A stretch of 64,000 nucleotides of DNA from an uncultured Muribaculaceae bacterium. GTDB lineage: Bacteria; Bacteroidota; Bacteroidia; Bacteroidales; Muribaculaceae. Position 1 is the stretch's first letter; each line of letters begins with the position of its first letter. The position numbers were made by a program, and so were the translations under genes. The stretch is taken from positions 114,874 through 178,873 of the forward strand of contig CANQQE010000002.1 of NCBI GenBank assembly GCA_947625935.1, in the 5' to 3' direction. Shown here piece after piece: positions 1 to 64,000 of this stretch. The notes under the pieces were generated by a model, which saw only the letters and a list, made by a program, of their open reading frames with translations, was not told the origin of the DNA and searched no databases.

Positions 1-124
1 CTGCAAAAATTTCTTTATCTTTGAGCTTGGTCATCTTTTTAAGCTGTTTTACACCTAATACATCTGCTTCATTGAGGGCGTTCCACACGAGACCTGCCCA
101 ATTTCCAATAGTTTCAACGTTCAT
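1..124 (-). CDS. Winged-helix DUF2582-type protein (N-terminal part, cut by window edge)
   Basis: The first 41 codons of a minus-strand gene begin at an ATG at 124 and run off the left edge. The visible protein starts MNVETIGNWAGLVWNAL and continues with a Lys-rich helix. This resembles the small winged helix-turn-helix proteins of the DUF2582 family (about 70-80 residues), common in Bacteroidales. Such proteins are presumed to bind nucleic acid; no specific function is known to me. A promoter-like -7 box lies about 70 bases upstream. The family call rests on a short fragment and is moderately sure; the reading frame and start are clear. Confidence 0.6.
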   Translation of the reverse strand, partial: MNVETIGNWAGLVWNALNEADVLGVKQLKKMTKLKDKEIFA

Positions 125-194
125 TTTTCAATAGTTTTCGTTGTTAGACATTAATTTAAATGTTTACCATCATTTTTGGTTCACTAATATGGCG

Positions 195-202
195 CAAAGA
201 TA
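195..202 (-). promoter_or_regulatory. -7 promoter element for the DUF2582 gene
   Basis: On the minus strand this reads TATCTTTG, a perfect match to the Bacteroidetes -7 consensus TAnnTTTG. No clear -33 TTTG is seen at the usual spacing. It would give a leader of about 60 bases before the ATG at 124. Confidence 0.45.
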
Positions 203-292
203 ATAAATTTTTACAAAAAATAACACTGGAATAGCTATTTTTTGCTATAAAAGCCGGAATTTTGACTATCAGAGGGATAATATATCGGCAAA

Positions 293-1522
293 TCAGTGTG
301 ATTTAACGGTCGATTTCGCCCCGAAAATACGTCCTATTATGATAGAGATGGCACCGTCACCAGTGACATTGCAGGCAGTGCCAAATGAATCCATAGCAAT
401 GTACAACGCAATCATCAACGCACAATCGGCTTCGCTGAAGCCAAGCATGGAGGTGAACAAACCGAGAGCTGCCATGACCGCGCCGCCGGGGACTCCTGGA
501 GCGGCTACAATCGTTATGCCAAGCATCGCTATAAAACCGGCGAACATACCGATGTCGTGCGGCATTTCCTTTGCAATCATCAGCGCAAGCGCACATGACA
601 CCAGTTTCAATGTGCTGCCCGACATATGGATAGTGGCGCACAACGGCACGGTGAAACCTGCCGTATCTTTATCCACCCCCATGGCTATAGTCTGCTTTAA
701 AGTCACAGGAATAGTCGCCGCTGATGATTGCGTGCCGAGAGCGGTGAAATAAGCCGGCATCATAGTCCACAACAGTTTGAACGGATTTTTAGATGTTGCC
801 GAAAATGGAGCGGCCAGACAATACTGAAACAGCAACACAAATATGTGTAAGCCGAAAATCACAGCTATTATGCTAACAAATGTCGATAAAATCGAACCGA
901 CTTCGCCCGTAACGGTCATGTTAAGAAAAATTCCGAATATATATACCGGCAACAGTGGAATAATCACGTTTGAAATCACCTTCATGATAATCGCTCTTAC
1001 CTCGTCGAGAATCGACTTTATGGCATGGCCATTGACAAAGGCGCATCCAAGGCCCACTATGAACGACACGAGTAGAGCCGACATAACGCTCATAAGCGGC
1101 GGCATCTCGATTGTGAAATAAGGGGCGACGGAAATACCCGCTGATTCAGAAGCCACATACTCCATGGGGGTAATCATCGACGGGAACGCCAACACGCCAG
1201 TAAAATAAGCAAGGAATCCCGCAAACAGAGTGAAGATATATGCAAAAGCCGCAGTGGTGACAAGCATTTTCCCCGCCTTGACACCGATGTCGGCTATGGC
1301 GGGAGCGACGAATCCCAAAATAATCAAGGGGATGCAGAAGCCGAGAAACTGGCTGAAGATGGCGTTAAAAGTCGCGAAGTATCGGGCCAACCAAAGCGGA
1401 CACACATATCCCGCACCAATACCGAGGAGGATAGCCCCCAGTATCAACGGCAATAATTTAACCCGCCGCCACCAAGGGGGACGGGCAGTATCATTGCTTG
1501 CGACGGGGGGATTCTCGTTCAT
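293..1522 (-). CDS. Dicarboxylate/amino acid:cation symporter (DAACS family)
   Basis: This 409-residue inner-membrane protein matches the glutamate/dicarboxylate symporter family. Diagnostic stretches are GTQSSAATIPVT, the serine-rich re-entrant hairpin around residues 265-277, and NVTGDGAISI near residue 390, the substrate/cation-binding segment of the last helices. About eight hydrophobic segments can be counted, and a short polar N-terminus precedes the first helix. Members import glutamate, aspartate, C4-dicarboxylates, serine or threonine with Na+ or H+; the substrate cannot be told from sequence alone. It lies 15 bases downstream of typA on the same strand and could be read through from it. 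Length is normal for SstT/GltT-like proteins. Confidence 0.85.
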   Translation of the reverse strand: MNENPPVASNDTARPPWWRRVKLLPLILGAILLGIGAGYVCPLWLARYFATFNAIFSQFLGFCIPLIILGFVAPAIADIGVKAGKMLVTTAAFAYIFTLFAGFLAYFTGVLAFPSMITPMEYVASESAGISVAPYFTIEMPPLMSVMSALLVSFIVGLGCAFVNGHAIKSILDEVRAIIMKVISNVIIPLLPVYIFGIFLNMTVTGEVGSILSTFVSIIAVIFGLHIFVLLFQYCLAAPFSATSKNPFKLLWTMMPAYFTALGTQSSAATIPVTLKQTIAMGVDKDTAGFTVPLCATIHMSGSTLKLVSCALALMIAKEMPHDIGMFAGFIAMLGITIVAAPGVPGGAVMAALGLFTSMLGFSEADCALMIALYIAMDSFGTACNVTGDGAISIIIGRIFGAKSTVKSH

Positions 1523-1537
1523 GCTGACGGTATCGTA

Positions 1538-3337
1538 TTAGCTTTTGCCGGCGCGTTTTCTCTCAAGCTCGTCAAGAAGTATCTTGCGTATGCGCAGGTG
1601 GTTGGGCGTCACCTCAACATATTCATCCTCCTTGATATATTCCAACGCCTCCTCAAGGCTGAACACGACAGGCGGAATGATACGGGCCTTGTCGTCGGCT
1701 CCCGACGCACGCATATTGGTCAATTTCTTTGACTTGGTCACATTGACCACAATATCGTTGTCTTTGGCGTTCTCACCGACAACCTGTCCGGCATAGACTT
1801 CTTCCTGAGGGAAGATAAAGAACCGGCCACGATCCTGGAGTTTGTCTATGGCGTAGGCATAGGCGACACCGGCCTCCATGGCTATGAGCGAGCCGTTGAC
1901 ACGCCGCTCTATATCACCCTTCCAAGGCTGGTATTCGAGGAAACGATGAGCCATTATGGCTTCGCCGGCCGATGCTGTCAGGACATTGTTACGCAAGCCG
2001 ATTATGCCACGCGAGGGTATGTGAAATTCCATGTGCACACGATCATTCTGAGCAGTCATCGACACCATCTCACCCTTGCGGCGCGTAACCATATCTATTA
2101 TCTTGCTCGAATACTCCTCAGTAACGTTTATGGTCAGCAGCTCCACGGGCTCACACTTCTTACCGTCAATCTCCTTGACGATAACCTGCGGCTGGCCGAC
2201 CTGCAGCTCATACCCCTCGCGACGCATAGTCTCGATAAGCACTGACAAGTGAAGGACGCCGCGTCCGAACACCGTCCAGACATCCTCATGATCGGCCTTC
2301 ACCACGCGCAAAGCAAGATTGCGGTCGAGCTCGCGAGTCAGACGGTCACCTATGTGGCGTGAGGTTACATATTTGCCATCGCGCCCGAAGAACGGGCTAT
2401 CGTTTATGGTAAATGTCATCGACATTGTAGGTTCGTCGATGGCTATGCGCGGAAGCGGTTCGGGATTGTCAATACAGGTCACAGTATCTCCTATTTCAAA
2501 CCCTTCGAGACCTACAAGCGCGCAAATATCGCCGCTATCCACACTCTCAACCTTTTTGCGGCCCATACCTTCGAAGGTATGCAGCTCCTTAATGCGCTGT
2601 TTCACGACAGAACCGTCGCGTTTACAAAGGCCGATGTCCATACCCTCCTTGAGGGTTCCACGGTGCACGCGTCCGACGGCTATACGTCCCACATAGTTTG
2701 AAAAATCAAGCGATGTTATAAGCATCTGGGGGTCGCCATCAAGCGTCTTAGGCTCCGGGATATATTCGATGATGGCATCGAGAAGCGGCAATATATTGTC
2801 GGTCGGTTTGCGCCAATCGGTACTCATCCAACCTTGTTTTGCCGAGCCATAAATTGTCGGGAAATCAAGCTGGTCCTCTGTGGCATCGAGACTGAACATC
2901 AGGTCAAACACCATCTCCTGCACCTCGTCGGGGCGGCAATTAGGTTTATCGACTTTGTTTATCACCACAACCGGTTTCAAACCGAGCTGAATCGCTTTCT
3001 GCAACACAAAACGCGTCTGTGGCATAGGCCCTTCAAACGCATCGACAAGCAGCAGGCATCCGTCAGCCATGTTAAGCACACGCTCAACTTCCCCGCCAAA
3101 GTCGGCGTGTCCAGGGGTATCGATAATATTGATTTTATAACCTTTGTAATCTATGGAAACATTTTTTGACAGGATTGTGATGCCTCTTTCGCGTTCGAGA
3201 TCATTGTTGTCGAGAATAAGCTCACCCGCATTCTGATTGTCTCTAAAAAGATGTCCCGCAAGGAGCATCTTGTCTACCACTGTCGTCTTGCCATGATCGA
3301 CATGGGCGATAATGGCTATATTTCTAATTTTCTGCAT
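1538..3337 (-). CDS. typA: Translational GTPase TypA/BipA
   Basis: This ribosome-associated GTPase of the EF-G/LepA superfamily acts in 50S assembly and stress adaptation. From the ATG at 3337 it has 599 residues, normal for the family. The G motifs are in order: AHVDHGKTT (11-19), ERERGITI (48-55), DTPGH (73-77) and NKVD (127-130). EF-Tu domain II, EF-G-like domains III and V and the TypA C-terminal domain follow. The frame also opens at a GTG nine bases upstream (3346), but the ATG gives the usual family start [18 protein letters not shown] promoter matching the Bacteroidetes consensus sits 26-57 bases upstream. Confidence 0.97.
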
Positions 3338-3362
3338 AACAAACACTCTCTTTTACGGGGTG

Positions 3363-3394
3363 CAAAGTTAGCGCAATATCACGGCAATACCAAG
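3363..3394 (-). promoter_or_regulatory. typA promoter
   Basis: On the minus strand CTTG (3391-3394), 20 bases, then TAACTTTG (3363-3370). This is close to the Bacteroidetes housekeeping consensus TTTG-N19-21-TAnnTTTG and would start the transcript about 20 bases before the typA ATG. Confidence 0.7.
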
Positions 3395-3493
3395 AAAATC
3401 GGCACATTTCACTTTCAACCCACAATTTACGCTGCCGTCGGGCATAGCACATATGCGGCCTGGGGAGATTTTAGTTATATGGAACATATGACA

Positions 3494-3529
3494 AAATAAT
3501 CCCAATCGCAGAACGGATTGGGATTATTT
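3494..3529 (-). terminator. Rho-independent terminator after the thioredoxin lipoprotein gene
   Basis: A perfect 14-bp inverted repeat (3494-3507 with 3516-3529, arm AAATAATCCCAATC) has an 8-base loop. On the minus strand it is followed by TTTTG. It lies 27 bases beyond the stop codon of the thioredoxin gene. Confidence 0.8.
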
Positions 3530-3555
3530 CAATAATCATGCGTATAGGCACTATA

Positions 3556-4059
3556 TCATTTCAGTAGCTCCCGGGCGGTAGCCAACAAATCAGCATCAGT
3601 GCGGTCGCCGGTGTAAGGAGTGATTTTGCCGTCTTTACACAGGAACAACGCCGGGATGGTCTGTATGCCGTATGCCTCAGCGATTGCCGGAGCGTTATCA
3701 ACATCTACCTTATAGATGGTGATGCCGGTAGTCTTTGATATTTCGTGAAGCACAGGCGACAATGCTACACACGGGCCACACCAAGTCGCCCAAAAATCAA
3801 CGATACACGGTTCAGTACCCACATAGGTCATAGGGTTTACTGAGTAATCAGCAACCTTCGATTTGAAATCGGCAACAGTCAAATCAATTACTTTGTCATC
3901 TGATTTAGCCACAGGCTCGGCCACAGCGACCGAGTCAGCCTGATCGCTGACGGCAGATTCTTTAGATGCGCCTCCGCAAGAGCTTAGGCCCAAAACGGCT
4001 GCACAGGACAAAACCGCTAAAGCGGCAGATAAAACTTTCTTCATATATTTACTTTTCAT
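3556..4059 (-). CDS. Thioredoxin-fold lipoprotein
   Basis: A secreted lipoprotein (167 residues) carrying one thioredoxin domain. Residues 1-27 form a signal peptide ending in a lipobox, GLSSC with Cys28, followed by GG. A low-complexity Ala/Ser/Asp linker runs to about residue 55. The thioredoxin fold covers about residues 58-167, with the redox motif WCGPC at 93-97 and the cis-proline region IQTIPALFLC. The CGPC motif is that of reducing thioredoxins, so it may act as a periplasmic or surface disulfide reductase or supply electrons to partners there. An internal ATG at 4044 (MKKVLS) is an equally good start and leaves the signal peptide intact. It is transcribed alone, between two hairpin terminators. 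Confidence 0.9.
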   Translation of the reverse strand: MKSKYMKKVLSAALAVLSCAAVLGLSSCGGASKESAVSDQADSVAVAEPVAKSDDKVIDLTVADFKSKVADYSVNPMTYVGTEPCIVDFWATWCGPCVALSPVLHEISKTTGITIYKVDVDNAPAIAEAYGIQTIPALFLCKDGKITPYTGDRTDADLLATARELLK

Positions 4060-4096
4060 AAGTTAGTTAGCGCGAATATAGTCAAATTTAAACTAA

Positions 4097-4129
4097 ACCG
4101 CAATCCCCGTGATAAGCGGGGACCGCGGT
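4097..4129 (-). terminator. Hairpin after the leucine-rich repeat gene
   Basis: An interrupted inverted repeat: ACCGC (4097-4101) with GCGGT (4125-4129), and CCCCG (4105-4109) with CGGGG (4117-4121). On the minus strand a T-rich stretch follows. It lies just beyond the stop at 4154 and is a plausible terminator. Confidence 0.5.
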
Positions 4130-4153
4130 CAAGTCGAGTGTATCAATATTTTA

Positions 4154-5212
4154 TCAATAATTCCACTGGCAGGCAATCTGATGGAGGTTAGGACAAGCCA
4201 TAGTGCGCAAATCGACAATCATGTTGTAGCGGCAGTTGATGTAGACAAGAGCCTGGTCAAATGATACATCGAGAGTGGTCAACTGGTTGTTGTCGCAGAG
4301 CAGACGCTGCAGGAAGGTCTGATTGGAAAGATTGAGGGTGGTCAAATCATTATAGGAGCAATCCACGAATGTCAGATTGGGGCAATTGTCGATGCTGAGT
4401 TCAGTAAGATTGTTGTAGGAGCAGACCAAATCGAGCAGAGCATTGCAATCGCGCACCGCAAGAGTCGTCATGTTGTTGTCGCTACAGATGAATGTACTCA
4501 GAGTCGGAAGCCCGGAGACAATCATATTGGAGATTTGGTTGTCGTCGATATTGAGATTCGTGAGGTTTTCCACACCATAAAGGTTGAGGTTAGTGAGTTT
4601 GTTATAACCGCAATAGAGATTTTTGAGACCCGTGCAACCGTCAACCAAAAGCGATTCAAGGTGGCAACCCTGACAATTGAGAGTTTCAAGAGAAGTGCTG
4701 CCCGAAACGTTAAGCTCGACAAACAGGTTGTTGGAGCAATTGAGATTCTTTATCAGCGGTGTGTCACTAAGAGTCAGTTCAGTCAAACGATTGTGATAGA
4801 TGGAAACTTTCTGTAGAGCCGCACAACCGTCAAAGTCGATTGAAGTCAATTTATTGCGGGAAGCGTTAAGATCCGCAAGTGCGGCATCACCGGCAACAGA
4901 AAGCTGTCGGAGGTTGTTTCGGGAAACATTGACCGATGTCAATGCGGTGAATCCCGAGAGGTTCAAATCACCGGCGAGGTGCTTGTCGTGCCAATCGATG
5001 GCGGTCACATGACCGTTAGCCACGGTCACGCCTTCCCATGTCGATGGAGCGTTAAGATCGGTGATTTTCAGAGCTTGTGCATTTGTCCCGTCCTTTTCTG
5101 CCGGTTGCGCCAAGAAAGTCTGAAGCTGCTTCATCTCTTTCTTGTCGATTTTCTGAGCGAAAGCCGCCACGTTACCTAACATGAGGGCAATCATTAAATA
5201 CATTATTTTCAT
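4154..5212 (-). CDS. Secreted leucine-rich repeat protein
   Basis: A 352-residue exported protein made almost wholly of leucine-rich repeats. Residues 1-20 are a cleavable signal peptide ending AAFAQ. From about residue 60 onward, units of about 20-21 residues repeat the pattern L-x-x-L-x-(C/V)-x-x-N-x-L, for example LTNLNLYGVENL and LTELSIDNCPNL. This is the bacterial LRR type of Bacteroidetes BspA-like and internalin-like proteins, usually used for binding proteins or glycans. There is no lipobox, membrane anchor or sorting tag, so it is probably periplasmic or released. The frame begins at TTG 5218, but the ATG at 5212 gives the standard signal start MKIMYL. No partner gene is adjacent; its ligand is unknown. 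Confidence 0.85.
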   Translation of the reverse strand: MKIMYLMIALMLGNVAAFAQKIDKKEMKQLQTFLAQPAEKDGTNAQALKITDLNAPSTWEGVTVANGHVTAIDWHDKHLAGDLNLSGFTALTSVNVSRNNLRQLSVAGDAALADLNASRNKLTSIDFDGCAALQKVSIYHNRLTELTLSDTPLIKNLNCSNNLFVELNVSGSTSLETLNCQGCHLESLLVDGCTGLKNLYCGYNKLTNLNLYGVENLTNLNIDDNQISNMIVSGLPTLSTFICSDNNMTTLAVRDCNALLDLVCSYNNLTELSIDNCPNLTFVDCSYNDLTTLNLSNQTFLQRLLCDNNQLTTLDVSFDQALVYINCRYNMIVDLRTMACPNLHQIACQWNY

Positions 5213-5332
5213 AAACAATAGTTGGTTAAAGATTGCTTTACTTGATTTTTACACTATTAACAACATCCATCGGGAATTAGTTTAAAAAATTTCAACAAAA
5301 TTTATCCCCATAAACCGATATATTTTATCAAA

Positions 5333-5374
5333 TAAAAAAAATCTGCCTGCAAGGATTATCCTTACAGGCAGATT
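5333..5374 (-). terminator. Rho-independent terminator of the acpP-fabF operon
   Basis: A strong hairpin (AATCTGCCTG at 5340-5349 with CAGGCAGATT at 5365-5374, plus an inner AAGGA/TCCTT pairing) is followed on the minus strand by a run of eight Ts (5334-5341). It is placed 62 bases after the fabF stop. Confidence 0.85.
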
Positions 5375-5435
5375 AAAAATTATTTTTCAGCCGCGCGAGA
5401 CTATCGCATTGTGAGGCGGAACGAGGAGTGAAATT

Positions 5436-6701
5436 TTATTCCTCGTATTTCTTTACAATAACGGTAGCGTTGTGTCCGCCAAAACCAAACGAGTTGGAAA
5501 GGGCTGCGCGGACGGGACGATTTTGCGCACGGTTGAACGTGAAGTTCAGCTCGTAATCAATGTTTTCATCCAGGTCATCATCTGCATGATTGATTGTCGG
5601 GGGAACCACATCGTTCTGAACGGCTTTCACACTGAACATTGCTTCAAGCGCGCCGGTAGCACCGAGGAGGTGGCCGGTCATTGACTTGGTAGAGCTGATG
5701 TTGAGTTTGTAAGCGTGGTCACCAAACACTTCCTTTATTGCCTTGACTTCCGAAATATCGCCTACGGTGGTCGATGTGCCATGGACATTTATGTAGTCGA
5801 TGTCATCGGGTTTCATGCCGGCATCGTTGAGGGCATTGTTCATCGCAAGGATGGCGCCCAAGCCTTCAGGATGCGTGGCGGTGAGGTGATAGGCGTCGGC
5901 CGACATACCTCCACCCGCTATCTCGGCATAAATCTTGGCACCGCGAGCCTTGGCGTGTTCAAGCTCCTCAAGGATGAGAACCACCGAACCCTCGCCCATC
6001 ACAAAACCGTCGCGCGAGGCGCTGAACGGACGTGATGCGGTTTCAGGGGAATCATTGCGTGTCGACAGAGCGTGCATCGCATTGAAACCACCCACACCGG
6101 CAGGACAGATGGCGGCTTCGGCTCCACCGGTCACCATCACATCGGCCTTGCCGAGACGAATCAGGTCAAACGCTGATATGATAGCGTTGTTGGATGAAGC
6201 GCAAGCCGACACAGTGCCATAGTTGGGTCCATGGTAACCGTATTGCATCGAGATGTGGCCCGATGCTATATCGGCAATCATCTTGGGGATGAAGAATGGG
6301 TTGTATTTGGGGCCGTTTTCGGCATTCATGGCATAGTAACCGGCTTCTTCCTCAAATGTGTGAAGACCGCCGATACCGGCTGCCACAATAACGCCTACGC
6401 GGTTTTTATCGAGTGTCTCGTCGTTTTCAAGACCCGAATCGGCCACAGCCTGCTCAGCGGCGACCATTGCATATTGGGCGTACAGGTCGAGAGTGCGAGC
6501 TTTCTTGCGGTCGAAATGATCGGCGGCGTTAAAGCCTTTGACCTCGCAAGCGAATTGGGTCTTAAATTTGGAGGCATCAAAGTGGGTAATAGGAGCCGCT
6601 CCGCTCACTCCGGCAAGGGCATTAGCCCAAGTCGTATCCACATCGTTGCCGATGGGGGTAAGCGCACCGAGTCCTGTTACTACTACTCTTTTAAGTTCCA
6701 T
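5436..6701 (-). CDS. fabF: Beta-ketoacyl-ACP synthase II
   Basis: A condensing enzyme of type II fatty-acid synthesis: it extends acyl-ACP by two carbons using malonyl-ACP, in the cytoplasm. At 421 residues the length is normal. The Cys-His-His triad is present: Cys167 in TVSACASS, His307 in INVHGTST and His344 in SMTGHLLGA. The thiolase-like signature GFGGHNATVI lies near the C-terminus. The gene follows acpP by 30 bases on the same strand, the usual acpP-fabF pairing, and ends before a strong terminator. FabF rather than FabB is supported by the acpP linkage and the GTSTTVGD motif. Confidence 0.97.
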   Translation of the reverse strand: MELKRVVVTGLGALTPIGNDVDTTWANALAGVSGAAPITHFDASKFKTQFACEVKGFNAADHFDRKKARTLDLYAQYAMVAAEQAVADSGLENDETLDKNRVGVIVAAGIGGLHTFEEEAGYYAMNAENGPKYNPFFIPKMIADIASGHISMQYGYHGPNYGTVSACASSNNAIISAFDLIRLGKADVMVTGGAEAAICPAGVGGFNAMHALSTRNDSPETASRPFSASRDGFVMGEGSVVLILEELEHAKARGAKIYAEIAGGGMSADAYHLTATHPEGLGAILAMNNALNDAGMKPDDIDYINVHGTSTTVGDISEVKAIKEVFGDHAYKLNISSTKSMTGHLLGATGALEAMFSVKAVQNDVVPPTINHADDDLDENIDYELNFTFNRAQNRPVRAALSNSFGFGGHNATVIVKKYEE

Positions 6702-6731
6702 TTAAGATATTATAGAGAGAAGAGGGGGTTC

Positions 6732-6968
6732 TTATTTCTGTTCAGCTTCGATGTAGCTGATAGCGTCACCTACAGTCTTGATTTCCTCTGCCTTGTTGTC
6801 GGGGATAGTGATGCCAAATTCTTTCTCAAACTCCATGATGAGCTCAACGGTGTCGAGGCTGTCTGCGCCAAGATCGGTGGTGAATGCAGCGGCTTCTGTT
6901 ACTTGATTTTCATCTACGCCAAGTTTGTCTACGATTATGGCTTTAACACGAGATGCAATTTCTGACAT
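6732..6968 (-). CDS. acpP: Acyl carrier protein
   Basis: A 78-residue acidic four-helix protein that carries growing acyl chains on a 4'-phosphopantetheine arm. The attachment site is Ser37 in [11 protein letters not shown], a perfect match to the ACP signature. Acidic helices II and III ([12 protein letters not shown]) mediate contact with synthase enzymes such as FabF, encoded immediately downstream. It starts the acpP-fabF operon. A promoter-like element lies about 40-70 bases upstream. Confidence 0.98.
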
Positions 6969-7009
6969 GATAAATTAATTTATAATTAGTAAATTCAATT
7001 TTTGCGATG

Positions 7010-7041
7010 CAAAGTAAGTTATTTTTATCGAATTAATGAAA
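7010..7041 (-). promoter_or_regulatory. Probable acpP-fabF promoter
   Basis: On the minus strand TTTC (7038-7041), 20 bases, then TTACTTTG (7010-7017). This is one mismatch from consensus in each box. The leader to the acpP ATG would be about 35 bases. Confidence 0.5.
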
Positions 7042-7195
7042 TATTTCTTCAAATATTAATCGGCACACGCCATATTTTGTTGTTGTAAAACATCATTATA
7101 TAGCGACATACCTATATTATATTAGGTTATCCATTATCTACAATTTGTTACAATCATATTACAGTCCATATGACAAATTACCACAAACGATAGCC

Positions 7196-7969
7196 TCAAT
7201 AGGCCCATAGGCGCGGCGGGCGCACCGAATTGTAATAGGGATATTGTATGGAGTGTAGAAATAGCGGGTCAGGCGGCATTGACGTTCCGGCAGCGCAACG
7301 GTCGTGGGCGGCTATAACCGCAGCGAAATCATCAATGGTGAGTTTTCCTCGACCCACATCCACAAGCGTCCCGGTAACGGCTCTCACCATGTTTCGCAAG
7401 AACCTGTCGGCGGTAATCACAAATACCATCCGTCCATCACCCGCGTCTAACCACTCGGCTCTGCTTACCCGGCAAATATTGGTCTTCGCGTCGGAATGCA
7501 ACTTGGCAAACGAGGTGAAATCGTCAACTCCGGGCAACAAAGCGGCGGCTCTGTTCATAGCCTCATAGTCGAGTGCGGGAGGGGCCTGCCAACTCAGGGG
7601 GTATATGAACGGAGATTTAATCCGATGTGTATAATAATGATATGTTCGCGATGTCGCGTCAAACCTGGCATGGGCGTCGTCGGCCACAGGCGTGATGCCA
7701 TAGACGGATATATCACGGCCCACAATGGCATTAACCCCCCTAACAATGATGTCGGGGCGGGGATCGCCATCCATCAGGTCGAGATGCGCGACCATCATCG
7801 ATGCGTTGACCCCGGTGTCGGTGCGCCCCGCTCCCGTGATTTTCACTTGACGGCGAAGTATCTTGGTAAGAGCGTCCTCGATTGCCGACTGAACGGTAAT
7901 TTCCCCCGGCTGGGTCTGCCACCCATGGTAGCGCGCCCCGCGGTAGGCAAGTTCCATGAAATAACGCAT
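7196..7969 (-). CDS. truA: tRNA pseudouridine(38-40) synthase
   Basis: This enzyme converts uridines 38-40 of the tRNA anticodon arm to pseudouridine. It has 257 residues, normal for TruA. The catalytic aspartate is Asp51 in GAGRTDTGVNA. The conserved N-terminal segment (ELAYRGARYHGWQTQPGE) and the C-terminal FLRNMVRAVTGTLVDVG region are both intact. It follows speA by 20 bases on the same strand and may be co-transcribed with it. Three further tRNA-modification genes (miaB, truB, queA) lie elsewhere in the window. Confidence 0.96.
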   Translation of the reverse strand: MRYFMELAYRGARYHGWQTQPGEITVQSAIEDALTKILRRQVKITGAGRTDTGVNASMMVAHLDLMDGDPRPDIIVRGVNAIVGRDISVYGITPVADDAHARFDATSRTYHYYTHRIKSPFIYPLSWQAPPALDYEAMNRAAALLPGVDDFTSFAKLHSDAKTNICRVSRAEWLDAGDGRMVFVITADRFLRNMVRAVTGTLVDVGRGKLTIDDFAAVIAAHDRCAAGTSMPPDPLFLHSIQYPYYNSVRPPRLWAY

Positions 7970-7989
7970 ATCGCCTTTACGACTATCGG

Positions 7990-9888
7990 TTAATCTCGTT
8001 CAAGATAGGTGTATCCATATAGCCCCGAGCGATAATTGCTCAAGAACTCCCTGCCTTCCTCAGGGGTGATGGATCCCGCTTTCATTGACGATGTAACCCA
8101 AGCCTCAACGTTGCGCACAAGTTTCTTGGGATTGAACTGCACATAGTCAAGCACCTCGGCCACCGTTTCTCCGTCGATTATACGATCAATTTCATAACGG
8201 TCTTTATAGACGCTGATATGAACAGCATTGGCGTCGCCGAAAAGGTTGTGCATATCCCCTAAGATTTCCTGATATGCCCCCACCAGGAACACTCCGAGAT
8301 AATAGGGTTCGTTGGGCTTTACCGGGTGTACGGGAAGCCACGGGGATGTGCCGTGGTCGGAGATGAAATTTGTTATCTTTCCGTCGCTGTCGCAGGTGAT
8401 GTCCTGAATCGTGGCCGTACGAGTAGGCTTTTCGTCGAGCCTCGATATCGGCATTATGGGAAATACTTGGTCGATGGCCCATGAATCAGGCAGCGACTGG
8501 AACAATGAGAAATTGCAGAAATATTTGTCGGGAATCATTTTGGCGATTTTGCGCAATTCCTCAGGGGCGTGCTTCATGGAGCTTGCCATCTCCCCTACCT
8601 CGCGCGCCACCGACCAGAACAGTTTCTCGATCATGGCGCGTGTGCGCAGGTCGAGCATACCGAGGCTGAACAAGTCAAGAGCCTCCTCACGAATCTGCAA
8701 AGCATCGTGCCAGCTCTCAAAGAGACGCGGCTGGTTCAGTTTATCCCATATTTCATAGAGTTCCCTGACAAGTTCGTGGTCGTCGGGCGATACCTCCTCG
8801 TTGTCCTTCCACACGGGCAGCGATGTCGTCTCAAGAGCTTCGAATATCAGCACAGAGTGATGAGCAGTCAACGACCGACCGCTCTCAGTGATGATGTTGG
8901 GTTGTTTCAGGTCATTTTTGACACAAGCATCGACAAGAGCCGAGACCGAGTCGTTGGCATACTCCTGTATGGAGTAGTTCATGGAGCTTTCACTGGCAGA
9001 ATTGCGGGTGCCGTCGTAGTCCACTCCAAGACCACCGCCTATATCAACAAAATCTATGTCAAATCCGATTTTTGAAAGCTGTACATAGAACTGCATGGCC
9101 TCACGAAGGGCGTTCTTTATGCGGCGTATCTTTGTGATCTGGCTTCCTATGTGGAAATGTATCAACTTCAGGCAGTCGGTCATTCTCGATTTTTCGAGAA
9201 TGTCAATCGCTTCGAGCAATTCGCTGGAGTTCAGTCCGAATTTGGATTGGTCGCCGCCCGACTCCTCCCATTTGCCGGAGCCTGAGCTTGACAATTTGAT
9301 GCGGATTCCAATGTTGGGGCGAATGTCGATGCGTTTGGAAATCTCGGCAATAAGCCGCAATTCGTTGAGTTTTTCCACTACGAGATAAATACGACGGCCC
9401 ATTTTTTGCGCCAGCAAAGCAAGCTCGATGTATTTGTCATCCTTATACCCATTGCAGATAATCAAAGCGTTTTCAACGATGTTGGTTGCCAACACGGCGT
9501 GAAGTTCGGGCTTGGATCCGGCCTCAAGACCGATATTGAATTTCTTGCCATGCGACACTATCTCCTCGACCACCTGTCTCATCTGATTGACCTTGATGGG
9601 GTAAATGATGAAATTCTGAGCCTGATAGCCATACTGGGTAGAAGCCTGCTTGAAGCAACGCGATATTTTCTCGACCCGGTTGTCAAGAATATCGGGGAAG
9701 CGCAAAAGCACCGGCGACGTGACATCGCGCACCTGCAGCTCATCCATCACTTCCTTCAGATCCACCGAAGCGTAACCATCACGAGGGGTGACGGCGACAT
9801 GACCGCGATCATTGATGGAAAAATATTTCATTCCCCACCCGTTAATGTTATACAGCTCCGCGCTGTCTTCCACACGCCATTTTCTCAT
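7990..9888 (-). CDS. speA: Biosynthetic arginine decarboxylase
   Basis: A PLP-dependent fold-III decarboxylase that makes agmatine from arginine, the first step to putrescine and spermidine. From the ATG at 9888 it has 632 residues, normal for SpeA. The PLP lysine is Lys99 in FIIYPIKVNQ. The alanine-racemase-like barrel carries FVDIGGGLGVDYDG, and the C-terminal half has the substrate-side segment DITCDSDGKITNF. The frame extends upstream to a TTG at 9921, but MRKWRVEDSAELYNINGWG is the usual Bacteroidales start. No agmatine deiminase gene is adjacent, so the rest of the pathway lies outside the window. Confidence 0.95.
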   Translation of the reverse strand: MRKWRVEDSAELYNINGWGMKYFSINDRGHVAVTPRDGYASVDLKEVMDELQVRDVTSPVLLRFPDILDNRVEKISRCFKQASTQYGYQAQNFIIYPIKVNQMRQVVEEIVSHGKKFNIGLEAGSKPELHAVLATNIVENALIICNGYKDDKYIELALLAQKMGRRIYLVVEKLNELRLIAEISKRIDIRPNIGIRIKLSSSGSGKWEESGGDQSKFGLNSSELLEAIDILEKSRMTDCLKLIHFHIGSQITKIRRIKNALREAMQFYVQLSKIGFDIDFVDIGGGLGVDYDGTRNSASESSMNYSIQEYANDSVSALVDACVKNDLKQPNIITESGRSLTAHHSVLIFEALETTSLPVWKDNEEVSPDDHELVRELYEIWDKLNQPRLFESWHDALQIREEALDLFSLGMLDLRTRAMIEKLFWSVAREVGEMASSMKHAPEELRKIAKMIPDKYFCNFSLFQSLPDSWAIDQVFPIMPISRLDEKPTRTATIQDITCDSDGKITNFISDHGTSPWLPVHPVKPNEPYYLGVFLVGAYQEILGDMHNLFGDANAVHISVYKDRYEIDRIIDGETVAEVLDYVQFNPKKLVRNVEAWVTSSMKAGSITPEEGREFLSNYRSGLYGYTYLERD

Positions 9889-10017
9889 GGGCAAAAGATA
9901 CTTGTTTAGGGAGCCGGCCAAACGCCGAACTCTGAGTTATAATCAAAAAACTCAACAAAATTAGTCATAATTCCGTAATTAATCACATTAACCTATTAAC
10001 AACTCTAAGAAAAATCA

Positions 10018-10025
10018 TAAATTTG
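10018..10025 (+). promoter_or_regulatory. -7 element upstream of the OmpA-like/TPR lipoprotein
   Basis: TAAATTTG matches the Bacteroidetes -7 box and lies 67 bases before the ATG at 10092. No -33 TTTG is seen at the expected spacing, so support is partial. Confidence 0.4.
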
Positions 10026-10091
10026 CAGTATCAAAAACATTAAATGCTGAAACCCATAAACATAATCCATTTTAAACATACACATCACATT

Positions 10092-11780
10092 ATGAATCGC
10101 AAACTCAGCTATGCCCTCGCGATGGGAGGGTTAATTGTTTTGGCAGGCTGCGGATCTAAGAAATTAGCGCAGCCCAAAGCAGAGTACTTCACTCTCAACC
10201 CTTCTCCGCTCGAAGTGGTGGGGACAAACGTTCCGGGCAACGTGCAGGGCAAACTTCCCGCAGGCTATTTCGTTAAAAACGCCGAGCTGACCGTGACACC
10301 CGTGCTGTCGTTCGACGGCAAAGAGCTGAAAGGCACCCCGGTGACAGTCCAGGGGGAGAAAGTGCGCGCCAACAACCCGGTAATCAATTTTGAATATGGT
10401 GGTTCAATGAACGTCCCCGTCAACTACAACTTCGAACCGGGGATGGAAGATGCGACCCTATCGCTCGACTTCACCGCCAAACAGGGCAACAAAACCTACG
10501 CCCTCGCGCCTGTAACCGTCGGTAAAGGGATACTAACCACAGCCGCATTGGCCTCAGCCACCGACGTGCAGCCCGCTATCGCTGCCGACAAGTTCCAAAA
10601 AGTAATCAGCGAAAAGTATGCAGCCGACATAATGTTCCTCATCAATCAGGCCAACATCCGCGACAACCAGCTCCGATCGGAACAGATGAAAGAGTTTAAC
10701 GACGAGGTAGCCAAAGCGAGCCGCGATTCATCACGCCGCATCGATGAAATCAACATTTCATCGTACGCCTCCCCCGAGGGCGGCGTGGAGCTTAACGAAC
10801 GTCTTGCCGCCAGCCGCGAGAAAAACACATCGGCCTACATAAAAGACAAACTCAAAAAAGACAAAATAACAAACTTCGGCGAACTGACCGCCCAGTTTAC
10901 AGCCCAGGATTGGGAAGGGTTCCAGAAACTCGTTTCGCAAAGCAACATTCAGGACAAAGAGTTGATTCTAAGCGTGCTGTCCATGTATAAAGACCCGGAA
11001 CAGCGCGAACGCGAGATCCGCAACCTCTCGTCGGTATTTGACCAACTCGCCGAGGAAATCCTGCCACAGCTACGCTATTCACGTCTCACGGCAACTGTTA
11101 GTGTCATCGGAAAGAGCGACGAGGAAATCCAAAACCTCCTCGATACCAACCCCTCGGCTCTGTCGGTTGACGAAATTCTGTACGCAGCCACCCTCACCGA
11201 CAACAACGCAAAACGTATGTCAATCTACGACAAAGCCGCTCGCCTCTACCCCAACGATTACCGCACATACAACAATCTTGGCGCAACACAGCTCGCCGAT
11301 GGCGACTACCGCGCCGCAAAGGCCAACTTTGAGAAAGCCGCCCAACTTGCCCCCGGCAACGCCGAGTCAGAAATGAACCTTGGGGTACTTGACATGATCA
11401 ACGGCGACCTCTCGGCCGCAAACAGCAAGCTCGGTCAAGCCGCAGGCGCGACACAGCTTCCCGACGCACTCGGAACTTATAACTTGCTCCAGGGCAATAC
11501 CGCCGCTGCCGTCAACACATTCGGCGACACGAAGTCAAACAACGCCGCTATCGCACAGATTCTCAACAAAGATTACGCTAAAGCGAAGACAACATTGTCG
11601 AGCATCACCAACCCCGACGACACCACCTATTATCTGATGGCGATTGTCGGAGCCCGAACCAACAATGACCAGATGGTCAAGACCAATCTTCGTCAGGCCG
11701 TCCGCATGAACTCAAAACTCGCTGATCGCGCCCGCACCGATGTCGAGTTCAGCCGCTACAACCTCTCAGGCATCCTGTAA
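10092..11780 (+). CDS. Lipoprotein with OmpA-like domain and C-terminal TPR repeats
   Basis: A 562-residue outer-envelope lipoprotein. Residues 1-19 are a signal peptide with lipobox LAGC (Cys20). A beta-rich N-terminal region follows to about residue 180. An OmpA C-terminal-like segment sits around residues 210-260 (INISSYASPEG, then LAASREKNTSAYI). The last third (about 375-540) contains tetratricopeptide repeats, with units such as YRTYNNLGATQLADGDYRAAK. The usual OmpA motif has an Asp in GHTD that helps bind diaminopimelate; here that position reads SSYAS, so peptidoglycan binding is uncertain. The ATG at 10092 is chosen over 10044 because it gives the signal peptide directly. A terminator follows. 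Its role is probably envelope organisation; no partner is adjacent. Confidence 0.8.
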   Translation: MNRKLSYALAMGGLIVLAGCGSKKLAQPKAEYFTLNPSPLEVVGTNVPGNVQGKLPAGYFVKNAELTVTPVLSFDGKELKGTPVTVQGEKVRANNPVINFEYGGSMNVPVNYNFEPGMEDATLSLDFTAKQGNKTYALAPVTVGKGILTTAALASATDVQPAIAADKFQKVISEKYAADIMFLINQANIRDNQLRSEQMKEFNDEVAKASRDSSRRIDEINISSYASPEGGVELNERLAASREKNTSAYIKDKLKKDKITNFGELTAQFTAQDWEGFQKLVSQSNIQDKELILSVLSMYKDPEQREREIRNLSSVFDQLAEEILPQLRYSRLTATVSVIGKSDEEIQNLLDTNPSALSVDEILYAATLTDNNAKRMSIYDKAARLYPNDYRTYNNLGATQLADGDYRAAKANFEKAAQLAPGNAESEMNLGVLDMINGDLSAANSKLGQAAGATQLPDALGTYNLLQGNTAAAVNTFGDTKSNNAAIAQILNKDYAKAKTTLSSITNPDDTTYYLMAIVGARTNNDQMVKTNLRQAVRMNSKLADRARTDVEFSRYNLSGIL

Positions 11781-11810
11781 TAGCTATCGCATAGAGAATA
11801 AATACACTTT

Positions 11811-11846
11811 GAGCGCCGGGAACAATCTCTCGGCGCTCATCTTTTT
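11811..11846 (+). terminator. Rho-independent terminator after the OmpA-like lipoprotein
   Basis: GAGCGCCG and CGGCGCTC form an 8-bp GC-rich stem with a 12-base loop, followed by ATCTTTTT, 30 bases after the stop codon. Confidence 0.8.
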
Positions 11847-11913
11847 CCATGCCAAACAATAGATACAAATACGATATAAGGTTTATTATGTCATATCATA
11901 TAATAAATAAACC

Positions 11914-11948
11914 GCACCCCAAAAGTTATAATCCTACTTTTGGGGTGC
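11914..11948. terminator. Second hairpin between convergent genes
   Basis: A perfect 13-bp inverted repeat (GCACCCCAAAAGT at 11914-11926 with its complement at 11936-11948) has a 9-base loop. It lies 30 bases beyond the MFS gene stop and most likely ends that minus-strand transcript. Confidence 0.65.
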
Positions 11949-11978
11949 AGTTCAGTTTATAAACAGTCTCTTTATTTA

Positions 11979-13337
11979 TCAGAGGTCTCTGGGGTCGGGG
12001 ACATCCTCGACGGGAATATCTTTGTTGACGTTGCGGCTACCGAGCAAACCGTAGTAAAGGAGATAGAACAGCATGGCGACCACGAGCCAATAGCTTGACA
12101 TATATCCAACTTTGCCGGCGAGCCATTCCTGAATGAGGGGCATCACGCCACCGCCCACAACCATCATCATAAATATGCCTGAGGCCTGCGCGGTGTATTT
12201 GCCAAGGCCCTCGACGGCAAGATTGAATATGCCGCCCCACATCACTGACGTGCAAAGTCCGCAAAGCACGAGCAACAATGCGCTCATGGGGACTTTGGCC
12301 ATGGTGAAGCCGTTTTCGACACTATAGCCCGGCATTGAAGTTGTCACAGAATTGGGGATGTAGATGGCAAACATTATGAGCAAAATGGCCACTGAGGCGA
12401 CGATGATCAGCTGCATACGGCTCGACACCCACTTTGACACGAAGCTCGAAGCCAAGCGGCCTACAAGCATGAGCAACCAATAAATAGCCGCTACGCTTCC
12501 GGCGATAGCCATAGCGTTTTCTGTGATGCCTGACGCGACAGAATCGCTCAGATAGAAAATAAGCACACCGGGAATACCGACCTCAAGACCAACGTAGAAG
12601 AAGATGCCGACCACTCCGAGCACAGTGTGGCGAAAACTCCAGGGAGAGTGAGAGTTGCGACGTTTCTCCAATTCGCCTTTGCGGCGTATATGGGGTTCAG
12701 GAATATTGACACATGAAATTATGACAAGGGCGACCACAAAAACGCCCATAGCAATCCAAAGCAACGGAGCGACATCGGTCATCGAGGTCGATGCGGTGAC
12801 CGAACCGATGAGCATACCGACAAAAAGAGGTGTGAGTGTCCCGGCAAGTGAGTTAAGCGACCCGCCCATCTGGATGAGCTGGTTACCGCGATTACCGCCG
12901 CCTCCAAGCAGATTGAGCATGGGGTTGACCACGGTATTGAGCATACACACGCAGAAACCGCAGACAAAAGCGCCAAGAAGATAAATGATGAGATTTAACA
13001 TCACGGGCTGACCGCCGTAATTGAGTACGGCGACATCGCCTCCGACAAGGCTCGACAGATATTGAAGCGCAAGACCGACAAGCCCCACAACCATAGCAAG
13101 CAGAGCAGTTTTTTTGTAGCCAATGCGCACCAACAGGTTGCCGGCGGGGATTCCCATGAACAGGTATGCAAGGAAGTTCATCATGTTACCGAGCATACCC
13201 GACCAATCGTATGTACCTTTCCAGATGGTGCCGAGAGGCGCGGCGAGATTTGTGACGAACGCAATCATCGCGAAAAGGAAAAACATGGCAATGATAGCAA
13301 TCAGATTCCCTTTTTGCGGAACAGTGTTAGTTTTCAT
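11979..13337 (-). CDS. Sugar MFS transporter (FHS/FucP-like)
   Basis: A 452-residue inner-membrane transporter with about twelve hydrophobic segments. The N-terminal half has NFLAYLFMGIPAGNLLVRIGYKK, the loop 2-3 motif of the fucose/glucose:H+ symporter branch of the major facilitator superfamily. The segment MLNTVVNPMLNLLGGG is typical of FucP/GluP-like proteins. It probably imports a hexose with protons or sodium; which sugar cannot be read from sequence. No sugar-catabolic genes are adjacent. It stands alone between a hairpin terminator and the yggS gene, both on the minus strand. Confidence 0.8.
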   Translation of the reverse strand: MKTNTVPQKGNLIAIIAMFFLFAMIAFVTNLAAPLGTIWKGTYDWSGMLGNMMNFLAYLFMGIPAGNLLVRIGYKKTALLAMVVGLVGLALQYLSSLVGGDVAVLNYGGQPVMLNLIIYLLGAFVCGFCVCMLNTVVNPMLNLLGGGGNRGNQLIQMGGSLNSLAGTLTPLFVGMLIGSVTASTSMTDVAPLLWIAMGVFVVALVIISCVNIPEPHIRRKGELEKRRNSHSPWSFRHTVLGVVGIFFYVGLEVGIPGVLIFYLSDSVASGITENAMAIAGSVAAIYWLLMLVGRLASSFVSKWVSSRMQLIIVASVAILLIMFAIYIPNSVTTSMPGYSVENGFTMAKVPMSALLLVLCGLCTSVMWGGIFNLAVEGLGKYTAQASGIFMMMVVGGGVMPLIQEWLAGKVGYMSSYWLVVAMLFYLLYYGLLGSRNVNKDIPVEDVPDPRDL

Positions 13338-13398
13338 TGATTTAAAGTTATTTATTTTACAAATTTATTAAACTGATTCAGCGTTAAAAACAGTGTCG

Positions 13399-14070
13399 TC
13401 AATATTCTCGGATACCGAAAATGTCGGTCCCGATTCTGACGTGAGTGCTCCCACATTCGATTGCGATCGGATAGTCTCCGCTCATTCCCATCGACACGAC
13501 GTCAAAGCCGCGAAGGCCAAGCGCATCATCTCCACGGATGGAGCTAAATGTGTCAAAAATGAGTTTGAAATCAGCTCTGACCCTCTCTGTATCATCGGTA
13601 TTGGAGGCCATGCCCATCACGCCGCAGATATGTGTCGCCCTGAGCGACTCAAAACGCCGGGAGCGAAAAAATTCGAGCAGCTCGTCGGGAGCGAATCCGA
13701 ATTTGGTCTCCTCGGCTGCGACATGAAGCTGCATGAGCACACGGGTGACAACTCCGGCCTTTGCCGAAAGATCGTCAATCACCCCCAACAGACGTTCGGA
13801 GTCGACGCTCTCGATGAGAGCGACGCAGCCTATGATCTGACGGACTTTATTGGTCTGCAGATGCCCGATAAAATGCCAGTTGATGTCATCAGGCAATTGT
13901 GGAATCTTGGCCACAAGCTCCTGCACACGGCTTTCACCGAATACACGCTGACCGGCATCGTAAGCCTCCAGCAGCGACTCAACCGGATGGAACTTGCTAA
14001 CAGCTACCAGCTCCACCCCTTCGGGAAGCGCAGAGCGATAGTACTGTATTTTTTCGGCGATATGCCCCAT
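13399..14070 (-). CDS. YggS/PROSC-family pyridoxal phosphate homeostasis protein
   Basis: A single-domain PLP-binding barrel protein (223 residues from ATG 14070) that buffers pyridoxal phosphate and affects amino- and keto-acid balance; it has no proven enzymatic reaction. The PLP lysine sits in LVAVSKFHP (about residue 26). The family signatures HFIGHLQTNK, GVMGMAS and LSMGMS-like VSMGMSGDY with the phosphate-binding region are present. A TTG at 14076 would add two residues. It follows the DUF4494 gene by only about 12 bases and is surely co-transcribed with it. Confidence 0.92.
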   Translation of the reverse strand: MGHIAEKIQYYRSALPEGVELVAVSKFHPVESLLEAYDAGQRVFGESRVQELVAKIPQLPDDINWHFIGHLQTNKVRQIIGCVALIESVDSERLLGVIDDLSAKAGVVTRVLMQLHVAAEETKFGFAPDELLEFFRSRRFESLRATHICGVMGMASNTDDTERVRADFKLIFDTFSSIRGDDALGLRGFDVVSMGMSGDYPIAIECGSTHVRIGTDIFGIREY

Positions 14071-14082
14071 AGTCAATGCAGG

Positions 14083-14550
14083 TTATTCAGATTTAGCGGA
14101 CTCGGCCGGTTTGGAACCCTCGCCGAGCTTCACTTTGTAGACATCCATAATCGGAGTCTCGGTTATGGCTATAATATCGAAATCAGCCAAGGTGCCTTTC
14201 ATTCCCTCCATAAACGAGTCGAGCGCACCGCGGAAATCGTTGGCCGCCACAAGTGCAAGATGAACCGATTTTTTCTCTGCTGCGGTCTTTTCATCGATAG
14301 TTATGAAAGCGACTTTAACCTGATACCACTTATCGGCTGAATCATCCCAGAATATCTCTTTTATGCGGGTGCGCTTTACGCTGTCGATGGTAAATTCGCC
14401 CGAGATAAAAGGAGTCAGCTCCTCGATAATGCGGGCTTCGGCTTCGGTAAATGACAAGGCATCGACCAAATATGGCTCCGACACCTTCTTAACCGCACCG
14501 TTTTCCATCATTTTTTCATATTTAGCTTTGCATTCAAACCAACTTGCCAT
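14083..14550 (-). CDS. DUF4494 domain protein
   Basis: A 155-residue soluble protein matching the DUF4494 family of Bacteroidetes, starting MASWFECKAKYEKMMENG. No signal peptide or membrane segment is visible. The C-terminal 20 residues are polar and low-complexity. It is the first gene of a two-gene unit with the YggS-type PLP protein. I recall this pairing as common in the phylum, but the function is unknown; a link to vitamin B6 or amino-acid metabolism is only a guess from context. Confidence 0.8.
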   Translation of the reverse strand: MASWFECKAKYEKMMENGAVKKVSEPYLVDALSFTEAEARIIEELTPFISGEFTIDSVKRTRIKEIFWDDSADKWYQVKVAFITIDEKTAAEKKSVHLALVAANDFRGALDSFMEGMKGTLADFDIIAITETPIMDVYKVKLGEGSKPAESAKSE

Positions 14551-14678
14551 AGCGAATAGTATTTTATAATTTCGATTAGTTTATTTTATTGAAACAGTTC
14601 TTTTACTTGACTCACTGAATGTGCGAGCACATTATGCTCTACAAAATTAACACTAAATTCTGACAGCCCGAAATAAAT

Positions 14679-15617
14679 TTAAAACGGCTTGCGGTATTTG
14701 TCAGGCTCAGAGTCTTCAAGTATGCTGAGATAGCTCGCATAACGAGATTGGGCTATCAGGTTCCGCTCCAAGGCTTCGCGGACAGCGCAACCCGGCTCAT
14801 GGGTGTGGGTGCAATCTCCATAACGGCAATCGGCCGAACAGCGGAAAATCTCAGGGAAAAAATGCGCCACCTCGTTCCTGTCGAAATCTATCGTGCCAAA
14901 ACCTTTTATTCCCGGAGTGTCAATGAGGTACCCCCCACCGGGGAGCTGAAACATCTCAGAGAAAGTTGTGGTGTGCATCCCGGTGTCGTGAGTCGCGGAA
15001 ATCTCAGCCGTACGCAGTTCCAATCCGGGGATAAGATCATTAATCAAAGAAGACTTGCCGACGCCGGAATTGCCTGACAGCAAAGAGACCTTTCCGTCGA
15101 GCAATCCACGAAGATTATCCAACCCCTCTCCCGTCTTTGCCGATATGGGGACAACCGTGTAGCCAATCGACCGATATAGATAAGACACCGCATCAAGATA
15201 TTCACGGGAGTCATCATCGTCCATGAGGTCTATTTTATTGATGACGAGCACCGCCGGAACTCTATACGCTTCAGCAGTGGCAAGGAAACGGTCGATGAAT
15301 GTGGTGGAGGTCACCGGGTGAACGAGCGACACTACCAGCAACGCCTGATCGAGATTCGCAGCGATTATGTGAGCCTCTTTTGACAGATTGCTCGCTCTGC
15401 GTATTATATAGTTGCGCCGGGGGGCGATACCGTTGATAAATGCCGTACCGTCTTCGTTGGGGATAATCGAAACGCGGTCGCCGACCGCCACTGGATTGGT
15501 AGTGCGAATCCCCTTTAACCTGAAATTACCTTTTATCTTACAATTAACCTCACTGCCATCGTCGGTTCTGACGAGATACCAGCTACCGGTGTTTTTGATT
15601 ACTAAACCATGAGTCAT
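14679..15617 (-). CDS. rsgA: Small ribosomal subunit biogenesis GTPase
   Basis: A late 30S-assembly checkpoint GTPase. It shows the diagnostic circular permutation of G motifs: NKID (127-130) comes first, then [10 protein letters not shown] (181-190), then DTPG (233-236). An N-terminal OB-fold (residues 1-75) precedes the G domain. A C-terminal zinc site uses Cys260, Cys264 or Cys269, His271 and Cys277 in a [10 protein letters not shown]-type segment. At 312 residues the length is normal. It is transcribed divergently from the HU gene pair, with a consensus -7 box just before the start. Confidence 0.96.
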
Positions 15618-15622
15618 AAGTG

Positions 15623-15630
15623 CAAAAGTA
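15623..15630 (-). promoter_or_regulatory. -7 element of the rsgA promoter
   Basis: The minus strand reads TACTTTTG, matching TAnnTTTG, only about 6 bases before the rsgA ATG. If used, the transcript would be nearly leaderless. No -33 box is clear. Confidence 0.4.
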
Positions 15631-15648
15631 CCAAATTTTCCAATATGC

Positions 15649-15679
15649 TTTGCGCCGTTGGCCTATTTTTGTAATTTTG
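15649..15679 (+). promoter_or_regulatory. Promoter of the HU gene pair
   Basis: TTTG (15649-15652), 19 bases, then TAATTTTG (15672-15679) is a perfect Bacteroidetes consensus promoter 24 bases before the HU ATG. Confidence 0.8.
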
Positions 15680-15702
15680 TTTCAAAATTTCGGTAATAAA
15701 AC

Positions 15703-15987
15703 ATGGACAATAAGACAATAGTCGGGACAATAGCTAAAAAAATGGGCAGAGAAAGCCGCGACATCAATGCTCTGATCGAGGGCCTTGCTCAAGTGCTTAA
15801 AGAGCGCTGCGGGGAGCTTGACTCAGTGGCTATCCCGGGGTTCGGTACTTTCGAGCCGGTCAAAGAAGATGAAAAAATTGTGCCAGACCTTGTCACACAC
15901 AAACGTATCATGATGCCACCGGCTATCACACTTAACTTCAAACCAAGCACATTGCTCCGCAAACGCATCAACGAGAACGACCGATGA
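15703..15987 (+). CDS. HU/IHF-like DNA-binding protein
   Basis: A 94-residue protein of the HU fold. The N-terminal helices (residues 1-45) are followed by the beta-arm saddle, with IPGFGTFEPV at the hinge (about 45-54) and the arm segment MMPPAITLNFKPS (about 70-82), where a proline is expected to intercalate into DNA. The Lys/Arg-rich tail (LLRKRI) is typical. Members bend and compact DNA as dimers. It overlaps the next HU-like gene by four bases (ATGA), so the two are translationally coupled and their products may pair as a heterodimer; that is inference. Confidence 0.88.
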   Translation: MDNKTIVGTIAKKMGRESRDINALIEGLAQVLKERCGELDSVAIPGFGTFEPVKEDEKIVPDLVTHKRIMMPPAITLNFKPSTLLRKRINENDR

Positions 15988-17105
15988 ACCACACGATAAC
16001 TTTGCCCGAACTCGTCAAGCTGCTCTCGGTTGCGACCAACAGCAGCGAAGCTACAGCCCAACAGTTTCTCGCCGAATTTTTCAACACTGTTAGTGACGCA
16101 CTCGCCGACGGTAAAAACGTGAGGATAAAAAATATCGGCACATTCGCTCTCGACGGTCTAAAACCTGGAGAGATAAGATTTCTGCCAGACAGCGATCTGG
16201 CTGAGGCGGTCAACCACCCGTTCGCCTTTTTTGAGCCTGTGGAACTCGACGATGACTTGACAGAGGAGGAATTAGCGGCAGCCGACGCCAAACCGGCACC
16301 AGTGCAGGAATCCGAGACGGAGGAGGTTGCAGGGCCAAAAACCGAGACCTCGGCATCGACCGACGCAGCCGCTGTAGACACAAGCGACGAGGCCGCGTTA
16401 CCGTCCGAAGTGGAAGAACATTTGCTGCCCGAGGGGGATGAAGATTCCGAGACCGCTCAGGAGCAAGCCGAAGTCATTGAGGTCGAAAAGGCTGAACCGT
16501 CCAAGGCTATTGATGAGCCATCACATGACGACAACAATGACAGCCGGCCGTCATCGGCACAAAAAAAGGGATTAAACCCTTGGCTGATGTTTGCCGCAGG
16601 TCTGCTTGCCGGTGTAGTCGTGGGATACCTGCTCCCCGCCATCAAAGATGGGGTGTCATCGCTATGGATGGCGGCTCCTTATGAATTTGTAGAGCCAAAC
16701 CAGCCATTGCTGCCGGCACAAGATGAGTCTACCATACCCGACATAGACAAATTAGAGGAATCACGGGACTCTCTCGACCATAGTTCAGCCAACGACACAG
16801 CCCGACAATCGGCCGCAGCCACTGCTGTAAAGCCCCTCGAGAGCCGGCCATCATCAGTAACAGATACCATAGGGCGCAACCGATTTCTGACCACAATGTC
16901 AAGAAAATATTACGGCAGGTATGAGTTTTGGGTGTACATCTATGAGGAGAACGCATCGCATCTTGGTGACCCCGACCGAATAGCTCCGGGTACTGTAGTA
17001 AACATACCGCCCGCCGGCAAATATGACATAAATCCCGATGATCCGCAATCGCTCCGAAAGGCCGCCATCAAAGCGGAGGAAATCTATGCTCCTTATCAAA
17101 AATAA
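15984..17105 (+). CDS. HU-domain membrane protein with C-terminal LysM-like domain
   Basis: A 373-residue fusion. Residues 1-85 are HU/IHF-like (IKNIGTFALDGLKPGEIRF at the arm). Residues 88-190 are acidic and disordered. KKG (194-196) precedes one transmembrane helix at about 198-220 (LMFAAGLLAGVVVGYLL). A polar linker follows, then a LysM-like segment at about 297-345 (FLTTMSRKYYGR to APGTVVNIPP). Basic residues before the helix predict the HU domain in the cytoplasm and the LysM-like domain in the periplasm. LysM domains bind peptidoglycan; HU binds DNA. The protein could therefore bridge nucleoid and cell wall, which is inference. It is coupled to the shorter HU gene by a 4-base overlap. 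Confidence 0.82.
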   Translation: MNHTITLPELVKLLSVATNSSEATAQQFLAEFFNTVSDALADGKNVRIKNIGTFALDGLKPGEIRFLPDSDLAEAVNHPFAFFEPVELDDDLTEEELAAADAKPAPVQESETEEVAGPKTETSASTDAAAVDTSDEAALPSEVEEHLLPEGDEDSETAQEQAEVIEVEKAEPSKAIDEPSHDDNNDSRPSSAQKKGLNPWLMFAAGLLAGVVVGYLLPAIKDGVSSLWMAAPYEFVEPNQPLLPAQDESTIPDIDKLEESRDSLDHSSANDTARQSAAATAVKPLESRPSSVTDTIGRNRFLTTMSRKYYGRYEFWVYIYEENASHLGDPDRIAPGTVVNIPPAGKYDINPDDPQSLRKAAIKAEEIYAPYQK

Positions 17106-17155
17106 ATTTAAATTTTAACTTGATAAACGTGTGATATATAAAATTAACAACTTAA

Positions 17156-17188
17156 TTTCACATTTCAGTTGTTAGAATATTAATTTTG
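17156..17188 (+). promoter_or_regulatory. Promoter of the moxR-bat operon
   Basis: TTTC (17156-17159), 21 bases, then TAATTTTG (17181-17188): a perfect -7 box and a one-mismatch -33 box. The leader to the moxR ATG would be about 80 bases. Confidence 0.6.
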
Positions 17189-17275
17189 CGTGGTGAATGT
17201 TGAGGGGTATTATCCGCAACAGATAAATTGACGCATATTATAGAGAAATTAAAAATCTGACACATATATATTATT

Positions 17276-18271
17276 ATGAGCGAATCGGTAAATATCAGAG
17301 AGCTTAATGATCTCGTCGCCGGGAAAAGCGACTTTATCAACCTCATCACACACGGAATGGACCAGACCATCGTTGGTCAGAAACACCTCGTCGAGTCATT
17401 GTTAATCGCGTTGCTTTCCAACGGCCATGTACTGCTTGAGGGAGTCCCCGGTCTTGCGAAAACACTCGCTATAAAGACCCTCGCACAGCTGATTGACGCA
17501 AAATACAGCCGCATACAGTTCACCCCAGACCTGTTGCCCGCCGATGTCGTCGGCACTATGGTCTACAGCGTGCAGAAAGAACAGTTTCAGGTGAAAAAAG
17601 GCCCTGTCTTCGCCAACTTCGTTCTCGCCGATGAAATCAACCGCGCCCCTGCGAAAGTGCAAAGCGCACTGCTTGAGGCTATGCAGGAACGTCAGGTCAC
17701 AATCGGCGACAAAACGTTCGCTCTCGATGAGCCGTTCCTTGTAATGGCGACCCAAAACCCCATCGAGCAAGAAGGCACCTATCCGCTTCCCGAAGCGCAG
17801 GTCGACCGATTCCTGCTAAAAGTCGTGATTGGCTACCCAAGCAAAGATGAGGAGAAACTTATCATACGTCAGAATATATCCAACGAGAAAAAGAAGATTG
17901 TCCCTCTGTTGAAACCACAAGAAATCATCGAGGCACAAAAAATCGTCGAACAAATCTACATTGACGAAAAAATAGAGCGTTACATCGTCGACATAGTGTT
18001 CGCTACACGTTTCCCGTCAGACTATAATCTTAATGACCTGACAAGCATCATCGCATTCGGAGCGTCGCCGCGCGCGTCGATAAGTCTTGCCCGTGCCGCC
18101 CGCTCCTACGCATTCCTGCGTCAGCGCGGATATGTGATTCCGGAGGATATACGCGCCGTGTGTCACGACGTGTTGCGCCACCGCATCGGTCTCACCTACG
18201 AGGCCGAGGCCAACAACATCACTACCGACGAGATTATTTCAGAAATACTTGACAAGGTTGAAGTGCCCTAA
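17276..18271 (+). CDS. MoxR-family AAA+ ATPase
   Basis: A cytoplasmic AAA+ chaperone-like ATPase (331 residues) that in related systems works with von Willebrand factor A (VWA) proteins. Walker A is GVPGLAKT (56-63), Walker B is VLADEINRAP with Asp119-Glu120, and sensor 1 is MATQNPIEQEGTYPLPEAQ. Length is normal for MoxR. It opens the aerotolerance cluster and is followed by the DUF58 gene and batA-E, the standard Bacteroidetes arrangement. It probably uses ATP to remodel the VWA-domain partners BatA and BatB. Confidence 0.95.
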   Translation: MSESVNIRELNDLVAGKSDFINLITHGMDQTIVGQKHLVESLLIALLSNGHVLLEGVPGLAKTLAIKTLAQLIDAKYSRIQFTPDLLPADVVGTMVYSVQKEQFQVKKGPVFANFVLADEINRAPAKVQSALLEAMQERQVTIGDKTFALDEPFLVMATQNPIEQEGTYPLPEAQVDRFLLKVVIGYPSKDEEKLIIRQNISNEKKKIVPLLKPQEIIEAQKIVEQIYIDEKIERYIVDIVFATRFPSDYNLNDLTSIIAFGASPRASISLARAARSYAFLRQRGYVIPEDIRAVCHDVLRHRIGLTYEAEANNITTDEIISEILDKVEVP

Positions 18272-18367
18272 ATATTGCAACGGGTGAATGCTGACAATAA
18301 CGCACCGCCGCAGTTACCGCAATAAATTCAAGACACTAACCGCAATTATTAATGATTCAATTGACCA

Positions 18368-19243
18368 ATGGACGCTAACGAGCTTCTAAAAAAGGTAAGG
18401 AAAATAGAGATCAAGACTCGCGGGCTCTCCAACAATATATTTGCCGGAGAGTACCACTCGGCCTTCAAAGGCAGAGGTATGACCTTTTCGGAAGTGCGTC
18501 AATACCAGTACGGCGATGACGTGCGCGACATTGACTGGAATGTCACGGCGCGCCACAACCAGCCATATGTCAAGGTTTATGAGGAAGAACGCGAGCTGAC
18601 CGTGATGCTGCTGATTGACGTGTCAGGCAGCCGCAACTTCGGAGCTGTAGGCGTCCAAAAGCGGGAGATGATAGCGGAAATCGCTGCCACACTGGCATTT
18701 TCGGCTATACAGAACAATGATAAAATCGGGGTTATTTTCTTTTCTGACAAAATCGAGAAATTCATTCCTCCAAAGAAAGGTAAAAAACATATATTGTTTA
18801 TAATCCGTGAACTTCTCGATTTCACGCCTGAAAGCAAAGGCACCGACATATCGATGGCGTTACGTTACTTCACTGACGCATTGAAAAAACGTTGCACCAC
18901 ATTCCTTATCTCAGACTTCATCGACACCCACGACTACTACAAAGCCCTGTCAATCGCCTGCAACAAGCATGACGTGATCGGCATCCAAGTCTATGACAAG
19001 CGCGACGCACAGCTTCCCAATGTGGGTCTTATGCGGGTAACCGACCTCGAGACAGGACGTGACCGTTGGGTCAACACATCATCAGCGAAAGCCCGACAAG
19101 TCTACAATAAATGGTGGTATGAACGGCAACAACAGATGACATCGACACTTAGCCGTTGCCGAGTCGATATGACCTCGGTGGCTACTGACGAAGACTATGT
19201 AAAATCACTGATGGGTCTGTTTAAACGCCGAGGCACACGTTAA
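18368..19243 (+). CDS. DUF58 domain protein with degenerate VWA fold
   Basis: A 291-residue protein of the DUF58 family. The diagnostic block GRGMTFSEVRQYQYGDDVRDIDW covers about residues 35-57. A VWA-type metal-site motif DVSGS is at 84-88. No membrane segment is seen, so it is probably cytoplasmic or peripheral. It sits between the MoxR ATPase and the membrane components of the bat cluster, where it is thought to act with MoxR as part of a chaperone module. A 96-base gap separates it from moxR, and 22 bases separate it from the next gene. Confidence 0.92.
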   Translation: MDANELLKKVRKIEIKTRGLSNNIFAGEYHSAFKGRGMTFSEVRQYQYGDDVRDIDWNVTARHNQPYVKVYEEERELTVMLLIDVSGSRNFGAVGVQKREMIAEIAATLAFSAIQNNDKIGVIFFSDKIEKFIPPKKGKKHILFIIRELLDFTPESKGTDISMALRYFTDALKKRCTTFLISDFIDTHDYYKALSIACNKHDVIGIQVYDKRDAQLPNVGLMRVTDLETGRDRWVNTSSAKARQVYNKWWYERQQQMTSTLSRCRVDMTSVATDEDYVKSLMGLFKRRGTR

Positions 19244-19265
19244 GCCCATAAAACCCGAACGCGAT

Positions 19266-20261
19266 ATGAAAATCAGACTAACACATATTATCATCGCAGT
19301 CTCAGCGGTGCTGTCGTCAATGACATCCTCAGCAGCTACCCACAGCGTGAAAGCATCGCTCGACTCGGCTTACCTGCTGATGGGCCGTCAGACTCGGCTT
19401 CACCTTGAAATCATCGAGGACAAAGACGCTGCCGGACAACTGTTAATAAAGGGCGACACTCTTGTCAAGGAGGTTGAGGTAATAGATATGTCACAAGCCG
19501 ACACCACCGACTTAGGCAACAATCGGGTTCAAATCAAGCGAGACCTGCTGATACAGTCTTTCGACTCAGGGTTATACACCTTGCCTCCTATTCTCTACGC
19601 ATCGGGGGGCGATACGTCGGCCACCGACCGGCTGACGCTTAAAGTGATACCCGTTTCGGTCGATTCGCTGGCGACAATCCATACCTACGCCGGAGTTGAG
19701 GAAGGGGAAAGCCGATGGTATGACTTTATGCCCGACTGGATTACCGACTACTGGGGATGGTATTTACTCGCTGCAATCCTGATTGCCGGAGGAATAGTCG
19801 GCTATCTTCTCATCACCAAGAAGGGCCGCGCCGTAATTCTCCCCGCCAAGAAACCAGTGCCTCCCTATGAGCTTGCCATGCGTCAGCTCAACGAGCTTAA
19901 AGAGCAACATCTTTGTGAAAACGGACAGGAACGGGAATTTTACACGCGCCTGACCGAAATACTCCGCGACTACCTCGCACGCCGTTTTGGTATCAACGCT
20001 ATGGAAATGACATCGTCACAAATCGTGTCGATACTGGAATCGAACGCTGAGACCAAGCTGCCAAACCGCTATATGAAGCAGATACTGGAGATCGCCGACT
20101 TCGTGAAATTCGCCAAAGCGCGCCCGCTGCCCGACGATAACGTCAAGGCTTTCAGCTCGGCCATGCAGTTTGTCGAGGATACGCGTCCGCTGCCCGAACC
20201 TGAAAGCCCCAAGGGTTCAGAAGAATCCACCATTAACGACAAAAACAGAAAGGAGCAATGA
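19266..20261 (+). CDS. Bat-cluster membrane protein with periplasmic domain
   Basis: A 331-residue single-pass membrane protein. It has a signal peptide (about 1-24), a beta-rich periplasmic domain, a transmembrane helix at about 164-186 (WYLLAAILIAGGIVGYLL) and a cytoplasmic tail of about 140 residues. The tail contains EREFYTRLTEILRDYLARRFG, which resembles the DUF4381-type tail found in other MoxR/VWA clusters and in BatD. The last 30 residues are Pro/Glu/Ser-rich. Its stop overlaps the batA start (ATGATG), so translation is coupled. It has no bat letter; by layout it looks like a half-size relative of BatD. That relation is inference. Confidence 0.75.
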   Translation: MKIRLTHIIIAVSAVLSSMTSSAATHSVKASLDSAYLLMGRQTRLHLEIIEDKDAAGQLLIKGDTLVKEVEVIDMSQADTTDLGNNRVQIKRDLLIQSFDSGLYTLPPILYASGGDTSATDRLTLKVIPVSVDSLATIHTYAGVEEGESRWYDFMPDWITDYWGWYLLAAILIAGGIVGYLLITKKGRAVILPAKKPVPPYELAMRQLNELKEQHLCENGQEREFYTRLTEILRDYLARRFGINAMEMTSSQIVSILESNAETKLPNRYMKQILEIADFVKFAKARPLPDDNVKAFSSAMQFVEDTRPLPEPESPKGSEESTINDKNRKEQ

Positions 20262-21247
20262 TGCAACTCGCACATCCCGAATATCTATGGTTGTTTCTCA
20301 TTTATGTGCCCTTGATTGCATGGTACATCCTGAAACACCGCAACGCCCACGCACCACTCGAAATATCGACCGTGGCTCCATTCGCAGGGTTGCGCCGCTC
20401 TATGAGAGAGTGCTGCCTGCACGGGCTATTTTTGCTCAGGCTTCTCACAATAGGCTGCGTGATTATCATCTTAGCCCGACCACAATCACATGACAATTGG
20501 CGCACGTCGAACACCGAGGGTACTGACATCGTTATCGCGCTCGACATATCGTCAAGTATGCTTGCCCGCGATTTCAAGCCCGACAGGCTTGAAGCCGCAA
20601 AAGCGGTAGCCACTAAATTCGTAGCCGGACGCGAAAGCGACAACATCGGTTTAGTCATATTCGCCGGCGAGAGTTTCACGGCCGTACCGATGACAATGGA
20701 TCGCCCGACATTGACCAACTACATCTCAAGCATCGAGACCGGGATGATCGAGGACGGAACTGCCATAGGCGACGGTCTGGCCACAGCTATCAACCGCATC
20801 AAGGACGGCAAAGCCAAGTCAAAAAGCATCATACTGCTCACTGACGGCTCAAACAACACAGGCAATGTCGCCCCGGTGACAGCGGCTGAAATCGCCGCCA
20901 AATATGGCATCAAAGTCTATACAATCGGAATAGGCCGCAACGGTATGGCCCCCTACCCGACCCAAAATATATTCGGCCGTATAGAATATGTCAACCAACC
21001 CGTAGTCATCGACGAAGCCACGCTGAAATCCATCGCCTCGGTAACCGGCGGCCGATATTTCCGAGCCACCGGCAACAACGTGTTGCAAGAGGTGTTTGAG
21101 GAAATCGACCAACTTGAAAAGACGTCGATGGATATACGCCACTTCTCTCACACCGAAGACAACTATATGTTGTGGGCGATACTGGCGTTAGGATTTTTTA
21201 CTCTTGAGATTGTATTGCGCCAGACATGGCTGCGCACAATCCCCTAA
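20258..21247 (+). CDS. batA: BatA, VWA-domain aerotolerance protein
   Basis: A membrane-anchored von Willebrand factor A protein (329 residues). Helices lie near residues 8-25 and 55-74, then comes the VWA domain with a complete metal-ion site start DISSS (96-100), and a C-terminal helix near 305-322. The order of MoxR, DUF58 and two VWA proteins followed by TPR proteins is the Bacteroides aerotolerance operon, shown to aid survival in air. BatA presumably forms a complex with BatB and the TPR proteins at the inner membrane. Its start overlaps the preceding gene by four bases, and batB follows after 27. Confidence 0.93.
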   Translation: MMQLAHPEYLWLFLIYVPLIAWYILKHRNAHAPLEISTVAPFAGLRRSMRECCLHGLFLLRLLTIGCVIIILARPQSHDNWRTSNTEGTDIVIALDISSSMLARDFKPDRLEAAKAVATKFVAGRESDNIGLVIFAGESFTAVPMTMDRPTLTNYISSIETGMIEDGTAIGDGLATAINRIKDGKAKSKSIILLTDGSNNTGNVAPVTAAEIAAKYGIKVYTIGIGRNGMAPYPTQNIFGRIEYVNQPVVIDEATLKSIASVTGGRYFRATGNNVLQEVFEEIDQLEKTSMDIRHFSHTEDNYMLWAILALGFFTLEIVLRQTWLRTIP

Positions 21248-21274
21248 AAAACGACTAAGAAAGGACTCACTACT

Positions 21275-22309
21275 ATGTTTAGCTTCGCATATCCATCATT
21301 GCTTTACCTGTTGTTGCTGATACCGGCAATCATCGGGTTATATCTGCTCGCACGGTTTTCACGCCGCCGCAAGCTGCAACGCTACGGAATGCTCAATGTG
21401 CTTGAACCGCTCATGCCAGATGCCTCGCGCTACAAGCCATGGATAAAAATCATCCTGCAGATGGTGGCCTTGGCGGCTCTAATAGTAGCGTTGGCACGGC
21501 CCCGTTACGGAGAAAAAGAGGAGGTCGAGGAAAGCCGAGGCATAGAGGTGATGATAGCTTTTGACGTGTCGAGGTCAATGCTTGCTTCGGCCAACGACGA
21601 TCCCAACGGCATCTCCCGACTTCAACAGGCCAAGCATATGCTTGAAAAACTCATCGGCAAACTCGACAATGACAAAGTGGGGTTAATCGTTTTCGCCGGC
21701 GAGGCTTATACCCAGCTTCCGATTACTTCGGACTTCGTATCGGCCAAAATGTATCTCAACAGCTTGACCCCCGACATGGTTCCCACTCAGGGTACAGCCA
21801 TAGGTCAGGCAATATCAATGGCGATAAACGGCTTCACCCCTAACGATGATATGCAAAAAGCCATAATAATAATCACCGACGGTGAGAACCATGAAGGTGA
21901 CGCCGTCGATATGGCACGCCAGGCAAAGGAGTTGGGTATCCAGGTAGACGTGATCGGTGTCGGTTCGGGTAAAGGCGCACCTATCCCGCTGAATGCCTCA
22001 CGCGGGGATTACTTGAAAGACGCAGCCGGTCAACCGGTCACTACAGCCCTCAATGAAACCATGGCCCGTGAGATAGCTCAAGCCGGCGGTGGCATATATG
22101 CCTCAGGCAACAGCACATCGGCAGTCAACGAGATTACCGAATCACTCGATAAACTCGAGAAAACCGAATTTGAAAAAGTGTCGTATAAGGCGAGCGCAGA
22201 GCAATTTCCTCTGTTCGGGTGGATAGCCCTCGCATTTCTACTCGCCGACATATTCATCCTTGACCGTAAAATCGGGTGGCTCAAAAAAATCAACTTCTTC
22301 ACAAAGTAG
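21275..22309 (+). CDS. batB: BatB, VWA-domain aerotolerance protein
   Basis: The second von Willebrand factor A protein of the cluster (344 residues), paralogous to BatA. Transmembrane helices lie near 8-26 and 58-75. The metal-site motif is DVSRS at 97-101, and the Thr-containing loop TPDMVPTQGTAIGQA follows around residues 165-180. A C-terminal helix (FGWIALAFLLADIFILD) precedes a short basic tail. It is placed 27 bases after batA and 17 bases before batC, so all three are co-transcribed. Confidence 0.93.
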   Translation: MFSFAYPSLLYLLLLIPAIIGLYLLARFSRRRKLQRYGMLNVLEPLMPDASRYKPWIKIILQMVALAALIVALARPRYGEKEEVEESRGIEVMIAFDVSRSMLASANDDPNGISRLQQAKHMLEKLIGKLDNDKVGLIVFAGEAYTQLPITSDFVSAKMYLNSLTPDMVPTQGTAIGQAISMAINGFTPNDDMQKAIIIITDGENHEGDAVDMARQAKELGIQVDVIGVGSGKGAPIPLNASRGDYLKDAAGQPVTTALNETMAREIAQAGGGIYASGNSTSAVNEITESLDKLEKTEFEKVSYKASAEQFPLFGWIALAFLLADIFILDRKIGWLKKINFFTK

Positions 22310-22326
22310 CACTAATTTTCTAACCG

Positions 22327-23163
22327 ATGAAACATCTGCGTTACACCATATTGTCAATCGCGCTGGCAATTGCTGTCGGGATCTCGGCCCAGACACCGAC
22401 CACCAAGCGTGAGCGAAACTACATAAAAGAGGGTAACTCCCTATACGCCAAGCAACGTTACGCCGAGGCTGAGGTTGCCTACCGAAAAGCCTTAGAGGAG
22501 AACGCAGCTTCGGAGACCGCAGCTTACAATCTGGCATCGTCTCTCATAAAACAAGCCGGGAGCGCCGATCCAAACAGCGGAAATAACCCCATGGCCGAAG
22601 CGATGAAAATGCTCACCGAATTGGCTAAATCGGCTCAATCGACATCAATTGCCGAAAAATCATTCTACAATCTCGGAAACATAGCTTTCAATAATGAAAA
22701 ATATCAAGAAAGCATCGAGATGTATAAAAACGCACTACGGCGCAATCCCGACAACGATAATGCCCGCGACAATCTGCGCCTCGCGCAACTAAAACTGCAA
22801 CAGCAACAACAGAATAAGGATCAAGACAAGAACCAGAACAAGGACCAGAACAAGGACCAGAACAAGGATCAAAATAAAGATCAAAATAAAAATCAAAACA
22901 AGGATCAAAATAAAGATCAAAACAAAGATCAAAACAAGAATCAGGATAAAGACCAAAACAAAGATCAAAACCAAGGTAATCAAGATAAAGATAAGCAAGA
23001 TCAAAAACAGAATCAACAGCCGCAAGGCATAAGCGATGCCAATGCTGAAAAAATCTTGAAGACCATGGAGAATGAGGAGAACGCAACCCGCCGACGCGTC
23101 AATGCCAAGAAACAGGAAAGCGACGCCAAGGCATCTAAACGCAACATTTTAAAACCGTGGTAG
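22327..23163 (+). CDS. batC: BatC, TPR protein with Lys-Asp-Gln-Asn repeat tract
   Basis: A periplasmic TPR protein of the aerotolerance cluster (278 residues). The signal peptide is residues 1-21 (ending ISAQ). TPR units cover about residues 30-155. From about 157 to 235 the sequence is a low-complexity tract built on repeated K-D-Q-N units, then a charged tail ends in RNILKPW. TPRs are protein-protein scaffolds, so BatC probably links BatA/BatB to partners; the repeat tract looks like a flexible hydrophilic spacer. The stop overlaps the first in-frame codons upstream of batD, whose ATG is 15 bases downstream. Confidence 0.9.
   Translation: MKHLRYTILSIALAIAVGISAQTPTTKRERNYIKEGNSLYAKQRYAEAEVAYRKALEENAASETAAYNLASSLIKQAGSADPNSGNNPMAEAMKMLTELAKSAQSTSIAEKSFYNLGNIAFNNEKYQESIEMYKNALRRNPDNDNARDNLRLAQLKLQQQQQNKDQDKNQNKDQNKDQNKDQNKDQNKNQNKDQNKDQNKDQNKNQDKDQNKDQNQGNQDKDKQDQKQNQQPQGISDANAEKILKTMENEENATRRRVNAKKQESDAKASKRNILKPW
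22807..23020 (+). repeat. Tandem 12-base repeat tract inside batC
   Basis: About 16 imperfect copies of a 12-base unit of the type AACAAAGATCAA encode Lys-Asp-Gln-Asn. The first copies use CAG and GAC codons and later ones CAA and GAT, so the repeat has drifted or expanded in two steps. It stays in frame throughout. Confidence 0.85.
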
Positions 23164-23177
23164 CAATTCTGAACGAT

Positions 23178-24986
23178 ATGAAACGCTTATTCGTCATATT
23201 AGCATTAGTGGTTTCGGTCGCGGTCACAGCTCTCGCCGAGACCACGTTTACAGTAATACCGCCGAGGCAGGTCATAGCCGGCAACAGGTTCGCCGTGACC
23301 TTCCGCCTGCAAAATGCCGAGGGGAGCAGTCTTAACGCTCCGCAAATCAACGGCTGCACATTGCTCTATGGTCCATCTACGTCCACGATGCAGTCTTATC
23401 AGGTAGTCAACGGTCAAGCGACATCCACATCCACCATAGACTACACTTACACTTACCGCGCCGACAAGGCCGGGACATTCACAATCGGGAGTGCGTCGAT
23501 TGTAGCGGGTGGCAAGACGCTACGCACCAAAGAGGTACAGTTTAAAGTTCTACCAGCCGACGCGCAGCAATCGGGCCAACGCCCGCAGGTATCGGTCGAT
23601 GATTACACCACACAAACGCCCGACCGTCAAGTCACAAACGATGATGTGTTCGTGCGCATCATACTTTCAAAATCCCAGGCATACGAACAGGAGGCGATAG
23701 AATGCACGATTAAGCTCTACACAAAATACCAGATAAGCTCGTTCATGCCCACTACACAACCGAGTTTCGACGGATTTCTCATCGACGAAGCTGACGTGCA
23801 GCCTGCCTTGAACGAAATGGAGCATTACCGCGGCCAAAACTATATGACCGCGATTCTCAAAAAGTGCATCATTTTCCCCCAAAAGTCGGGCAAATTGACC
23901 ATCAATTCCGGCCGATATGATCTGACAGTGGTACAATACGAGCGTGTCAACATGGGATTTTTCGGCAGCACGCGCCCCGTTGAAAAGAAGATACAGGTTA
24001 ACTCAAACTCCGCTTCGGTCAACATTCTCGAACTGCCCCACCCGCAACCGGAAGGCTTCAACGGAGCCGTCGGTCAATTCTCCATCGACAGCAAACTCAA
24101 CGGCACATCGTTCCGAACCAACGAAGCCGCATCGTTGACATACACAATCAAGGGAACAGGCAATATCAAGTATCTCAAAGAGCCATCAATCGACTTCCCT
24201 ACGGAATTTGAGCAATACACCCCAAAAACCGACATTTCATCGAAAGTCAGCGGGTCAAATGTAACCGGCTCTATGACCGTAGAGTACACATTTGTGCCGC
24301 AGAGCGTGGGCAAATTCACCATCGGAGCTGACAAATTCGTTTACTTCAACCCGTCATCAAAGAAATATGTGACCCTGACCACACCAGCCTATAATCTCGA
24401 CGTGGCCAAAGGTGTAGGAACCAGCACCTCCGCAGTAGACAAACAGGATGTCAAAGCGAAAAACACCGACATTCTGCACATAAAACTCGGAGACAAGTCT
24501 CTGTCGCCCACCCATACTCTCATAGTCAGGACATGGTGGTACTGGACAATCTACATTTTGCTCGCCGCCATTCTGACGGTGTCAGTAATCATAGCCGCTA
24601 AACGCATAAGGCTCAATGCCGACGTGACCGGGCGCAAGCTCGCCAAGGCCAACAAAGTCGCCAGGCGCCGACTCAAGACAGCCGAAGGATTCATGAAATC
24701 CCGGCAGAGCGATAAATTCTATGAAGAAACCCTCAAGGCCGTATGGGGCTATCTCAGCGACAAGCTCTCGATTCCGGCATCACAGTTGACACGGCAAAAC
24801 ATCGCTAACGAACTTAAAGATTACGGTGCGCCCGACGAGTTGACCCAACGCTTCATCGACGTGCTCGACACTTGCGAAATGGCACGTTACACCCCAACTG
24901 AGAGCGAGAACCAGCTTGAAAACATCTATCAGCAAGCATCGTCGGCCATGAACGAGATGGCCGGAATCAAACGGTCAAAACGATAA
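23178..24986 (+). CDS. batD: BatD family protein
   Basis: A large membrane-anchored aerotolerance protein (602 residues from ATG 23178). A signal peptide (ending TALAE) is followed by a long beta-sandwich periplasmic part with the family motif YTYTYRADKAGTFTIGSASI. One transmembrane helix is at about 454-475 (TIYILLAAILTVSVIIAA), then a cytoplasmic helical tail carrying SDKFYEETLKAVWGYLSDKL. The extended frame begins at a GTG inside the batC stop region (23157), but the ATG gives a proper signal peptide. BatD is required for full oxygen tolerance in Bacteroides studies; its molecular action is unknown. Confidence 0.93.
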   Translation: MKRLFVILALVVSVAVTALAETTFTVIPPRQVIAGNRFAVTFRLQNAEGSSLNAPQINGCTLLYGPSTSTMQSYQVVNGQATSTSTIDYTYTYRADKAGTFTIGSASIVAGGKTLRTKEVQFKVLPADAQQSGQRPQVSVDDYTTQTPDRQVTNDDVFVRIILSKSQAYEQEAIECTIKLYTKYQISSFMPTTQPSFDGFLIDEADVQPALNEMEHYRGQNYMTAILKKCIIFPQKSGKLTINSGRYDLTVVQYERVNMGFFGSTRPVEKKIQVNSNSASVNILELPHPQPEGFNGAVGQFSIDSKLNGTSFRTNEAASLTYTIKGTGNIKYLKEPSIDFPTEFEQYTPKTDISSKVSGSNVTGSMTVEYTFVPQSVGKFTIGADKFVYFNPSSKKYVTLTTPAYNLDVAKGVGTSTSAVDKQDVKAKNTDILHIKLGDKSLSPTHTLIVRTWWYWTIYILLAAILTVSVIIAAKRIRLNADVTGRKLAKANKVARRRLKTAEGFMKSRQSDKFYEETLKAVWGYLSDKLSIPASQLTRQNIANELKDYGAPDELTQRFIDVLDTCEMARYTPTESENQLENIYQQASSAMNEMAGIKRSKR

Positions 24987-25010
24987 TCATCACCACCCTA
25001 TCACACTGTC

Positions 25011-25787
25011 ATGAAAAAAATCGTTTCATTACTAATAATAGCGTTAGCGGCACTGACAGCGCAAGCCGCGTCACTTGCCGAACAAGGCGATTCGGCCTAT
25101 ACAGCCGATGATTTCCAACGAGCCGCAGAGCTTTATACCAAGGCTGCAGAAACCGAAGGGACATCGAGCGCACTGTTCTACAATCTCGGCAATACCTACT
25201 ACCGTATGGGGCAACTCGGTAAGGCCGTACTTAACTATGAGCGCGCTCTAAAACTTGACCCGGCCAACGAGGATGCCCGTACAAATCTTGCGTTTGTCAA
25301 CTCACGCATCATCGACCGGCCCGGCGACCGCGGGTCGGTGATGAGCAAAATAGTAGATGACACTGTCTCATCAGCCCACTCCAACACCTGGAGCTGGTTG
25401 GCCATCGGGTGCTTCACTCTGCTGCTTGGAGCCATCGCAGTCTATATATTCTCTGACAACGTGGCCTTGCGCAAGGTGAGCTTCTTCGGTGGACTCGCTT
25501 TGCTCGCACTGACAATAGCGGGAATCATCCTTGCGGTTATCGCCGCCGACAAAGCCACAACTACCGAGCGCGCGGTAGTCATCGCGCCTTCCACCCAATT
25601 AAGCACCTCGCCACGCCAACCAAAAGATAAAACCGAACAGGCCATATTGCTCCACGAAGGAACAGTGGTTGAAATCATAGACTCGGTAGCAACACCTGCC
25701 GACACGGTCAATCCTGTCTGGCTTGACGTGAGAGTCGACAATGCTAACCGTGCATGGATTTCAAAAAGCGACACCGAACGCATATAA
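25011..25787 (+). CDS. batE: BatE, TPR protein with SH3-like C-terminus
   Basis: The last gene of the aerotolerance cluster (258 residues). It has a signal peptide (1-19) and TPR units (about 20-110, with FYNLGNTYYRMGQLGKAVLNY). Two membrane helices follow (about 124-147 and 155-178), then an SH3b-like segment at about 195-255 containing AILLHEGTVVEIID and VWLDVRVDNANRAWI. The layout matches BatE of Bacteroides. A perfect 11-bp hairpin terminator closes the operon 40 bases downstream. Confidence 0.92.
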   Translation: MKKIVSLLIIALAALTAQAASLAEQGDSAYTADDFQRAAELYTKAAETEGTSSALFYNLGNTYYRMGQLGKAVLNYERALKLDPANEDARTNLAFVNSRIIDRPGDRGSVMSKIVDDTVSSAHSNTWSWLAIGCFTLLLGAIAVYIFSDNVALRKVSFFGGLALLALTIAGIILAVIAADKATTTERAVVIAPSTQLSTSPRQPKDKTEQAILLHEGTVVEIIDSVATPADTVNPVWLDVRVDNANRAWISKSDTERI

Positions 25788-25826
25788 TTTTGAAAAAAGA
25801 ATCAAGCAAACCATCTAAACAACTGT

Positions 25827-25860
25827 AAATCGCATGGTTATAGCCATGCGATTTTGTTTA
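25827..25860 (+). terminator. Terminator of the moxR-bat operon
   Basis: AAATCGCATGG and CCATGCGATTT form a perfect 11-bp stem with a 6-base loop, followed by a T-rich run. Confidence 0.9.
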
Positions 25861-25906
25861 GGCACAAATATATGTTTTAAAACATATTACTTTTTTGCCG
25901 AAAAAA

Positions 25907-25938
25907 TTTGGTGATTACAAAATAACATCCTACATTTA
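25907..25938 (+). promoter_or_regulatory. Probable promoter of the small HTH gene
   Basis: TTTG (25907-25910), 20 bases, then TACATTTA (25931-25938), one mismatch from the -7 consensus. The leader would be about 45 bases. Confidence 0.5.
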
Positions 25939-25989
25939 ACTCCACATTAAAACCGATAACCGATTTATTAACTCAAACTTAATAGTATC

Positions 25990-26244
25990 ATGACTAAAAC
26001 TATTTCTTTCAACGATCTTCGCCGTCTCAAAGACAGCCTCCCCGATGGTTCGATTCACCAGATCGCCGATAAGTTAAATATAACCGCGCAGACGGTGCGC
26101 AACTATTTTGGAGGCAGCAATTATCAGTTTGGTAAAAATTGTGGCGTACATATTGAACCGGGACCCGACGGTGGCATCGTAGTTCTCGACGACACAACCA
26201 TCTATGACATGGCAATCCAGATACTTCAGGAACAAGAAAAATAA
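25990..26244 (+). CDS. Small helix-turn-helix DNA-binding protein
   Basis: An 84-residue cytoplasmic protein. Residues 5-43 read as a helix-turn-helix: FNDLRRLKDSLP, then IHQIADKLNITAQTVRNYFG, where the second helix of the motif would read DNA. The C-terminal half (PGPDGGIVVLDDTTIYDMAI) is a short beta-hairpin plus helix. Highly similar short proteins are common and abundant in Bacteroidales, but their targets are unknown to me. It has its own promoter-like element and lies alone between the bat terminator and the stress-protein gene. Confidence 0.7.
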   Translation: MTKTISFNDLRRLKDSLPDGSIHQIADKLNITAQTVRNYFGGSNYQFGKNCGVHIEPGPDGGIVVLDDTTIYDMAIQILQEQEK

Positions 26245-26353
26245 TCGTTATCATCAACCATCAGAGGCATTGCGACGTTAAAAAACAATAGGCTTGTGAC
26301 CACACGCCACGAGCGTATTAAAATCATAACAATCTTTCAACTCCATAATCCCA

Positions 26354-27472
26354 ATGAGCGAAGAACGACTAATCACAGTGGCTATCCACACCTACGAGAA
26401 GGCCATCATGCTCAAGACAATGCTGGAAAGTGAGGGAATAGATGTCGCATTGCAAAACGTGAACCTGTTGCAGCCCGTCGTCTCGTCGGGAGTCAGGGTA
26501 CGAATCAAGGAGCGCGACCTTCCACTGGCCTTGCGAATCATTGAAAATGCCGAAATTTTCACCACTCCAACCGAACAACGCACCGCCAGAAAGGTCGCGC
26601 CTGTCCTTGTGCCAACCGACTTTTCCGACTATTCGTCACGCGCCGCTTCAATCGGGTTTGAAATAGCCCACAAACTAAAAGCCGAGATAGTCTTTCTGCA
26701 CTCCTATATTGACCCATACCGCACGGGTAACTTACAGCTCACCGACGCTTTCAGCTATGACTCGATTGACGACGAGGAACGCACGAGAGTGGAATCGGAA
26801 GTCAACGGGTTGATGAACGATTTCACGAACAAGGTGAGAGACAAGATTAAAAACGGCGACATCCCCCCGGTAAAATTCTCGTCAATAGTGACCGAGGGAG
26901 TCCCTGAAGAAACAATCTTGGAATATACGCGCACCAACCCCACATCGCTGATAGTGATGGGCACAAGGGGGCGCGGGAAAAAAGAGCGGGAGATGATCGG
27001 CAGCGTCACAGCCGAGGTGCTCGACTCATGCCGCACACCGGCTTTCACTGTCCCGGAATCGGCGACCCTCTCGTCAGTCAAAAATATCAGGGATATCATA
27101 TTTTTCAGCAACCTCGAGCAGGATGACATATTGGCTCTCGACTCATTCCACCGACTATTCCCCGACTCGGCGTTCAACGTCACCATCGTGCACATACCCG
27201 GGAAAAAAGAGCGTGATGAGACCAGGGCCAAAGCCATTGACTCACTACTTGGGTATTGCCGCAAGCACTACACAGGTTATGCTTTCGATGTCAAAGATGT
27301 CAAACTGCAATCAATCGTTGAGGATTTCAACGCAATATCCGCACAACAGCCCATAAATCTCATTGTTGTGCCCAATAAGAAGAAAAACATATTCGCTCGC
27401 CTGTTCAACCCGAGTCTCGCCCATAAACTGCTTTTCCACGCCGACATACCGATGATGGTAATCCCTGTGTGA
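26354..27472 (+). CDS. DUF2007-universal stress protein fusion
   Basis: A 372-residue cytoplasmic protein with three parts. Residues 1-72 look like DUF2007 (putative signal-transducing protein; ITVAIHTYEKAIMLKTMLESEGI). The first universal stress domain (about 78-236) keeps an ATP-binding loop of the type G-x2-G-x9-G-S (VMGTRGRGKKEREMIGS). The second (about 245-372) lacks that loop and ends HADIPMMVIPV. Tandem UspA domains are usual in the phylum; the DUF2007 addition is less so. It may sense nucleotide or metabolic stress, which is inference. No operon partner is evident. Confidence 0.8.
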   Translation: MSEERLITVAIHTYEKAIMLKTMLESEGIDVALQNVNLLQPVVSSGVRVRIKERDLPLALRIIENAEIFTTPTEQRTARKVAPVLVPTDFSDYSSRAASIGFEIAHKLKAEIVFLHSYIDPYRTGNLQLTDAFSYDSIDDEERTRVESEVNGLMNDFTNKVRDKIKNGDIPPVKFSSIVTEGVPEETILEYTRTNPTSLIVMGTRGRGKKEREMIGSVTAEVLDSCRTPAFTVPESATLSSVKNIRDIIFFSNLEQDDILALDSFHRLFPDSAFNVTIVHIPGKKERDETRAKAIDSLLGYCRKHYTGYAFDVKDVKLQSIVEDFNAISAQQPINLIVVPNKKKNIFARLFNPSLAHKLLFHADIPMMVIPV

Positions 27473-27537
27473 CAGCTAAGACAACAACCCTTTGACTGCC
27501 GTCTCAGATACACACGCTCGGCAAAGCTCAAATAAAA

Positions 27538-27570
27538 TTTGGCTTTGCTCTCGACTTATTCGTATCTTTG
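27538..27570 (+). promoter_or_regulatory. Promoter of the DPP5-like peptidase gene
   Basis: TTTG (27538-27541), 21 bases, then TATCTTTG (27563-27570), a perfect consensus, 26 bases before the ATG. Confidence 0.75.
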
Positions 27571-27596
27571 CATAAAACTTCAACTCACAAAGCATT

Positions 27597-29693
27597 ATGT
27601 GCAATTTTTTACAAACGATAGCGATGTCAACAATGCTATTGGCCTCCACGTCGGCTATAGCCGCTGACGCTGAAGCGCCTATCATCGACCGTCCCGACTT
27701 CAAAAGTCCCGACGGAGTGTTTACAATCGAGGCTCTCGAAGCCCTCGGCCGCGTGAGCGAGCCGGTAGTGTCGCCCGATAAAAAACAAATACTCTACGGC
27801 ATATCATACGAAAGCGTGGAGCAGAACAAAAGCAACCGTGACCTATATGTGATGAACATAGACGGCAGCGGGCAAAAACGTCTGACCCGCACCGCCGACT
27901 CAGAGAACGGCGCGGTGTGGATTGAGGGTGGAAAACGTATCGCGTTTCTAACAAAAGATGGCGAAAAACAGCAGCTCTGGGTGATGAACTCCGACGGTAG
28001 CGACCGTAAGGCTGTAACTTCACTTGAGAAAGGTGTGGAAGGATTTCTTTTCTCGCCCGACGGCACTAAGGTGGTGCTCGTATCGCCAATCAAATTTTCC
28101 CGCACGGCACAGGATATTTATCCTGACCTGCCAAAAGCCACAGGCCGTGTAATCGACGACCTGATGTACAAACATTGGGACGAATGGGTAACAGAAATTC
28201 CTCATCCCTTCTTAGCCGACTTCGACGGTAACACTGTCAGCAACGTGATTGACATAATGCAGGACGAACCATATGAGTCTCCGATGCGTCCATTCGGCGG
28301 CGTCGAATCGTTTGCATGGTCGCCCGACTCGAAACAGCTCATCTATGTATCCCGCAAAAAGACAGGCATGGACTACGCAGTGTCGACCAACTCCGATTTA
28401 TATCTATATGACCTCGCAACGAAAGCCACGACCAATCTCACCGAAGGGATGGAGGGCTACGATACCAACCCCGCATTTTCGCCTGACGGCAAATATGTGG
28501 CTTGGCTCAGCATGGAGCATGACGGCTATGAATCAGACAAAAACCGCATATTCATCATGAACCGCGCCACCGGCGAGAAAACCGATCTGACCGCCGACTG
28601 GGACTACACTGTCAACGAGATCGCATGGAACCCCGATGGCAAATCGCTATATTTCATAGCCCACCATCAGGGAGTCACCCCTGTATTCTCAATCTCTATC
28701 AAAAACCGCGAGGTTAAGACGGTGGCCACCGGAGTTTGCGATTTCACATCATTGGCTCCCGTGGATGGCAAAACGCTCATCACCATGAACCACTCGATGC
28801 TCTACCCCAACGAGATATTCTCGGTTAAGGGTGGCGAAACCAAGCAATTGACCACTGTCAACAAAGAGATTTTTGATCAGCTTGAAATGCCGACAGTAGA
28901 GAAGCGCATGGTTCCGACCACCGACGGGAAAGAGATGCTCACCTGGATTATCATGCCCCCGAAAATGGATAAGAGCAAGAAATATCCGGCCATGCTTTAT
29001 TGTCAGGGCGGCCCGCAACAGGCTGTAAGCCAATTTTGGAGCTATCGCTGGAATTTTGCACTGATGGCCTCAAACGGGTATGTAATTATAGCCCCCAACC
29101 GCCGCGGGCTCCCGGGTTTCGGCACTGAATGGAACGCTCAGATTTCAGGGGACTACAGCGGACAGAATATGCGCGACTACCTGAGTGCGGTCGACGACGT
29201 GAAAAAAGAGCCATGGATTGACGCCGACCACATAGGCGCCACAGGAGCGAGCTATGGCGGATTTTCGGTGTACTGGCTTGCAGGAAACCATGACAACCGT
29301 TTCGCCTGTTTCATCGCCCACGCCGGCATCTTCAACACCGAAGCCCAGTATCTTGAAACAGAGGAGATGTGGTTTGCCAACTGGGATCTCGGCGGCCCGT
29401 TTTGGGATAAAGAGAACCCGGTGGCGCAACGTTCGTTCAACGACTCGCCTCACCGCTATGTTGACCGCTGGAACACCCCGATTCTCGTCACCCACGGTGA
29501 ATATGACTTCCGCATCCTCGCCTCGCAAGGAATGATGGCGTTCAACGCCGCCCGTCTGAGAGGCGTCCCCGCAGAAATGGTCATTTTCCCTGACGAAAAC
29601 CACTGGATACTCAAACCGCAGAACGCAATCATGTGGCAGCGTCTGTTCTTCCGATGGGCCGACAAATGGCTCAAACCCGGCCAAAGCAAATGA
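27597..29693 (+). CDS. S9 family peptidase, dipeptidyl-peptidase 5-like
   Basis: A periplasmic serine peptidase of the prolyl-oligopeptidase clan (698 residues). Residues 1-22 form a signal peptide. A beta-propeller of TolB/WD40-like units covers about 35-420, and the alpha/beta-hydrolase domain about 430-698. The triad is Ser552 in GATGASYGG, Asp637 in HGEYDFRI and His669 in DENHWI. The spacing and the segment QGGPQQAVSQFWSYRWN resemble DPP5 of Porphyromonas, which removes dipeptides from peptides with hydrophobic P1 residues. Exact specificity is inference. Its stop overlaps the start of the next gene (ATGA). Confidence 0.88.
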   Translation: MCNFLQTIAMSTMLLASTSAIAADAEAPIIDRPDFKSPDGVFTIEALEALGRVSEPVVSPDKKQILYGISYESVEQNKSNRDLYVMNIDGSGQKRLTRTADSENGAVWIEGGKRIAFLTKDGEKQQLWVMNSDGSDRKAVTSLEKGVEGFLFSPDGTKVVLVSPIKFSRTAQDIYPDLPKATGRVIDDLMYKHWDEWVTEIPHPFLADFDGNTVSNVIDIMQDEPYESPMRPFGGVESFAWSPDSKQLIYVSRKKTGMDYAVSTNSDLYLYDLATKATTNLTEGMEGYDTNPAFSPDGKYVAWLSMEHDGYESDKNRIFIMNRATGEKTDLTADWDYTVNEIAWNPDGKSLYFIAHHQGVTPVFSISIKNREVKTVATGVCDFTSLAPVDGKTLITMNHSMLYPNEIFSVKGGETKQLTTVNKEIFDQLEMPTVEKRMVPTTDGKEMLTWIIMPPKMDKSKKYPAMLYCQGGPQQAVSQFWSYRWNFALMASNGYVIIAPNRRGLPGFGTEWNAQISGDYSGQNMRDYLSAVDDVKKEPWIDADHIGATGASYGGFSVYWLAGNHDNRFACFIAHAGIFNTEAQYLETEEMWFANWDLGGPFWDKENPVAQRSFNDSPHRYVDRWNTPILVTHGEYDFRILASQGMMAFNAARLRGVPAEMVIFPDENHWILKPQNAIMWQRLFFRWADKWLKPGQSK

Positions 29694-30058
29694 AAGCGGC
29701 TTTGACTATAGGGCTGCTCATCGTGTCAAACATATTGATGACATTTGCATGGTATGGGCACCTGAAACTTCAGGAGATGAAAATCACGAGCGACTGGCCG
29801 TTGTTCGGCATCATCCTGTTTTCGTGGGGAATCGCCTTGGCTGAATACTGCTGTCTTGTCCCGGCCAACCGCATTGGATTCCAAGGCAATGGTGGCCCGT
29901 TCTCGCTCATGCAGCTAAAAATAATCCAGGAAGTCGTGACTCTCATAGTGTTCACTATAATCGCCACGATGATGTTCAAGGGTGAAAGCCTCCACTGGAA
30001 TCATCTGGCAGCGTTCGTCTGCCTAATCCTCGCAGTCTACTTTGTGTTTATGAAATAG
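29690..30058 (+). CDS. DUF486/DMT-like small membrane protein
   Basis: A 122-residue protein with four hydrophobic helices, matching the DUF486 family of the drug/metabolite transporter superfamily. The signature MTFAWYGHLK and the segment EYCCLVPANRIG are visible. Such four-helix proteins usually dimerise; the substrate is unknown. The ATG at 29690 overlaps the peptidase stop by four bases, so translation is coupled, and this start gives the family N-terminus. A strong terminator follows. Confidence 0.88.
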   Translation: MKAALTIGLLIVSNILMTFAWYGHLKLQEMKITSDWPLFGIILFSWGIALAEYCCLVPANRIGFQGNGGPFSLMQLKIIQEVVTLIVFTIIATMMFKGESLHWNHLAAFVCLILAVYFVFMK

Positions 30059-30084
30059 ACACGTCTACAACGCAATCCATAATC

Positions 30085-30125
30085 AATCCCTGTGGCTTTT
30101 CATCGCAATGCCACAGGGATTTTTG
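30085..30125 (+). terminator. Terminator after the DUF486 gene
   Basis: AATCCCTGTGGC (30085-30096) and GCCACAGGGATT (30110-30121) form a perfect 12-bp stem, followed by TTTTG. Confidence 0.9.
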
Positions 30126-30225
30126 CTTATCGCAACAAGAAAATGTTGACCGCTCACCGACCGAAAACCGATGACTCAAGGCGGTCAGGAATAAGAGCTA
30201 CCGATATATAAACTCGCCCCAATGG

Positions 30226-30257
30226 TTTGACGGTTTGGAGTAAAACCGTTACCTTTG
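30226..30257 (+). promoter_or_regulatory. Promoter of the putative porin gene
   Basis: TTTG (30226-30229), 20 bases, then TACCTTTG (30250-30257), a perfect consensus only 8 bases before the ATG at 30266. The leader would be very short. Confidence 0.7.
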
Positions 30258-30265
30258 CGGCGATT

Positions 30266-32245
30266 ATGAAAATAAGTTCAGTTTTCAGAACGATAATTGT
30301 GCCGTTCGCCCTAATTCTGGTCATCGGCACAAACTCTTATGCCGCTAAAAAGCAGGTCATCGCTCCGTCATACGCATGGAAAATGATGCCGCCGCTCGGG
30401 CTGCACGAACCCGCCTCAATCGACACCAACTACATAGACTACTCCCGTCAGGCCGTGCCGTCTGCCATATCAGCCGCTTATGCCACCACCGGCAATCTCG
30501 GGGCGGAAGGCATCAACATGATATTTTTCGAGCGGGAGCCGATGAGCGATTTTTTCTTCAGGGATGCGCTCAGAGCATGGATTCCTTCGATAAGCACCAT
30601 GAAGTTCTACAACACCCGCCTCCCGATGACCCTGCTGTCATACAACACCGGTGGTTCAAAAGAGACGGCTCAAGACCGACTGAGCGGAACTTTCTCAGGC
30701 AACATAAACAGTAAGGCGCAAGTGGGCGCGCTCATCGACTATCTTTACTCCAAAGGCAGCTACAACTATCAGGCCACGAAAGATCTCATCTGGGGATTCT
30801 CAGGGAGCTACATCGGCGACCGATATGAATTTCAAGGATACTTCAACCACTACAACCTGCTAAACAAGGAAAACGGAGGTATCACCGATGACCGATACAT
30901 CACCGACCCCGCTGAGATACAAGGCGGGTCGACCAACGTCAACGCCAAGACCATACCCACCAACTTGACCGCGGCACACTCAAAAGTAGTGGGAACCGAA
31001 CTGTTGCTCAACAACCGGTATAAAGTGGGATACTGGCACGAGGAAGAAATAGACGACACTACGACACGGCGCACTTACATCCCCGTGTCGAGCTTCATCT
31101 GGACTCTAAAATACAACGAAGCGAAGCATATATTCAAAAACGACGCCCCCGGTGAAGCCGCAAAATTCTGGGAACACACCTACCTCAACGACCGCGGGAC
31201 TTATGACCGCACGACCTACAGCACCCTGACCAACACACTCGGAATATCTTTGCTCGAAGGGTTCCACAAGTACGCCAAAGCCGGCCTCGGCGCATATGTC
31301 ACACACCAATTGAGAAAGTACCACCAGACAACCGACACAATCGACCGACTGCCGGTGTTGCCCGAAGGACTCTCCCCCTACCCCGTCGACAAAGTGCCTG
31401 AGAAATCCAACGAGAACCTGATATGGGTGGGAGCACAGCTCACCAAACAGCGAGGGTCGCTACTGACCTATGATGCGACAGCCGAGATAGGCGTCGTAGG
31501 GCCGGTTGCGGGCGACCTGAAAGTCGACGGGCGCGTCTCGACCCGTTTCCACCTGCTGCGCGATTCGGTAACAATCACAGGATATGGCAGTTTCACCAAC
31601 CGCGAGGCCCCTTACCTAATGAACCATTATGTCAGCAACCATTTCATCTGGGATAATGATTTCGGAAAGGAGCGACGATTCAGAGCGGGCGGTATCCTCG
31701 ATGTGCCATTTTCAAAGACTAAAGTAAACATCGGGGTGGAAAACATCCAGAACTACATCTATTTCGGCGACAATTCAATGCCGACCCAACATGGCGGCAG
31801 CGTGCAGGTGTTCAGTGCGACGGTCAATCAGAATTTCAGTTTCAGAGCCCTGCACTGGGAGAACCGCCTCACCTATCAGACATCATCGGAAGAAAGCGTC
31901 ATCCCGTTGCCGAAATTCGCCGTCTACTCCAATCTTTATGTGCTTTTCAAGATAGCCACGCTTTATGTTCAGCTCGGAGTGGATTGCGACTACTACACCG
32001 AATATTACGCCCCGGCCTACCAACCGGCAACGATGAGTTTCCACACACAAAAAGAGATTAAGCTCGGCAATTACCCGTTCATGAACCTCTATGCCAACAT
32101 GAAACTAAGCAAAGCCCGGTTCTACCTGCTTTACTCCCATTTTAACAAAGGGATGTTTGGAGGCGACAATTATTTCTCATCGCCCCACTATCCCCTCAAC
32201 CCCAGCCGGTTCCTGCTCGGAGTTTCCGTCGATTTCGCCAACTAA
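30266..32245 (+). CDS. Putative outer-membrane porin (Porin_10-like)
   Basis: A 659-residue exported beta-barrel protein. The signal peptide is residues 1-25 (ending NSYA). The rest alternates short amphipathic strands rich in Tyr, Thr and Asn, for example YEFQGYFNHYNLL and ARFYLLYSHFNKGMF, and ends in a Phe/Asn-type last strand (FLLGVSVDFAN). The pattern and length match the putative porin family of Bacteroidetes. The ATG at 30266 replaces an upstream TTG. The next gene, a solute-binding protein, begins 13 bases after its stop, which suggests joint expression. Substrate is unknown. Confidence 0.8.
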   Translation: MKISSVFRTIIVPFALILVIGTNSYAAKKQVIAPSYAWKMMPPLGLHEPASIDTNYIDYSRQAVPSAISAAYATTGNLGAEGINMIFFEREPMSDFFFRDALRAWIPSISTMKFYNTRLPMTLLSYNTGGSKETAQDRLSGTFSGNINSKAQVGALIDYLYSKGSYNYQATKDLIWGFSGSYIGDRYEFQGYFNHYNLLNKENGGITDDRYITDPAEIQGGSTNVNAKTIPTNLTAAHSKVVGTELLLNNRYKVGYWHEEEIDDTTTRRTYIPVSSFIWTLKYNEAKHIFKNDAPGEAAKFWEHTYLNDRGTYDRTTYSTLTNTLGISLLEGFHKYAKAGLGAYVTHQLRKYHQTTDTIDRLPVLPEGLSPYPVDKVPEKSNENLIWVGAQLTKQRGSLLTYDATAEIGVVGPVAGDLKVDGRVSTRFHLLRDSVTITGYGSFTNREAPYLMNHYVSNHFIWDNDFGKERRFRAGGILDVPFSKTKVNIGVENIQNYIYFGDNSMPTQHGGSVQVFSATVNQNFSFRALHWENRLTYQTSSEESVIPLPKFAVYSNLYVLFKIATLYVQLGVDCDYYTEYYAPAYQPATMSFHTQKEIKLGNYPFMNLYANMKLSKARFYLLYSHFNKGMFGGDNYFSSPHYPLNPSRFLLGVSVDFAN

Positions 32246-32258
32246 CGTCAACACAGCC

Positions 32259-33074
32259 ATGCCAATGACATCACTCCAGCCGATAAAAGGGCGACTGCCT
32301 CTCTGTATGCTACTGCTCGTCATCGCAGCGGGAGCGATGGTTATGCTAAAAAATTGCAGTCACAAAACCGCATCGGAAAACGACGCAAAATCCGGAGGCG
32401 ACACCATCGACATAGCCATAGAGATTTCCCCGATATCATTATCGACGCGCGCCGACACCCTCGGAGGGTTCTATTACGACCTCATCAGACACATAGCCTC
32501 CAGCGAAGGACTACCTGTGAAATTCGTTCCTTTCTCACAGATTGATGATGCTCTCTACCGGCTCGAACAAGGCAGATATGACATTGTGATAGCCGATTTG
32601 CCGGTCACGACCTCCATGAAAGAGAAGTTCCTGTTTACCGACCCGATAACCCTCGACCGCGAAGTGCTTGTGCAGCTCAAAGACTCCGTGAACGGCGAGA
32701 TAAAGGCTACAACACAACATGACTTGCGCGGCGATACCGTGTGGATTTCCGCAGGCTCCCCTTTCCGCGATCGCCTGATTAACCTGTCACACGAAATAGG
32801 CGACACAATCTACATCCTTGAAGATCCCGATTACGCTTCAGAGCAGTTGGTGATGCTCGTGGCACTCGGCGACATACCTCGCGCCGTGGTCAACGAACAG
32901 ATTGCCAAATCGATGGCCAAACAATATCCCCGCCTCGACCTCTCGGTAGATATATCGTTCACCCAGTTCCAATCGTGGGCCATAAACAAAAACCGCTCCG
33001 ACCTTCGCGACTCACTGAACGTCTGGCTCAAACGCCACGCCCCGTTCACCGACGCCCTCAGCCGCCGTTACTGA
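32259..33074 (+). CDS. Membrane-anchored solute-binding protein (SBP_bac_3-like)
   Basis: A 271-residue protein with one N-terminal hydrophobic segment (about 12-30) and a periplasmic binding domain. Cys33 in MLKNC is not in a good lipobox, since Asn precedes it, so a signal anchor is as likely as a lipoprotein. The domain resembles family-3 amino-acid-binding proteins and the N-terminal module of MltF, with GGFYYDLIRHIASSEGLPV and LEQGRYDIVIADLPVT. There is no lytic transglycosylase domain and no ABC permease or ATPase nearby, so it may sense or bind rather than import. It follows the putative porin by 13 bases. Confidence 0.75.
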   Translation: MPMTSLQPIKGRLPLCMLLLVIAAGAMVMLKNCSHKTASENDAKSGGDTIDIAIEISPISLSTRADTLGGFYYDLIRHIASSEGLPVKFVPFSQIDDALYRLEQGRYDIVIADLPVTTSMKEKFLFTDPITLDREVLVQLKDSVNGEIKATTQHDLRGDTVWISAGSPFRDRLINLSHEIGDTIYILEDPDYASEQLVMLVALGDIPRAVVNEQIAKSMAKQYPRLDLSVDISFTQFQSWAINKNRSDLRDSLNVWLKRHAPFTDALSRRY

Positions 33075-33162
33075 TAGATTTTACCCCATAACATCTACAT
33101 CGGCGATAATTAACGCATTTAGAAAAGTAGCAGACACAAACCTGCGGTTTTTGTAGGGATTT

Positions 33163-33194
33163 TTTGGGAAGGGAAAGATTTTTTTCTACTTTTG
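33163..33194 (+). promoter_or_regulatory. Promoter of the DUF4492-cydAB operon
   Basis: TTTG (33163-33166), 20 bases, then TACTTTTG (33187-33194), a perfect Bacteroidetes consensus. The leader to the DUF4492 ATG would be about 30 bases. Confidence 0.8.
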
Positions 33195-33230
33195 TTGTTA
33201 TAGTTATTAAACTAACTATACGCTGCCGCC

Positions 33231-33497
33231 ATGAACAACGACCATCCCAACCGCAATGCCAGTTTTTTAGCCAAGACGGCTCGATTATGCCGCTCGGTAT
33301 GGGGGTTTTATGCCGACGGGTTCAGGAGCATGACGGTTGGCCGCTCGCTGTGGGTTCTGATTCTGATAAAAGTCGCCGTTTTATTCCTGGTATTCAAACT
33401 TCTGTTTTTCCCCGACATACTTAAACGCGACTACCCCGACGATGAAAGCCGGGCCCAAGCCGTAAGGGAGGCACTGACCGACGGCAACCGGCATTAG
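33231..33497 (+). CDS. DUF4492 small membrane protein, cyd-associated
   Basis: An 88-residue protein of the DUF4492 family with one predicted membrane helix (about 43-62, LWVLILIKVAVLFLVFKLLFF) after a basic N-terminus (FYADGFRSMTVGRSLW). It sits 49 bases before cydA under the same promoter, the usual place for this family in Bacteroidales. A role as an accessory subunit or assembly factor of the bd oxidase, similar in idea to CydX, is inferred from location only. Confidence 0.85.
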   Translation: MNNDHPNRNASFLAKTARLCRSVWGFYADGFRSMTVGRSLWVLILIKVAVLFLVFKLLFFPDILKRDYPDDESRAQAVREALTDGNRH

Positions 33498-33546
33498 ATA
33501 GCATCAAAATTTCTTACCTATAAATTAAACCTAATTTGAGAGACTT

Positions 33547-35106
33547 ATGGATGACTTGATGACTGTGGTAGACTGGTCGCGATGGCAATTCGCACTGACA
33601 GCCATGTACCACTGGCTGTTTGTCCCGCTGACAATCGGTCTGTCCTTGATTCTTGGAATCATGGAAACAATCTATTACCGCACACGCGACGAGCGGTGGA
33701 AGCAATTCACAAAATTCTGGATGACTCTGTTCGGCATCAACTTTGCCTGTGGTGTGGCTACGGGCATCATCCTCGAATTTGAATTCGGCACCAACTGGAG
33801 CAACTACAGTTGGTTTGTCGGCGACATTTTCGGTGCGCCGCTTGCCATCGAGGGCCTTTTCGCGTTTTTCCTCGAATCGACGTTTGTCGCCGTGATGTTT
33901 TTTGGATGGAACAAGGTGGGGCGCGGATTCCACCTCGCTGCTACATGGCTGACCGCAGTCGGCGTGGCACTGTCGGCGTTGTGGATTCTTGTGGCCAACG
34001 CCTGGATGCAATATCCGGCGGGAATGGAATTTGACCCCGCTCAGATGAGAAACGTGATGGACAACTTCTGGGCCGTGGTCTTTTCCCCGGTAGCCGTCAA
34101 CAAATTTTTCCACACAGTATTCAGCGGATGGGTTCTTGGAGCGGTTTTTGTGGTCGGTATCAGTTGCTGGTTCCTGTTGAAGAAACGCCATCTCGATCTC
34201 GCGAACAGTTCTATTAAGGTGTCATCGGTGGTCGGGCTGGCCGGCATCCTGCTGACACTTTGGACCGGTGACGGCTCGGCGGTGGTGGTCTCACGCGTAC
34301 AACCGATGAAATTAGCTGCGATGGAAGGACTATATCACGGCACCATTGGGCAAGACCTCGTAGGGTTCGGCATACTCAATCCCGCCAAGGAAGTTGATAA
34401 CAATGAGCCTGAGATGCTTTTCTCGATAGATATACCCAAAGGGTTGTCGATTCTCGCCAAACATGACGCTAACAGCTTCATCCCCGGAATCAACGACCTC
34501 ATTGACGGCATTGAACTGACACCGGCAGGCGACACGATACACACAGTCAGCTATGCCGAGCGAATAGCGCGCGGCAAGCAAGCCCATGAAGCCCTGCGCC
34601 GCTTCGACAAAGCCATGACCGAGGGAGACCAAACTGCTATGGCCGCAGCCAAAGCCGACCTGAAAGCGGATTTCCCCTATTTCGGTTACGGCTACTACGA
34701 CAATCCAGAAGAAATAGTGCCTCCTGTCGGCATGACTTTCTACGCCTTCCGACTTATGGTGATGATTGGCGGCTTTCTGCTTGTCTACCTCGCATTCATG
34801 GGTTACGCCTCATTCCGTGCCACACGGTGGCTTGAAAACCGCTGGGTGGCTTACATCGGACTCGCATCTATAGCATTGGTGTGGATATGCAGCGAAAGCG
34901 GCTGGATTGTAGCCGAGGTTGGGCGTCAACCCTGGGTGATCCAAGACCTCATGCCGACTCGCGCCGCAATCTCGGCCATATCCTCCTCATCGGTTATCAC
35001 AACATTCTGGATGTTTGCCGGAGTGTTCACCCTGATGTTGGTCGCCGAAGCGAGCATAATGGTGAGGTACATCTCACGCTACATTAAAACCGATGTCAAA
35101 CATTAA
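33547..35106 (+). CDS. cydA: Cytochrome bd ubiquinol/menaquinol oxidase subunit I
   Basis: The quinol-oxidising, heme-bearing subunit of the high-affinity bd oxidase (519 residues, about nine membrane helices). Expected heme ligands are His22 in YHWLFVPLT and His189 in NKFFHTVFSGW; acidic residues Glu102 and Glu110 lie in IEGLFAFFLEST. The quinol-binding loop region around residues 255-390 precedes PPVGMTFYAFRLMV, which contains the Met ligand. In Bacteroidales this oxidase reduces trace oxygen with menaquinol and lowers oxidative damage. It is followed by cydB after 16 bases. Confidence 0.97.
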   Translation: MDDLMTVVDWSRWQFALTAMYHWLFVPLTIGLSLILGIMETIYYRTRDERWKQFTKFWMTLFGINFACGVATGIILEFEFGTNWSNYSWFVGDIFGAPLAIEGLFAFFLESTFVAVMFFGWNKVGRGFHLAATWLTAVGVALSALWILVANAWMQYPAGMEFDPAQMRNVMDNFWAVVFSPVAVNKFFHTVFSGWVLGAVFVVGISCWFLLKKRHLDLANSSIKVSSVVGLAGILLTLWTGDGSAVVVSRVQPMKLAAMEGLYHGTIGQDLVGFGILNPAKEVDNNEPEMLFSIDIPKGLSILAKHDANSFIPGINDLIDGIELTPAGDTIHTVSYAERIARGKQAHEALRRFDKAMTEGDQTAMAAAKADLKADFPYFGYGYYDNPEEIVPPVGMTFYAFRLMVMIGGFLLVYLAFMGYASFRATRWLENRWVAYIGLASIALVWICSESGWIVAEVGRQPWVIQDLMPTRAAISAISSSSVITTFWMFAGVFTLMLVAEASIMVRYISRYIKTDVKH

Positions 35107-35122
35107 TCAACCGTGACTCAAA

Positions 35123-36265
35123 ATGGCTAATTTAGATATTCTTCAAGACTACTGGTGGCTGCTTATATGCGTGCTCGGCGCTCTGCTTGTGTTCCTGCTG
35201 CTGGTACAAGGCGGACAATCCATGCTGCTGACCACCCAAAGCGACATTGACCGAACGATGATGGTGAACTCGCTCGGACGTAAATGGGAACTGACGTTCA
35301 CGACATTAGTTGTGTTCGGCGGCGCGTTTTTTGCTTCGTTCCCCCTGTTCTATTCAACAAGTTTCGGCGGAGCCTATTGGCTATGGATGCTGATTCTGTT
35401 CAGTTTCGTCATCCAGGCGGTAAGCTATGAGTTCCGTCGCAAACCCGGCAACATATTCGGCACACGCACCTACGACACCTGCCTGTTTATAAACGGATGT
35501 GTCGGCTGTGTGCTGCTCGGCGTGGCCGTGGGCATGATGTTTTTCGGAGCGGAGTTCACCGTGCAAAAAGGCAACATTCTCGACAACGCCGCCCCCGTTA
35601 TCTCGACATGGGCGCCGACACATGGGTTTGAAGCCATCGCTTACTGGCCCAATCTGCTGCTCGGGTTCACCGTTCTGTTCCTCGCCCGCACACAAGCCGC
35701 ACTCTATTTTATAAACAATATCGACGCTGACAACAAATTTTTCGTGATGAACAAAGTCAGGGTGCTGATGAACGGCATAGTGTTCGTAGCCCTATTCCTC
35801 GCCTTTGTCGGGGTGCTATTCACTTGGGACGGATACCAGACCGAAGCCAACGGAACAATATCCATTGTAAAAGGTAAATATTTCTGGAACATGATTGACC
35901 TCTGGTGGTTTGGCGTGTTGTTCCTTGCGGGCGTGCTTATGGTGCTTTACGGCATAGGCCGCACGATATTCGGACGTCACTACACCAAAGGCATCTGGTG
36001 GAGCGGCATCGGGACTGTACTTGTCGTAATCTCGCTGCTTGCTGTGGCAGGCTATAACAATACCCCCTACTATCCTTCTCTGACCGCCCCGGCCTCGTCA
36101 CTCACCATCCGCAACAGCTCATCGACGGAGTTCACCCTCAACGTCATGACCATCGTATCGTTCGTTATCCCAGTTGTGGCAGGTTACATCGCTTATGCCT
36201 GGTATCGCATGGACCGCCGCCCGATAACTCCGGCCGAAATGCGTGGTAACGACCATAAATATTAA
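35123..36265 (+). CDS. cydB: Cytochrome bd oxidase subunit II
   Basis: The partner membrane subunit of CydA (380 residues, about eight helices), starting with the typical DYWWLLICVLGALLVFLLLVQGG. Conserved segments include KWELTFTTLVVFGGAFFASFPLFYS and the closing IAYAWYRMDRRPI. It shares the promoter upstream of DUF4492. A small acidic protein follows 29 bases downstream on the same strand and is probably part of the operon. Confidence 0.96.
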   Translation: MANLDILQDYWWLLICVLGALLVFLLLVQGGQSMLLTTQSDIDRTMMVNSLGRKWELTFTTLVVFGGAFFASFPLFYSTSFGGAYWLWMLILFSFVIQAVSYEFRRKPGNIFGTRTYDTCLFINGCVGCVLLGVAVGMMFFGAEFTVQKGNILDNAAPVISTWAPTHGFEAIAYWPNLLLGFTVLFLARTQAALYFINNIDADNKFFVMNKVRVLMNGIVFVALFLAFVGVLFTWDGYQTEANGTISIVKGKYFWNMIDLWWFGVLFLAGVLMVLYGIGRTIFGRHYTKGIWWSGIGTVLVVISLLAVAGYNNTPYYPSLTAPASSLTIRNSSSTEFTLNVMTIVSFVIPVVAGYIAYAWYRMDRRPITPAEMRGNDHKY

Positions 36266-36294
36266 TTTCAAATAACGGGATAGGAGATAAAAAG

Positions 36295-36555
36295 ATGTCT
36301 TTTTGGGATTTTTGGTGGAAATGGACTGTGTTTAAATGGCTGTTCGGCTCATCCAACCACCGAAGCGACGACAGCACATCGTTTCCCCGGCAATCCGACG
36401 GCGACCTGCCACCATATTGCGGTGGGGGCGGCCACTACTGCGATTGTGACTGCGATTACGACGGTATCAATAGCTACTATGACCATTTAGGCTATGACAG
36501 TTTTGATGACGGCTTCGATGACTTCAACGATGCCTGTGACTTCGATGAATGGTAA
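36295..36555 (+). CDS. Small Trp- and Asp/Cys-rich protein behind cydB
   Basis: An 86-residue protein that I do not recognise. The first 18 residues are aromatic (FWDFWWKWTVFKWLFG), an amphipathic or short membrane-contact segment. The middle is Ser/Gly/Pro-rich. Residues 42-52 contain CGGGGHYCDCDCDYD, with four closely spaced Cys, and the tail to residue 86 is very rich in Asp and ends FDEW. The cluster could bind metal. It lies 29 bases after cydB and before a terminator, so it is probably the fourth gene of the cyd operon. A role in oxidase biogenesis or metal handling is a guess. Coding status is supported by position, a clean ATG and composition. Confidence 0.65.
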   Translation: MSFWDFWWKWTVFKWLFGSSNHRSDDSTSFPRQSDGDLPPYCGGGGHYCDCDCDYDGINSYYDHLGYDSFDDGFDDFNDACDFDEW

Positions 36556-36601
36556 AAAGAAGCCCTCCACAATAAATCCATAAAACCGTTTAGACAAAGC
36601 A

Positions 36602-36631
36602 AAGCCCTGACTTGTGTAGGAGTCAGGGCTT
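36602..36631. terminator. Bidirectional terminator between cyd operon and CoA-transferase
   Basis: AAGCCCTGACT (36602-36612) and AGTCAGGGCTT (36621-36631) form a perfect 11-bp stem with an 8-base loop between convergent genes. T-rich bases follow in the plus direction. Confidence 0.75.
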
Positions 36632-36667
36632 GCTGTATTTAGATACGAACGTTTTACGGCTAAGAAA

Positions 36668-38164
36668 TCAGAGACCGTAGCGAGCGTAATCGGCGTTTCG
36701 CATATCTCCGGTTTCATTGAATGCGTTGTGGAACGCGAACGCGGCGTTCAGGCTGTGAGGGGTTTGTCCACCTTTGCCCATTTTGAGGTAATCCATGAGA
36801 AGCTCGCGGTACATGGGGTGGGCGCAATTTTCGATGATGCACTTGGCGCGATCCACCGGATCAAGACCGCGGATGTCGGCAATACCCTGGTCAGTCACTA
36901 TGATATCGACCGAGTGCTCGCTATGGTCGGCATGGGCTACCATCGGAACGATGTTACTGATCATGCCGCCTTTGGTAATCGAGGGGCAAGAGAATATCGA
37001 GATATAGGCATTGCGGGTGAAGTCGCCCGATCCACCGATACCGTTCATCATCTTCGTGCCAAGCACATGGGTGGAGTTGACATTGCCGAAGATGTCAGCC
37101 TCAAGAGCGGTGTTCATTGCGATGACACCTATGCGGCGTATTACCTCCGGATTGTTTGAAATTTCGGCGGGGCGCATCAGAATCTTGTCGGCGAAATATG
37201 CCATATCGGGGAATAACTTCTTCTCTGTATCATCGGAGAATGTCATCGAGCAGGTGCTGGCAAACGTGCATTTACCCTTTTTCATCAGCTCGATAACCGC
37301 ATCCTGAATAACCTCGGTATACATCATGAACGGAGGAATCTCGGTGCTTTCCCCAAGGTCATATAGCACGGCATTGGCCACATTGCCAACGCCAGATTGC
37401 AATGGCAGAAATTCTTTAGGTATGCCACCGCGACGATACTCACTAAGGAGGAATCTCACCACATTGGCACCAATCTGTTTCGACACCTCATCGGGAGCCG
37501 AGAACGGTTTCACACCGTCAAGGAAATTGGTTTTAACGATTCCCACAACTTTGCCGGGGTCGATTTTCAGCACAGGAGAGCCGATGCGGTCGTTGGCGGC
37601 ATAGATAGGTATCTCGCGACGGCGAGGGGGATCCTGCAGCAGGACAACGTCGTGCATACCGCAAAGGTTTGTAGGCAACGCTTCGTTAAGCTCGATGAAA
37701 ATCTTGTCGGCGAGAGTGGCATAGGTGGGCACATTGCCAACGCCCGTGCCAAGAATCACCTCACCATCAGGAGTAATATCGGCTGCTTCAATAATGGCAT
37801 AGTCGATTTTGCCGTAAAAGCCATATCTCACTTCCTGAGCCATTTCTGAAAGGTGACGGTCGCAGTAGTGGGTATCGTGGCTGTTGATACGCTTGCGCAA
37901 ATCAGGCACGTTCTGGTAGGGAGCGCGGCGGTTTATGGCGTTGGCACGCGACAAGGCTCCGTCGACGTGGTCGCTTGTAGACGCTCCGGTGAACAGGTTG
38001 ACTTTAAAAGGTCGACCTTCTTCATGTTCCTTAACTGCTTTAGCTGCCAAAGCCTCGGGAATTGCTTTAGGGGTACCGGGGGCAGTGAACCCCGACAAGC
38101 CAATGGTGTCGCCATCTTTAATCATGGCTGCCGCTTCATCGGCAGTGATGTAATTAAATGCCAT
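36668..38164 (-). CDS. Acetyl-CoA hydrolase / succinate:acetate CoA-transferase family
   Basis: A 498-residue cytoplasmic enzyme of the acetyl-CoA hydrolase/transferase family. It moves CoA between acetyl-CoA and a carboxylate such as succinate, or hydrolyses it, feeding acetate and propionate/succinate fermentation. The expected catalytic glutamate is Glu284 in MMYTEVIQDAV, which forms the glutamyl-CoA thioester. The N-terminal GFTAPGTPKAIPEAL and the C-terminal TDQGIADIRGLDPVDRA signature are intact. Length is normal. It is monocistronic, facing the cyd operon, and is transcribed divergently from miaB through an overlapping palindromic promoter. Hydrolase versus transferase cannot be settled from sequence. 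Confidence 0.9.
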   Translation of the reverse strand: MAFNYITADEAAAMIKDGDTIGLSGFTAPGTPKAIPEALAAKAVKEHEEGRPFKVNLFTGASTSDHVDGALSRANAINRRAPYQNVPDLRKRINSHDTHYCDRHLSEMAQEVRYGFYGKIDYAIIEAADITPDGEVILGTGVGNVPTYATLADKIFIELNEALPTNLCGMHDVVLLQDPPRRREIPIYAANDRIGSPVLKIDPGKVVGIVKTNFLDGVKPFSAPDEVSKQIGANVVRFLLSEYRRGGIPKEFLPLQSGVGNVANAVLYDLGESTEIPPFMMYTEVIQDAVIELMKKGKCTFASTCSMTFSDDTEKKLFPDMAYFADKILMRPAEISNNPEVIRRIGVIAMNTALEADIFGNVNSTHVLGTKMMNGIGGSGDFTRNAYISIFSCPSITKGGMISNIVPMVAHADHSEHSVDIIVTDQGIADIRGLDPVDRAKCIIENCAHPMYRELLMDYLKMGKGGQTPHSLNAAFAFHNAFNETGDMRNADYARYGL

Positions 38165-38192
38165 TATGATGATAAAATTGGGTTAATTTGGT

Positions 38193-38223
38193 TTTGCTAA
38201 AAACTCTGTTTTCAGTAATTTTG
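38193..38223 (+). promoter_or_regulatory. miaB promoter
   Basis: TTTG (38193-38196), 19 bases, then TAATTTTG (38216-38223), a perfect consensus. The leader to the miaB ATG is about 85 bases. It overlaps the opposing CoA-transferase promoter. Confidence 0.7.
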
Positions 38224-38225
38224 CG

Positions 38226-38257
38226 CAAAATTAGACAAATTCTTAGTTATTAACAAG
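38226..38257 (-). promoter_or_regulatory. CoA-transferase promoter
   Basis: On the minus strand CTTG (38254-38257), 20 bases, then TAATTTTG (38226-38233). Its -7 box is the mirror half of an 18-bp palindrome shared with the miaB promoter. Confidence 0.65.
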
Positions 38258-38315
38258 ATTTTTAGCCCACTATATCTATGATTATAGATAAATTGGCAAA
38301 ATAATCATTCCCGCG

Positions 38316-39683
38316 ATGACAAACAACCACCACGATATGATACGGTCAGAACAAACAGACCGCAAACTATTCATAGAAACCTACGGCTGCCAGATGAATG
38401 TGGCCGACAGCGAAGTCGTTGCCTCGATTCTTGGCATGGCCGGATATTCTGCGACCGATGACATAGAAGAAGCCGACGCTATATTGCTCAACACCTGTTC
38501 CATACGCGACAACGCCGAACAGAAAATTATCGGACGGCTGGCTTATCTCGCTTCGCTACGGCGCAAGCGCAAAGGGTCCAGGCTCATTGTAGGAGTAATT
38601 GGTTGCATGGCCGAGAGAGTCCGCGACGAGCTTATCGACAATCATGGGGTTGACATTGTGGCGGGGCCGGACTCCTATCTCGACCTCCCTAATCTGTTCG
38701 CCGCAGCCGAGGCCGGTGAAAAAGCCATTAACGTGGAACTGAGCACCACCGAAACCTACCGCGAGGTAATCCCAAGCCGCATCACAGGCAACCGTGTCAG
38801 CGGTTTCATCAGCATAATGAGGGGGTGCAACAACTTTTGCTCCTACTGTATCGTGCCTTACACGAGAGGGCGCGAACGCAGCCGTGAGCCCCAAAGCATA
38901 CTTAATGAGCTCGCCGATTTGCGCGAAAAAGGATTCAAGGAAGCTACACTGCTGGGGCAAAACGTCAACAGTTACCGTTTCGAGCAATCCGACGGGACGA
39001 TAATAGGTTTTGACCGCCTGCTCGCCATGGTGGCGGAGGCCGCACCCGACATGAGAATCAGATTCACCACCTCACACCCCAAAGATATGACCGACGAGAT
39101 AATCAATGTGATAGCGGCCTATCCAAATGTGTGCGACCATATCCACCTGCCTGTGCAATCGGGCAGCAACAGGGTGTTGAAGGCCATGAACCGCAAATAC
39201 ACCCGAGAATGGTATCTCGACCGAGTGAAAGCCATACGCCGGGCCATTCCCGATTGCGGCATTTCGACCGACCTGTTCACCGGATTCCACGATGAAAGCG
39301 AGGAAGATTTCGAGTTGACTCTCAGCTTGATGAGGGAAGTAGGATTTGACTCATCGTTCATGTTCAAATATTCCGAGCGTCCCGGGACCCTCGCCGCGAG
39401 AACTATGCCCGACAATATACCTGAAGATGTGAAAATAGAGCGGCTAAACCGCATGATAGCTCTGCAAAACGAACTTTCCCTCGCCTCTAACCGACGCGAC
39501 ATAGGCAAAACATTCGATGTCCTTGTCGAAGGCGTGTCAAAACGCAGCCGCGAACAGTGGGTGGGGCGTACCGAGCAAAACAAAACCGCCGTCTTCCCGC
39601 GCGGCAACTACCGTGTCGGCGATACGGTAAAAATCCGTGTCATCGACGCCTCATCGGCAACACTTATCGCCGAGCTTGCCTAA
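38316..39683 (+). CDS. miaB: tRNA-2-methylthio-N6-dimethylallyladenosine synthase
   Basis: A radical-SAM methylthiotransferase that adds a methylthio group to i6A37 of tRNAs reading U-starting codons (455 residues). The N-terminal UPF0004 domain supplies Cys25, Cys61 and Cys97 for the auxiliary cluster. The radical-SAM motif CNNFCSYC gives Cys171, Cys175 and Cys178. The C-terminal TRAM domain (about 392-455) includes GNYRVGDTVKIRVIDASSATL. Cysteine spacing and the motif GCQMNVADSE point to MiaB rather than MtaB or RimO. It has its own promoter. Confidence 0.96.
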   Translation: MTNNHHDMIRSEQTDRKLFIETYGCQMNVADSEVVASILGMAGYSATDDIEEADAILLNTCSIRDNAEQKIIGRLAYLASLRRKRKGSRLIVGVIGCMAERVRDELIDNHGVDIVAGPDSYLDLPNLFAAAEAGEKAINVELSTTETYREVIPSRITGNRVSGFISIMRGCNNFCSYCIVPYTRGRERSREPQSILNELADLREKGFKEATLLGQNVNSYRFEQSDGTIIGFDRLLAMVAEAAPDMRIRFTTSHPKDMTDEIINVIAAYPNVCDHIHLPVQSGSNRVLKAMNRKYTREWYLDRVKAIRRAIPDCGISTDLFTGFHDESEEDFELTLSLMREVGFDSSFMFKYSERPGTLAARTMPDNIPEDVKIERLNRMIALQNELSLASNRRDIGKTFDVLVEGVSKRSREQWVGRTEQNKTAVFPRGNYRVGDTVKIRVIDASSATLIAELA

Positions 39684-39725
39684 GCAACAAAATACGAACT
39701 CCTACGCAAAGTTTTTGGACAAATA

Positions 39726-39758
39726 CTTGACAAGGGGGGTGGGAATGTATTAATTTCG
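39726..39758 (+). promoter_or_regulatory. Possible ftsX operon promoter
   Basis: CTTG (39726-39729), 21 bases, then TAATTTCG (39751-39758): one mismatch from consensus in each box, 37 bases before the ftsX ATG. Confidence 0.4.
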
Positions 39759-39795
39759 CGCAATATTAGGTTAAGAGTGCCTATCTAAACTATTT

Positions 39796-40668
39796 ATGAA
39801 CAAAAAACAGAATCGGCTCATCTCTACGTTCAGCGCACAAATCACGTCGACAATCAGCGTGGCGTTGGTATTGCTTGTGCTCGGCGTCGTGGCACTGATG
39901 GGCATCGCGGCGCGCTCGGTTACCCGGGACATCAAAGAGAACATGGGCTTCAACATAATACTGGCGGAAGACGCCGCCGACCAGGCCGTCAACAACTTGA
40001 AGCAACGCCTCGGACAATCGCCATACGTTTCAAGCTATTCGTTCTTCTCAGCCGACGATGCTCTGCGCCAATGGCAAGAGGACACGGGCGAAGACCTCAG
40101 CGGCGTGTTGGACGTGAACCCGTTTTACGGTGAGTTTGATGTCAAAGTCAAGGAACTGTACGCCAACATCGACAGCATCGGTGCAATCACTGAAACGTTG
40201 AAAGCAGACCCTGCCGTCGGTGAAATATCAGTACACACCGAAATGGTTGAGACAATCAACCGCAACATCCGCAGTGTGGCCATCGTGCTGATTATAATAG
40301 CCGCTACATTGCTGCTCATATCATTCATGCTGATCAACAACACCGTGAGGCTTACCATTTACTCCCGACGGTTTACTATACACACCATGAAACTCGTCGG
40401 CGCGACACCCGGATTTATCAGAAAACCATTTTTAATCAATAATATCGTCCACGGCATAATAGCCGCAGTTGTCGCATCGGCGATACTTGCCGGACTGCTC
40501 TACTACTCCCATTCTCTCGATGCTTTTGTCGCCTATGCCGTTACATGGCGCGACGCAGCTTGGGTATTCGCCGGGATATTAATCACAGGCGTGCTGATTT
40601 GTTTCATCTCGGCTCTCATTTCCACCAACCGATACTTGAGACTCAGCTACGACGATATGTTCAAATAA
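39796..40668 (+). CDS. ftsX: Cell-division ABC permease FtsX
   Basis: The membrane subunit of the FtsEX complex (290 residues), which relays ATP hydrolysis by FtsE to periplasmic peptidoglycan hydrolases at the septum. There is one N-terminal helix (about 17-37), a periplasmic loop of about 125 residues, and three further helices; the FtsX fold segment YSRRFTIHTMKLVGATPGFIRKPF lies in the cytoplasmic loop. Length is normal. It is followed by DUF3098, uppP, truB and queA with short gaps, a gene order I recall as common in Bacteroidetes. ftsE is not adjacent. Confidence 0.92.
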   Translation: MNKKQNRLISTFSAQITSTISVALVLLVLGVVALMGIAARSVTRDIKENMGFNIILAEDAADQAVNNLKQRLGQSPYVSSYSFFSADDALRQWQEDTGEDLSGVLDVNPFYGEFDVKVKELYANIDSIGAITETLKADPAVGEISVHTEMVETINRNIRSVAIVLIIIAATLLLISFMLINNTVRLTIYSRRFTIHTMKLVGATPGFIRKPFLINNIVHGIIAAVVASAILAGLLYYSHSLDAFVAYAVTWRDAAWVFAGILITGVLICFISALISTNRYLRLSYDDMFK

Positions 40669-40681
40669 GTATTCAGAAACA

Positions 40682-40966
40682 ATGTCAGACAAAATAAACT
40701 CACAAAAGATGGCCGAATCGGAAATCGAAAAAGAAAAAGCGGTCCAATTTCCGCTTGTAAAAGCCAATTTCATATTGATGGGAATAGCTGCCGCAGCCAT
40801 CGTCATCGGATTCCTTCTGATGCTCGGCCCCGGATCATCGGAAGCCAACGGGTTCAATATCGACATATTCAGCGCCCGCCGCATTGTCGTAGGCCCCATT
40901 ATATCATTCCTCGGTTTCATCTTCATGGGATTCGGCATAATATACCGGCCCAAAAAACAGCGTTGA
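40682..40966 (+). CDS. DUF3098 membrane protein
   Basis: A 94-residue protein with a polar N-terminus and two membrane helices (about 33-52 and 67-87). It matches DUF3098, with the motifs FILMGIAAAAIVIGFLLMLG and FSARRIVVGPIISFLGF. It sits 13 bases after ftsX and 67 bases before uppP. The function is unknown. Constant company with ftsX and uppP suggests a part in envelope synthesis or division, which is inference. Confidence 0.88.
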   Translation: MSDKINSQKMAESEIEKEKAVQFPLVKANFILMGIAAAAIVIGFLLMLGPGSSEANGFNIDIFSARRIVVGPIISFLGFIFMGFGIIYRPKKQR

Positions 40967-41033
40967 GTTAAACGCCTTCAAGAGATTATATCAGAATTTT
41001 AATATCATCTAATTATCCCCAACCCACACAATC

Positions 41034-41870
41034 ATGAACTGGTTAGACGCCCTGATTATGGGCATCGTGCAAGGACTGGCCGAATACCTCCCCATCAGCA
41101 GCAGCGGCCATCTTGAAATATTCCGTGAAATTTTAGGACTGAATCTCAACGGTGCCGACTCTCTGCAATTTGACGTGACGCTTCATGTAGCCACCGTCCT
41201 TAGTACCATAGTCGTGTTGTGGCGTGAGTTCGTGCCACTGTGCAAATCGTTTTTCACCTTTAACAACGATGACAACGCCCGATATGTCTACAAGATATTG
41301 CTCTCGTGCATCCCGGTGGCCATAGTGGGTTTGTGTTTCAAAGAGACTGTCGAGCAATTTTTCGGAAGCGGTCTGCTCATTGTCGGCATCTGCCTGCTCG
41401 TCACCGCCGCTTTGCTCGCATTCGCCTACTTTTTCCGTACAAAGCCTCTTGAAACCAATAAACTCACAGGCAAGACCTACAAACCTCGCGACATCACATG
41501 GCTCGACGCATTCATTATCGGATGCGCACAGGCAGTCGCCGTGCTTCCCGGTCTGAGTCGTTCAGGCACGACTATCGCCACCGGTATCATGCTTGGCGAC
41601 AAGCGTGAGAAAGTAGCGCAATTCTCATTTTTCATGGTTATAATCCCAATTCTCGGAGAAGCGTTATTGGGATTGAAGAAGATTATCACCGATGATCCCG
41701 AAGCCGCAACCCAATCCATTGGCCTGCTTCCCATCGCAGTAGGGTTTATAGCCTCATTTATAGTGGGCTGCATTGCTTGCCGCTGGATGCTTGAGATTGT
41801 CAAGCGCGGCAAATTGGTCTGGTTCTCGGTCTATTGCGTGATAGTAGGACTCGTCTGCATTTTCTATTGA
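41034..41870 (+). CDS. uppP: Undecaprenyl-diphosphatase
   Basis: An inner-membrane phosphatase that recycles undecaprenyl diphosphate to the monophosphate lipid carrier for peptidoglycan and glycan export; it also gives bacitracin resistance. It has 278 residues and about eight helices. Catalytic motif 1 is GLAEYLPISSSGH (14-26, with the Glu and His26). Motif 2 is PGLSRSGTT (173-181, with Arg177). The gene is followed by truB after 9 bases. Length and motifs are normal for BacA/UppP. Confidence 0.97.
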   Translation: MNWLDALIMGIVQGLAEYLPISSSGHLEIFREILGLNLNGADSLQFDVTLHVATVLSTIVVLWREFVPLCKSFFTFNNDDNARYVYKILLSCIPVAIVGLCFKETVEQFFGSGLLIVGICLLVTAALLAFAYFFRTKPLETNKLTGKTYKPRDITWLDAFIIGCAQAVAVLPGLSRSGTTIATGIMLGDKREKVAQFSFFMVIIPILGEALLGLKKIITDDPEAATQSIGLLPIAVGFIASFIVGCIACRWMLEIVKRGKLVWFSVYCVIVGLVCIFY

Positions 41871-41879
41871 TAGGTCATC

Positions 41880-42611
41880 ATGGCAATGGATTTTATCAAC
41901 GGAGAGATTCTCTACATCGACAAGCCATTGCGTTGGTCGTCGTTCGACGCAGTGAAACGCATAAGGGGGACACTGCTCAGGCGTATGCACATCAAAAAGA
42001 TGAAAGTTGGCCATGCAGGGACTCTTGACCCTCTCGCTACCGGCGTGATGATTGTTTGCACCGGGAAAGCGACAAAGCGTATCGACGAGCTACAGGCCGG
42101 AGTGAAAGAGTATGTCGCGACTATAGCCCTCGGAGCAACCACACCCTCCTTTGACCTTGAGACTGAAATTGACGCCCATTATCCCACCGACCACATCACC
42201 CGTGAACTTGTGGAATCCACAATCACCAAATTCATTGGAACGATAGAACAAGTGCCGCCGGCATTTTCGGCATGCAAGATTGACGGGCGACGGGCCTATA
42301 AAATGGCGCGGAAAGGACATGAAGTCAACCTAAAAGCCAAATTGCTGGTGATCGACGAAATTGAACTGATTGATTTCAAACCCGACAGTATCACCCTGCG
42401 CATAGTGTGCAGCAAAGGCACCTATATACGCGCCCTCGCCCGTGATATAGGTGAGGCTCTTGGCTCAGGAGGACATCTGACATCACTTCGCCGCACCCGC
42501 GTCGGCAACATCGGCATTGACCGCTGCATGACTGTCGACGAGGCCGTGAAACATCTTGAATCGGTCGAGATTGTAATGCCCGACGAAAATGACCAAAACG
42601 AGAAACAATAA
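41880..42611 (+). CDS. truB: tRNA pseudouridine(55) synthase
   Basis: Makes pseudouridine 55 in the T-loop of tRNAs (243 residues). The catalytic aspartate is Asp50 in GHAGTLDPLATG. The conserved substrate motif RAYKMARKG and the late KGTYIRALARDIGEALG segment are present. The C-terminal region is short, as in many Bacteroidetes TruB. ATG 41880 is used; ATG 41886 (MDFING) is a possible alternative. It lies in the ftsX-uppP-truB-queA run. Confidence 0.97.
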   Translation: MAMDFINGEILYIDKPLRWSSFDAVKRIRGTLLRRMHIKKMKVGHAGTLDPLATGVMIVCTGKATKRIDELQAGVKEYVATIALGATTPSFDLETEIDAHYPTDHITRELVESTITKFIGTIEQVPPAFSACKIDGRRAYKMARKGHEVNLKAKLLVIDEIELIDFKPDSITLRIVCSKGTYIRALARDIGEALGSGGHLTSLRRTRVGNIGIDRCMTVDEAVKHLESVEIVMPDENDQNEKQ

Positions 42612-42655
42612 CACATATTTGAATAAAAAAAACGACTGTTCGTTAACCGCAGATT

Positions 42656-43705
42656 ATGAAGCTTTCACAATTCAAATTCAAACTACCCGAGGAACTTATC
42701 GCTCAGGATCCGATTGAACAGCGCGACGAAGCGCGCATGATGGTCATAAACCGCAAGACAGGCGAGATTGAAGACCACATTTTCAAAGAAATCATCAACT
42801 ATTTTAACGACGGCGATATTTTTGTATTCAACGACACCCGGGTTTTCCCTGCGCGCCTTTATGGGAATAAAGAAAAAACAGGGGCTAAAATCGAAGTGTT
42901 CTTGCTCCGAGAGCTCAACGCCGACCACAAACTGTGGGACGTTCTCGTCGAACCTGCAAGGAAAATACGCATCGGAAACAAGCTCTACTTCGGTGACGAT
43001 GAATCGATGGTGGCCGAGGTTATCGACAACACCACCTCTCGCGGCCGTACACTCCGCTTCCTCTACGACGGCACTCACGAAGAATTTAAAAAAGCTCTGT
43101 ACGCCTTGGGCGAGACTCCGCTGCCAATGTATATCAAACGCGAGCCTAAACCCGAGGACGCTGAACGTTACCAGACAATTTTTGCGACCAACGAGGGCGC
43201 TGTAGTTGCTCCCGCAGCCGGAATGCACTTCAGCCGAGAGCTGTTAAAACGAATGGAAATCAAAGGCATACAACCTGAATATATCACTGTCCACAGTGGG
43301 CTTGGGAATTTCCGTGAAATTGACGTGGAAGACCTGACGAAACACCGTATGGACTCAGAGGAGATGTCAATCTCGCAGGAGGTGGTCGATAGGGTGAATG
43401 CGGCCAAAGATGCCGAAAAGCAGATCTGCGCCGTAGGGACATCCGTACTACGCGGTATTGCCAGCGCAGTGAGCATGGGGGGCCACATGAAGACCTATTC
43501 CGGATGGACCAACAAATTCATCTTCCCCCCTTATGATTTCACAGTCACCACCGCATTGGTCAGCAACTTCCATCTCCCCTACTCCACTATGCTCATGATG
43601 GTTGCCGCCTTTGGCGGATATGACCTCGTTATGGAAGCCTACAACAAAGCAGTGAAAGAGAAATACCGTTTTGGCGCTTATGGCGACGCAATGCTGATAA
43701 TCTAA
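42656..43705 (+). CDS. queA: S-adenosylmethionine:tRNA ribosyltransferase-isomerase
   Basis: Transfers and isomerises the ribosyl group of SAM onto preQ1-tRNA to give epoxyqueuosine at the wobble base of GUN anticodons (349 residues, normal). Diagnostic segments are [19 protein letters not shown] at the start, [25 protein letters not shown], and [15 protein letters not shown] near the end. It follows truB by 44 bases. The only other tRNA base-modification genes in the window are truA, miaB and truB; other queuosine genes are not present. Confidence 0.97.
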
Positions 43706-43709
43706 GCCT

Positions 43710-44240
43710 ATGACTTTGAACGAACGCCGATGCCGCCACGAAGCGGCAATCACAGCCGCCCGATTGATGATGACAGCCGCCCGCACCGCACCTAAGGCAA
43801 AGGGCGTTGACATCATAGAGATTTTAACCATCGAAGGAGACGACCTAATTGCGCTGAGCAAACAGATGCACAATTACGGCGAGCAGACGTCACGGCCGTC
43901 ATTTATCCGCGACGCACGCAATGTAGAGCAATCGGAGTGCGTCGTGCTGATTGGCACCCGCCCGAATCCCATGGGGCTTAACTGCGGATATTGCGGACAC
44001 CCGACCTGCGAGAGCAAGCCATGCGGCGAACCATGTGCTTTCAACTCCATTGATGTCGGCATCGCAGTCGGGTCAGCCTGCGCCACCGCCGCCGATTGCC
44101 GGGTCGACACCCGCGTAATGTATTCGGCCGGTCTCGCGGCTCAAATGATGGGCATGACAAAGGATTGCCGTCAGGTCGTGGCAATCCTCGTATCTGTTTC
44201 GTCGAAAAGTCCTTACTTCGATCGACCGGTTATCAAATAA
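43710..44240 (+). CDS. DUF2148 ferredoxin-like protein
   Basis: A 176-residue cytoplasmic protein of the DUF2148/COG4739 group. A cysteine-rich block at 92-109 (Cys92, Cys95, Cys100, Cys105, Cys109, reading CGYCGHPTCESKPCGEPC) should hold an iron-sulfur cluster. The N-terminal helix pair carries ITAARLMMTAARTAPKAKG, typical of the family. It begins 4 bases after the queA stop, so it is surely co-transcribed; whether it donates electrons to a tRNA-modification step is unknown. Its stop faces the YigZ gene 9 bases away. Confidence 0.85.
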   Translation: MTLNERRCRHEAAITAARLMMTAARTAPKAKGVDIIEILTIEGDDLIALSKQMHNYGEQTSRPSFIRDARNVEQSECVVLIGTRPNPMGLNCGYCGHPTCESKPCGEPCAFNSIDVGIAVGSACATAADCRVDTRVMYSAGLAAQMMGMTKDCRQVVAILVSVSSKSPYFDRPVIK

Positions 44241-44249
44241 TCCGTAATA

Positions 44250-44849
44250 TCAGTCCGCGCTTACCGTCACGCCGTCAATCGACAATAATTTATTTCGCAG
44301 GGTCGGCATATTATCGGCCCTGGTCGACAATGTCATCGAGCAAGAGTTGTCAAACTGTTGCTCGATTATTTTCACGTCAGCGCCTTTGGCAAGTTTCATG
44401 ACTTCGTTCATCACCATATAGGGGAACGTGAAACTGATGCTTGACATCTCGTGACATTCTATTATCTCTCCGGCCTGTATTGCCTCGCGGGCCGCCTCGC
44501 GGTAAGCTACGATAAGCCCCGATGTCCCCAACTTGATACCGCCGAAATACCTCACTACGATAATAACGACGTTAGTCAGACCAAATGAATTTATCTGACC
44601 CAAGATAGGTTTTCCGGCAGTACCGCTCGGCTCTCCGTTATCGCTGCTGAGAAAATCAGTGCGCGCGGTGCCGAGCATATAAGCCCAGCACACATGGCGC
44701 GCATCGAAATAGCGTTTGGCCGCAGCCGCGATATGCTCTTTCGCCTCCTTAACCGAATCGACAGGAAATGCGAATGAAAGAAATTTACTCATTTTTTCTT
44801 TGTAAATCCCCTCGCACGGAGCGGCAAGCGTCAGATAAGTGTCAGCCAC
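44250..44849 (-). CDS. YigZ/IMPACT family protein
   Basis: A 199-residue protein of the UPF0029/IMPACT family. The family signature is GTSGLIVAYREAAREAI, preceded by DNGEPSGTAGKPILGQI and VIIVVRYFGGIKLG. A C-terminal DUF1949-like domain (about 130-199) is present. Eukaryotic IMPACT modulates GCN2; in bacteria the function is poorly known. The gene lies two bases after the BtuG-like gene on the same strand, so it may be the last gene of the riboswitch-controlled transcript. No direct link to cobalamin is evident. Confidence 0.9.
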   Translation of the reverse strand: MADTYLTLAAPCEGIYKEKMSKFLSFAFPVDSVKEAKEHIAAAAKRYFDARHVCWAYMLGTARTDFLSSDNGEPSGTAGKPILGQINSFGLTNVVIIVVRYFGGIKLGTSGLIVAYREAAREAIQAGEIIECHEMSSISFTFPYMVMNEVMKLAKGADVKIIEQQFDNSCSMTLSTRADNMPTLRNKLLSIDGVTVSAD

Positions 44850-44851
44850 AA

Positions 44852-46000
44852 TCAGCGTGTTTTAAAGGCGAAATGCCCGGGAATGTCGCCTGAATTGTGA
44901 GACCACTTGAGTTTGCCGTCGCTGCCATAGCAATAGACGGCACCGGCCGAAACATAATTGCGGGCGTCAGCGATGAATATATCACCCGTAACCGGGTTTA
45001 CAGCTATGCCGTTGGGGGCCACTATACGCGAATCGCTGCCGTCGGTGATGAAATTAGCCGATGACACTGTCAGGCTGTTGAGATCGATTGTGCGATAATT
45101 ATATGTGGCAGCCCAGTTCTGATCGTAAGAGACATTGTAGAGATAAATCTTGTCAGCATGAACCCACATATCTGAAACCCCGCAATCAATGTGTTTGATG
45201 ACCCTGTCGGTAGCCGAGTCGATGACATAAAGGCTCGAAGGAGTCGCACCATAATCGCCGCGTGAGCTGACGTAGATGCGACCGCGGTTGTCGGAACGCA
45301 GACGATGAAGATTCACATCAACATCAATGTTCTTGGTAACCGTGAACGAAGCGAGGTCTATAACCGACACAGTGCGGTCATAGACGCCACCTTCCATAGC
45401 GCGGAAACCGCCTGAATTGGCCACATAGAGTTTCCCGTTGGCCACAGCCATTTCCTCCGGCTCATACCCGACATCAACACGGCCCACCACACTCAACGTA
45501 GCGGGATCTATCTTATAGACCGACCCTAACCCATTGGTTCCGGATTTATAGCTCGAGACATAGACAAAACCGCCATTATCGGTCACATAACGGGGATTGG
45601 CAATATCAATTTGTCCAACCCTGACCGCATCATCGGCTTTCATGACCTCGACCTTGGCGGAACCGTTGATGACGGCATAAAGATAATCTCCGCAGATTTT
45701 AAGGTCGTTGCCTACATCGCCAAGTTCAAGGGCCACCGACGGGTTGCGCGACGGGTATATGTTTGTGACGTAATAGCCGTTGGAAGCGTCGAAATAGTCA
45801 ATCGACGCCTTATTGGTACCCATGTTTCCCTCGCTGAGCACATAGACGCCTTTCAAGTCATTCTTTGACGGATTGACAACGAAATCACCTTCGGGGGGTG
45901 TCACTTCCTTGTCATCGTCACAGCCGGTCAACACCATGCCTGCGACTGCACAGGGTAGTATTGAACGGAATAATAATTTTACAAACATTTTTTTTGCCAT
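44852..46000 (-). CDS. BtuG-like surface lipoprotein, YncE/DUF5074-type beta-propeller
   Basis: A 382-residue lipoprotein with lipobox LTGC (Cys27) followed by DDD, an acidic stretch that in Bacteroides often directs lipoproteins to the cell surface. The rest is a seven-bladed-propeller type sequence with repeated YV-S and V-D-V-G units (VDVGYEPEEMAVANGKLYVAN). It lies 12 bases downstream of a TonB-dependent receptor and beneath a cobalamin riboswitch, the arrangement of BtuB-BtuG pairs, in which BtuG captures cobalamin outside the cell and hands it to BtuB. The propeller fold and lipobox are seen; the BtuG role is inferred from context. Confidence 0.82.
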   Translation of the reverse strand: MAKKMFVKLLFRSILPCAVAGMVLTGCDDDKEVTPPEGDFVVNPSKNDLKGVYVLSEGNMGTNKASIDYFDASNGYYVTNIYPSRNPSVALELGDVGNDLKICGDYLYAVINGSAKVEVMKADDAVRVGQIDIANPRYVTDNGGFVYVSSYKSGTNGLGSVYKIDPATLSVVGRVDVGYEPEEMAVANGKLYVANSGGFRAMEGGVYDRTVSVIDLASFTVTKNIDVDVNLHRLRSDNRGRIYVSSRGDYGATPSSLYVIDSATDRVIKHIDCGVSDMWVHADKIYLYNVSYDQNWAATYNYRTIDLNSLTVSSANFITDGSDSRIVAPNGIAVNPVTGDIFIADARNYVSAGAVYCYGSDGKLKWSHNSGDIPGHFAFKTR

Positions 46001-46012
46001 TGCTACTGATTT

Positions 46013-48091
46013 TTATATGGTTATTTTTAAGTTTATCCTATAGTTGCGTCCCGGCATGGGGTAGCAGTTTATCACTTCATAGTTTTGGTCGAAAAGATTA
46101 TTGACCTCAAGTCCGACGCGCCATTTAACCCGCATGGTTTTGAATTCCTTGAACAGAGAAACATCGGTCGTCGTCCACGCCGGTTCATAATTCGACGGTT
46201 TGTTTTCCTGTGCGTTATATCTTTCTCCCGTATATAAGACGCTTGCGTTGAGATTCCATCCGTGCCAATCGACCGTGGCAGCCATTGTCGCAGCATGACG
46301 CGGCACATACGGAATCTGGTCTTTATAATAGGTGTCAAGCGGGTCAGTGATGTCGATAGCGTGCTGATATGTATAGTTGACTCGCAGATCACCACTGACA
46401 TTACCAATGGACGCACGCATTCCCGCCGATAAATCTATTCCCAATATATCGACTTTCCCGAGATTAAGCATAGTCCAGCGGAATTGCTGCCCCGACGGAT
46501 AGGCCACAATTTTATCGGCCACACGGTTGTAATAGCCATCGAGTTGCACTGATATTGATTTAACCGCACAGCGAGAAAAGTTAACTGAGTAAGCCATACC
46601 GACATCATACTGCGTTGTCATCTCAGGTTTCAGATACTTATTCCCGACATCGGTATAATAAAGGTCATTAAACGTCGGCATCCTGAACGCGCGCTTAAAG
46701 AAGCCGTTGACGGTCCACCCGATTCCCGACAACGGTTGCCATGACAAGAACACCGAAGGGGTGAATCTGTTTCGCCCTATGCTCTCACGCGCCTGACGAG
46801 GGGTGCCTCCGGCCCTGTCTTGAATGAATGTGCCCAGCAATGCGGCTTGAGCGTCAAAAGGGCCTACCGACACAGATGTCGCCGCAGCCACCATTTCAGT
46901 ATATCTCACCGGGTAAAGGAAATCAACCAGATCAGCGTTAAGTTTGTTCCACTGGAAATCGGTCGAAAGCGTGACACGCCACCACGAGTTGATTTTAAAC
47001 ATTTGAGCCGCTGACAGATAAAATTCCTGCTGATAATAATTATTATCAACCTGCAGCATTAACGGGTCATTCCGCAAAAAACGAGTATAGTCCCAGGCCC
47101 ATTTCGCATTAACTTTCAGGTGATAGCGCGGGGTCATGAGCCATTCCCCTCCCCCTTGGACAAAAAAGCTACGGTCCCACTGACGCTCTCCGTTGCGTAA
47201 CACATTGTTGACAATTGCCCCGGGGATGCCCCGCTCAGAATCATAGTAATAGACCTTGCCCGACCAGCTCCCGCGTTCTGAGAAGCCAAACAACGACACC
47301 TCGCTTCTGAATGCCGAGATGTCTCCATTGTGGCGGGTGGCGGTAGTATCATAAGCCATCCCCCCTTCAGCCGACTTGCGCCTGTAGGTGAACTTATAAC
47401 GTCCATTGGCGTAGGTGTATCCGGCCGAGGCCGATAGACTCACGCTGTGGCTCAACCGTCGTTCCATCACGACATCGGGATTGGCCAGACCGAAACTTCC
47501 GAAACGCATACGGGCCGTGAATCTCGACTTATCGCTGTCACCATTCCATCGAGGGCGACGGGTGCGTATATATATTACCCCTGCCGGACCGAAATCTTTC
47601 GCACTTTGAAAGATATTACTTTTCTGTCCGTTGTAGACTGATATTTCCTCAATATTATCGAGGGAATAACGTCCGAGGTCTACCTGGCCGTTCTGAGCAT
47701 TTCCAAGTTGCAGGCCATCGTAGAACACTCCGACATTCTGGCTACCCATCGACCTCATGTTGACAGTCTTTATACCGCCTACGCCACCGAAATCCTTGAT
47801 CTGGACTCCCGAGAAATATCGCAGGGCATCTGCCACTGACTGGGAATTGAGTCTTTCGAGCCGGTCTCCTTCAAGAGTCTGAGACGGCACAATCTCCCGC
47901 CGACGGTTTTCCGTAACCACAACCTCATTCATGTTGAAAACCGAATCGAGATAAGCGTCACTGACCTCTACGGCCTCACTCGACAGCGAGAAATCGGCCG
48001 TCAACACCGCTAACGTCAATCTGCGAATCAGACAGCCAACGGTTTTACGGCATCTATCGGTTATTTCACTTTGATTCATCGGCTTCTTCAT
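46013..48091 (-). CDS. btuB: BtuB-like TonB-dependent cobalamin receptor
   Basis: An outer-membrane TonB-dependent receptor (692 residues from ATG 48091). After a poorly hydrophobic leader (residues 1-45), a TonB-box-like segment NEVVVTENRR precedes the plug domain (about 60-190, with LNSQSVADALRYFSGVQIKDF). A 22-stranded barrel follows to a C-terminal NYRINLKITI strand. The size fits BtuB rather than the larger SusC class. Cobalamin is assigned because a cobalamin riboswitch forms its leader and a BtuG-like lipoprotein follows. The frame begins at TTG 48100. A start at ATG 48079 is also possible. Confidence 0.9.
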   Translation of the reverse strand: MKKPMNQSEITDRCRKTVGCLIRRLTLAVLTADFSLSSEAVEVSDAYLDSVFNMNEVVVTENRRREIVPSQTLEGDRLERLNSQSVADALRYFSGVQIKDFGGVGGIKTVNMRSMGSQNVGVFYDGLQLGNAQNGQVDLGRYSLDNIEEISVYNGQKSNIFQSAKDFGPAGVIYIRTRRPRWNGDSDKSRFTARMRFGSFGLANPDVVMERRLSHSVSLSASAGYTYANGRYKFTYRRKSAEGGMAYDTTATRHNGDISAFRSEVSLFGFSERGSWSGKVYYYDSERGIPGAIVNNVLRNGERQWDRSFFVQGGGEWLMTPRYHLKVNAKWAWDYTRFLRNDPLMLQVDNNYYQQEFYLSAAQMFKINSWWRVTLSTDFQWNKLNADLVDFLYPVRYTEMVAAATSVSVGPFDAQAALLGTFIQDRAGGTPRQARESIGRNRFTPSVFLSWQPLSGIGWTVNGFFKRAFRMPTFNDLYYTDVGNKYLKPEMTTQYDVGMAYSVNFSRCAVKSISVQLDGYYNRVADKIVAYPSGQQFRWTMLNLGKVDILGIDLSAGMRASIGNVSGDLRVNYTYQHAIDITDPLDTYYKDQIPYVPRHAATMAATVDWHGWNLNASVLYTGERYNAQENKPSNYEPAWTTTDVSLFKEFKTMRVKWRVGLEVNNLFDQNYEVINCYPMPGRNYRINLKITI

Positions 48092-48098
48092 GAGAAAC

Positions 48099-48120
48099 AA
48101 AAAAAACTCCCGCCAGGCGG
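48099..48120 (-). promoter_or_regulatory. GC hairpin with T-run in the btuB leader (candidate expression platform)
   Basis: On the minus strand CCGCCTGGCGG (48110-48120) is followed by GAG and eight Ts (48099-48106), ending about 8 bases before the ATG at 48091. It could act as a small terminator or hide the ribosome-binding site when the riboswitch is bound. The stem is short, so this is tentative. Confidence 0.4.
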
Positions 48121-48220
48121 TAATTATACACGCTCACGGGGGTCTAATGCACTCAAGACGCAAAGCCTCAGGCTCTACATCTGTGACACACCTAAAATCC
48201 CGCAGGCGTTGTTCATATGT

Positions 48221-48366
48221 TGTTATGGCAGGTCTTCTGACTTGTTCCGATTGTGACGCCTTCCCGGATTCAACTCCAGTGGCGGTTGCCACAACCCTTT
48301 TTGTGGAACTCACAGCAGCGGGCACTGTCACGGATTTTCACCGTGTTCCCTATTATGAATACCATA
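48221..48366 (-). ncRNA. Cobalamin (B12) riboswitch
   Basis: A minus-strand aptamer. The conserved B12 box AAGTCAGAAGACCTGCC lies at 48227-48243. The core with AGGGAAxxxGGTGxAAATCCG and CCCGCTGCTGTGA lies at about 48310-48352. A short P1 helix can pair TATGGT (48361-48366) with GCCATA (48223-48228). It stands about 130 bases before the btuB start and would repress the btuB-btuG operon when cobalamin is plentiful. Confidence 0.92.
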
Positions 48367-48373
48367 TCGTCGG

Positions 48374-48404
48374 CAAAAATACGATATTTTTCCCATATGA
48401 CAAA
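48374..48404 (-). promoter_or_regulatory. Promoter of the riboswitch-btuB operon
   Basis: On the minus strand TTTG (48401-48404), 19 bases, then TATTTTTG (48374-48381). A start about 7 bases downstream falls right at the 5' edge of the aptamer. Confidence 0.7.
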
Positions 48405-48526
48405 AATATCAACACACCGACTATAGCTATATGATTCGCGAAACGCTCTGCGCAGTTTGCAAATTTTAAGTTAAATGACTCTGTGCATATCTCCTCGCAA
48501 TGGGATATTAGCAGTAACTTCGCGAC

Positions 48527-49432
48527 ATGAATATATCATCGTTCCGCCAACGGCTGAAACCGTGGATGCTGCCTATCGCCATGTTATGCGGTGTGTTGTT
48601 CCACGACTTCATCGACATAATAGCACCTGTGGCTCCCTATCTGATTTTTGTGATGTTGCTCATCACATTTTGCAAAGTCAGACCCAGCGATTTCAGAATC
48701 ACAGGGCTAACCTATCGGTTGCTTTTGGTGCAGCTACTTGGCTCATTGATTGTTTATTTTCTAATACTGCCCATCAATGCCGATGTCGCCCAAGGGACAT
48801 TCATATGCGTATTTTGCCCGACGGCCACAGCCGCACCCGTAATCACGGGAATGCTTGGCGGGAGCATAACAAGGGTTGCCACTTACTCCATTGTCAGCAA
48901 CATGAGTGTTGCCTTGCTCGCCCCCCCGTTGTTCACGTTCATGGGGGTGGAGGGCGACTCACTGAACCTTTTTTCAGTGTTTTGGCAGATATTCCGAAGT
49001 GTATTTCCGCTGATTGTAGCCCCGCTGCTGCTTGCGTTTCTGATGCTCAAGATAACGCCTAAAGCTCATAAAGCTATTGCGACTCACCAATCTTTATCGT
49101 TCTACATATGGGCTGTGTCGCTATTCATTGTCGTGGGCCGCGCTGTCAGTTACATGATTGCCCACCACGAAAACGTTCCTGAAATGATTGCTCTCGCCAT
49201 AACATCAGGAATAGCCTGCTGTCTGCAATTCTACATTGGGCGCAAAGTGGGACGCAGATGCGGCGATAAAATTGCCGGGGCGCAAGGTCTTGGCCAGAAA
49301 AACACTGTGTTGGCCATATGGATGGCTCTGACATTCCTTAGCCCGATATCATCGGTGGCGCCTGCCGCTTATGTCGCATGGCAAAATACAATTAACTCAC
49401 TGCAACTTTATTTTAGAACTAAACGAGGCTAA
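48527..49432 (+). CDS. BASS-family (bile acid:sodium symporter-like) transporter
   Basis: A 301-residue inner-membrane protein with about nine to ten helices, resembling the bile acid:Na+ symporter/arsenite-type superfamily. Recognisable parts are the FCPTATAAPVITGMLGG segment (about residues 95-112), which corresponds to the Na+-site crossover helix, and the late GQKNTVLAIWMALTFLSPISSVAPA. Related proteins carry bile acids, pantothenate, pyruvate or other organic anions; the substrate here is unknown. It is transcribed divergently from the btuB operon, sharing the upstream region, but a functional tie to cobalamin is not shown. Confidence 0.78.
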   Translation: MNISSFRQRLKPWMLPIAMLCGVLFHDFIDIIAPVAPYLIFVMLLITFCKVRPSDFRITGLTYRLLLVQLLGSLIVYFLILPINADVAQGTFICVFCPTATAAPVITGMLGGSITRVATYSIVSNMSVALLAPPLFTFMGVEGDSLNLFSVFWQIFRSVFPLIVAPLLLAFLMLKITPKAHKAIATHQSLSFYIWAVSLFIVVGRAVSYMIAHHENVPEMIALAITSGIACCLQFYIGRKVGRRCGDKIAGAQGLGQKNTVLAIWMALTFLSPISSVAPAAYVAWQNTINSLQLYFRTKRG

Positions 49433-49492
49433 ATGTGAATTTTTAAAACAAAATTCTTTAACCGAGTGTTTTAGTATAAAAATACCTTAGTC

Positions 49493-50182
49493 ATGGATAG
49501 TATGTATGAAATTCTGCTGGGTCTTCCTCTGTTCAAAGGGGTCAGCCGAGAGCGCATCTCTGAAATCGTGGGGATGGCTAAGTTCCATTTCCTGAAATAT
49601 CTCCCGGGCGAGACTATCGTTTCAGCCGGAGAGCCGTGTTCCCACATCAAATTTATCATTTCGGGACAAGCGCGTTTTAGCGTGGCCAACTACGATGGAC
49701 GATTCAAGGTGTCGCAAACACTCGACGCACCCGATGTAATAGCCCCGGAATTTCTATTTGGAAGCGCAACAGCTTATCCGTGTTCAGGAACGGCTATCGA
49801 ACCGACAGGGATATTGCAAATATCAAAAGCCGATTACCTGAAGATTCTCAATACCGACCAGATATTTCTGTTCAACTATCTCAACACGTTGTCAATGAAC
49901 GCTCAGAAAGCCACTCAGGGAATACTGGCGGTGACCACCGGCAACCTCGAAGAACGCATAGCTTTCTGGATTGTGGCCCTGACCCAACGACGCGGCCACG
50001 ATATAGCCTTGACCTGCCGCCAGCGAGACCTTTATTCTCTATTCGGGGTTCAACGCACATCTTTTCTCGCAACGCTCAATTCCATGCGTGAGCGCGGCAT
50101 CATCACATATGACCAGAACGAAATACGCATAAATTCCCGTCAGGAACTTCTTGAAATTCTGAATTCGGCCACCACAGATTAA
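49493..50182 (+). CDS. Crp/Fnr family transcriptional regulator
   Basis: A 229-residue regulator. Residues about 10-130 form a cyclic-nucleotide-binding-type beta-barrel (LPGETIVSAGEPCSHIKFIISGQARF). Residues 165-225 form a winged helix with CRQRDLYSLFGVQRTSFLATLNSM as the recognition part. There is no N-terminal Fnr cysteine cluster, so it is not an oxygen-sensing Fnr of the E. coli type. The effector and targets are unknown. It is followed by a YjbR-type gene after 20 bases and could be co-transcribed with it. Confidence 0.9.
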   Translation: MDSMYEILLGLPLFKGVSRERISEIVGMAKFHFLKYLPGETIVSAGEPCSHIKFIISGQARFSVANYDGRFKVSQTLDAPDVIAPEFLFGSATAYPCSGTAIEPTGILQISKADYLKILNTDQIFLFNYLNTLSMNAQKATQGILAVTTGNLEERIAFWIVALTQRRGHDIALTCRQRDLYSLFGVQRTSFLATLNSMRERGIITYDQNEIRINSRQELLEILNSATTD

Positions 50183-50202
50183 CTCAGTCATACTCCGGCC
50201 CC

Positions 50203-50568
50203 ATGAACATCGAGGAATTTAGAGACTATTGCCTTTCGTTGCCAATGGTCGAGGAAGATATGAGATTCGGCGAGGAGTACCTCATATTCAACATACTTGG
50301 AAAGATTTTCGCTTGCGTCGGCCTCTCGCGCCATGATTATTTCGTATTGAAATGCGACCCTGAATATGCCATCAGTCTTCGGGAACGTCACACTGAAATT
50401 GAGCCTGCATGGCATTGGAACAAGCGATACTGGAATCAGCTAAGTATGGAAGGAACTCTTTCAAGGGAACTCACAGAATCACTCATACGACACAGCTATA
50501 GCGAGGTCGTGAAAAAAATGACGCTGAAAGCGAAAAAACAATACCCGCAGTTGCTCACTGTACGATAA
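50203..50568 (+). CDS. MmcQ/YjbR family protein
   Basis: A 121-residue protein of the MmcQ/YjbR (CyaY-like fold) family, with the opening MNIEEFRDYCLSLPMVEED, FKCDPE-type FVLKCDPEYA, and the late HWNKRYWNQLSMEG segment. Family members are called DNA-binding from the double-wing fold, but a cellular role is not established. It is complete and of normal length. It lies downstream of the Crp/Fnr regulator. Confidence 0.9.
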   Translation: MNIEEFRDYCLSLPMVEEDMRFGEEYLIFNILGKIFACVGLSRHDYFVLKCDPEYAISLRERHTEIEPAWHWNKRYWNQLSMEGTLSRELTESLIRHSYSEVVKKMTLKAKKQYPQLLTVR

Positions 50569-50656
50569 AGACGCGACTGAGGATTGGAATCCCTGAAATA
50601 AACCGTTGCAACTGCCAAATTGTTATATCGTTATCTACCGCAAAACGATTATAATC

Positions 50657-51607
50657 ATGTCAAACGAAACTATTAGCGACGATAAAATGTCAGGCAATAA
50701 TCAGTCTCCATCGACAGGCCGCTTTTTGGTCGGCAACGCCTGCATACTTGTCGCGACGATGTTTTGGGGGATAAACGTGTCGTTCACCAAGGCGCTTATT
50801 CCCCAATGGATGACTTCCGACAGCATTTCAGCCGTGCGACTTATAGGGGGCTGCGTATTGTTCTGGATAGCGTCACTGTTCATAAAAAATTCCCATATCG
50901 ACCGCCAAGACTGGCGTAATCTGCTTTTGGGAGGATTCGTTGGACTGTTTGGCTTCATCTATCTGTTCGTCATGTCGCTTCGATACGCCAATCCCATCGA
51001 CGTGTCAATAATCATGACACTCCCACCCATGTTTGTGATTCTGATGGGTATTCTGTTTCAACATCATCGTCCATCGGTAATAGAGATTGTGGGAGTAGTC
51101 ATATCCTTCGCCGGAGCGGTAATAGTCATCACAGCCGGCGGAAACGGAAAAGCGGGAAGCGACAACCTGCTTGGCGATGCTCTCGCAGTAGCCTCGACTA
51201 TATGCTATGCGTTCTATCTTGTAATACTCGAAGAACCCACACGAAAGTACAAGCCGGTTTCTATGTTGAGATGGGTATTCCTGTTCGCCGCCATACCGGC
51301 CATCGCTCTAACAATCGGATTTGACAAGCTACCGATTCTACACACCGATGCCGCGGCGCCATGGCTCGAAATTTCATTTATTCTGCTATGCCCTACCTTT
51401 ATCGCCTATTTTCTCGTTCAGCCGGCAATCAAATCAATCGGTTCTGAATTGGTTTCACTCTACCAGTATCTACTACCGGCGTTCGCTACAGCCTCAGCGG
51501 TTCTGATGGGGCTTGATAAACTTAAATGGGTACAGATTGCTGCAATGGCCGTAATCATCGGGGGGATGGCTCTTACCAATATCGGCAAACGCCGCCATAA
51601 ACAGTGA
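50657..51607 (+). CDS. EamA/DMT superfamily transporter
   Basis: A 316-residue inner-membrane protein with ten predicted helices in two EamA repeats (about 20-155 and 165-305). Each repeat shows the family pattern, for example ATMFWGINVSFTKALIP and ALAVASTICYAFYLVIL. Such proteins export amino acids, sugars or other metabolites; the substrate is unknown. The ATG at 50657 is preferred over an upstream TTG (50606). A perfect 12-bp hairpin separates it from the convergent DUF4301 gene. Confidence 0.88.
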   Translation: MSNETISDDKMSGNNQSPSTGRFLVGNACILVATMFWGINVSFTKALIPQWMTSDSISAVRLIGGCVLFWIASLFIKNSHIDRQDWRNLLLGGFVGLFGFIYLFVMSLRYANPIDVSIIMTLPPMFVILMGILFQHHRPSVIEIVGVVISFAGAVIVITAGGNGKAGSDNLLGDALAVASTICYAFYLVILEEPTRKYKPVSMLRWVFLFAAIPAIALTIGFDKLPILHTDAAAPWLEISFILLCPTFIAYFLVQPAIKSIGSELVSLYQYLLPAFATASAVLMGLDKLKWVQIAAMAVIIGGMALTNIGKRRHKQ

Positions 51608-51622
51608 TAAACGATGTGTTAA

Positions 51623-51670
51623 CCGATTAACGCAAGTTCCTGTCTTTTGACAATCACCTGCGTTAATCGG
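51623..51670. terminator. Bidirectional terminator between EamA and DUF4301 genes
   Basis: CCGATTAACGCA (51623-51634) and TGCGTTAATCGG (51659-51670) form a perfect 12-bp stem enclosing a 24-base loop that has its own small TGTC/GACA pairing. Confidence 0.65.
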
Positions 51671-51688
51671 AATTTATATTCATATCGG

Positions 51689-53212
51689 TTACTGATGAGC
51701 CTGACGCAGCAGGTCGTTGACAGTCTTGACCGGATTGAATGTAGTAATCGGCACCTCTATGAAAATTGTGTTCCAGTCACTCATGGCCCCGTTCCATAGA
51801 CCGGGAAGCTCCATAGCTTTCAACTCCTTGCCATGAAATGATTTGGAGGATATGAAACCCGCTTGGTCATCCACATAGGCGGGTAAGTCATATTTGTTTC
51901 CATCGGCATCTTTTATGTAGCAGACAAGATCCACGGGATTGAAATGAGTCGCCCCTTTCATCATTTCCATATATTCGGGATTATCTTTGTCAATCTGGTT
52001 GCTCTCAAGAATCTGTGGCGACGTGGTTCCATCGGGATTATAGGTTATGTATGGGCCACCACCGGGTTCGCCCTCGTTCTTAACCATTCCACACACACGC
52101 AGAGGACGGTTAAGTTTTCGTTTGATGTAGAGTGCCAACTCGGCATCCTCCATCGACTTCATTTCCGGATTGCGGAGGTTGAGTGTGTCATGCATAAAAT
52201 GAATCATCTCTCGCAAATCATCGATCGTATAGGCGCCGCAGTTGAGTTTTCCGAGATAATCGACAATTTTGTCATGGACCTCAATCAAATATCCGGCAAC
52301 GATTTCCTTATATTTCACGGTGTCAGCCCGGCGAGTGTCGGGAGTGACATTATCAATATTTTTAAGAAAAACGACCGATGCGTCAAGGTCATTCAGATTT
52401 TCGATCAATGCACCGTGGCCTCCGGGTCGGAACACGAGATTACCGTTCTCGTCACGGAACGGAGTGTTGTCTATGTTAGCGGCGATGGTGTCGGTCGATG
52501 GTTTTTGCTCTGAGAGAGTGACGTCGTATTTCACACCGAGCGATTTTTCCATCGCAGGAATAACCGTCGAGAGCTTTTCAGTAAAGAGATCGTGATGGGC
52601 GGGTGAGACAGTGAAATGCACTCTGACGGTACCGTCGGCTTTGCGTGCAGTCTGCGCTCCCTCGACTAATTGTTCCTCAAGTGGCGTACGCGTCGAATCG
52701 GCATAGGTGTGGAATGAAAGCAATCCCTTGGGAAGATTGCCATAGTTCATACCGTCGACGCCGATTAATGCCGCTATAATATCTTTATAACGCTTTTCAG
52801 TCAGAGAATCATCAAGCGAACGGCCATTGATGCGTTGTAATGTGGTGTCTAGCTCAGCCCTAAAGGGAGTGCGGTCTATATTGCTGATGAGTTCATCGAC
52901 CGGACTGCCGGGCTGTGGCACGGAAGCCTCGCCGTCGAGAAATGCGAAAAGAGCCTTGAACATTCGCGATGCGGCTCCTGAAGCCGGCACCATTTTGATT
53001 ACATCGCCACCGTCGGCAAGATATCGCCGCCATCGATTGATGGCCGAAGCCTCCTCATCAGCCGTTAAACGTTTGATTCCGTTCCCGGCCACCGCCGACG
53101 ATTTTATGCGCATATAAGGGAATCCGCTTTTAAAGCGATCAAGCTGCGATTGCAGCTTTTCAATTGTAATCCCTTTCTGGGATAGTTGTTCGAGATCTTG
53201 AGGTGTTAACAT
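51689..53212 (-). CDS. DUF4301 family protein
   Basis: A 507-residue soluble protein matching DUF4301, starting MLTPQDLEQLSQKGITIEKL. No signal peptide or membrane helix is visible. Motifs include MVPASGAASRMFKALFAF, which looks like a nucleotide-sugar-pyrophosphorylase-type loop, and FRPGGHGALIENLNDLDASVVF. The fold may therefore be related to nucleotidyltransferases, but I would not assign a reaction. It is monocistronic, facing the tricorn-like peptidase gene across a short region with back-to-back -7 boxes. Confidence 0.85.
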   Translation of the reverse strand: MLTPQDLEQLSQKGITIEKLQSQLDRFKSGFPYMRIKSSAVAGNGIKRLTADEEASAINRWRRYLADGGDVIKMVPASGAASRMFKALFAFLDGEASVPQPGSPVDELISNIDRTPFRAELDTTLQRINGRSLDDSLTEKRYKDIIAALIGVDGMNYGNLPKGLLSFHTYADSTRTPLEEQLVEGAQTARKADGTVRVHFTVSPAHHDLFTEKLSTVIPAMEKSLGVKYDVTLSEQKPSTDTIAANIDNTPFRDENGNLVFRPGGHGALIENLNDLDASVVFLKNIDNVTPDTRRADTVKYKEIVAGYLIEVHDKIVDYLGKLNCGAYTIDDLREMIHFMHDTLNLRNPEMKSMEDAELALYIKRKLNRPLRVCGMVKNEGEPGGGPYITYNPDGTTSPQILESNQIDKDNPEYMEMMKGATHFNPVDLVCYIKDADGNKYDLPAYVDDQAGFISSKSFHGKELKAMELPGLWNGAMSDWNTIFIEVPITTFNPVKTVNDLLRQAHQ

Positions 53213-53241
53213 GGGGTAGTGTTTTATTTAGGGTCATGTAG

Positions 53242-53274
53242 TTTCACAAAGATAACAAAAATTTTGTAACTTTG
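53242..53274 (+). promoter_or_regulatory. Promoter of the tricorn-like peptidase gene
   Basis: TTTC (53242-53245), 21 bases, then TAACTTTG (53267-53274), a perfect -7 box 32 bases before the ATG. Confidence 0.55.
53247..53254 (-). promoter_or_regulatory. -7 element of the DUF4301 promoter
   Basis: The minus strand reads TATCTTTG, a perfect -7 match 34 bases before the DUF4301 ATG. It lies within the spacer of the opposing promoter. No -33 box is clear. Confidence 0.5.
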
Positions 53275-53306
53275 GAGTGTTAATTTAATCTGAAATTATT
53301 AAACCC

Positions 53307-56300
53307 ATGAACAATAAGCACAGAGCGGTTACATTGGCGGCATTGGCATTGGCCGCAATGCAGCTACAGGCCCTCACGCCGTTATGGATGCGTGATGTCA
53401 AGATTTCGCCGAACGGCAAAGAAATTGCATTTACCTATCGGGGTGATATATACAAAGTTGGTGTAGACGGTGGCCGCGCCACGCGACTCACATCCCAACC
53501 GTCCTATGAGTCCAACCCCGTGTGGTCACCCGATGGAGCCAAAATAGCGTTTTCGAGTGACAGGCATGGTAACTTTGATATTTTTATCATGGATGCCACA
53601 GGTGGGCAAGCCAAAAGGCTTACATCTAATTCATCTAACGAGATAGCCGAGGCTTTCACTCCCGATGGGACGGCTGTGTTGTTCTCGGCATCAATACAGG
53701 ATCCGGCAAAGAGTGCGATGCACCCTTCGGCCAGAATGACCGAACTATACCGGGTACCGGTTAATGGAGGGATCGTTAAGCAAGTGCTTGGCACTCCGGC
53801 TCAGATGCCGGCGTTCGGGCCCGAAGGCAAATGGATGGTATATCAGGATATAAAAGGGTTTGAGGACGAGTGGCGCAAGCACCACACCTCATCGGTGACC
53901 CGAGACATCTGGCGATATGATTTTTCGACCGGGAAACACACCAACTTGACTTCACGCAGCGGCGAGGACCGCAATCCTCTGGTTTCACCTGATGGCAAAA
54001 CAATCTTTTTGCTAAGCGAACGTGACGGAGGGACCATGAACCTTTATTCATTCCCTGTTGATAATCCCTCGGCTGCTACACGACTGACCGAATTTACCAC
54101 CCACCCGGTAAGATTTCTGTCAGGAGCGTCTGACGGCACTCTGGCCATGGCTTATGATGGTGAGATATACATAAAAAGAAGCAATTCAGCTCCGCAAAAA
54201 GTTAATATAGAGATTGTGGAGGACTGGGGAGAACCAATCAAAAAATTACCAATAAAGAGGGGGACATCTTCGCTGGCTGTCGCTCCCGACGGAAAATCGC
54301 TCGTTCTTACCGCCCGCGGGGAGGTGTTCGCAACTTCAGTGGAATACCCGACAACGCGCCAGGTGAGTGTAACGCCTCAGGCCGAGAGCCATGTCTCATG
54401 GGGGCCTGACGCGCGTTCGATTGTCTATGCAAGCGACCGTTCAGGGTTAAACAATATATATCAGGCGACATTGGCACGCAAGGAAGACCCTGATTTTCCA
54501 AATGCGACCAAAATAACCGAGGTGGCGCTATTCGCCGACGACGGGGTGGAACGCACCCAGCCACAATATAGCCCTGATGGGTCGAAGCTCGCTTTTATAC
54601 AAGACCGTAATCGGCTGATGGTGATGGATGTCAACAGTAAATCGGTAAAGCAGTTGACCGATTCCACAATGACACCGCGCCGTAGCGGCAAAGTCAACTA
54701 TTCATGGAGTCCCGATGGCGAGTGGATAGTGATGGAAGCCGTCATGAACGGGCGCGACCCCTACACCGACATCGCTTTAATCAATGTCGCATCGGGCAAG
54801 GTGACCGATCTGACTCATTCAGGATACTTCGACGAGATGCCCCGTTGGGCTATGGACGGCCAGGCGATACTATTTCTTTCGGAACGTTACGGAATGAGAA
54901 ACCATGCGTCATGGGGATCCCAGTATGATGCAATGTTGCTGTTCCTAAACCAAGACGCGTTCGACCGTTACAACCTCAGCGAGCAAGACTACGCGATCAA
55001 AAAGGAGGCAGAGAAAGCGACCAAGAAGAAACCCGCATCAACAACAAACGCAAAAAATAAATCCAAGAAAAAAGGTGTCAAAGATGGAGCGGCTTCCGAT
55101 GGAAACGACGAGAACAAGGTGAAAAAAAGTATTGTTGAGCTTGACGGGCTTGACAGCAGACTTGTCAGACTCACTCCGGCATCGTCGCCCATGAGTGACG
55201 CATATATCACGCCCGACGGCGAAACGCTCTATTATCTGACCGAGTTTGAAAAAGGTCTCGATTTATGGAAAATCTCGTTGAGGAAGCATGAGGCTAAGCT
55301 TGTCGGAAAAGTAGGCGACGATGCCCGCCTCCTCTTGCCCGACAGCGAGGGTAAGAACCTGTTTATCGCAGGGCCGTCCACGATAAAGAAGATGGAGCTG
55401 AAGGGTGAGAAAATAAGCCCTGTGACATATAACGCCGTCATGAAACTCGATGCTGCCGCGGAACGTGAGTATATGTTCAACGATGCGTACATCCAAGAGC
55501 GCGAGCGATTTTACGACAAAAATATGCACGGTGTCGACTGGGATGGCATGACGGCTGCTTACCGTCGGTTCCTCCCACACATCGACAACAATTATGATTT
55601 CGCCGAATTGCTTAGTGAATGGTTGGGCGAGCTGAACGTGTCACACACAGGAGGACGCTATCGTCCCGCCACAACCGGCGCGGATCGCACAGCATCGCTT
55701 GGGTTGCTCTATGACTGGGACTATGAAGGCCCCGGTCTTAAAATAGTCGAAATCGTAGCGGGCGGCCCGTTTGCGACAGCGACAACCAAGGTGAAACCGG
55801 GCGACGTCATAGAGAGCGTCAATTCCGAGGTTCTGGCGGGCGACACCGATTACGCCACACTATTCACCGACCTCGCAGGAAAGAAAACCCTCATTGGGCT
55901 TTATGACCCGTCCAATGGCAAACGTTGGGAAGAAGTTGTGATACCGGTCGGTTCAGGCAAAATGAGCGATTTGCTTTACGAACGGTGGGTAAAAGCACGC
56001 GCGGCCGACGTGGATAGATGGTCAAACGGAAGGCTCGGATATGTGCATATTTCGTCGATGGACGACGAAAGTTTCCGCCGGGCCTACAGCGAGATGCTTG
56101 GCCGATATAACAACCGCGAGGGGATGGTTGTCGATATACGCTGGAACGGTGGTGGCCGTCTGCATGAAGATATCGAGGTATTGCTCAGCGGAGAAAAATA
56201 TCTCACCCAGGTAATCAGAGGCCAGGATGTATGTGATATGCCGAGCCGCCGCTGGAATAAACCGAGCGTGATGCTGATGTCAGAGGCTTGCTATAGCAAT

Positions 56301-56588
56301 GCGCACGGAACCCCGTGGGTCTACAAACACAAAGGTATCGGCAAACTGGTAGGTATGCCTGTCCCGGGAACAATGACAAGCGTCAATTGGGTGACAATGC
56401 AGGACCCAACTATGGTCTATGGAATCCCCGTCATCGGCTACCGCACAGCCGAAGGAAACTATCTTGAGAATTTCCAGCTTGAACCCGACGTAAAAATCGC
56501 CAACTCACCTGAGGCCATCGTGACGGGTGAAGATGAGCAATTGCGACGCGCCGTCACTGAGTTGCTAAAAGAACTGCCGCAAAAATAA
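53307..56588 (+). CDS. Tricorn-like S41 peptidase with TolB/WD40 propeller and PDZ
   Basis: A 1093-residue periplasmic peptidase. Residues 1-22 are a signal peptide (ending LQALT). Propeller repeats with the S-P-D-G motif (NPVWSPDGAKIAFSSDRHG) cover about 30-550. A Lys/Ala-rich linker (about 563-605) leads to a second beta region. A PDZ-like domain is at about 810-890 (KVKPGDVIESVNSEVLAGD). The S41 core follows, with the nucleophile probably Ser997 in SEACYSNAHG and the upstream VDIRWNGGGRLHEDIE. Tricorn proteases cut peptides of 6-12 residues released by other proteases. The length and order are normal for the Bacteroidetes form. Confidence 0.92.
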   Translation: MNNKHRAVTLAALALAAMQLQALTPLWMRDVKISPNGKEIAFTYRGDIYKVGVDGGRATRLTSQPSYESNPVWSPDGAKIAFSSDRHGNFDIFIMDATGGQAKRLTSNSSNEIAEAFTPDGTAVLFSASIQDPAKSAMHPSARMTELYRVPVNGGIVKQVLGTPAQMPAFGPEGKWMVYQDIKGFEDEWRKHHTSSVTRDIWRYDFSTGKHTNLTSRSGEDRNPLVSPDGKTIFLLSERDGGTMNLYSFPVDNPSAATRLTEFTTHPVRFLSGASDGTLAMAYDGEIYIKRSNSAPQKVNIEIVEDWGEPIKKLPIKRGTSSLAVAPDGKSLVLTARGEVFATSVEYPTTRQVSVTPQAESHVSWGPDARSIVYASDRSGLNNIYQATLARKEDPDFPNATKITEVALFADDGVERTQPQYSPDGSKLAFIQDRNRLMVMDVNSKSVKQLTDSTMTPRRSGKVNYSWSPDGEWIVMEAVMNGRDPYTDIALINVASGKVTDLTHSGYFDEMPRWAMDGQAILFLSERYGMRNHASWGSQYDAMLLFLNQDAFDRYNLSEQDYAIKKEAEKATKKKPASTTNAKNKSKKKGVKDGAASDGNDENKVKKSIVELDGLDSRLVRLTPASSPMSDAYITPDGETLYYLTEFEKGLDLWKISLRKHEAKLVGKVGDDARLLLPDSEGKNLFIAGPSTIKKMELKGEKISPVTYNAVMKLDAAAEREYMFNDAYIQERERFYDKNMHGVDWDGMTAAYRRFLPHIDNNYDFAELLSEWLGELNVSHTGGRYRPATTGADRTASLGLLYDWDYEGPGLKIVEIVAGGPFATATTKVKPGDVIESVNSEVLAGDTDYATLFTDLAGKKTLIGLYDPSNGKRWEEVVIPVGSGKMSDLLYERWVKARAADVDRWSNGRLGYVHISSMDDESFRRAYSEMLGRYNNREGMVVDIRWNGGGRLHEDIEVLLSGEKYLTQVIRGQDVCDMPSRRWNKPSVMLMSEACYSNAHGTPWVYKHKGIGKLVGMPVPGTMTSVNWVTMQDPTMVYGIPVIGYRTAEGNYLENFQLEPDVKIANSPEAIVTGEDEQLRRAVTELLKELPQK

Positions 56589-56607
56589 TCGGTTTCTATA
56601 AATATTG

Positions 56608-56647
56608 CCACCGCGCCACTCCCCATCCGGGGATAGTGACGCGGTGG
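56608..56647. terminator. Bidirectional hairpin between peptidase and glutaminase-like gene
   Basis: CCACCGCG (56608-56615) and CGCGGTGG (56640-56647) pair, with inner CACT/AGTG and CCCC/GGGG steps. It lies between convergent genes. T-runs are weak on both sides. Confidence 0.6.
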
Positions 56648-56699
56648 TCGCTTATAGTTATGGGTCACAAATCGGAAGAGTCAACGTCTTCCTTTATCC

Positions 56700-57626
56700 T
56701 TATTTATTTTTATCAAAATGGATATGTGCGCTCCCGAAAACACTGATGTCGAGCTTGTTCATCACAAAGCGTAAGGCTTCAGCCGCTTTTGCTGAATATC
56801 CTTTTTCAGTCAATCCGGGAGAATAGGCCGCTATACCCATCAGGCCGGGGAACACTCCGACTATGCCGCCGCCAAATCCCGACACTGCCGGCAGACCGGT
56901 GGCCACAAGCCATCCTTTGTTGGCTTTGTGCGGCCCGTGAGCTGCCATACTCGCCACTATATTCTGTGATATTTTGCCGTCATAGACAATGTTGCCAGTG
57001 AGCGGATTGACTCCGTCGGCGGCAATCGTAGCACCCATCGATGCGAGCTGCATCGCCGACGCCTTCAATGATAACTGACGCAAATAGAGGTCGATTGCCA
57101 AGGCAGTGTCATCATATAAGAAGTACCCGGTCTTAGCGATAGTATCTATTGTTCCGTCAGTTTCAACCTCTTCTTTGAGCTTCTTGTAGAGGTTATCGTC
57201 AAGTTCGGGAGCGGTTCCGATTAGATCAATTATGTTATTGATAATCAAGTCCCATTTAGCATCAGGATCACCGACCGGTTGCACTGCGCTTGTGGCGCGG
57301 ATTCCATGAGGGCTGACCGCTATTGATGGTTTGTCATGTTTCTTGCACTCACAACGCCCGCTCATCTTCAGCAAATCATCGATAGAATGCTGAGTGAGAA
57401 GCAACTCTAACAAAGGGACTTTTGCGATTGTTCCCATTGCAAAAGGCTTTCCGGCTTCTCCTGCGGCCAACTGGGTGCCGTCGGTCAAAACGGCGGCTAT
57501 ACCAAAATCATTGACATCGGCATCGGGGATGTGGGAATCAACGGTTCCGCAACTTTCTGATTTAAACTGTTTGTAAGCCTCGTCAATGGCTGCTTGCAGT
57601 TTTGATAGTCCTATGATACGTTCCAT
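56700..57626 (-). CDS. Glutaminase-family protein with altered active-site motifs
   Basis: A 308-residue cytoplasmic protein that aligns by motif with bacterial glutaminase A. Kept features are DFGIAVLTDGTQLAAGEAGKP (40-60), LYLRQLSLKASAMQLASMGA (179-198), GVNPLTG (204-210) and GLPAVSGFGGGIVGVFPG (243-260). In active enzymes the nucleophile motif is S-I-S-K; here it is TIAK (65-68), so the serine is Thr65 while Lys68 stays. The N-A-G-A-I motif is replaced by ATSAVQ (110-115), and the Tyr-containing FAYRVGLP reads WLVATGLP (238-245). It may hydrolyse glutamine poorly, use another substrate, or be non-enzymatic. It lies 141 bases downstream of a porin gene on the same strand. Confidence 0.75.
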   Translation of the reverse strand: MERIIGLSKLQAAIDEAYKQFKSESCGTVDSHIPDADVNDFGIAAVLTDGTQLAAGEAGKPFAMGTIAKVPLLELLLTQHSIDDLLKMSGRCECKKHDKPSIAVSPHGIRATSAVQPVGDPDAKWDLIINNIIDLIGTAPELDDNLYKKLKEEVETDGTIDTIAKTGYFLYDDTALAIDLYLRQLSLKASAMQLASMGATIAADGVNPLTGNIVYDGKISQNIVASMAAHGPHKANKGWLVATGLPAVSGFGGGIVGVFPGLMGIAAYSPGLTEKGYSAKAAEALRFVMNKLDISVFGSAHIHFDKNK

Positions 57627-57767
57627 ATTGAAGCTATATTTGAATTTTGATTTTTAATTTGATTTATAAACGTGCCACGCCAAGCGAAGGTTGTGGTTTA
57701 TGAATCCGTTTTTGCAAATTTTAGCCTATCTTTCGATTTGATAATCAGAATGATACTTGACTGAGTG

Positions 57768-59066
57768 TCAGAAACTGTACTGGACTGACGCCGAAATGCG
57801 GTTAGCGTGTCCGCTCGCGCCTCCCATATCGTTTCGACGGCCATGGAGATATTCAAGACCTACTTGCATATCAGGAAGGACATTATAGAAGCCATTGGCT
57901 ACAATGTACTGGCCATAGCGGTATCCCTCATGGCCCAGACTGCCTTGGTCATAGACATGGCACTGGCTATAGGAAGCCGAGACAAAGAATTTCTTTGAAA
58001 AACTGTACTTCAGACCGCCAAGCACGCCCATAACCGCGGGGGCTTTCATCTTTCCGTCTGCCCCATCGGGGATTAAATCCATGTCAAAACCGCTTACATC
58101 GTTGATATATTGAGCGTAACCTTTACCATAGGCTCCCTGATAATAGAATGTCAGGGGATCGCACAATCTTATCATTCCGCTGAGCTGCACGGCCCAGCCA
58201 AAACTCCACTCGTTCTTTTCTTTGACGAGATTGCGGTATGACAGATTTCTAATCATACCCGACAGTCTGACGTGGCTCTTGTCATTGTTCCAGGCATATT
58301 GCAGGTTAACAGGGATGTCGGGGCACCTTTGGTTTATCTTCTCGACATGCTCGTTGAGCGTATATGACGCTTTCGGGAACTCGGCCGAGATTGCGCCTGA
58401 GAAACCGTTGTCAAATCTACGGGAATAGCGCAGCAACACGTTTTTGCCGCAAGTTGCGCCCGACGGGCCCTGGCAGTCGATTGTCGGGGGTTGGGCCGAG
58501 GCATCGACAAACGTGCTTCGGGCGAGACCGGCTGTGACATTGCCGAGCGACACATAAGCCTGCTTTATCTGCATCCCGTAGCTGTCATCCTCACCTGAGA
58601 AATTGGTCTGTACATAGACGGTAAGATAGCCGAGCGAGGTTTGTCCTACCAATTTCAAATAGATGGTGGAGTGTGAGGCATCAGCACCCAAACGGTTGCG
58701 TTCAGCCGGATCAAGCGGAACTGGAATCTTATAAGTGGTAAATCCATTGTCGTCAATCGCCCCGTCGAAGTCATACATCATTTGTCCCTTGACGTAGCCG
58801 CCTATGCCCAGTGCGAGCTTCCCTTTACGGTCAAGGAACAAGAACCGTGGGGCGCCGGGATCTTGAAAATGCAGGTCGTTGGGCGAATAAAGCAAAACTA
58901 CTATCTCGTAAGGGAGTTTTGTATCGCCGTTGGTGATTACAAAAGTTCGTTCCGGAATATCTGACGGATGCGAACTGTCAGCGCGGTCCTGAGCTGAGGC
59001 ATCAATCCCCGCTGTTACCCCAATCATTGCGATTGAGAAGATAAGACTTGAATAAATTTTGGTCAT
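57768..59066 (-). CDS. DcaP-like trimeric outer-membrane porin
   Basis: A 432-residue exported beta-barrel protein with a signal peptide (1-25, ending DASAQ). A short N-terminal linker leads to FLDRKGKLALGIGGYVKGQMMYDFDG, the typical first strands of DcaP-like porins, and the protein ends in RISASVQYSF with the C-terminal Phe used for barrel insertion. DcaP porins pass small negatively charged molecules, including dicarboxylates and short peptides. It is upstream of the glutaminase-like gene on the same strand, which hints at joint use but is not proof. An imperfect dyad lies just before the start. Confidence 0.82.
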   Translation of the reverse strand: MTKIYSSLIFSIAMIGVTAGIDASAQDRADSSHPSDIPERTFVITNGDTKLPYEIVVLLYSPNDLHFQDPGAPRFLFLDRKGKLALGIGGYVKGQMMYDFDGAIDDNGFTTYKIPVPLDPAERNRLGADASHSTIYLKLVGQTSLGYLTVYVQTNFSGEDDSYGMQIKQAYVSLGNVTAGLARSTFVDASAQPPTIDCQGPSGATCGKNVLLRYSRRFDNGFSGAISAEFPKASYTLNEHVEKINQRCPDIPVNLQYAWNNDKSHVRLSGMIRNLSYRNLVKEKNEWSFGWAVQLSGMIRLCDPLTFYYQGAYGKGYAQYINDVSGFDMDLIPDGADGKMKAPAVMGVLGGLKYSFSKKFFVSASYSQCHVYDQGSLGHEGYRYGQYIVANGFYNVLPDMQVGLEYLHGRRNDMGGASGHANRISASVQYSF

Positions 59067-59075
59067 GTCTGTTAG

Positions 59076-59111
59076 GGGTTTAAGTTAACTTTATTGAAGT
59101 TGTTTAAACCC
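59076..59111. promoter_or_regulatory. Imperfect dyad upstream of the DcaP-like porin
   Basis: GGGTTTAAgTTAACTT (59076-59091) and AAGTTgTTTAAACCC (59097-59111) form an imperfect inverted repeat 10 bases before the start codon. It could be an operator or a leader hairpin; nothing else supports it. Confidence 0.3.
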
Positions 59112-59207
59112 GCTCACAATAAAAATTTAGACAAGTTTAAATCGCTTCACCAACTTTATAACAATAAAGCCTGCGAGTTGTTTCTATTCAAACGCCGAAT
59201 TAACAGG

Positions 59208-62180
59208 TTACCTCGTCGGGAGGGCGCGATATACCTGCTCAAACAAGCGAGGACGTATGTTCAATTTTGAAAATGCGGCATTATCGCGGGTGGGATTGAC
59301 ACGATTGGTGAGAAAAATGAAAATCAAATCATTTTCGGGGTCAACCCAAAAGCAGGTGCCGGTGAATCCCAAATGCCCGAACGTGGATGGTGAAGCCAGT
59401 TCTGTGGTCGGCGATGATTGCGGTTTATCGACATCAGGCTTGTCAAACCCGAGACCGCGGCGGCAACTGGGGCTTTTTCCTGTGGTGAACAGCTTGACTG
59501 TGGGTTCCGACAAAACACGGGTACCGCCGTAAGTGCCGCCGTTAAGCCACATCTGGCAGAGCTTGGCGAGATCGTCGGCGGTCGAAAATAGGCCCGCGTT
59601 GCCCTGCACGCCCCCCGACATATTAGCGAGTTCGTCATGCACATAGCCGCGGAGAGTCTGACGGCGTAGGAAGGTGTCATGCTCGGTCGGCGAGATCTCA
59701 GCCGAGTTAAATCCGTTGTCAATTGGCCTATAGGAGGTATGCGACATTCCGAGTGGAGTGAAAATGCGCCGGGCCACCCAACGGTCATGCTCCATGCCGG
59801 TTAATCTCTGCTCCATATCGGTGAGTAATGCGAAATTAAGGCAACTGTAGTTGTATTTATTGCTGGGACGCAACTTGGCACTGTAGATGCGGTTCATTAT
59901 TGTGTCGTAAGCTGCTCTACCTACAAAAATACCTTTGGCCGCTTCAATCGGAGTGGAGGCCGAGTGACGTGGCGAGGTTATGTCGCGGCGCAATCGGGCC
60001 GATGCGTTGCCGTAAGCCTTATTGGCTATCTTGATTGGGTTTGCGGCTGTTTTCCTCGCGGAGATGAGTTGTCCCGAATAGCTCGCTGTGTCCATCATGG
60101 TCTGGAACATATTGAGCGAGGCAGGCATTCCCGATTCATGGTAGAGCAATTGCTTAACGGTTATCCCCTCTTTGTCATTGTTTTTTAGCCCGGGGATATG
60201 TTTCGATGCTCGGTCGTCGAGCGAGAACAGTTTGTCGTCATAAGCCGCCATCACTCCGGGAAGTGTTCCTGCAGCCTTGGATACTGATGCGAGATCATAG
60301 ATTGTCCCGTCGGTCACAGGAGCGCGATGCAGGTAATCGAGCGTGCCATAGTTTTTATTGATCATGACGTTTCCACCTTTGGCGACAAGAACTTGACAAC
60401 CGGGAAACGCTTTGGTGCGCAACCCCGTCTTGACGAGCGCATCAATGCTGTCTGTAAGCCAAGCCTGCAATCCCTCCATCACGGGGGATGTATAGCCGAG
60501 ACGGTTTTTCGACAGTTTGACCCCGGTGCCCATAGGAGCGATACCTTTGAGATTGACCGGCAATCGTCCTGTGACATTTATTCCCCCGAAAATGGCTTGT
60601 GCGGCATACTCCCGTGTATAAGGGGTGTCATCGTAGGCTATTACCAATGTCTTGGTGTGTTGTAGTGATGCCGAAAATTTAGCCATTTTGTACGGGTTGA
60701 CAAAGAACACCGGTATCAGGTTCTTCACCGAATGCAATTGCGACAATAGCTGGCGGGTCGAAGCGTGGTCATTGAAAATACCCACTATGACTATGTCGTG
60801 TTTCTTGATTTGCGAGATTTTGGTCGACGAGAAAGCAGTCCCGTCGCTCGCGTAATTGTCCACTCCCGCATACTTGGCGCAATATCTTGAGAATGTATTG
60901 TCGGCGGCCGCGCCGAGGCTGACAACGGCTATCGACTTATCGGCGAGGTCGCTGATGGGAAGCAAGTCGGCATCGTTGCGTACGACGGTCATTGACGCTG
61001 CGGCCAAACGTCGGTTGACGGCATCGGCTTGGGTTGAGTTAATCGCCCTCTCGAGACCTTGGCGTGCAATCGTTGACGGAGTGGACAGTCCGAGCGCATA
61101 TTTGTAGGCGAGCATTTTGCGGCAACGATCATCAATAGTCTTTTGGCTGATGAGTTTATCGTGTATGGCTTTCTCGATAGCCTTGATATCAGAAGCCGGA
61201 TGATCCGACCCGAGAAGCACATCTGCCCCGGCGAGCAGAGCCGCTACACATTTATTTCGATTGGAGGCGGCCCCTTTCATAGCCAGGGCATCGGTAAACA
61301 GAAGTCCGTTGAACCCCATGCGTTCTTTAAGCAGCCCTGTCGTGATTTTATTGGAAAGGGATGCAGGAGTGTCTGAGGCATCTAAAGCCGGGACGTTAAG
61401 GTGTCCCACCATGACACCGTCAAGCCCCTCGTCGATGTAGCGTTTGAATGGGAGCAGATCGGTTGAATCGAGATGTTTCCGATCATGGTTAACAGTGGGG
61501 AGCGTTTTATGAGAATCGGTCGAAGTGTCACCGTGACCGGGGAAATGTTTCCCCACGGCCATAACCCCTCCATCCTGAAGACCTTTGGCATAGGCTATTC
61601 CAAGCGATGCGACCTTTGATGGGTTTTCTCCGAATGAGCGATAGCCTATCACGGGATTTGCGGGGTTGGAATTTACATCGAGCACCGGAGCGAAATTGAC
61701 GGATATGCCCATTAGACGGCACTCGCGGGCTACTTCCCGGCCATAGTCATACAATAATCGTTCGTTAGCAATAGCGCCTAAACCCATATTATGAGGAAAG
61801 CGAGGTGTGTCTTTCACTCTCATTGACAACCCCCATTCTCCGTCGAGAGTCATCAGGAGCGGAACCGATGAAAGCGACTGGGCATATGAGGTCATGTCTG
61901 CAAACTGCGCTATCGTCCCTGCACTGAACAGCAAACCGCCGACATGATTGCTGCCGACAAGAAGTTTTATGGAATTGCGGCTCATCTCCCCCGACGCCGG
62001 ATTGACAACCGGGACAAACAGTTGGGCAATCCTGTCGCGCGGCGACAATGTGTTATAGACCGAATCGACCCAACGGCGACCGGCATCTGTATCGGCCCTC
62101 CGCAATAGAGACGGCTCAGCCGCATAGGTAAAAAAATGCGCCGCAAGACACAGCAATGAGAGCGGAAAAAGGCGTTTCAT
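59208..62180 (-). CDS. GH3 beta-N-acetylglucosaminidase-like / beta-lactamase-like fusion
   Basis: A 990-residue periplasmic two-enzyme protein. Signal peptide 1-21. The GH3/NagZ-type barrel (about 45-370) has KHFPGHGDTSTDSH (211-224), in which Asp218 and His224 form the NagZ acid/base dyad, and nucleophile Asp297 in LFTDALAMKG. A linking GH3 C-terminal-like domain follows (about 395-545). The serine-hydrolase domain (about 570-985) has SVSK (632-635) as its Ser-x-x-Lys and YSC (778-780) where class C enzymes have Tyr-x-Asn, then HLGFTGT near the end. Fused forms of this type are known in Bacteroidetes and probably trim muropeptides. It lies 11 bases after the 5'-nucleotidase gene. Confidence 0.9.
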   Translation of the reverse strand: MKRLFPLSLLCLAAHFFTYAAEPSLLRRADTDAGRRWVDSVYNTLSPRDRIAQLFVPVVNPASGEMSRNSIKLLVGSNHVGGLLFSAGTIAQFADMTSYAQSLSSVPLLMTLDGEWGLSMRVKDTPRFPHNMGLGAIANERLLYDYGREVARECRLMGISVNFAPVLDVNSNPANPVIGYRSFGENPSKVASLGIAYAKGLQDGGVMAVGKHFPGHGDTSTDSHKTLPTVNHDRKHLDSTDLLPFKRYIDEGLDGVMVGHLNVPALDASDTPASLSNKITTGLLKERMGFNGLLFTDALAMKGAASNRNKCVAALLAGADVLLGSDHPASDIKAIEKAIHDKLISQKTIDDRCRKMLAYKYALGLSTPSTIARQGLERAINSTQADAVNRRLAAASMTVVRNDADLLPISDLADKSIAVVSLGAAADNTFSRYCAKYAGVDNYASDGTAFSSTKISQIKKHDIVIVGIFNDHASTRQLLSQLHSVKNLIPVFFVNPYKMAKFSASLQHTKTLVIAYDDTPYTREYAAQAIFGGINVTGRLPVNLKGIAPMGTGVKLSKNRLGYTSPVMEGLQAWLTDSIDALVKTGLRTKAFPGCQVLVAKGGNVMINKNYGTLDYLHRAPVTDGTIYDLASVSKAAGTLPGVMAAYDDKLFSLDDRASKHIPGLKNNDKEGITVKQLLYHESGMPASLNMFQTMMDTASYSGQLISARKTAANPIKIANKAYGNASARLRRDITSPRHSASTPIEAAKGIFVGRAAYDTIMNRIYSAKLRPSNKYNYSCLNFALLTDMEQRLTGMEHDRWVARRIFTPLGMSHTSYRPIDNGFNSAEISPTEHDTFLRRQTLRGYVHDELANMSGGVQGNAGLFSTADDLAKLCQMWLNGGTYGGTRVLSEPTVKLFTTGKSPSCRRGLGFDKPDVDKPQSSPTTELASPSTFGHLGFTGTCFWVDPENDLIFIFLTNRVNPTRDNAAFSKLNIRPRLFEQVYRALPTR

Positions 62181-62191
62181 AATCGTTTAAC

Positions 62192-63703
62192 TTAGTGGTG
62201 CATACGTTGGGTTGAGTCTATTTTAACTTTTTTCCCCTTGTTGGTGATGCGGAACCAGTCGATAAGATCGTCATAAAGCACGCTGTCACTGCGGGAAATA
62301 ACCTTGCCTCGGGTCAGTGGTTCCATATAGTCGCCCCCGTTGGCTAAATAATCGATGGTTGCGAGCCTGTATGTCCTTTCCGGATCTATGGGCTTACCGC
62401 CAATCATAATAGACGTGCACCTGCCATCAGAACCCATTGTCGCATTGACTTCACGGCTCACACCGTCGCCGCCCCTGATACCCATGATGTCTATGGCCTC
62501 CTTGAGATCACTGCCCTTTATGTCCATGACTAACACCGAGTTGTTGAAAGGCATCATCATCATTATCATACCCTCTGTGACAGATCCCTTCGGCAGACTG
62601 CGGCGTATACCGCCCTTGTTGACAATGGCAAGGTCAACAGTTTTGTCGCTTATGCCGTCTCCCCGGCTTTTCACAAAATCACTGACGAGATTGAGCAACG
62701 GAGCTTCATCGTTTTTAAGGGCTACAGGCGTTGAGCCGATCTTAACATTCATAAGAGAGTCAACTCCCTGACGATATGGCTTCAACATTTCGCCCCATGC
62801 CGGATTAATGCGTGAATCAAGCCGTGAATCGACAGGAATCACGCGGTAATCGATTTTGCCTTTGTCAAAATCAATCACACTTTCGCCGAGATATTGGCCT
62901 GATTTCCCCACTTGGGCCACTACGACAGTGTCACCGATGGCATTGACTACTTTTGACCGATATTTGCTGCCTGTATCGGCCGGATTTATAAGCGTATGCG
63001 AATGGCCTCCTATGATGAGGTCGATATCTTCGCTTTGGCGTGCGAGATCAACGTCTCCAGGTCCGGGTATCGGCTCATAGCCTATATGGGTGACAGCGAC
63101 AACAGCGTCTGCCCTCTCATTATGCTTCAGATGCCACGCCGTGGCGTTGGCGGCTTTTATCGCATCAAGATACTTGACACCGTCATAATTACCCTCGGCA
63201 ATCATCCCTTTAGGGTCAAGATTCACCCCTATGAATCCCACTTTTTTGTCACCGACTTTCTTGATGTAATATGGTTGGAAAAAACGGTCAAGCACACTCC
63301 CTTTCAGATCATAGTTGGTAGTGATCCATGTTGCGCTGTCGGCTTCGATATTTTTGGCAAGAGCGTCTACACCGTTATCGAAATCATGGTTTCCGAGTAT
63401 GGCGAGATCATATCCTAAAAGGTTCATCATCTTATGCTCGGTCTCACCTCCGTACAGATTGAAAAACAGCGTGCCTTGAACGGCATCGCCGGCATCAACT
63501 AACATTACATTTGGTTCTGCGGCTCTTACACTGTCGATGAGCACCTTACGGCGGAACACACCACCCTTTCCGTTGTCGAGCGGATCAATCTGGCTATGTG
63601 TATCGTTGGTGTGGAGCAATACAAGTCGCTCGCCGCGGGCTGCGACACTCATTGATGTTGCAATGAAAGCAACAGCTAATGACTTCAGTATGAATTGTTG
63701 CAT
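62192..63703 (-). CDS. Bifunctional metallophosphatase/5'-nucleotidase
   Basis: A periplasmic UshA-like nucleotidase (503 residues). Signal peptide 1-22. The metallophosphatase domain (about 25-290) carries LLHTNDTHSQ (29-38, Asp34 and His36), GDAVQGTLF (72-80), GNHDFDNG (104-111) and IGGHSHT. The C-terminal substrate domain (about 310-490) has DLAIVNKGGIRRSLP and SVLVMDIKGSDLKEAIDIMG. It removes phosphate from nucleotides so that nucleosides can be taken up. Many Bacteroides species split these two domains into neighbouring genes; here they are one protein. It is the first gene of a two-gene unit with the GH3 fusion. Confidence 0.94.
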   Translation of the reverse strand: MQQFILKSLAVAFIATSMSVAARGERLVLLHTNDTHSQIDPLDNGKGGVFRRKVLIDSVRAAEPNVMLVDAGDAVQGTLFFNLYGGETEHKMMNLLGYDLAILGNHDFDNGVDALAKNIEADSATWITTNYDLKGSVLDRFFQPYYIKKVGDKKVGFIGVNLDPKGMIAEGNYDGVKYLDAIKAANATAWHLKHNERADAVVAVTHIGYEPIPGPGDVDLARQSEDIDLIIGGHSHTLINPADTGSKYRSKVVNAIGDTVVVAQVGKSGQYLGESVIDFDKGKIDYRVIPVDSRLDSRINPAWGEMLKPYRQGVDSLMNVKIGSTPVALKNDEAPLLNLVSDFVKSRGDGISDKTVDLAIVNKGGIRRSLPKGSVTEGMIMMMMPFNNSVLVMDIKGSDLKEAIDIMGIRGGDGVSREVNATMGSDGRCTSIMIGGKPIDPERTYRLATIDYLANGGDYMEPLTRGKVISRSDSVLYDDLIDWFRITNKGKKVKIDSTQRMHH

Positions 63704-63875
63704 ATCAGGGTTAGATGTTGTGTTATGCTACGAAGATACGAAAAACGAGCTAATAAACCAACAACTTACAAACCCACAGGTCGTCCGATGAAAAATAACG
63801 ATCACATCTATCAATTCTCAATAGGCTACAAGACAGACACATACAAAACATCCAGTAAAATATCCTCTAAAAAGT

Positions 63876-63906
63876 TTTGCCGAATAAATAATTTACCTTA
63901 ACTTTG
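63876..63906 (+). promoter_or_regulatory. tRNA-Arg promoter
   Basis: TTTG (63876-63879), 19 bases, then TAACTTTG (63899-63906), a perfect consensus, 23 bases before the tRNA 5' end. Confidence 0.8.
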
Positions 63907-63929
63907 CACTCGCAATCCAAAACAAGGAT

Positions 63930-64000
63930 GGCTCCTTAGCTCAACTGAATAGAGCATCTGACTACGGATCAGAAGGTTACAGGTTTGAATCCTGTAGGAG
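63930..64000 (+). tRNA. tRNA-Arg(ACG), 3' end cut by window
   Basis: A cloverleaf can be drawn. The acceptor 5' strand is GGCTCCT and pairs with the visible AGGAG at the edge. The D-arm contains AGCTCAACTGAATAGAGC. The anticodon stem TCTGA/TCAGA encloses loop CTACGGA, giving anticodon ACG, which is read as ICG after deamination. The T-arm is ACAGGTTTGAATCCTGT. About six bases of the 3' acceptor end lie outside the window. Confidence 0.95.

Follow-up and report, generated by a model that had tools for sequence, protein, structure and literature searches.

An HU-LysM protein and its HU partner in Bacteroidales: a possible asymmetric heterodimer between nucleoid and wall

Introduction

A gene that may bear on how the chromosome is tied to the cell envelope in Bacteroidales lies in the window, a 64,000-nucleotide stretch of an uncultured Muribaculaceae genome. 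Its product, HU2-LysM, begins with an HU-like domain and ends in a LysM-like domain, and a small free HU-family protein, HU1, is encoded directly upstream. A first-pass annotation of this DNA proposed that HU2-LysM bridges DNA and wall with the free HU protein as its dimer partner. Does the pair hold DNA at the wall, and does it do so in this species? We find the bridge plausible for the family and doubtful for the window species, in which HU2 is armless and the HU1 arm is without Arg and Pro.

Results

Architecture of the Locus and of HU2-LysM

The open reading frame at 15984..17105 (forward strand, as are all features below) encodes 373 amino acids in the order HU, linker, transmembrane helix, linker and LysM, as judged from Pfam, NCBIfam, a family profile, AlphaFold and Foldseek. 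HU1 (15703..15987, 94 aa), the presumed dimer partner, is recognized by PF00216, its AlphaFold model and its arm residues. According to the ORF coordinates, its stop codon overlaps the start codon of HU2-LysM in the tetranucleotide ATGA (15984..15987), which suggests translational coupling of the two genes. HU1 matches PF00216 above the cut-off over the whole model (2.4e-14), and modeled alone it has a mean pLDDT of 85 and a pTM of 0.56 with an HU-like order of helices and strands.

The HU2 domain (residues 1-76, 15984..16211) also matches PF00216 above the cut-off (E=3e-7), over residues 8-56 only, and Foldseek pairs it with E. coli HU beta (target TM-score 0.83, prob 1.00, E 2.5e-3). The reading of this part as HU-like is therefore sound for the fold but not for completeness, as the arm alignment leaves a DNA-binding arm of just 11 residues. 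It is followed by an acidic, disordered and presumably cytoplasmic linker (approximately residues 81-193, 16224..16562; pLDDT mostly below 50); counted over residues 81-201, the 121 residues up to the membrane helix carry a net charge of -29. The best 19-residue hydrophobic window covers residues 202-220 (16587..16643; mean hydropathy 2.11), and the AlphaFold model places the helix at residues 199-215 with low confidence. On the HU side of the helix, where the first-pass annotation had noted basic residues, stands KK (residues 194-195, 16563..16568); the positive-inside bias in the window protein is small, with 2 flanking K/R on the HU side versus 1 on the other. The second linker (16644..16856), delimited from AlphaFold and a charge count, would be periplasmic. 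Then come the LysM domain of the Kbp/YgaU type (residues 292-343, 16857..17012; profiles, pLDDT and Foldseek) and, after the LysM fold, a partly conserved, helical tail, KYDINPDDPQSLRKA... (17013..17096; alignment, and a helix at 354-371 in AlphaFold). The AlphaFold model of the whole protein, computed from 8 homologous sequences, has a mean pLDDT of 59.6 and a pTM of 0.28, and much of it is disordered; pLDDT is approximately 69-88 in the HU domain, 84-94 in the LysM domain and 50 in the membrane helix, and mostly below 50 in the linkers.

The C-Terminal Domain

The LysM assignment of the first-pass annotation is upheld for the fold and for relatedness to solved LysM domains, but not for a match of the window protein to PF01476, which it lacks. 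Six of 29 family members match PF01476 at E values up to 1 (best 3.6e-4). The window C-terminus matches NCBIfam PRK11198 at 7e-5, which is far under the model cut-off, and the Kbp sequence in the PDB at 0.004. The 29-row family profile reaches 1.2e-10 against the LysM of Kbp, 1.3e-4 against the fungal Ecp6, and 2e-5 to 7e-5 against tail, baseplate and LysM-named proteins. Foldseek superimposes the model on Kbp (7pvc) with an rmsd of 1.1 over 53 columns at E 0.02-0.05, and all Foldseek E values for the HU2-LysM model are modest (none at or below 0.001). By profile and model alike, the C-terminal domain is best described as a divergent LysM fold. Among solved LysM domains the closest is the one in Kbp, which its PDB name describes as potassium-binding, so the fold by itself does not imply that peptidoglycan is bound.

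The same LysM type also occurs in proteins with no recognized HU domain. Four of seven such proteins that were scanned carry an OmpA domain (L061, L130, L167 and L169), L061 also having a beta-barrel match above the cut-off, and the other three gave no Pfam hit. The OmpA domains point to a periplasmic place for this LysM type independently of the charge rule. Two arrangements may be singled out: a 219-aa TM-LysM protein with this LysM type and no recognized HU domain (L161:7181-7840, minus strand), and an HU2-like-TM-LysM gene (L168:6060-7456, plus strand) closely followed by a second small TM-LysM gene that is HU-less.

Distribution and Topology in Bacteroidales

We collected 78 HU-LysM proteins, from 71 of 393 sampled Bacteroidales genomes (the window's own included) and from 7 contigs whose species may overlap with those of the 71 genomes; together they bear 19 family labels. 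The 71 of 393 is a lower bound because weaker profile matches (E above 1.4e-14) were mostly left unfetched. The loci comprised profile rows down to 1.4e-14, weaker genomes from a single-sequence search and 8 contigs, 91 with the window, and the 13 that did not yield one of the 78 hold an HU-less LysM protein, a cut gene, a lone HU gene or, in one case (L168), a protein whose LysM match fell short of the cut. Of 149 Bacteroidales genomes covered by the single-sequence search, 28 gave a relative, and 25 of these 28 have HU-LysM. The C-terminal profile matched 110 of the 393 genomes at E<=1e-3. Across the phylum, 6 of 296 genomes had a match to the LysM profile at E<=1e-12, and 3 of the 6 belong to Bacteroidales (own included). 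A literature search, with most subscription journals outside its reach, found no paper on an HU-LysM protein among those listed.

The proposed layout of HU domain, acidic linker, single transmembrane helix and LysM fold is borne out by the window ORF and is common to the 78 homologues, which is beyond chance. A hydrophobic window with a mean hydropathy of at least 1.6 is present in 77 of the 78 (one misses the threshold), and three have a second hydrophobic stretch. The HU side of the helix has more K and R than the other side in 59 proteins, as many in 10 and fewer in 9. These counts agree with the orientation put forward earlier, and the HU part is thus predicted to be cytoplasmic and the LysM part periplasmic.

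A tree of the LysM domain was built from 94 kept columns. Because 27 of its 75 inner branches are unresolved, it allows only coarse statements; the window falls inside a supported group of 13 rows with Muribaculaceae and Barnesiella contigs, which makes an origin in this section of the order probable.

Pairing of HU1 and HU2

In 69 of the 78 cases HU1 is the next gene upstream, in the same orientation; in 8 it is fused with HU2 into one chain (L060, L069, L079, L152, L158, L160, L163 and L170), and in one (L164) it is absent. The two genes overlap in 58 of the 69 two-gene loci, a count in which small errors are possible as starts were taken as the first ATG, GTG or TTG. The fused form is spread over four families (f20, f30, f59 and f87), in two of which (f20 and f59) unfused relatives stand alongside fused ones, and the fused state changes six times on the LysM tree. 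Natural fusion in 8 of 78 points to an HU1:HU2 heterodimer and is good evidence that the two belong together. The free HU protein as partner, as proposed earlier, is thus well supported as a pairing, and the formation of the dimer itself is what we infer from it.

DNA-Binding Arms

Arm lengths were measured by alignment to a housekeeping HU of the window's own genome. The HU1 arm has 26-28 residues in 77 of 77 cases. The HU2 arm has 28 residues in 52 of 78 and 24 in two, both fused; in the remaining 24, the window included, it is cut to 8-17 residues. Proline and arginine were counted in 28-residue arms only, which leaves out 4 of the 24 loci with an armless HU2. Where HU2 is armed, the HU1 arm carries proline in 53 of 53 cases and arginine in 50 of 53, versus 7 of 20 and 1 of 20 where HU2 is armless. 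The armed HU2 itself has proline in none of 52 cases and arginine in 51. The net charge of the HU1 arm averages +4.55 beside an armed HU2 versus -0.08 beside an armless one, and that of whole HU1 from two-gene loci +6.41 (n=51) versus +0.67 (n=18). These patterns suggest that the two subunits of the typical pair are unequal, the dimer having a single intercalating proline, placed on the soluble HU1, and that where the HU2 arm is gone the DNA contacts of HU1 are mostly gone too.

The state of the arm changes 7 times on the LysM tree, with at least 3 changes forced by supported branches. The armed L007 is placed among 12 armless rows, and it would be wrong to count every change as a loss. For a comparison between loss of the HU2 arm and decay of HU1, the supported branches provide three independent pairs; the sign test over them gives a median p of 0.25, and with three pairs the coupling is unable to reach significance. 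A link between fusion and armlessness was considered as well, 6 of 8 fused proteins being armless versus 18 of 70 others (Fisher p=0.009, relatedness ignored), and was dropped because three pairs on the tree give a median p of 1.

In the window, the HU part does not retain the DNA contacts that a bridge to DNA would call for, an outcome that the first-pass annotation itself had named as refuting its reading. The HU2 arm has 11 residues versus 28 in a full arm, and the HU1 arm (EPVKEDEKIVPDLVTHKRIMMPPAITLN), which could have compensated and is of full length, has Lys and Leu at the Arg and Pro sites and a net charge of -1. It is somewhat unlikely, in our judgment, that the window-species pair nevertheless attaches the nucleoid to the wall by binding DNA with contacts of the HU body, not of the arms. 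The HU fold is kept in both proteins, HU1 has a net charge of +2 and a basic C-terminal end, and a precedent exists in the membrane-anchored Rv3852, as far as the parts of its description consulted tell (PMC8233713). This reading has to contend with an HU2 that has lost its arm and has a net charge of -4 and with the acidic HU1 arm just described, in a genome where a housekeeping HU has a net charge of +5 and a canonical arm.

Genomic Neighborhood

Downstream of the pair lies a bat cluster that starts with a MoxR-type AAA ATPase (17276..18271; recognized from its ORF and the adjacency counts), a relative of which in L053 matches AAA_3 and bpMoxR. It continues with ORFs that we take to be DUF58-like, BatX-like and BatA-like (18368..21247), the order of which is kept in relatives. 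The adjacency to the bat cluster noted earlier is recurrent: among the 76 loci with at least 2.5 kb downstream, 48 have MoxR within 400 nt and 49 have the chain MoxR-DUF58-BatX-BatA, the extra locus presumably being L166, where MoxR is 1.65 kb away. In the other 28 of the 76, MoxR is not within 400 nt, which speaks against an obligatory bond to Bat. The downstream gene was looked at in nine of these 28 and is, on either strand, an unrelated gene each time (Usp, MscS, LicD twice, acetyl-CoA hydrolase, TrmD-type, DUF1599, Na+/H+ antiporter and sigma-54). Upstream of the pair, ten loci have RimO-type radical SAM (two), polyphosphate kinase (two), Rho, a TonB receptor, a T9SS plug, an M49 peptidase, a methyltransferase and a Clp ATPase. 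The pair is thus often, but not always, found with Bat.

This association raises the possibility that the HU pair serves the MoxR/Bat envelope system as a docking module for proteins, in which LysM would sense or grip the wall while MoxR or a vWA protein is recruited and no DNA is involved. Besides the neighborhood, the fact that the window lineage has lost its DNA contacts fits such a role, and the HU domains of eukaryotic CCDC81 were reportedly predicted by Burroughs and colleagues in 2017 to bind proteins. The loci without a nearby MoxR weigh against it, however, and so do the full or nearly full HU2 arm in 54 of 78 and the HU1 arm that is basic on average. As an account of the pair we consider it unlikely.

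A promoter-like sequence, TTTG-N19-TAATTTTG (15649..15679), was found by a script pattern match between the divergent rsgA and HU1; we take this pattern to be the Bacteroides-type promoter consensus and the site to be a putative promoter. With such a site just upstream, and with IHF-like proteins being known to regulate, the pair might instead be a membrane-held transcription regulator that acts on local promoters with its activity set by the state of the wall through LysM. Yet the Pfam scan of HU2-LysM found no further DNA-reading domain and the pair occurs in differing neighborhoods, and we regard such a regulator as very improbable.

Discussion

A Probable Membrane-Held HU Pair

The explanation that we favor, and hold to be probable by a modest degree, is a membrane-held HU1:HU2-LysM pair that holds DNA where it is armed and, in the window lineage, binds DNA weakly or holds protein. 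HU1 and the HU part of HU2-LysM would be the two halves of a dedicated HU heterodimer at the inner membrane, and the helix of HU2-LysM would span the membrane, leaving the LysM in the periplasm to hold on to peptidoglycan or to a partner in the envelope. The long acidic linker in the cytoplasm may give the pair reach and keep it from non-specific contacts. In the commonest form, that with a full or nearly full HU2 arm, HU1 would give the sole intercalating proline and HU2 a second arm free of proline, and a pair armed in this way would be able to hold chromosomal DNA at the wall. In the lineage of the window, with the HU2 arm and the DNA-contact residues of the HU1 arm lost, the scaffold would most likely bind DNA weakly or hold protein, possibly that of the neighboring MoxR/Bat machinery.

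For the family, a tether between nucleoid and wall is a fair hypothesis, and holding DNA to the wall is a reasonable reading of the relatives with full arms. For the window species, a protein-docking version appears about as likely as tethering. The broadest statement of the idea, namely an asymmetric HU heterodimer between nucleoid and wall that was turned into a protein clamp in several lineages by loss of the HU2 arm and decay of the other arm, is tentative and, taken as one claim, doubtful.

Within the family, HU pairs range naturally from two-armed to armless, a gradation on which the point where an HU protein ceases to bind DNA can be studied directly. With members under 19 family labels in Bacteroidales, the pair may exist in an organism that is open to experiment. 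If the proposal is true, the step from DNA clamp to protein clamp may resemble the origin of the CCDC81-type HU pairs in eukaryotic centrosomes, and the conversion would be visible at several stages in Bacteroidales.

Comparison with Known Systems

The LysM of Kbp/YgaU (7pvc) is the best sequence match to the C-terminus of HU2-LysM and, together with related biosensors, the best-ranking fold match among LysM entries. Kbp itself has a BON domain and is not known to have an HU domain or a membrane helix.

A survey of HU proteins delineates a Bacteroidetes clade, HU_bacL, with long charged C-terminal extensions, an average of 238 residues and a composition of 19 K, 9 R, 13 D and 31 E (PMC5683647, in the portions consulted). 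For the 70 unfused HU-LysM proteins, which can be likened to that set by its description, the corresponding means are 322 residues and 22.6 K, 9.6 R, 22.5 D and 39.9 E; the words membrane and LysM do not occur in the main text of the survey (PMC5683647). A functional precedent is Rv3852, a mycobacterial membrane-anchored nucleoid protein with one helix and a link to wall machinery, according to the sections of its source consulted (PMC8233713). It resembles HU2-LysM as a DNA-associated protein tied to the membrane by one helix, but is annotated as H-NS, not HU, and those sections mention no wall-binding domain past the membrane.

The nearest known kind is the HU-CCDC81-SPOR protein (PF18174, PF18175), which is present in the window's own genome (L045: PF18174 8.5e-26, PF18175 4.5e-15, SPOR merely at E=0.17). 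A Bacteroidetes HU-CCDC81-SPOR protein was reportedly described in 2017, in the same work of Burroughs et al., with a predicted role in chromosome partition. PF18174 is found in 131 of 149 genomes of the order at E<=0.001, and in 20 of the 25 HU-LysM genomes of this sample. In HU2-LysM, PF18174 is not among the listed matches, PF18175 scores 23.1 against a 35-bit cut-off, and the Pfam scan gave no match to SPOR; HU1 matches PF18174 under the cut-off. When the HU domains of one SPOR protein (L171) were compared with the HU1 and HU2 profiles, the best score was 10.5 bits (HU1 profile) and the others were at most 3.8, with housekeeping HU proteins far above them, so that common descent of the two pairs is unsupported as far as L171 goes.

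A 628-aa protein encoded at L162:4653-6539 (plus strand) has a TM-LysM end as in HU2-LysM and no Pfam hit above chance; by eye, its N-terminus resembles a CCDC81-like HU pair (VVIPGLGYLELK, then an armless second domain), and it may join the SPOR and LysM lines.

The two kinds differ in that HU-CCDC81-SPOR has both HU domains in one chain and ends in SPOR, whereas HU1 is mostly a separate gene and HU2-LysM ends in LysM. By profiles HU2-LysM is not a member of the HU-CCDC81-SPOR kind, yet it probably works like it: both combine two HU domains with a hydrophobic stretch and end in a domain of a wall-binding type, and in L045, judged by eye, an arm with PP is found in the first HU domain, as in HU1, and the second is armless, as is HU2 in the window.
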